The notes beneath the pieces were generated by a model. It did no database searches. It saw only the letters and a program-made list of their open reading frames with translations, and was not told where the DNA came from. Positions 1 through 5,968 of a stretch of DNA of 5,968 bases are shown one piece after another; positions within the stretch are counted from its first letter, which is position 1; each line of letters begins with the position of its first letter. The position numbers and the translations under genes were made by a program. Origin of the DNA: JBFLXN01 sp040755715 [NCBI: Candidatus Edwardsbacteria bacterium] (GTDB lineage Bacteria > Edwardsbacteria > AC1 > JBFLXN01). The DNA lies in the NCBI GenBank assembly GCA_040755715.1, contig JBFLXN010000164.1, forward strand, positions 1-5,968, written 5' to 3'.

Positions 1-26
1 TAAATAAACAGCCTATCTTCATCCAT
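1..26 (-). CDS. Probable start of a leftward gene, cut by the window edge
   Basis: On the minus strand an ATG at 26-24 opens a frame reading MDEDRLFI to the window edge with no stop. The start is supported by a good Shine-Dalgarno sequence, AAGGAG at 36-31, four bases upstream. Only eight residues are visible, so no function can be assigned. The gene would point left, the same way as the sigma-54 promoter at 733-749 and the sigma-54 activator gene, and about 700 bases of non-coding DNA separate it from that promoter. An ATG with a Shine-Dalgarno match can arise by chance in purine-rich DNA, and the minus strand is purine-rich here, so this is a modest call. Confidence 0.3.
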
Positions 27-225
27 AAAGCTCCTTAAATCTCTTCTCTTATCTCCCCAATCTCTCTCTTTTTCTTCTCTTCATCCCTAATCTTTACTTA
101 TATTTCTCATTTTGCAGAAGTCTATTTACATTGTGCCTTTCATGAAATTCATAACCCCTTGTTTTAGACGAAGTTACAAATACACCTCCTTTCTTATTGC
201 TCTCCTGCTATATAACTCCTTAATT
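27..225. other. Gene-free leader with a polypyrimidine tract
   Basis: No supportable gene lies here. Positions 41-90 of the plus strand are 44/50 pyrimidines by count, so the minus strand is an A/G-rich run directly upstream of the candidate start at 26. Part of this run supplies the Shine-Dalgarno sequence of that gene. A 37-codon open stretch on the minus strand at 94-207 has no ATG, GTG or TTG start and was not called. Confidence 0.5.
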
Positions 226-483
226 TTAAGAAAGTTGCAAATCACAATTCACCATAGGCGGATAGGACATCTCTTTTAGCTCCCTAAGAGCTCTAACTGT
301 TTGTAGAATGGATAACATTTTTTGTTCACGGTTTTGCACAATACCTGTGATGTATTTGTGCAATTCTTCCCTCTGTTGTCTCGAAATAAGGTTTTGTCTG
401 CCTTCTACAGCAAAAACAATCTGAATATAAATCAGTGCTTTGTTAAATTTTGGCTCAAAATCTGCCTGGAAGCCTTCTGGCAC
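226..483 (-). pseudogene. tnpA: IS200/IS605-type transposase TnpA remnant, N-terminal part only
   Basis: The 85-codon frame contains, at residues about 18-59 (nucleotides about 307-432), the typical N-terminal strand and helix of Y1 transposases: IYIQIVFAVEGRQNLIS, then EELHKYITGIVQN and QKMLSI. In intact TnpA this run is followed by a MPDHxH-like segment carrying the HUH metal-binding histidines, and about 80 residues later by the catalytic tyrosine. Here the match stops at residue 59 and 26 unrelated residues follow, so the catalytic parts are missing. The first ~17 residues also look unlike a normal TnpA start, so the ATG at 483 may be fortuitous. Intact proteins are about 140-155 residues long. 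The product could not transpose DNA. The family assignment is recognition from memory, not a search. Confidence 0.7.
278..309 (+). repeat. Hairpin plus 13-mer unit, copy 1 (inverted partner at 572-600)
   Basis: A short hairpin (AGCTC 278-282, GAGCT 288-292) is followed four bases later by CTGTTTGTAGAAT at 297-309. The same 13-mer occurs on the opposite strand at 572-584, also next to a short hairpin. The two copies face each other across the conserved TnpA segment, overlapping its end by only a few bases. They may be remnants of transposon ends or REP-like elements, which often accompany Y1 transposases. Confidence 0.5.
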
Positions 484-571
484 AATAATATAAGCCTATG
501 ATGCACCTTTCTTGTGCTTTTGAGGATGCCCTGAAGCAATTTTGCCGAAACTCTGTGCGAAACTGTGGATA

Positions 572-600
572 ATTCTACAAACAGAACGCCTCTCCGAGGC
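572..600 (-). repeat. Hairpin plus 13-mer unit, copy 2
   Basis: Read on the minus strand, the hairpin GCCTC-GGA-GAGGC (600-588) is followed after three bases by CTGTTTGTAGAAT (584-572), a perfect 13-base match to copy 1 at 297-309 in inverted orientation. The hairpin sequences of the two copies differ while their position is kept, which suggests a structured element rather than a simple duplication. Confidence 0.5.
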
Positions 601-649
601 TGAATTTTGTTACATTTTTTTTATTCTACTGTGTTTTTTCTGTGAAATT

Positions 650-664
650 TCCGCCTTAGGCGGA
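650..664. repeat. Perfect GC-rich palindrome TCCGCC-TTA-GGCGGA
   Basis: Six-base arms with a three-base loop form a strong hairpin in otherwise AT-rich DNA. Nine bases of it (TAGGCGGAT, 657-665) recur at 255-263 inside the TnpA remnant frame. Short GC-rich palindromes near a Y1 transposase remnant resemble REP elements, but a family can only be claimed after seeing many genomic copies. Confidence 0.45.
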
Positions 665-700
665 TCTGCCTTTGGCATGAATGTGGTTTTATTCAAATTT

Positions 701-720
701 CTAGACCACTCTAGACCACT
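701..720 (+). repeat. Perfect tandem duplication of a 10-mer
   Basis: CTAGACCACT occurs twice head to tail with no mismatch. It lies about 12 bases downstream of the -12 element of the leftward sigma-54 promoter, so it would fall in the first transcribed bases. Its role is unknown. Confidence 0.6.
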
Positions 721-732
721 AAATATTTTTAT

Positions 733-749
733 ATGCAATAATCGTGCCA
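733..749 (-). promoter_or_regulatory. Sigma-54 promoter with full -24/-12 consensus, pointing left
   Basis: On the minus strand 749-733 reads TGGCACGATTATTGCAT. It has TGGCAC at -24, a five-base spacer that starts with the preferred purine, and TTGCA at -12, matching the TGGCACRNNNNTTGCW consensus at every defined position. Such promoters need an AAA+ activator of the kind encoded at 1564-3066. The start point would be near 724, with transcription running left across the hairpin units and TnpA remnant towards the candidate gene at 26. A 12-base palindrome (780-791) sits upstream of it. A match this full is unlikely by chance in 6 kb, but the lack of a close intact gene lowers confidence in its function. 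Confidence 0.6.
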
Positions 750-884
750 CAAACCAGTCAATTTCGGTAACTCATTGCAAATGTTAACATTATGTGAGTT
801 TATTAAGAATATCTTTTAAGGCAAACCGTTTCACTTTTGTATAATAGATTATAAAAAACTATAATATTTTTCTTTTCTGAACTT

Positions 885-908
885 TTAGACTATTAGGCTG
901 TTAGGCTA
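885..908 (+). repeat. Array of three 8-base units, TTAGRCTN
   Basis: Three consecutive octamers fit TTAG(A/G)CT(A/G): TTAGACTA, TTAGGCTG and TTAGGCTA. The last overlaps the stop codon of the sorting-domain remnant. A related array in the opposite orientation is at 1274-1305, on the other side of that remnant. Confidence 0.5.
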
Positions 909-1070
909 TTTCAAAAGAATCATCTTCTTTGTATCCGAAAAATCACCAGCACACAAGCGGTAAAAATAAACGCCTGAGGCTACTTTCTTTTGGTTTTCGT
1001 CCTTCCTATCCCAAGTTACCTTATAGGCTCCTGGACTCTTAGGCTCGTATGCTATCAATGCTGTTAGCAT
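906..1070 (-). pseudogene. C-terminal sorting domain remnant (FlgD-like / T9SS type)
   Basis: A 54-codon minus-strand frame ends in the hallmark tail of secreted proteins with a FlgD-like or type IX sorting domain: PGAYKVTWD, then DENQKKVASGVYFYRL, then AGDF and TKKMILLK before the stop at 906-908. In intact proteins this beta-sandwich domain is the last ~80-90 residues of a long secreted protein; it guides export and surface attachment and is then removed. Here a stop (TGA, 1073-1071) lies directly before the first codon, the ATG at 1070 has no Shine-Dalgarno sequence, and the usual upstream NPFN...I.Y.L part is not recognisable in any frame. The unit is therefore the stub of a deleted or frame-broken gene. 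The domain call rests on pattern recognition and is fairly firm; the parent protein is unknown. Confidence 0.75.
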
Positions 1071-1145
1071 TCAGCTGGAATTGGACACTTTGACAATTTT
1101 GGAATAGAGACCTTAAAGGGTTAAATCAACCCATTGCTCTTCCAA

Positions 1146-1175
1146 ATTATACCTTTTTCTCCTTTCCCGAGTCAA
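1146..1175 (-). promoter_or_regulatory. Sigma-70-like promoter pointing left
   Basis: On the minus strand TTGACT (1175-1170) and TATAAT (1151-1146) are separated by 18 bases. The start would be near 1139, about 70 bases before the sorting-domain remnant. Just downstream is the small hairpin GGGTT-GATTT-AACCC (1132-1118). No intact frame follows, so this may be the surviving promoter of the broken gene or may drive a short untranslated RNA. Confidence 0.5.
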
Positions 1176-1273
1176 CCTCTTTTTAAATGCTTGTCAGTAT
1201 TGATTTCCATACAAAATTTTAACAAAGTCCTACTATATAATAAAAATATAGCAATTTCTATGCCACAATTAAC

Positions 1274-1305
1274 CAGTTTAAGAGCCTAAGAGTCAAAAAG
1301 TCTAA
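1274..1305 (-). repeat. Array of four 8-base units, inverted relative to 885-908
   Basis: On the plus strand four octamers follow NAG(T/C)(C/T)(T/A)AA: CAGTTTAA, GAGCCTAA, GAGTCAAA and AAGTCTAA. Their reverse complements resemble the TTAGRCTN units at 885-908. The 13-mer GAGCCTAAGAGTC (1282-1294) is also found inverted inside the sorting-domain remnant at 1034-1046. Confidence 0.45.
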
Positions 1306-1329
1306 AAATGTCATTGTAAGCCATTGGTA

Positions 1330-1385
1330 ATTCAGAAAGTTAGTGAGTTCGGAAGTTCGGAAGTTTTGGAGTTGAAAATTCAAGC
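1330..1385 (+). repeat. Phased degenerate array of seven 8-base units
   Basis: From 1330 the sequence divides into seven octamers that keep a common phase. Five start with AGTT (at 1338, 1346, 1354, 1362 and 1370), two of these being identical AGTTCGGA units, and the two outer units start with ATTC. The spacing is exactly 8 throughout with no indel. The function is unknown. Confidence 0.55.
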
Positions 1386-1397
1386 CTATCCATCTCA

Positions 1398-1425
1398 TAA
1401 AAATAAAAAGTGCAAATTTTGCACT
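1398..1425 (-). terminator. Terminator-like hairpin with T-run, leftward
   Basis: On the minus strand the palindrome at 1425-1409 runs straight into TTTTATTTTTA (1408-1398). A stem followed by a T-rich run is the form of an intrinsic terminator, here about 140 bases after the stop of the sigma-54 activator gene. The hairpin at 1518-1496 lies closer and could act first. The stems are AT-rich and so weak. Confidence 0.4.
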
Positions 1426-1518
1426 CCAAAGATTGGAAAAAATTACATAAGTTATTTATATTTTGTAACTTAAACCAAAGTGCAAATTTTGCATCAAAAG
1501 TGCAAAAATTGCACTTTT
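1409..1518. repeat. Three copies of a palindrome, AGTGCAAAWTTTGCACT type
   Basis: Copy 1 (1409-1425) is AGTGCAAATTTTGCACT, a perfect palindrome of 8-base arms around one central base. Copy 2 (1479-1494) is the same except that the last arm ends in GCAT. Copy 3 (1496-1518) has perfect 10-base arms, AAAAGTGCAA and TTGCACTTTT, around AAA. Centres are at 1417, 1487 and 1507, so spacings are 70 and 20 bases, near whole helical turns. Such dimer-friendly sites look like operators or enhancer sites, although copies 1 and 3 could also act as hairpin terminators for the gene ending at 1564. Confidence 0.6.
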
Positions 1519-1563
1519 TCTCTCCAGGCTATTGATTTGAAAAGTTATAACTCGCTTTAAATT

Positions 1564-3066
1564 TTACTTGCTGATTTCAAGTTCTTTAATAAGTCGGGAG
1601 AGATAGGAGGACTGAATTTTTAAAGCTATTGCTGTCTGACGTTGATTCCAGTTATGAGCCATCAAAGTTTTGGTGAGATATTCTTTTTTGAAGTTTTTTT
1701 GAGCTTCCTCCCAGTCTAAGGTTGAGGAAAGGTGAAGATTGGTTTTTTCTTCCTTAGTAAAGGAAGGCAGGTGATTTATATTAATGGTTGGCCCTGATGC
1801 CAGAACCACAGCTCTTTCTATAACATTCTGCAGTTCACGAATATTGCCAGGCCAAGAGTAATCTTGAAACGCTCTTAAGACTTCGGGAGAGAATCCACTG
1901 ATATTTTTTTTGGTCTCCCGGGTAAAGCGCTCTAAAAAGTGCTGTGCCAGAATGGGAATATCCTCCTGCCGTTGCCGTAAAGGAGGAAGAAAGATTTGAA
2001 AGACATTCAGCCGGTAATAGAGGTCCTCCCGGAAGGTATTGTCTTTTACTAACTGTAAAAGGTCGTGATTGGTAGCGGCAATGATTCTGACATCTACTTT
2101 GATGGTCTCTATACCGCCCAGCCTTTCAAATTCTCGCTCTTGGAGAACTCTCAAAATTTTGGCCTGGACAGCCATAGGCAAGTCCCCAACTTCATCCAGA
2201 AAAATAGTCCCTTGATGAGCTAATTCAAAACGACCTTTTCTGCGATTAATAGCGCCGGTAAAAGCTCCTTTTTCATGGCCAAACAATTCTGATTCAAGCA
2301 ACTCCACCGGTATAGCCGCACAATTTACTGCTATAAAGGACTTTTCAGCCCTCGGACTTTTAGTATGGATGAATCTAGCTAAAAGTTCCTTGCCAGTGCC
2401 GTTTTCGCCTTGCACTAAAACCGTAGTATTTCCCCTGGCTACCTTTTGGGCAAGACCTAAAACATCCTGAATTGCTTGACTCTGACCGATAATAGTATAA
2501 CGACTGGCGATTTCATCCCGAAGTTGAATATTTTCATCTTGAAGCTTCTGATATTTATTAGCGTTTTCTAACACTTGAGCGGCTAGACCGGCAACTTTCA
2601 ACAAGAGTCCCTGGTCTCGCTCACCGAAAATTTCTCCTTCTTTCTTGTTGATAACCTCAATCACTCCGACTGTTTTGTCTCCCACTACCAGAGGAACACA
2701 GAGTAGAGACCTGGTGGTAAATTTGGTTCGTTCGTCAATACCCTTATACCACCTTTCATCTTTATTTACCTGGTTAACTATTTGGGGTTTCCTCTCCCGA
2801 GCCACCCAACCAGCGATTCCCTGACCCATTGGCACAGAAAGTCTTTTCAGCTCCTCTGACACCTGACCAGTAGTGTGAGCAAAATGCAGTCTTTGAGTCG
2901 TTTCATCCATCAGCAACAGTGAACTGGCTTCAGCCTGAGTAAGAGTTTTAGCCGCTTCTATGATAATATCTAACAGTTGGTGTTGGTCCAAAGTTGATGA
3001 TAGAGCCTGGCTGAAGGAAAAGAGAAATTCTAACTCTTGGTAATATTCATTTTTTGCTGACATCAT
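1564..3066 (-). CDS. GAF-domain sigma-54-dependent transcriptional activator
   Basis: This is an enhancer-binding protein of the NifA/FhlA type that uses ATP to open sigma-54 promoters. Counting from the GTG at 3069, an N-terminal GAF sensor domain covers about residues 20-170, followed by a short charged helical linker (170-190). The AAA+ domain (about 192-425) has Walker A GENGTGKE (221-228), the sigma-54-contacting GAFTGA loop (268-273), Walker B IFLDEVGD (289-296), sensor I AATN (331-334), the arginine-finger region FREDLYYRL (346-354) and the sensor II region WPGNIREL (406-413). A Fis-type helix-turn-helix ends the protein (about 460-501). There is no receiver domain with a phosphorylatable Asp, so the signal is probably a small ligand, a redox cue or a partner sensed by GAF. 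The start is uncertain: GTG 3069, ATG 3066 and ATG 3063 are consecutive, with no clear Shine-Dalgarno sequence. I chose the first ATG. The gene is monocistronic and divergent from gdhA. Confidence 0.93.
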   Translation of the reverse strand: MMSAKNEYYQELEFLFSFSQALSSTLDQHQLLDIIIEAAKTLTQAEASSLLLMDETTQRLHFAHTTGQVSEELKRLSVPMGQGIAGWVARERKPQIVNQVNKDERWYKGIDERTKFTTRSLLCVPLVVGDKTVGVIEVINKKEGEIFGERDQGLLLKVAGLAAQVLENANKYQKLQDENIQLRDEIASRYTIIGQSQAIQDVLGLAQKVARGNTTVLVQGENGTGKELLARFIHTKSPRAEKSFIAVNCAAIPVELLESELFGHEKGAFTGAINRRKGRFELAHQGTIFLDEVGDLPMAVQAKILRVLQEREFERLGGIETIKVDVRIIAATNHDLLQLVKDNTFREDLYYRLNVFQIFLPPLRQRQEDIPILAQHFLERFTRETKKNISGFSPEVLRAFQDYSWPGNIRELQNVIERAVVLASGPTININHLPSFTKEEKTNLHLSSTLDWEEAQKNFKKEYLTKTLMAHNWNQRQTAIALKIQSSYLSRLIKELEISK

Positions 3067-3069
3067 CAC

Positions 3070-3089
3070 AAAACTTTTTTTGAAGTTTT
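3070..3089. promoter_or_regulatory. AT-rich hairpin directly upstream of the activator start
   Basis: AAAACTT (3070-3076) and AAGTTTT (3083-3089) are perfect seven-base arms with a six-base loop. The hairpin occupies the place where the ribosome binding site of the activator gene should be, and no good Shine-Dalgarno sequence is seen there. It may limit translation, or it may be a chance AT-rich palindrome. Confidence 0.3.
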
Positions 3090-3140
3090 GAACATTTGAA
3101 TTTGTTTATCATGTCTTAGGCATCAGCCTCTGACGGTCTG

Positions 3141-3170
3141 ATTCATGCCTATTCGTGTGAATTTGTGGTT
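3141..3170 (+). repeat. Three degenerate decamers in the divergent intergenic region
   Basis: Three consecutive ten-base units, each starting with ATT(C/T)(A/G)TG, occupy 3141-3170 with exact ten-base spacing. They lie within the predicted 5' leader of the activator mRNA, downstream of its promoter. One unit per helical turn could suit a DNA-binding protein, or this may be a dispersed genomic repeat. Confidence 0.4.
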
Positions 3171-3182
3171 TCTTCACTCATT

Positions 3183-3211
3183 ATTTTAACAAAATTACAA
3201 GGAAAAGTCAA
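3183..3211 (-). promoter_or_regulatory. Sigma-70-like promoter of the sigma-54 activator gene
   Basis: On the minus strand TTGACT (3211-3206) and TAAAAT (3188-3183) are spaced by 17 bases, the ideal distance. The start would be near 3176, giving a leader of about 110 bases. Its -35 box is only 22 bases from that of the divergent gdhA promoter, so one bound regulator could affect both genes. Confidence 0.6.
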
Positions 3212-3219
3212 GTTTTTTT

Positions 3220-3237
3220 GCAAGATTTTTCCCTTGA
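3220..3237 (+). promoter_or_regulatory. Candidate operator shared with the nuoE promoter
   Basis: GCAAGATTTTTCCCTTGA lies between the two divergent promoters and overlaps the gdhA -35 box. The nuoE promoter carries GCAAGATTTTCCTTGA in the same position relative to its -35 box. An imperfect inverted repeat, GGAAAAGTC (3201-3209) against GATTTTTCC (3224-3232), 8 of 9 matching, is also present. No known regulator motif was recognised. Confidence 0.45.
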
Positions 3238-3263
3238 AAACTTCTTCGGTTATTTGGTATAAT
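3234..3263 (+). promoter_or_regulatory. Sigma-70-like promoter of gdhA
   Basis: TTGAAA (3234-3239) and a perfect TATAAT (3258-3263) are separated by 18 bases. The start would be near 3270, giving a leader of about 50 bases that ends in the strong AAGGAGG ribosome binding site at 3309-3315. Confidence 0.7.
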
Positions 3264-3320
3264 GCAACTTAAAATCTGAAAGGGAGAAAGCTAAGAGCTG
3301 AAAAAATTAAGGAGGTTTAG

Positions 3321-4571
3321 ATGCAAAAACTTTCTATAGCTCAAATGGTGTGTCAGCAACTACAGAAGGCGGCACAAATAATGGATTTATCCCAATCACT
3401 CTTGAAGATTCTCCAATGTCCGAAGAGAGTGCTGAGAGTAACATTTCCGGTTCAAAAAGATGATGGCAGTATTACCTGCTTCACCGGATTCCGCTGTCAA
3501 TACAATGATGTGCGAGGACCAACTAAGGGCGGCGTAAGATACCATCCCGATGTTAGTGAGGATGAAGTCATTGCCTTGGCCGCCTGGATGACTTGGAAAT
3601 GTGCGTTGGTTGATTTGCCTTACGGCGGAGCTAAAGGCGGGGTCATCTATAATCCTTCGGAGTTTTCTGAAAAAGAATTGGAGCGCCTCACCAGACGCTA
3701 CACCACTGAAATTATGCCCGTCCTTGGTCCCGACAAAGATATTCCTGCCCCTGATGTCTTTACAACTTCAAAGACAATGGCCTGGATGATGGATACTTAC
3801 AGTATGTTTACCGGTCATACTGAACCGGCAATAGTCACTGGCAAACCCGAAGCCCTCGGCGGTTCTAAAGGCAGAAAAGAAGCCACTGGAAGGGGTGTGG
3901 CAATTGTCACTAGAGAACTCTTTAAAGTTCTCAATAAGTCACTGAATGGCGCTACTGTGGCGATTCAAGGCTTTGGAAATGTTGGTGGGTATGCCGCTCT
4001 ATTTCTTTCACAAATGGGAACAAAGATTGTAGCAGTATCTGATTCTTCCTCAGCATTTGTCAATTCTGAAGGTCTTAATGTTCCAGAATTAATGAACTGG
4101 GTAGAAGAGCACAAATGTCTAATAAAATACAAAGGGAAAAGTAAACAAATTGATAGAGAGGAATTGCTCTATCAGGATGTTGATGTCCTCATTCCGGCAG
4201 CTCTGGAGAATCAAATTCGTGTAGATAACGCAGAAAAGATTGAGGCAAAGATTATTTCTGAGGGAGCAAATGGACCAACTACTCCTGAAGCTGACGAGAT
4301 TTTGAAAAAGAAAAATGTCTACCTCATCCCTGATATTTTAGCCAACTCTGGAGGCGTGATTGTCAGCCATTTTGAATGGGTCCAGGCACTTTCTGGATTA
4401 TACTGGGAAGAGCAAGAAGTAAATGAACGTTTGGAAAAGAAATTAATTCACAGTTTTCAGACGGTCTGGCAATGTTCTTTAGAGAAGAAAGTATCTTTAC
4501 GAACTGCCGCCTATATTATCGCTCTGGAGAAAATTGCTGAGGTTTATCGCTACCGAGGATTGTTTCCGTAA
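3321..4571 (+). CDS. gdhA: Glutamate dehydrogenase
   Basis: This enzyme catalyses the reversible oxidative deamination of glutamate to 2-oxoglutarate and ammonium with NAD(P), in the cytoplasm, normally as a hexamer. At 416 residues it has the usual length of the short hexameric class. The N-terminal dimerisation and substrate domain (about 34-165) carries GPTKGGVRYHP (66-76) and CALVDLPYGGAKGG (94-107), with substrate lysines K69 and K93 and the catalytic lysine K105. The catalytic aspartate is in PAPDV (D145). The Rossmann domain (about 185-410) has GFGNVG (217-222), and the conserved PDILANSGGVIVSHFEW lies at 337-353. Cofactor preference cannot be read safely. The start is fixed by AAGGAGG five bases upstream and by a promoter. 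gdhA has its own transcript; the following nuoE has a separate promoter that shares an upstream element, which hints at co-regulation. All key residues seem intact. Confidence 0.96.
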   Translation: MQKLSIAQMVCQQLQKAAQIMDLSQSLLKILQCPKRVLRVTFPVQKDDGSITCFTGFRCQYNDVRGPTKGGVRYHPDVSEDEVIALAAWMTWKCALVDLPYGGAKGGVIYNPSEFSEKELERLTRRYTTEIMPVLGPDKDIPAPDVFTTSKTMAWMMDTYSMFTGHTEPAIVTGKPEALGGSKGRKEATGRGVAIVTRELFKVLNKSLNGATVAIQGFGNVGGYAALFLSQMGTKIVAVSDSSSAFVNSEGLNVPELMNWVEEHKCLIKYKGKSKQIDREELLYQDVDVLIPAALENQIRVDNAEKIEAKIISEGANGPTTPEADEILKKKNVYLIPDILANSGGVIVSHFEWVQALSGLYWEEQEVNERLEKKLIHSFQTVWQCSLEKKVSLRTAAYIIALEKIAEVYRYRGLFP

Positions 4572-4579
4572 ATCCTCTA

Positions 4580-4595
4580 TTTTACAGTTTTACAG
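4580..4595 (+). repeat. Perfect tandem octamer after gdhA
   Basis: TTTTACAG occurs twice head to tail, eight bases after the gdhA stop codon. It has the same eight-base period as the arrays in the left part of the window. No hairpin terminator was recognised between gdhA and nuoE. Confidence 0.45.
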
Positions 4596-4620
4596 TATCG
4601 GAATTTGAATGTTGCCTGTA

Positions 4621-4649
4621 GCAAGATTTTCCTGTGGCAAGATTTTCCT
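4621..4649 (+). promoter_or_regulatory. Tandem 13-mer operator candidate upstream of nuoE
   Basis: GCAAGATTTTCCT occurs perfectly at 4621-4633 and 4637-4649, a 16-base period. The second copy runs into the -35 box of the nuoE promoter. A near-identical element (one extra T and one extra C) overlaps the gdhA -35 box at 3220-3237. Tandem sites abutting -35 suggest a regulator; its identity is unknown. Confidence 0.5.
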
Positions 4650-4678
4650 TGACAATTTTTTTCTTTATCTATTATAAT
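4649..4678 (+). promoter_or_regulatory. Sigma-70-like promoter of nuoE and the DRTGG gene
   Basis: Consensus TTGACA (4649-4654) and consensus TATAAT (4673-4678) are separated by 18 bases. The start would be near 4685, giving a leader of about 43 bases with AAGGAG at 4716-4721. It is the strongest-looking promoter in the window. Confidence 0.75.
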
Positions 4679-4727
4679 TACTTATAAAAAGTCAATCCAC
4701 CTATTCTTCAAAAAAAAGGAGTTTTCT

Positions 4728-5441
4728 ATGTTTAACAAAACCAAAATTGATGAAATCATTGAAAAGAACGGCGGCACCCAATCAGGATTGGTGGCAATGC
4801 TTCAAGATATTCAACAAGAATACAACTACATTCCCCAAGAAACCCTCGTCTATCTCTCAGAGAAGTTACATCTCCCCTTGATTCATCTCTATAGTTTAGC
4901 CACTTTTTATCGTGCGCTTAGATTAACAGAAACAGGACGGCACTTCATCAATGTCTGTCTGGGCACAGCTTGCCATGTCAGAGGGGCACCGAGAATCTTA
5001 GAAGAAATTCAGAGAAAATTAAATATTATGCCTGGTGAGACTACCAAAGATAAAATGTTCACCTTAGAGACCGTTAATTGTCTCGGAGCTTGTGCTCTCG
5101 GACCTATTGTCGTGGTTGATGGTGAATACTATGGTCAGGTCAGTCTGAGAAAGGTAGATACTATTCTAAAGAAATACGCAAAGGAAGAAAAACCGCCTGA
5201 GCAGCCACCACCCCAACAGCCTGAAGTTCCTCCATTGCCTCCAGAAAAACCTGCGGTTCCACTTCTTCCCATAGAAGAAATACCAAAGAAGCCCAAAGTA
5301 AAAAAGGAAAAACCTAAAGCAAAGAAACCTAAAAAGAAAGTAACAAAGAAAAAACCGAGAGTGAAGAAAGAAAAACCTAAGGCAAAGAAAGTCACAAAAA
5401 GACCAAGCCCAAAAAAGAAAAGACCAAAGAAGAGAAAGTAA
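4728..5441 (+). CDS. nuoE: NuoE-type [2Fe-2S] subunit with a Pro- and Lys-rich tail
   Basis: Residues 1-150 form a complete NuoE/HydC-type thioredoxin-like ferredoxin domain (the 24 kDa subunit of complex I and of NAD-linked hydrogenases). The four cluster ligands are present as C77-x4-C82 and C118-x3-C122, within CLGTAC and CLGAC. The domain passes electrons between a flavin subunit (NuoF/HydB) and other iron-sulfur centres. The family usually ends near residue 150-170. Here about 87 extra residues follow: a proline-rich linker (about 155-185), then a highly basic Lys/Pro tail (187-237) with almost no acidic residues, resembling histone H1 tails. The tail holds a 13-residue repeat, KPKVKKEKPKAKK at 188-200 and KPRVKKEKPKAKK at 209-221. 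AAGGAG six bases before the ATG supports the start. The gene precedes the DRTGG gene by 3 bases. No NuoF or hydrogenase gene follows in the window, so its partner is unseen. Confidence 0.93.
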   Translation: MFNKTKIDEIIEKNGGTQSGLVAMLQDIQQEYNYIPQETLVYLSEKLHLPLIHLYSLATFYRALRLTETGRHFINVCLGTACHVRGAPRILEEIQRKLNIMPGETTKDKMFTLETVNCLGACALGPIVVVDGEYYGQVSLRKVDTILKKYAKEEKPPEQPPPQQPEVPPLPPEKPAVPLLPIEEIPKKPKVKKEKPKAKKPKKKVTKKKPRVKKEKPKAKKVTKRPSPKKKRPKKRK

Positions 5442-5444
5442 AAT

Positions 5445-5801
5445 ATGCTTCTTAAAGAAATCTCCGAAATTCTAAAAGCAGAAGTCTTAGTCGGTGAAGA
5501 TTCCTTGAATGTGGAGATTTGCGCTGCCGAGGCTTCTGACCTGATGAGTGATGTCTTATCCTTCACCAAACCAGGTGTCATTCTTTTGACCGGGCTGGCA
5601 AATTCCCATACTATTCGCACTGCCGAACTGGCTGACCTGGCCGCAATAATCTTTGTCCGCGGCAAAAAACCTAATCGCGAGACGCTCAATTTGGCAAAAG
5701 CAAAAAGGATACCACTACTTTCTACTTATCATCATATGTTTGAAGCCTGTGGTTTGTTAGCCAAAAAAGGATTAAAAGGGACTAACGAGACAAGCGTCTA
5801 A
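5445..5801 (+). CDS. DRTGG-domain protein
   Basis: This 118-residue protein matches the small stand-alone DRTGG proteins: an N-terminal LKEISEILKAEVL segment, the conserved ASDLMSDVLSF (30-40), a PGVILLTGL strand (43-51), and a C-terminal PLLSTYHHMFEACGLL (90-105). It has no signal peptide or membrane segment. The biochemical role of the domain is not settled; it also occurs in phosphotransacetylase-like and CBS-containing proteins and is thought to be regulatory. Stand-alone members are often encoded beside NuoE-, NuoF- and [FeFe]-hydrogenase genes, which fits its place 3 bases after nuoE and implies co-transcription and translational coupling. No good Shine-Dalgarno sequence is seen beyond A/G-rich bases in the nuoE end, consistent with coupling. 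The operon seems to end here, because the next frame is on the other strand. Confidence 0.85.
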   Translation: MLLKEISEILKAEVLVGEDSLNVEICAAEASDLMSDVLSFTKPGVILLTGLANSHTIRTAELADLAAIIFVRGKKPNRETLNLAKAKRIPLLSTYHHMFEACGLLAKKGLKGTNETSV

Positions 5802-5873
5802 AAAATTAGTGGATGGATAAAATTCAATGCAAAATTAGCAATTAACGGTTGAATGCAAAATAAAAGTGAGCAG
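5802..5873. other. Convergent intergenic region with short repeats
   Basis: This AT-rich spacer lies between two converging frames. AATGCAAAAT is repeated directly at 5826-5835 and 5852-5861. AAAATTAGC (5831-5839) and GCTAATTTT (5873-5881) form a perfect 9-base inverted repeat that ends in T's on the plus strand, and a related AAAAATTAG lies at 5801-5809. It may serve as a weak terminator for the nuoE operon, although the 33-base loop makes that uncertain. Confidence 0.35.
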
Positions 5874-5966
5874 CTAATTTTTAAGTAATTCTTGAATTTT
5901 TTCTTTTGATTTTGAGTTGATTTCAAATAATAAATTTTTAATAATTTCAGATTTTTGTTCTTTCTC
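5874..5966 (-). CDS. C-terminal end of an unidentified convergent gene (partial)
   Basis: From the window edge the minus strand is open for 30 codons and ends with TAG at 5876-5874. The visible product, EKEQKSEIIKNLLFEINSK then SKEKIQELLKN, is highly charged and looks like amphipathic helix. No family can be named from it. The last 95 bases contain only 16 G or C by count, far fewer than gdhA or nuoE, and codons are almost all AAA, GAA, ATT and TTA. This hints at a horizontally acquired or rarely expressed gene, but an open stretch of this length can also arise by chance. Confidence 0.4.
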   Translation of the reverse strand, partial: EKEQKSEIIKNLLFEINSKSKEKIQELLKN

Positions 5967-5968
5967 AA

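What the first reader, a model, noticed from the sequence alone, without database searches (positions are those of the whole stretch)
5190..5441. NuoE-type electron-transfer subunit with a histone H1-like tail
After a complete [2Fe-2S] domain the protein continues through a Pro-rich linker into about 50 strongly basic Lys/Pro residues with a 21-residue-period repeat. The two repeats differ at silent codon positions (for example AAA against AAG, and GTA against GTG) while the protein is nearly unchanged, which suggests selection on the peptide. Such a tail could tether the subunit to nucleic acid, an acidic membrane surface or an acidic partner. I know of no described role for this arrangement.
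Basis: partly seen in the sequence, partly recalled or inferred. Interest (0 to 1): 0.6.

Follow-up and report, generated by a model that had tools for sequence, protein, structure and literature searches.

The report
Electron-transfer subunit with lysine-rich tail
A bacterial iron-sulphur electron-transfer protein carries a floppy, very positively charged tail that its closest relatives lack, and similar tails turn up on a few distant relatives, so the tail looks like a repeatedly acquired sticky anchor whose target is unknown.

Summary
ORF 4728-5441 (+) is one intact 237-residue protein: a complete NuoE-type [2Fe-2S] domain (residues 7-150), a Pro-rich linker, then 52 residues (186-237) with net charge +30, predicted unstructured. 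The 21-residue repeat is weaker than described: a 14-residue core matching 13 of 14 (9 of 5000 shuffles as good), with 7 silent and 1 replacement codon differences. The nearest homologues found (58-62% identical) end within 6 residues of the domain, so the tail is not a family trait. Similar Lys-rich tails occur on NuoE-type proteins of five other genomes among 977 genome-searches (a lower bound), needing at least three changes on the domain tree. In one pair of relatives the tail drifts (61% against 84% identity in the domain) but keeps its charge density. Such tails are no genome-wide habit there (2 of 2522 sampled frames, both unidentified). Unexpectedly, the 2-oxoacid oxidoreductase beta subunit beside NuoE also ends Lys-rich in four genomes. 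No NuoF or hydrogenase gene lies in the window; the neighbour is a DRTGG gene. Most likely the tail is a disordered electrostatic tether; its target (DNA, RNA, polyphosphate or acidic partner) is unresolved. New variant of a known kind.

The parts
4649..4678 (+). Perfect-consensus sigma-70-like promoter, TTGACA-18-TATAAT, upstream of the NuoE gene; suggests the pair is its own transcription unit
   Evidence: 12 of 12 matches; a consensus match only
4728..5183 (+). NuoE-type thioredoxin-like [2Fe-2S] domain, residues 1-152, Cys 77/82/118/122
5184..5282 (+). Pro-rich linker, residues 153-185
   Evidence: translation; low confidence, no secondary structure in the model
5283..5438 (+). Lys/Pro-rich basic tail, residues 186-237, net charge +30; stop codon 5439-5441
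   Evidence: no Pfam match
5286..5327 (+). Repeat core copy 1, KKPKVKKEKPKAKK
5349..5390 (+). Repeat core copy 2, KKPRVKKEKPKAKK, 21 residues downstream
5445..5801 (+). DRTGG-domain protein, 118 aa, probably same operon
   Evidence: PF07085, 1.2e-08; homologues directly after NuoE in L095 and L098

Best explanation
The gene encodes a NuoE-type electron-transfer subunit to which a disordered polycationic tail has been added. The tail most likely works as an electrostatic tether that holds the subunit, and any complex it belongs to, on a polyanion (nucleoid DNA, RNA or polyphosphate), in the way proposed for the Lys/Pro/Ala-rich ends of AlgP and PhaF. Selection would act on charge and disorder, not on exact sequence. 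Shown: intact domain, in-frame tail, its charge, its recurrence on other NuoE proteins, and charge kept despite drift in one pair of those. Predicted: disorder. Inferred: that the protein works as an electron carrier, that the tail binds a polyanion, and which one.
For: Intact domain and frame. Model confidence falls from 79-93 per 10-residue block in residues 1-150 to 54-65 over residues 151-237, with no secondary structure after residue 152. 6 of 127 distinct closed NuoE frames examined pass one fixed test (last 50 aa: at least 9 Lys and net at least +9): window, G282, G206, G446, G463, G372 (the set was enriched for long frames). On the domain-only tree the six need 5 changes, at least 3 forced by starred branches. 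G282 against G206: domain 127 of 151 identical, tail 44 of 72 aligned with 23 gap columns, yet 38 basic/0 acidic in 95 and 29/1 in 72. Background in four of those genomes: 0 of 844 (G206), 0 of 1298 (G282), 0 of 268 (G463) and 2 of 112 (G446) frames pass. [quoted passage not shown]
Against: No direct evidence of any binding partner. The nearest homologues by the domain tree (L101, L105, L088) have only 3, 3 and 6 residues after the domain. The window's genome is not held, so the tail cannot be followed in its own relatives and the background was measured in other genomes. Lys-rich ends on the neighbouring oxidoreductase subunit fit an enzyme-specific role at least as well as a general polyanion tether. 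The tail is not made of KPAA repeats (translation).
Confidence: 0.4

Rival explanations
1. The tail is an electrostatic docking arm for acidic electron carriers or an acidic partner subunit: a positively charged, mobile arm on a ferredoxin-linked complex that captures ferredoxin and raises the encounter rate.
For: PorB-like subunits (TPP_enzyme_C) of 2-oxoacid oxidoreductases beside NuoE also end Lys-rich: 4 of 16 distinct closed PorB frames have 35-52 residues past position 300 of the query (the first ten or so are ordinary PorB sequence), in G206, G282, G246 and G216. In G206 and G282 both subunits have such an end. The PorB ends were not selected for by the search. All five other tailed NuoE genes are followed by NuoF. 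That ferredoxins are acidic and that PorB hands electrons towards ferredoxin is recalled, not tested.
Against: The window has no Por, NuoF or ferredoxin gene among its ORFs of 60 aa or more. G206, G282 and G246 are one order, so the PorB cases are about two origins. Only 2 of the 4 PorB ends pass the fixed test, G206 and G216, and among the places listed from 198 genomes only the three genomes of that order align through the whole PorB end. G216's NuoE ends one residue after the domain while its PorB has the Lys-rich end.
Confidence: 0.25
2. The tail is near-neutral low-complexity sequence grown by replication slippage and local duplication at a free C-terminus, tolerated because the end of NuoE is exposed.
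For: Purine-rich low-complexity DNA; nearest homologues lack it; sequence and length drift quickly in the G282/G206 pair; other NuoE proteins have short variable or acidic tails (for example L118).
Against: 7 silent against 1 replacement difference in the repeat core; charge density kept in the G282/G206 pair; no such ends among 2410 frames of G206, G282 and G463, and 2 unidentified ones of 112 in G446.
Confidence: 0.27
3. The tail anchors the subunit to an acidic membrane surface.
For: Net charge +30 would suit anionic lipids.
Against: No hydrophobic anchor: 4 hydrophobic or aromatic residues of 52. No membrane partner gene is evident in the window.
Confidence: 0.05
4. Sequencing or assembly error, such as a frameshift or chimera, made the extension.
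For: No genome is held for the window, so a second assembly could not be compared.
Against: The frame is continuous from the domain and its stop ends 3 nt before the next start codon; the other two forward frames hold 4 and 5 stops over the tail; similar tails in other genomes.
Confidence: 0.03

Closest known systems
NuoE / HydC family, thioredoxin-like [2Fe-2S] ferredoxin (PF01257); nearest solved chain HydC of an electron-bifurcating hydrogenase, 8a6t_C
   Same: Whole domain, E 1.3e-46 in Pfam and 3.1e-42 against 8a6t_C; all four cluster cysteines
   Different: 81 further residues after residue 156; no NuoF or hydrogenase gene in the window
AlgP and PhaF C-terminal domains, KPAA-repeat H1-like ends of granule-associated proteins in Pseudomonas
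   Same: Disordered Lys/Pro-rich C-terminal domain on an unrelated functional domain (PMC9239181, passages)
   Different: The window tail is shorter (52 against a 154-aa repeat region), poor in Ala, not KPAA repeats, and sits on a redox subunit
NuoE proteins with C-terminal extensions (NCBIfam NF009040 profile of 400 positions, NF005724 of 240; PDB chains 8qby_E of 239 and 8e9g_E of 245 aa)
   Same: Longer than the domain at the C-terminal side; these entries match the window protein
   Different: The window protein scores far below both NCBIfam cut-offs (76.6 of 514 and 91.6 of 280 bits); I did not examine the composition of those extensions
NuoE-DRTGG-CBS/HATPase gene cluster (L098, L095)
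   Same: DRTGG homologues 50-53% identical directly after NuoE
   Different: NuoE there has no tail; there a CBS-HATPase gene follows, not seen in the 167 nt left in the window

Membership tests
NuoE family (PF01257) | Full-length match to the thioredoxin-like [2Fe-2S] domain above cut-off | tested here: met
   158.5 bits against 24.8, profile positions 1-144 of 145
NuoE family (PF01257) | Four cluster cysteines in the family spacing | tested here: met
   C77, C82, C118, C122, invariant in the 9-row alignment A1
NuoE family (PF01257) | NuoF partner gene next door (common, not required for the family) | tested here: not met
   None among the window's ORFs; tblastn of L106 NuoF finds nothing in the window at E 1e-20
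NCBIfam NuoE / HoxE equivalogs | Score above curated cut-off | tested here: not met
   Best 138.2 of 224 (HoxE) and 131.6 of 141 (NuoE)
Histone H1 / H1-like proteins | Lys/Pro/Ala-rich disordered tail | tested here: inconclusive
   36% Lys, 26% Pro over residues 157-237 but only 4% Ala; low-confidence model, no secondary structure
Histone H1 / H1-like proteins | H1 or other DNA-binding family match | tested here: not met
   Tail alone matches no Pfam family at E up to 1; whole protein matches only PF01257
AlgP/PhaF-type tail | Tandem KPAA repeats | tested here: not met
   No KPAA in the translation; repeat core is KKPKVKKEKPKAKK
AlgP/PhaF-type tail | Binding to DNA or granules | not testable with these tools
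   Needs experiment

The most novel reading that the evidence does not exclude
Polycationic disordered tails have been gained repeatedly and specifically on subunits of ferredoxin-linked NAD-reducing complexes (NuoE, and PorB in the same operons), as a general electrostatic device that captures acidic electron carriers or gathers the enzymes into a condensate with a polyanion.
Probability: 0.2. Interest if true: 0.65.

Novelty: new variant of a known kind. Interest (0 to 1): 0.4.

Why it matters
If the tail is functional it shows soluble redox complexes being given an address or a capture arm by repeated gain of a simple charged tail, a cheap evolutionary route to placing or speeding up electron transfer. 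It is directly testable by tail deletion. I found no paper on it: nine full-text searches of open-licence PMC papers gave no title or abstract start that describes a Lys-rich tail on NuoE. Six of the nine returned no paper at all, and subscription papers and preprints are not covered.

Tried and rejected
Frameshift or wrong frame: rejected. A known domain in the tail: none in Pfam at E up to 1; one weak PDB match to a Gag polyprotein at E 0.04, taken as compositional. The tail as query against plasmids: no match, but that tool filters low complexity, so this says little. Viral contigs for NuoE and for GDH: no relatives. Placing the window's organism: not achieved; the best glutamate dehydrogenase matches among 22 genomes were 57% over about half the protein (G001) and 51% over nearly the whole (G004), so the phylum is unknown. 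Defence-system match: none. A Fisher test of NuoE/PorB against background is set aside, because those genomes were chosen for their NuoE tails; only the PorB ends are free of that choice. Clustering of the tail label on the tree: 41 of 500 shuffles need as few changes as observed, mean 5.9 against 5, so the label is hardly clustered at all.

Selection to keep in mind: tails were sought in 977 genome-searches with the full-length query (116, 68, 198, 198, 199, 198 genomes; some genomes may be counted twice), and I examined only loci returned by the tools plus two picked sets of 20 regions chosen for long frames, alignments reaching into the tail, or close domains. One search did not list all its matches, and searches used E limits of 1e-38 or 1e-36. 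So 5 genomes is a lower bound, and 6 of 127 is no population frequency. Of 129 distinct domains, 2 open-ended ones (L018, L128) were left out of the tail count; 128 rows entered the tree, where these two, whose true ends are unseen, would count as 'no' (L128 and L018 are so labelled there).

Full report
What is there. The window holds, from left to right, a GAF-AAA sigma-54 activator (1564-3069, minus), a glutamate dehydrogenase (3321-4571), the NuoE-type gene (4728-5441), a DRTGG-domain gene (5445-5801) and, near the right edge, 30 codons and a stop on the minus strand that could be the end of a convergent gene (5874-5966). A perfect-consensus promoter-like site lies at 4649-4678, upstream of the NuoE gene. 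The NuoE and DRTGG genes are separated by 3 nt and are probably one two-gene unit.

The protein. The NuoE domain is complete (PF01257 at residues 7-150) with all four cluster cysteines. The best-scoring solved chain is HydC of an electron-bifurcating hydrogenase, 8a6t_C, E 3.1e-42. After the domain come a Pro-rich linker and a 52-residue basic end: 28 Lys, net +30, calculated pI 11.8. The AlphaFold model is confident for the domain and low for residues 151-237, with no secondary structure after residue 152 (an alignment of only 9 sequences). The tail alone matches no Pfam family.

The repeat. The best self-match of the basic region is at lag 21 and covers 14 residues with one K/R change; 9 of 5000 shuffles of the same residues score as high. 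Seven of 13 identical residues use different codons and six the same, as expected by random codon choice (5.9).

Relatives. The first scan of genome contigs gave 14 loci, none with a basic tail. The nearest domains on the tree are L101, L105 and L088 (58-62% identical), with 3, 3 and 6 residues after the domain. Searches with the full-length query in six phylum-level sets (977 genome-searches) gave five genomes whose NuoE has a Lys-rich end: G282 (95-residue tail, L106), G206 (72, L107), G463 (113, L108), G446 (69, L109) and G372 (31, L115, with 4 acidic residues, the weakest case). With the window that is 6 of 127 distinct closed NuoE frames, in a set enriched for long frames. On a tree of the domain alone (128 rows, 148 columns, 50 of 125 inner branches unresolved) the tail label needs 5 changes and at least 3 are forced by starred branches; the label is not clearly clustered (41 of 500 shuffles as low). 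Such tails therefore came or went several times; repeated gain is the simpler reading, as tails are rare.

Is it selected? Between G282 and G206, of one order, the domain is 127 of 151 identical while the tail is 44 of 72 with 23 gap columns, yet basic residues stay at 38 of 95 and 29 of 72 with 0 and 1 acidic. That is the pattern of constraint on charge and disorder. It is one pair, from another lineage than the window. Basic tails are not a habit of these genomes: with the same test, 0 of 844 (G206), 0 of 1298 (G282), 0 of 268 (G463) and 2 of 112 (G446) stop-to-stop frames of 100 or more residues pass; the two are frames of 111 and 108 residues that I did not identify. These frames include shadow frames, so the number of real genes is smaller; about 694 kb was sampled, a small part of each genome.

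An unlooked-for pattern. In G282, G206, G246 and G216 the gene before NuoE encodes a PorB-like beta subunit of a 2-oxoacid oxidoreductase (TPP_enzyme_C in the three I scanned, G282, G206 and G216). It too ends Lys-rich: 4 of 16 distinct closed PorB frames in the loci held have 35-52 residues past position 300, the first ten or so being ordinary PorB sequence; only 2 of the 4 (G206 and G216) pass the fixed test. In a survey of 198 genomes only the three genomes of one order (G206, G282, G246) align through the whole of that end among the places listed. G216 has the Lys-rich end on PorB and not on NuoE. This hints that the complex, not one subunit, is what gains the tail, and is the basis of the docking-arm rival and of the novel case. 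It rests on about two origins. The window has no Por gene, so it does not bear on the window directly.

Gene context. DRTGG homologues 50-53% identical sit directly after tail-less NuoE genes in G470 and G405 (L095, L098), and are followed by a gene with CBS and HATPase domains. In that order 3 of 8 genomes have a close DRTGG homologue; in the third, G456, it lies on another contig than the NuoE match. The window's pair is thus part of an arrangement seen elsewhere, with the third gene missing from the stretch seen. In contrast NuoF follows NuoE in all five other tailed loci (L106, L107, L108, L109, L115), so the window differs from them in context.

Mechanism. The best-supported reading is a disordered electrostatic tether on a working electron-transfer subunit. 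AlgP offers a bacterial precedent: a KPAA-rich end similar in make-up to the tail of histone H1, needed for normal spacing of polyphosphate granules, and KPAA peptides bind DNA in vitro (PMC9239181; passages read). Which polyanion, or whether an acidic protein partner instead, is not decided. A neutral, slippage-grown tail remains a serious rival for the window itself because its nearest relatives lack it and its own genus could not be examined.

Verdict. Described pieces combined in an uncommon way: a new variant of a known kind.

Noticed in passing
L106 4183-5331 (-), L107 2044-3054 (+), L128 401-1672 (-), L092 1989-3068 (-): PorB-like subunits beside NuoE also end Lys-rich (35-52 residues past position 300); in L092 the neighbouring NuoE has no tail.
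   Followed up: partly
window 5135-5689 (-): A 184-residue open frame antisense to the tail, Phe/Leu/Gly-rich; most likely a shadow of the Lys and Pro codons.
   Followed up: no
window 5874-5966 (-): 30 codons and a stop, running off the window edge, that could be the C-terminal end of a convergent gene; would close the NuoE-DRTGG unit at two genes.
   Followed up: partly
L118 and L072 (G189), L075 (G156): Some NuoE proteins have short acidic tails instead (L118: 12 Asp/Glu and no Lys/Arg in 19 residues), so the free C-terminus varies in charge both ways.
   Followed up: no
L108 3574-5243 (-): In G463 the basic-tailed NuoE is preceded by a SpoIIE phosphatase gene and a PAS-domain gene.
   Followed up: partly
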